A stretch of DNA of 6,452 nt, taken from the NCBI GenBank assembly GCA_021847625.1, contig JAJZQK010000206.1, positions 1 through 6,452 on the forward strand, written 5' to 3'. Below are positions 1 to 6,452 of this stretch, piece after piece. The notes below the pieces were generated by a model. That model did not search any database and was not told where the DNA came from. It saw only the letters and a list, made by a program, of their open reading frames with translations. The position numbers were made by a program, and so were the translations under genes. The DNA is from Chloroflexota bacterium. Lineage in GTDB: Bacteria > Chloroflexota > FW602-bin22 > JAMCYS01. Positions within the stretch are counted from its first letter, which is position 1, and every line of letters begins with the position of its first letter.

Positions 1-12
1 CCCCGCAGCCTT
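1..12. other. Left host flank
   Basis: Twelve bases of host DNA including the GCCTT duplication. Joined to the right flank with one GCCTT removed, this gives a 26-bp empty site. It is too short to assign to a gene. Confidence 0.85.
8..12. repeat. Left copy of 5-bp target-site duplication (GCCTT)
   Basis: GCCTT directly abuts the left terminal TGT and is repeated immediately after the right terminal ACA at 6434-6438. A 5-bp duplication is the hallmark of Tn7-like insertion. Confidence 0.93.
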
Positions 13-24
13 TGTAGGGTCTCA
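13..24 (+). repeat. Left terminal inverted repeat
   Basis: TGTAGGGTCTCA, identical over 12 bp to the reverse complement of 6422-6433. The outermost TGTAGG precedes the first 19-bp binding site by exactly 6 bp, the same offset as at the right end. TGT is the expected Tn7-family terminal trinucleotide. Confidence 0.95.
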
Positions 25-79
25 CAGTTGTTGAGCCAGTCTCACGGACAGTGAGCCTGCGTCTCACAGTTCGTGAGAC
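19..79 (+). repeat. Left-end array of three 19-bp putative TnsB binding sites
   Basis: Three 19-mers lie at 19-37, 39-57 and 61-79, with gaps of 1 and 3 bp. All share the outer half GTCTCA. The inner halves are TGAGCC, TGAGCC and TGAGAC, giving the palindromic plan GTCTCA-N7-TGAGAC, which is perfect at 61-79. Spacers are CAGTTGT, CGGACAG and CAGTTCG. Tn7 has three TnsB sites in its left end, which supports the same role here. The second and third sites overlap the 3' end of tniQ, whose stop is at 44-42. TnsB binding is inferred from position and repetition, not shown. Confidence 0.88.
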
Positions 80-2282
80 TGGCCAACATGGGGAGACTCT
101 TGGTGATGTGATGCCGTGTCGGCTCTCTGGCCGATCCGCCCTCCTGCAGCTGGTCTTGCCGCAGTCGCTCGATCTCCTGGCGAGAGAACCACCGCTGTTT
201 GCCGCCCATGTCCGCCAGTGGCGCAATCTTCCCTCTGTAGGCCAAACCGGCCAGCGTCGATCTCGTCACGCCAAGCAATGCGGCCGCTTCGCCGAAGGTC
301 AGCTGGTCAGTGCGCCACTGCACCAGGTAGGAGCGGTTGAAGAGGTAGCTGTGCGAGTCGTCGACCCCGGGACCGCTCACGGCGTGGAGCCGCCCGCGGC
401 GCGTCCACTTCTGGACGACAATCCGCCCGACGCCCAGCAGTGCCGCTGCCTCCCCGCTCGTGACATGGTCACGCCCAAAGGCGTCAACCATGGCTCGGTC
501 AAAGAAGTGGGCGTGCCCGCTGACAGGCACGGGTGTGAGCAACCCACGCTCCACAAGCCGCTGCAAGGCATCTCCAGTGATCCCGAGGCGGTGCGCTGCC
601 TCGAGGCGGTCGAGCCAACTGTTCTCGGCTTTGACCATGGCGGCGTGCGCCGCCACGTCGGTCCGGGTGAAGAGCAGGTCACCCAATCGCACGGGGGTGG
701 TTGCCGGATGGTAGGCCGGCAGTTTGCCGTCGGCCACCCGCGCCAGCAGCGCGGCGGCGTTGAGTCCCAGCACGTACAGGATCCGCGCTGCCCCGGCGAG
801 AGTCACGTAACCGCCCACTCCGACGGGTGAGGGTATCGCCCGCCCATCGGCCGGGGCTCCAGGGGGCAGGGGGATGACCCGCGCGGCCACCCGCGCGTGG
901 CAGGCGGTGATTGCCGCGCGGGTGAAGCGCCACCTCGGCGCCTCCTCGGCGAGTTGATGCGGGGGCGGCAGAAAGCCGCAGGCGATGAGGTCGGTCACGA
1001 CCCAGTAGGAGACGCCCAGCAGATCCGAGGCTTCGGTCAGCTTGAGCTGGTCGTGCCAGGCCTCACGCAAGGCGAGCACCTCCGTCCTGCTGAGCAGGAT
1101 GGGCGGCCCCGGACGCCCCGCGGCCAGTGCCTCGTACCCGGTCAGATGGCCGCTTCGGAGCAGGCGACCCAGCATCACCTGCCTGGTGCCGATGATGCGC
1201 GCAGCCTGGGTGAGGTTGAGGAAGGGCAGACGCGCAGCCAGGTCGCTGTCACGATGGCAGCGGCCCAACTGGCTCATCGAATGCACACGACCGTACCGGT
1301 CGAGTAGATACTGGTCGAAGGCCTCCTGCAAAAAGTCGAAGGCCTCGTGCCGCCAGCGCCGCCCGACCCAGGCGCTGTAGAAAGTGCCCAGCTTGGGCGC
1401 GAGGCCACCGCTGTTCTGCCCGCCGTCCCCCGCGTCCCGAGCCGTGTAGGCGTCCAGGAACTCGTGGAAGCCGCGTGGCCAGTGGAGCAACGCCTTGAGT
1501 GCGGTCGCGTACACAGAGTAACTCTGTGCTGGAGTAAGAAAGAACCCCGGTGCCACATCCTCCGCCCCTCGCGGCGAGCGATGCAGATACGGCCAGGACG
1601 CTCCGGCGCCCTGCACCAACAGGCGCAGCCCGTCGACGATGCGGTACGCCACCTTGGCCGGAAGGTCCGGCAAGGGGAAGGCCGAGTCTCGTGGAAGAGG
1701 CTCACTCAGCAGCCAGGACTGCATCACCTGTTGCGCGAACAGCCCGAGCGCATCCCCCTCGACCGACACGCTGGAACAGGTGGTCAGGTCGGCGCCACAG
1801 GCGCGACAGGTCGTGGCGACAATGTCGCGCACCGTCGGCGGCGCCCCACACCTCCCACAGCGATGGACGAGCAAGGACCGGTGACGCAGGCAGGCCGACA
1901 CGGCCACGGGGACCCAGAGGAGTCGATGATAGGCCGCTTCCGCCAGGCAGCGTGGGCAGAAGGCCCCGCGGGATTCCGCACGCAGCCGCTTCTGTAGCGA
2001 CCCGGTATCCAGCAAGGGCAAGGTGACACCGCCGGGCAAGGCAAGCTCCACGGCAGTTCTGCCCGGTGCCATGAGCGTCGGGGCGAAACGGTGGATCGTC
2101 GCCGCCCATAGGTCGGTGGCGGTGACACCGGTCAGCGTCTCCAGGCGTCGGTACGTCTCGGGATTTGTCGCGTAGCCCGGACGATCGCCAAGACGGTCGG
2201 GCGCCCGCTGACTGCCCAGCAGGAGACTCATCAAGAGGCCGGGTTGCCGGTCGTACCCGTTGGCCTCCTGCAGTCGTGCCAA
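42..2282 (-). CDS. tniQ: TniQ/TnsD-like target selector with about six tandem HTH units
   Basis: This is the likely target-site recognition protein, bridging a specific DNA site to TnsC. From the TTG at 2282 it is 746 aa. The TniQ domain covers ~1-170 and has zinc-binding pairs C109/C112, C131/H134, C142/C145 and C159/C162. A helical TnsD-like middle follows (~175-345). Residues ~355-708 contain about six repeated excisionase/MerR-like (HTH_17) winged-helix units, beginning near 355, 413, 493, 556, 607 and 661. The last two both contain GEAAALLGV. The start is uncertain. The family-conserved motif GESLPSWLARL begins upstream, at 2303, and LLLRRPPLED precedes it, yet no ATG, GTG or TTG lies in frame before the tnsC UGA. 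CTG at 2330 is the best rare alternative. The TTG would discard part of the conserved motif and has no ribosome binding site. The last codons lie within the left-end TnsB sites. Confidence 0.92.
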   Translation of the reverse strand: MARLQEANGYDRQPGLLMSLLLGSQRAPDRLGDRPGYATNPETYRRLETLTGVTATDLWAATIHRFAPTLMAPGRTAVELALPGGVTLPLLDTGSLQKRLRAESRGAFCPRCLAEAAYHRLLWVPVAVSACLRHRSLLVHRCGRCGAPPTVRDIVATTCRACGADLTTCSSVSVEGDALGLFAQQVMQSWLLSEPLPRDSAFPLPDLPAKVAYRIVDGLRLLVQGAGASWPYLHRSPRGAEDVAPGFFLTPAQSYSVYATALKALLHWPRGFHEFLDAYTARDAGDGGQNSGGLAPKLGTFYSAWVGRRWRHEAFDFLQEAFDQYLLDRYGRVHSMSQLGRCHRDSDLAARLPFLNLTQAARIIGTRQVMLGRLLRSGHLTGYEALAAGRPGPPILLSRTEVLALREAWHDQLKLTEASDLLGVSYWVVTDLIACGFLPPPHQLAEEAPRWRFTRAAITACHARVAARVIPLPPGAPADGRAIPSPVGVGGYVTLAGAARILYVLGLNAAALLARVADGKLPAYHPATTPVRLGDLLFTRTDVAAHAAMVKAENSWLDRLEAAHRLGITGDALQRLVERGLLTPVPVSGHAHFFDRAMVDAFGRDHVTSGEAAALLGVGRIVVQKWTRRGRLHAVSGPGVDDSHSYLFNRSYLVQWRTDQLTFGEAAALLGVTRSTLAGLAYRGKIAPLADMGGKQRWFSRQEIERLRQDQLQEGGSAREPTRHHITKSLPMLASLTNCETQAHCP

Positions 2283-2405
2283 CCAGGAGGGCAGCGACTC
2301 GCCATCCTCGAGTGGCGGTCTTCGGAGCAGGAGGCCGGGCCCGACCGGCCTGTCGGGATGTACCTCGGCCGGAGCGCGGGAGACCGGGCGGGCCTTGTCT
2401 GCCCC
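2283..2405 (-). other. tnsC-tniQ junction: open coding extension without a usual start codon
   Basis: These 123 bp form 41 codons in the same frame as both tnsC (stop UGA at 2408-2406) and tniQ, without another stop. About 80% of codons end in G or C, which looks like coding sequence. The translation ends LLLRRPPLEDGESLPSW, the expected start of a TniQ domain, so at least 2283-2333 is probably translated. How translation begins is unresolved. Options are a CTG start at 2330, readthrough of the UGA to make a TnsC-TniQ fusion, a frameshift, or a start codon lost by mutation or sequencing error. Confidence 0.6.
2332..2351 (-). promoter_or_regulatory. GC-rich hairpin at the tnsC-tniQ junction
   Basis: A perfect 7-bp stem, AGGCCGG / CCGGCCT, encloses a 6-base loop. 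On the mRNA it ends one base before the in-frame CTG at 2330 and lies ~55 nt after the tnsC UGA. It could modulate tniQ translation or a recoding event. In sequence this rich in GC it could also arise by chance. Confidence 0.35.
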
Positions 2406-3437
2406 TCAGTCGGGAGCACTCGCTCGACGGCGTGACCGCCTGGGATTGGTCCCAGCCGGGTCCGGCGCTCTTCTGGCAGCAACGGCCGTGGGCGAGAGCA
2501 CGCCGGCTGGCTCATCCCGACCGGGCACCTGCGGCGCCAGGAAGGGGTTGCCTCGGGGCGCCAGGTGCTTGGCCAGCCGCTTCTCGAAGGCGCACCACAG
2601 GTCGTCCAACTCGACGACGGCGGCGCCACGGTCCAGGGCCAGCAGTTGGGCGTAGCGCAGGAGGTTCATGACGTTGGCGACGACGCCACCGGTGGCCTGG
2701 TAGATCAGGCCGAGCAGCGACGCCCGGCTGATCTGGGCGCTGAGCGGCAGGCCGATGGCCTGCTCCGCCATCAGCACGAACCGGCCGAATTGCGCCACCG
2801 AGTCCGCGTCGGCAGTGTCCCAGGTGAACGGCGCCAGCGTTTCCCGGGCCGCGAACAGCCGCGACAGCTGGTCGTTGGCGCGCAGGATCCGCTCCACCTT
2901 GCCCTCGATTCCCACGACCAGGAAGGGCACGCCCGAGTTCTTGATCAGCACCTTCAGCCAGTCGGAGACCAGCGCCAGGATCTGGTCCCTCTCCCGGTCG
3001 ATGACATGGTGGAAGTCGTCGAGGATCACCAGTTCCACCTGGCAGGCGCCGAGCAGCTTGACCAGGCGTGCGTTCATGGCATCGAAGGTCCCCCGGTCGG
3101 CGGCCGGGTCGCCCAGCCGTTCCAGCATCGCGGAGGCCGCCCACTTGGGCCGGATCGGCGAGGGCGTCTCCACGTAGAGGACCGGGATCCGGCTCCCCGT
3201 CGCGGTCTCAATCCGGGGGAACGCCGCGGCGTAGCGCCTGACCAGGGTCGTCTTGCCCGTCCCGGTCGCGCCTTCCAGCGCCATGCACTGGGGTTCCTCG
3301 GCGAGATGCGAGAGTTGCTGACAGCGGGCGATCTCCCGGTGGAGGGCCTCCAGGCGTGGGTAGCTGATGAACGCCCCCTGGGCTCGCGCGATGGCGCTCG
3401 CCCCGTCGCCACCAACCATCTGCTTTGTCTCGATCAT
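2406..3437 (-). CDS. tnsC: TnsC/TniB-like AAA+ ATPase, transposition regulator
   Basis: TnsC is the ATP-dependent switch that assembles on target DNA and connects the target selector (TniQ) to TnsA/TnsB. The product is 343 aa. Walker A is GATGTGKTT (residues 56-64), Walker B is VELVILDDFHH (134-144), sensor 1 lies in PFLVVGIEG (171-179), and a likely arginine finger is in NDQLSRLFAAR (~R193). The size is nearer Tn5053 TniB than Tn7 TnsC (555 aa). GGGAGG ends 7 nt before the ATG at 3437, which overlaps the tnsB stop by 4 bp. The last ~38 residues (306-343) are rich in Pro, Ala and Arg and look like a flexible basic tail. The UGA stop at 2408-2406 is in the same frame as tniQ, with no further stop in between. 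Confidence 0.95.
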   Translation of the reverse strand: MIETKQMVGGDGASAIARAQGAFISYPRLEALHREIARCQQLSHLAEEPQCMALEGATGTGKTTLVRRYAAAFPRIETATGSRIPVLYVETPSPIRPKWAASAMLERLGDPAADRGTFDAMNARLVKLLGACQVELVILDDFHHVIDRERDQILALVSDWLKVLIKNSGVPFLVVGIEGKVERILRANDQLSRLFAARETLAPFTWDTADADSVAQFGRFVLMAEQAIGLPLSAQISRASLLGLIYQATGGVVANVMNLLRYAQLLALDRGAAVVELDDLWCAFEKRLAKHLAPRGNPFLAPQVPGRDEPAGVLSPTAVAARRAPDPAGTNPRRSRRRASAPD

Positions 3438-5509
3438 GCTTCATCCTCCCTGTGGCGAGGCTGCGGTCGCCGGCCACGCCGCTGCTCAAGCGACGTGAAA
3501 CTGAGCTGCCAACCAGGGGCCTCCGGGGTCAGGGAGGCCAGCAGCGCCTCCAGGGCCTCGTCCGGCACGCCGGTAGTCGGTTCCGGAGGAGCGACCTTCC
3601 CGCCCGGCGTCCCCGCCGGCCCGAGGTCGCGGAAGGGCGCGCCCCCGGTCGTCCAGCGCGCCGCGCGCGCATTGGTCCGCTTCCTCTCTCGCGCCTGCTC
3701 GACGATCTGTCCCATCGCCTGCTTGGCTCGACCCAGCCCCGCCAGGTCCACCCGGCCTTGCTCAGCCAAGGCCCTCTCCCGAATCAAGCGGTGTTTCCAC
3801 AGCGACAGGCCCCGAGTGTAGTCCGGCGCCAGGGCGGGCACCTCCAGATAGCGTCCGGCGAACTGGTCGAAGACGTGGATCCGGCTCAGATCGCCCGGAT
3901 GGTACTTCACCTTGACCTTCTCCCCGCGTTTCAGTCGGTCCCGGAGCGCGGACAACTCGTCACCGTTGTACCTGAGCGTCTCGAACTCGATGCCGTAGGG
4001 CTGCACCGTGCGTGTGGTTACCCGACCGAGCAGCACCTTCAGATCCTCAGCGCTGCCGGGCACGTAGGGCGTGAAGGCAAAGGGGTCCACGGTCAGCCTC
4101 GCCCACCGCCGCGCCGGGCTATCTCCCCCAAGCCCGGCATGGCGGTCCACCGCGTAGCGGTCGACGATGAAGAGGTGCAGCAGGCGGTCCAGGTCGCGCA
4201 TCGACAGGCAGGCCTGCTCGACGCTGTCGTAGTCGCCCCGGGCTCGGGGATTGGCGAAGGTCGTCCCGGGAAGGGTGGTGAACAGCCCGGTGTCCAGGGT
4301 GGCGAACGATCGCTCGATGCTACCCTTGAACTCGGGGGTTCTGATGGGAGCCTGCTGCAGGGTGATGCCCAGGGCCAAACAGGCGTCGCGCAGGTCGCTG
4401 CCCGTGAACTCCCAGCCGTTGTCGGTGACCAGCACAGCGGGAACGCCGTAGGCCAGCCAGTCGTGGGCGCAGCCGTACCGCTCCCGGCTGCCCTCCTTCG
4501 GACGGATGGCGTGGTAAAGGCACTCCATCACGGCGTAGTAGCTGAAGGGTTCGAAGCCGAGGTAGTAGCCGAGCGGGTAGCGCGTGGCGACGTCAAGGCA
4601 GTAGGTCAGGACCGGCCGCCCGAGCGGTAAATTGTCGTACTCGTCGATGACGATGACCGGAATGCGAGTGTGGTCGATCTCGACCCGAGAGAGCGGCCGG
4701 CGCGGTTCCTCGGCCTCGCCCCACTGGGCGAAGTGGCGCCGCGCCGCCCACCGTCCGTGCTTGGCGGTGAAGGTCGTCCGGGCGTCCAGCGCCGCGACCC
4801 GGCGGGCGACCGTTGCCCGGGAAGGGGTGGTGAGCTGCTCCGCCGGGGATCGAGCGACATTCTCCTCGGCCACCCGGCGCGCGACCTCGTGGTGAAGGTC
4901 GTCGATGGTCACCCGCTCGCGCCGAAGGTACTGGTCGTTGATGACCGCGTCGACCAGATCATCGACGTTGGCCAATCGGGGGCGAGCCTTCCCCCCGCGC
5001 CGGCCCGTAGCGGGGATCAGGGCGCGGAGGTCGTTGCCGAAGGCCTTGTACCGTGCCCGCCACCGGTAGACGGAGGAGACGCTGAGCGCCATCTGCAGAT
5101 TCCGGGTGGCTGCAGGACCGGCGGCCGACTCGGTTCGTACGGTGCGCATGCGCTCCTCGACGAGCTCTCGCGGCCACGCTCGGGAGTATTGGTCCAGCAG
5201 CGGCTGCAGCACGGCCAGGCGGTATTCGGCGATGGCCCGTAGTGGTGCCGGGTAGTCATCCCAGGGCAGGAAAGCCCCCACCGTGCCTTCGTCGTCCCCC
5301 GACAGGGGCTGCCGATGCCGGACTGCAGGCATGAAGGTCAGGCCGCCGTCGAAGAGAGCCTGCCGGAGCACCTGCTCGACAACGGTCTGCTCGACCCCCG
5401 TGGAAAGGTCCGTGATCTCGACCGTGTCGTTCGGCAGACAGCGGTTGATGGCGTACGCACTGCCCTGCCAGGTGAACCTGGCTCCGGTGACGAAGCGATA
5501 GCTACCCAT
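3434..5509 (-). CDS. tnsB: TnsB-like DDE transposase
   Basis: TnsB binds the end repeats, cuts the 3' ends of the element and joins them to target DNA. The product is 691 aa from the ATG at 5509, close to Tn7 TnsB (702 aa). The N-terminal ~240 residues hold the DNA-binding part, including a helix-turn-helix around LSVSSVYRWRARYKAFG (~142-158). The RNase H-fold catalytic core shows all three acidic residues: D279 in VEIDHTRI, D363 in LVTDNGWEF and E399 in KGSIERSF, a DD(35)E arrangement. A beta-barrel-like region follows (~500-560). The C-terminal tail (~570-691) is charged and low in complexity; in this family it recruits TnsC. The start is set by a strong ribosome binding site and the 8-bp overlap with tnsA. 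The stop overlaps the tnsC start as ATGA. No inactivating change is seen. Confidence 0.96.
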   Translation of the reverse strand: MGSYRFVTGARFTWQGSAYAINRCLPNDTVEITDLSTGVEQTVVEQVLRQALFDGGLTFMPAVRHRQPLSGDDEGTVGAFLPWDDYPAPLRAIAEYRLAVLQPLLDQYSRAWPRELVEERMRTVRTESAAGPAATRNLQMALSVSSVYRWRARYKAFGNDLRALIPATGRRGGKARPRLANVDDLVDAVINDQYLRRERVTIDDLHHEVARRVAEENVARSPAEQLTTPSRATVARRVAALDARTTFTAKHGRWAARRHFAQWGEAEEPRRPLSRVEIDHTRIPVIVIDEYDNLPLGRPVLTYCLDVATRYPLGYYLGFEPFSYYAVMECLYHAIRPKEGSRERYGCAHDWLAYGVPAVLVTDNGWEFTGSDLRDACLALGITLQQAPIRTPEFKGSIERSFATLDTGLFTTLPGTTFANPRARGDYDSVEQACLSMRDLDRLLHLFIVDRYAVDRHAGLGGDSPARRWARLTVDPFAFTPYVPGSAEDLKVLLGRVTTRTVQPYGIEFETLRYNGDELSALRDRLKRGEKVKVKYHPGDLSRIHVFDQFAGRYLEVPALAPDYTRGLSLWKHRLIRERALAEQGRVDLAGLGRAKQAMGQIVEQARERKRTNARAARWTTGGAPFRDLGPAGTPGGKVAPPEPTTGVPDEALEALLASLTPEAPGWQLSFTSLEQRRGRRPQPRHREDEA

Positions 5510-6173
5510 GGCGTCCCCTTCCTTCTGCATGCGGGCGCTGGTGCACCGGCAGCCAGACCGCCGTCTGACGCGAAACCTTGGCGTCGTCCAGGGGGATGAT
5601 GATCTCGTGGTGGTAGGCGAGGTGGAGGATGACCGGAAAGGGCGAGGCCGCAGGCTTGTCACGAGCCAACGCCTCGGCCAACCCGCCGAGCGTCGTCGGG
5701 CCTATGGCCGCGGCCAGGGTGGCCAGTACCTGGGCGCGGGCCTCGGGGGCGACCGGGCGGCGCGCGAACTGAGTCAGGAACTTCACGTTCTCCAGACGGA
5801 AGCCACCCCTGATCTCCCGCTCCGTCATGACCCGGAACTGGTAGCCGTGGGCCGGGCACCACGCCTCGGCGGCGGCGAACTTTCGGCGGTTGTCCTCGCT
5901 GTCCACCAGTGCCAGCGGCTTGCACTCCACCAGCAGATCCTGCCCGGCTTGCCGGACATGGAAATCGGGGGTGTAGCGATGGGTCTTCCCTTCGTGGGTG
6001 TAGGGGATGGTCAGAGGCTGTTCTTCGAAGGCGGCGACGTCCTCCTCGAAGTCCAGCAGCCAGAGGTAGTCGCACTCCAGCAGGCTCTCGTAGGCCACGC
6101 TCCTACGCATCCTGTAGGAGGCAAACCAGCCGATGGTGTTCCCGCCACGGTTGGACGGCCGACGGACCGGCAT
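5502..6173 (-). CDS. tnsA: TnsA-like transposon endonuclease
   Basis: TnsA is the restriction-enzyme-like half of the Tn7 transposase. It nicks the 5' ends of the transposon while TnsB cuts the 3' ends, so the element is excised completely. The product is 223 aa from the ATG at 6173, slightly shorter than Tn7 TnsA (273 aa). It opens with MPVRRPSNRGGN, a typical TnsA N-terminus. The expected active-site set is present: E29 in YESLLE, D70 in RYTPDF, and E83-x-K85 in LLVECK, i.e. a PD-(D/E)xK nuclease core. The C-terminal part (~residues 110-200) fits the TnsA domain that contacts TnsC. A GTG at 6233 would add 20 residues but lacks a ribosome binding site. The stop overlaps the tnsB start by 8 bp (ATGGGTAG), which implies coupled translation and matched amounts of the two subunits. 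Confidence 0.93.
   Translation of the reverse strand: MPVRRPSNRGGNTIGWFASYRMRRSVAYESLLECDYLWLLDFEEDVAAFEEQPLTIPYTHEGKTHRYTPDFHVRQAGQDLLVECKPLALVDSEDNRRKFAAAEAWCPAHGYQFRVMTEREIRGGFRLENVKFLTQFARRPVAPEARAQVLATLAAAIGPTTLGGLAEALARDKPAASPFPVILHLAYHHEIIIPLDDAKVSRQTAVWLPVHQRPHAEGRGRHG
5515..5524 (-). promoter_or_regulatory. Ribosome binding site deciding the tnsB start
   Basis: The purine run AAGGAAGGGG ends 5 nt before the ATG at 5509-5507. The ATG at 5530 and the open frame up to 5662 lack such a site, and that stretch is an out-of-frame shadow of tnsA. Confidence 0.7.
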
Positions 6174-6178
6174 GGCTA

Positions 6179-6184
6179 CCTCGC
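6179..6184 (-). promoter_or_regulatory. Ribosome binding site deciding the tnsA start
   Basis: GCGAGG lies 5 nt before the ATG at 6173-6171. The longer option, GTG at 6233-6231, has no purine-rich sequence upstream, and its extra 20 residues precede the family-typical N-terminus. This supports the ATG. Confidence 0.6.
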
Positions 6185-6245
6185 TTGCTGGACTGGCCAC
6201 CAGCGATGAAACCGGGCGTGGTACAATGGCCACCAGACAGTGATG

Positions 6246-6270
6246 TTGCCACCGTCACAGCGGTGGGCAA
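6246..6270 (-). promoter_or_regulatory. Hairpin in the tnsA leader
   Basis: An inverted repeat, TTGCCACCG - TCACAG - CGGTGGGCAA on the plus strand, gives a 9-bp stem with one bulged base and a 6-base loop. It lies between the predicted transcription start (~6285) and the tnsA start (6173), so the operon mRNA leader should carry it. It could be an RNA structure limiting transposase expression or a DNA operator. No U-tract follows, so it is not a simple terminator. Confidence 0.45.
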
Positions 6271-6291
6271 GCGCCGTCTGCCTATGGGGCC

Positions 6292-6320
6292 ACTGTAGGG
6301 TGAGATGGGGCTGGTGTCAA
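6292..6320 (-). promoter_or_regulatory. Sigma70-like promoter for the tns operon
   Basis: Read on the minus strand, a perfect -35 box TTGACA (6320-6315) is followed by a 17-bp spacer and a -10-like TACAGT (6297-6292, four of six matches to TATAAT). It points at tnsA and would start transcription near 6285. The -35 lies wholly inside the innermost 19-bp repeat (6314-6332), so transposase bound there should compete with RNA polymerase. The boxes and spacing are seen directly. Promoter activity and autoregulation are inferred. Confidence 0.65.
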
Positions 6321-6427
6321 TAACTGTGAGACAAGGACACGCAAACGCAGTGAAGCCGAGACGCAGGCGCACTATCCCTGAGACAAACAGGGCCGTCCGC
6401 ACCTCGCAGTCTCATTATCTTTGAGAC
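6314..6427 (-). repeat. Right-end array of four 19-bp putative TnsB binding sites
   Basis: Four 19-mers lie at 6409-6427, 6366-6384, 6344-6362 and 6314-6332, separated by 24, 3 and 11 bp. The terminus-facing half is TGAGAC in three and CGAGAC in one. The inward-facing halves drift: GTCTCA, GGCGCA, AACGCA and GTGTCA. The outer half therefore seems to be the constrained recognition element, and the same outer half (as GTCTCA) is invariant on the left. Four sites here against three on the left mirrors Tn7, although Tn7 packs its right end more tightly. The innermost site covers the -35 box of the operon promoter. Confidence 0.87.
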
Positions 6428-6433
6428 CCTACA
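6422..6433 (-). repeat. Right terminal inverted repeat
   Basis: TGAGACCCTACA, the exact complement of the left terminus. It overlaps the outermost 19-bp repeat of the right end (6409-6427) and ends in ACA next to the target duplication. Confidence 0.95.
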
Positions 6434-6438
6434 GCCTT
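6434..6438. repeat. Right copy of 5-bp target-site duplication (GCCTT)
   Basis: Identical and in direct orientation to positions 8-12, immediately outside the right terminal inverted repeat. A perfect match argues that both ends belong to a single insertion event. Confidence 0.93.
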
Positions 6439-6452
6439 CGTAGCGAGGGCGG
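6434..6452. other. Right host flank
   Basis: Nineteen bases outside the right end, starting with the GCCTT duplication. No gene can be recognised. The bases just after the duplication (CGTAGCGAGGG) loosely resemble the transposon tip TGTAGGG, which may be chance. Confidence 0.85.

What the first reader, a model, noticed from the sequence alone, without database searches (positions are those of the whole stretch)
42..2303. TniQ target selector with a tandem array of about six helix-turn-helix modules
The sequence shows a TniQ/zinc-finger head followed by repeated units of ~50-80 residues with the excisionase/MerR-like pattern: 'EAA-LLGV' helix, recognition helix, 'RG-L' turn, then a hydrophobic wing strand and short helix. 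Units begin near residues 355 (LTQAARIIGTRQ), 413 (LTEASDLLGVSY), 493 (LAGAARILYVLG), 556 (LEAAHRLGITGD), 607 (SGEAAALLGVGR) and 661 (FGEAAALLGVTR). Tn7 TnsD reads attTn7 through its C-terminal DNA-binding region. A six-module array could read a long, specific target as a modular protein code, without guide RNA. I do not know of a described subfamily with this architecture, but I could not search.
Basis: partly seen in the sequence, partly recalled or inferred. Interest (0 to 1): 0.85.

Follow-up and report, generated by a model that had tools for sequence, protein, structure and literature searches.

The report
Transposon target-finder with six DNA-binding repeats
This small, complete Tn7-like transposon carries a target-choosing protein whose tail is a row of six similar DNA-gripping units, an unusually long version of a known design; where it inserts, and whether the row works as a readable code, is still unknown.

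Summary
The window is a complete, cargo-free Tn7-like transposon (13-6433) with 12/12 terminal inverted repeats, a 5-bp target duplication GCCTT, and only tnsA, tnsB, tnsC and tniQ recognised. TniQ (minus strand, stop at 42) has a TniQ/zinc-finger head and six tandem winged helix-turn-helix units at residues 361-722 (HTH_17 E 6.5e-26; profile-profile comparison; two AlphaFold2 models). Five units match each other clearly. Unit 3 is divergent and rests mainly on the models and a match to unit 2. The units resemble excisionase, BldC and MerR domains. Eleven further database proteins (taxa not given) align along the whole array. Azospirillum and Pseudomonas plasmid elements carry a shorter, roughly five-unit version; one Azospirillum element sits directly behind the gyrB stop codon.

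Best reading: a TnsD-type selector that binds a long attachment site and hands it to TnsC. Multi-HTH TnsD tails are already in print, so this is a new variant of a known kind. The "modular protein code" idea is untested: the flanks are 12 and 19 bp and no relative's insertion site from this subfamily could be fetched. It is weakened because BldC/MerR domains make few base-specific contacts.

The parts
13..6433 (.). complete cargo-free Tn7-like element (6421 bp)
   Evidence: 12/12 inverted repeat plus 5-bp direct repeat; 0 of 300 shuffles of the two end regions gave a 5-bp repeat with 10 of 12 or better; about 95% coding counted from 2303
8..12 (.). target-site duplication GCCTT, left copy
6434..6438 (.). 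target-site duplication GCCTT, right copy
13..24 (+). terminal inverted repeat TGTAGGGTCTCA, left
6422..6433 (-). terminal inverted repeat, right
19..77 (+). three left-end repeats GTCTCACAGTT-like (19-35, 39-55, 61-77), presumed TnsB sites
   Evidence: TnsB role inferred
6327..6427 (-). right-end GTCTCA repeats starting at 6427, 6384 and 6332, presumed TnsB sites
   Evidence: role inferred
42..2282 (-). tniQ, target selector; first standard start TTG 2282, conserved head continues upstream in frame to about 2333
1869..2303 (-). TniQ domain PF06527; the conserved cysteines are residues 116, 119, 138, 149, 152, 166, 169 (the last four just beyond the domain match)
1053..1223 (-). winged-HTH unit 1 (residues 361-417)
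885..1049 (-). winged-HTH unit 2 (residues 419-473), most conserved recognition helix
624..809 (-). winged-HTH unit 3 (residues 499-560), divergent, after a variable linker
468..617 (-). winged-HTH unit 4 (residues 563-612)
306..467 (-). winged-HTH unit 5 (residues 613-666)
138..305 (-). winged-HTH unit 6 (residues 667-722)
2406..3437 (-). tnsC/tniB AAA+ ATPase; Walker A GATGTGKT and Walker B LVILDD present
   Evidence: TniB E 1.9e-24; motifs
3434..5509 (-). tnsB DDE transposase; DDE-type motif stretches present
   Evidence: Mu-transpos_C E 1.2e-11; motifs
5502..6233 (-). tnsA endonuclease
   Evidence: Tn7_TnsA-like_N E 1e-16; NCBIfam TnsA-like 107 bits, just under its 110 cut-off

Best explanation
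A TnsD-type target selector of a minimal cut-and-paste Tn7-like transposon. Inferred steps: the six linked winged-HTH units lie along the target DNA head to tail. At about 9 bp per unit, the repeat size of BldC, that would cover roughly 50-55 bp. They bend or distort the DNA. The N-terminal TniQ/zinc-finger domain then loads TnsC beside this complex, and TnsC brings in TnsA+TnsB bound to the terminal repeats, giving insertion at a fixed distance with a 5-bp duplication. Shown here: the architecture, the complete element, no other targeting gene recognised in it, and one wider-family element lying directly behind a conserved gene (gyrB). Not shown: DNA binding, the site, the bp-per-unit figure and DNA distortion.
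Against: No insertion site of any other member of this subfamily was available, so site specificity is unproven. The head of the full-length model is low confidence. The Pseudomonas element with the shorter array lies in an intergenic hairpin on a conjugative plasmid, not behind an obviously conserved chromosomal gene. BldC/MerR-like domains contact few bases. Units are not strongly basic (K+R versus D+E: 7/3, 5/5, 6/4, 6/7, 7/4, 8/6).
Confidence: 0.7

Rival explanations
1. The array is a low-specificity architectural DNA binder: a tethered Xis/BldC-type filament that bends DNA and helps load TnsC at many permissive sites, so insertion is only loosely targeted.
For: Close folds include architectural or distorting proteins (Xis, RdfS, RacA, BldC). 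The BldC paper stresses few base contacts and strong distortion. The element is small and cargo-free like an insertion sequence. Recognition-helix positions drift in four of six units.
Against: Unit 2's recognition helix is nearly fixed in 10 of 11 sequences. The gyrB-adjacent relative argues for a defined site in the wider family.
Confidence: 0.2
2. The array mainly binds the transposon's own ends or the tnsA promoter, as an excisionase-like or repressor part, and target choice comes from elsewhere.
For: The units match excisionase and MerR regulators. A promoter-like site at 6320-6292 overlaps the innermost right-end repeat.
Against: The protein is a TniQ fusion, and TniQ/TnsD C-terminal extensions are the place of target DNA binding in known members (PMC11406308, passages). 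No other selector gene is recognised in the element.
Confidence: 0.05
3. The array is mainly a protein-protein platform for a host or separate targeting factor, as TniQ's second helical domain is for Cascade.
Against: No Cas, TnsE, TnsF-like or other partner gene recognised in the element. Faure et al. associate small TniQ without a large C-terminal extension with partner selectors (PMC10293859, section read).
Confidence: 0.05

Closest known systems
Tn7 TnsD (attTn7/glmS selector)
   Same: TniQ domain plus zinc finger, long C-terminal DNA-binding region, tnsA, tnsB, tnsC and selector set, 5-bp duplication
   Different: Here six recognisable excisionase/MerR-type units in tandem; target unknown; no cargo. 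A profile search of the PDB matched TnsD (8v32) only in profile positions 127-196, E 4e-4
TnsD-like proteins of I-B, I-D and I-F CASTs
   Different: Those serve alongside RNA-guided TniQ; here the only selector. Unit type and number were not compared directly
TniQ + HTH-array elements of Azospirillum (NZ_CP007794) and Pseudomonas (p716811-VIM, pXWY)
   Same: TnsA, TnsB and TniQ genes with a related array, and a TniB-type gene in the first two; p716811-VIM ends TGTAGGTTCACA resemble the window's TGTAGGGTCTCACA
   Different: About five units placed rather than six, several by weak matches; the two bounded elements are larger (about 18 and 27 kb); different insertion sites
BldC, phage and ICE Xis, RdfS, TraN of pIP501
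   Same: Same single-unit fold; BldC binds direct repeats head to tail (passages), and RdfS forms superhelical polymers in crystals (abstract start)
   Different: Separate small proteins (TraN aligned over about 117 columns, near two units, with rmsd above 10); here six units covalently linked to TniQ
Cyanobacterial Tn7-like elements (Nostoc pNPM2, Allocoleopsis pMIC7113.04)
   Same: Best listed TnsB matches on plasmids, about 35% identity, with TnsA, TnsB and TniB genes
   Different: Short TniQ, 264 and 397 aa by annotated span, too short for a six-unit array (not scanned), and a tyrosine recombinase gene on the tnsA side, directly beside it in Allocoleopsis

Membership tests
Tn7-like transposon | TnsB-type DDE transposase, TnsC-type AAA+ ATPase and TniQ | tested here: met
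   motif stretches
Tn7-like transposon | TnsA endonuclease for cut-and-paste | tested here: met
   PF08722 E 1e-16; NCBIfam TnsA-like at 107 of 110 bits
Tn7-like transposon | TGT...ACA ends with repeat arrays and 5-bp duplication | tested here: met
TniQ/TnsD family | TniQ domain with conserved cysteines | tested here: met
   PF06527 60.3 bits over cut-off 27; cysteines 116, 119, 138, 149, 152, 166, 169 invariant in 12 sequences
TnsD-type selector | C-terminal multi-HTH region | tested here: met
   six winged-HTH units by sequence and model; DNA binding itself not tested
TnsD-type selector | sequence-specific binding to a conserved attachment site at fixed distance | not testable with these tools
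   only 12 + 19 bp of flank; no relative of the subfamily fetched
MerR/excisionase-type winged HTH | HTH, wing and closing helix per unit, matching family profiles | tested here: met
   whole-protein HTH_17 90.8 bits; singly only units 5 and 6 pass the cut-off; unit 3 supported mainly by model and unit-2 match
CRISPR-associated transposon | Cas effector or CRISPR array in the element | tested here: not met
   about 95% of the element is the four transposition genes; no Cas hit among those four proteins
BldC family regulator | above the NF033787 cut-off | tested here: not met
   27.7 bits, cut-off 77

The most novel reading that the evidence does not exclude
The array is a covalently fixed excisionase/BldC-type filament in which unit number and recognition helices set the length and identity of a roughly 54-bp attachment site: a protein-coded, rearrangeable long-site reader that distorts DNA to load TnsC, with unit gain (five to six) and helix changes retargeting the transposon without guide RNA.
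Probability: 0.12. Interest if true: 0.8.

Novelty: new variant of a known kind. Interest (0 to 1): 0.45.

Why it matters
If the array binds one long site, it would be a compact four-protein, RNA-free integration system with a very regular target reader, and a natural test of whether winged-HTH units can be added or swapped to change a transposon's target. It would also link TnsD-type selection to head-to-tail Xis/BldC filaments, suggesting how a selector could both recognise and distort DNA for TnsC loading. If the array is unspecific, it would be an example of a DNA-bending selector.

Tried and rejected
Target identity: 21 bases of the empty site had no exact match in viral contigs. The terminal-repeat pattern gave 10 viral stretches, not followed up: my estimate, not computed, is that chance alone would give as many. 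A hairpin at the empty site is not better than shuffles (z -1.1 and -0.5), so I dropped that idea. Related loci: none confirmed in genome contigs or viral contigs, none in phages. On plasmids the window's TniQ hit 7 records, 3 over 72-73% of its length and 4 only over 20-25%. A longer TSD was considered (CAGCCTT on both sides), but only GCCTT is outside perfect 12-bp repeats. A CAST reading was rejected because the element has no room for Cas genes. A fold match to TnsD was not among the listed rows for either model, which excludes nothing. The top Foldseek E-value hits, ribosome/UFM1 ligase complexes, have TM-scores of 0.09-0.15 and were set aside as spurious. RdfS matches with rmsd 7.1 and was not leaned on. 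The Azospirillum duplication is imperfect: CAGGT abuts the left end and lies one base from the right end. An inverted pair TGTCAACATTG/CAATGTTGACA near that end was first taken for the element's end and then dropped.

Full report
What is there. The window is a nearly bare transposon. Perfect 12-bp inverted repeats TGTAGGGTCTCA start at 13 and end at 6433 and are flanked by GCCTT on both sides; 0 of 300 shuffles of the two end regions gave a 5-bp repeat with inverted repeats of 10 of 12 or better. Three GTCTCACAGTT-like repeats lie at the left end (19, 39, 61) and three GTCTCA repeats at the right end (6427, 6384, 6332 on the minus strand). Inside are four minus-strand genes: tnsA 5502-6233, tnsB 3434-5509, tnsC 2406-3437 and tniQ, which ends at 42. 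They fill about 95% of the element when tniQ is counted from 2303. The TnsA, TnsB (DDE-type) and TnsC (Walker A/B) motif stretches are present (which residues are catalytic is recalled); whether the proteins are active was not tested.

The TniQ protein. TniQ PF06527 matches residues 1-145 of the frame read from 2303 (E 4.3e-16), and HTH_17 matches the protein with E 6.5e-26 in five stretches. NCBIfam adds the excisionase domain TIGR01764 (62.2 bits, cut-off 28.8) and a sub-threshold BldC match (27.7, cut-off 77). The full-length AlphaFold2 model (mean pLDDT 62.9) is poor in the head but shows six helix-helix-wing-helix units at 361-722. The array alone gives mean pLDDT 82.4 and pTM 0.63. Both models rest on the same 12 sequences.

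Are the repeats more than chance? Profile-profile comparison links units 1, 2, 4, 5 and 6 in all 10 pairs (probability 90-98). Unit 3 links to unit 2 (93) but only weakly to the other four (1.5-21). All 24 unit-versus-core control pairs stayed at 4.5 or below; two control-control pairs are high only because those segments overlap. Against an HMM of units 5 and 6, 0 of 200 shuffles reached the scores of units 1, 2 and 4, and 1 of 200 reached that of unit 3 (shuffles given a score: 182, 170, 197 and 185). None of six head segments stood out. Scanned one at a time, units 5 and 6 pass HTH_17's cut-off, units 1, 2 and 4 score 14.5-17.1 bits (cut-off 27), and unit 3 has no HTH hit. The array is therefore strong for five units and model-dependent for unit 3.

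Relatives. A search of 5.8 billion proteins gave 14 hits, among them the window's own, and a profile search gave 15, 16 different proteins in all. In both, only the 7,993 candidates sharing most words were scored, so these are lower bounds. P0001-P0012 have TniQ and HTH_17 by precomputed Pfam, and P0002-P0012 align along the array. Of five proteins rescanned, four passed HTH_17 and P0014 did not. P0013, P0015 and P0016 are short or partial. The only taxon names given are Chloroflexi (P0013) and Anaerolineae (P0015); for P0001-P0012 no taxon is given, so a Chloroflexota home is a guess. On plasmids, an Azospirillum and two Pseudomonas elements carry TniQ proteins (644, 625 and 638 aa from the starts I chose) in which about five unit places can be seen. 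The matches are weak one by one: best probabilities 86.9 and 73.5 in Azospirillum, 59.3 in P. putida and 42.3 in pXWY, and the second Azospirillum unit reaches only 8 or less. The Azospirillum protein found four proteins including itself under the same kind of limit.

Insertion sites in the wider family. In A. argentinense Az39 the gyrB gene (TIGR01059, above cut-off) matches six other Azospirillum records only up to its end: the matches stop at query positions 417-426, and the stop codon ends at 419. The sequence that follows gyrB in strain MTCC4035 reappears in Az39 at about 23.08 kb. An element of about 18 kb (about 5043-23065) therefore starts within 10 bp of the gyrB stop, with TGTCGG ends and an imperfect CAGGT repeat. 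The P. putida element on p716811-VIM spans about 187.35-214.47 kb. Its ends read TGTAGGTTCACA, with duplication TGTCG, in an intergenic hairpin between a small gene (called membrane protein in the empty plasmid) and a helicase gene. These two sites differ, as expected for diverged selectors, and neither tests the window's own subfamily. parE-targeting TnsD proteins are in print (PMC11406308, passages). gyrB as a Tn7-like target was not found: a search for Tn7-like + gyrB + TniQ gave two papers, one checked by passages and unrelated, one not opened, and the word gyrB is absent from the main texts of PMC8649781 and PMC11406308.

Conservation inside the array. Across 11 sequences of the subfamily (P0012 left out) the array is as conserved as the head (mean entropy 0.87 versus 0.85). 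Presumed DNA-facing positions of the recognition helices average 1.27 and inner ones 0.78; the choice of positions is mine. Unit 2's helix is nearly fixed and unit 3's well conserved, while those of units 1, 4, 5 and 6 change between subgroups. That fits either partly changing targets or modest base reading.

Mechanism. Known TnsD binds 36 bp at the end of glmS and sends insertion about 20 bp downstream of the gene (PMC2918618, passages). BldC lies head to tail on direct repeats of about 9 bp and distorts DNA (PMC5859096, passages; 9 bp is my reading of four repeats on a 36-mer). RdfS makes superhelical polymers in crystals (search listing). I infer that six linked units would cover 50-55 bp and present a distorted site to TnsC. 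The same BldC text says such domains contact few bases, which argues against a simple unit-to-base code.

Verdict. Observation confirmed; interpretation partly supported; new variant of a known kind. Multi-HTH TnsD tails and TniQ fusions to DNA-binding domains are described (PMC10293859: abstract, passages, sections 10 and 11; PMC11406308: passages). A tandem excisionase/BldC-type array of six was not seen in the papers found, most of which I saw only as listings; supplements were not available.

Noticed in passing
2282-2408 (minus strand): tniQ lies in the same frame as tnsC after its TGA (2408-2406), and no ATG/GTG/TTG precedes the conserved head LLLRRPPLEDGESLPSWLARL; the only near-cognate start there among those scanned is CTG 2330. 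The called proteins of 7 of 12 (P0001, 2, 4, 5, 8, 9, 10; the first is the window's own) also lack all or part of this head. Non-standard start, stop read-through, contig ends or gene-calling artefact are all open.
   Followed up: partly
6292-6320 (minus strand): A promoter-like TTGACA-17-TACAGT upstream of tnsA (1 found, 0.1 expected in shuffles) overlaps the innermost right-end repeat, suggesting TnsB could repress its own operon.
   Followed up: no
42-77: The last codons of tniQ run through left-end repeats, so the protein's tail is encoded by presumed transposase binding sites; the stop is 29 bp from the element's tip.
   Followed up: no
L021 about 5043-23065: Azospirillum argentinense Tn7-like element of about 18 kb placed directly behind the gyrB stop codon.
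   Followed up: partly
L026 2452-6007 and L027 4044-5980: Cyanobacterial Tn7-like elements with short TniQ have a tyrosine recombinase gene, on the opposite strand, on the tnsA side; it may be a TnsF-like partner or a neighbour.
   Followed up: no
P0012, residues 795-874: One relative's TniQ array is followed by an HxlR-type HTH at its C-terminus; fusion or gene-calling join not checked.
   Followed up: no
L003 1768-7513: In the pXWY copy of the Pseudomonas element an IS3-type gene lies between the transposase gene and tniQ, where no TniB-type gene is annotated, and an IS21-type pair lies just outside tnsA.
   Followed up: no
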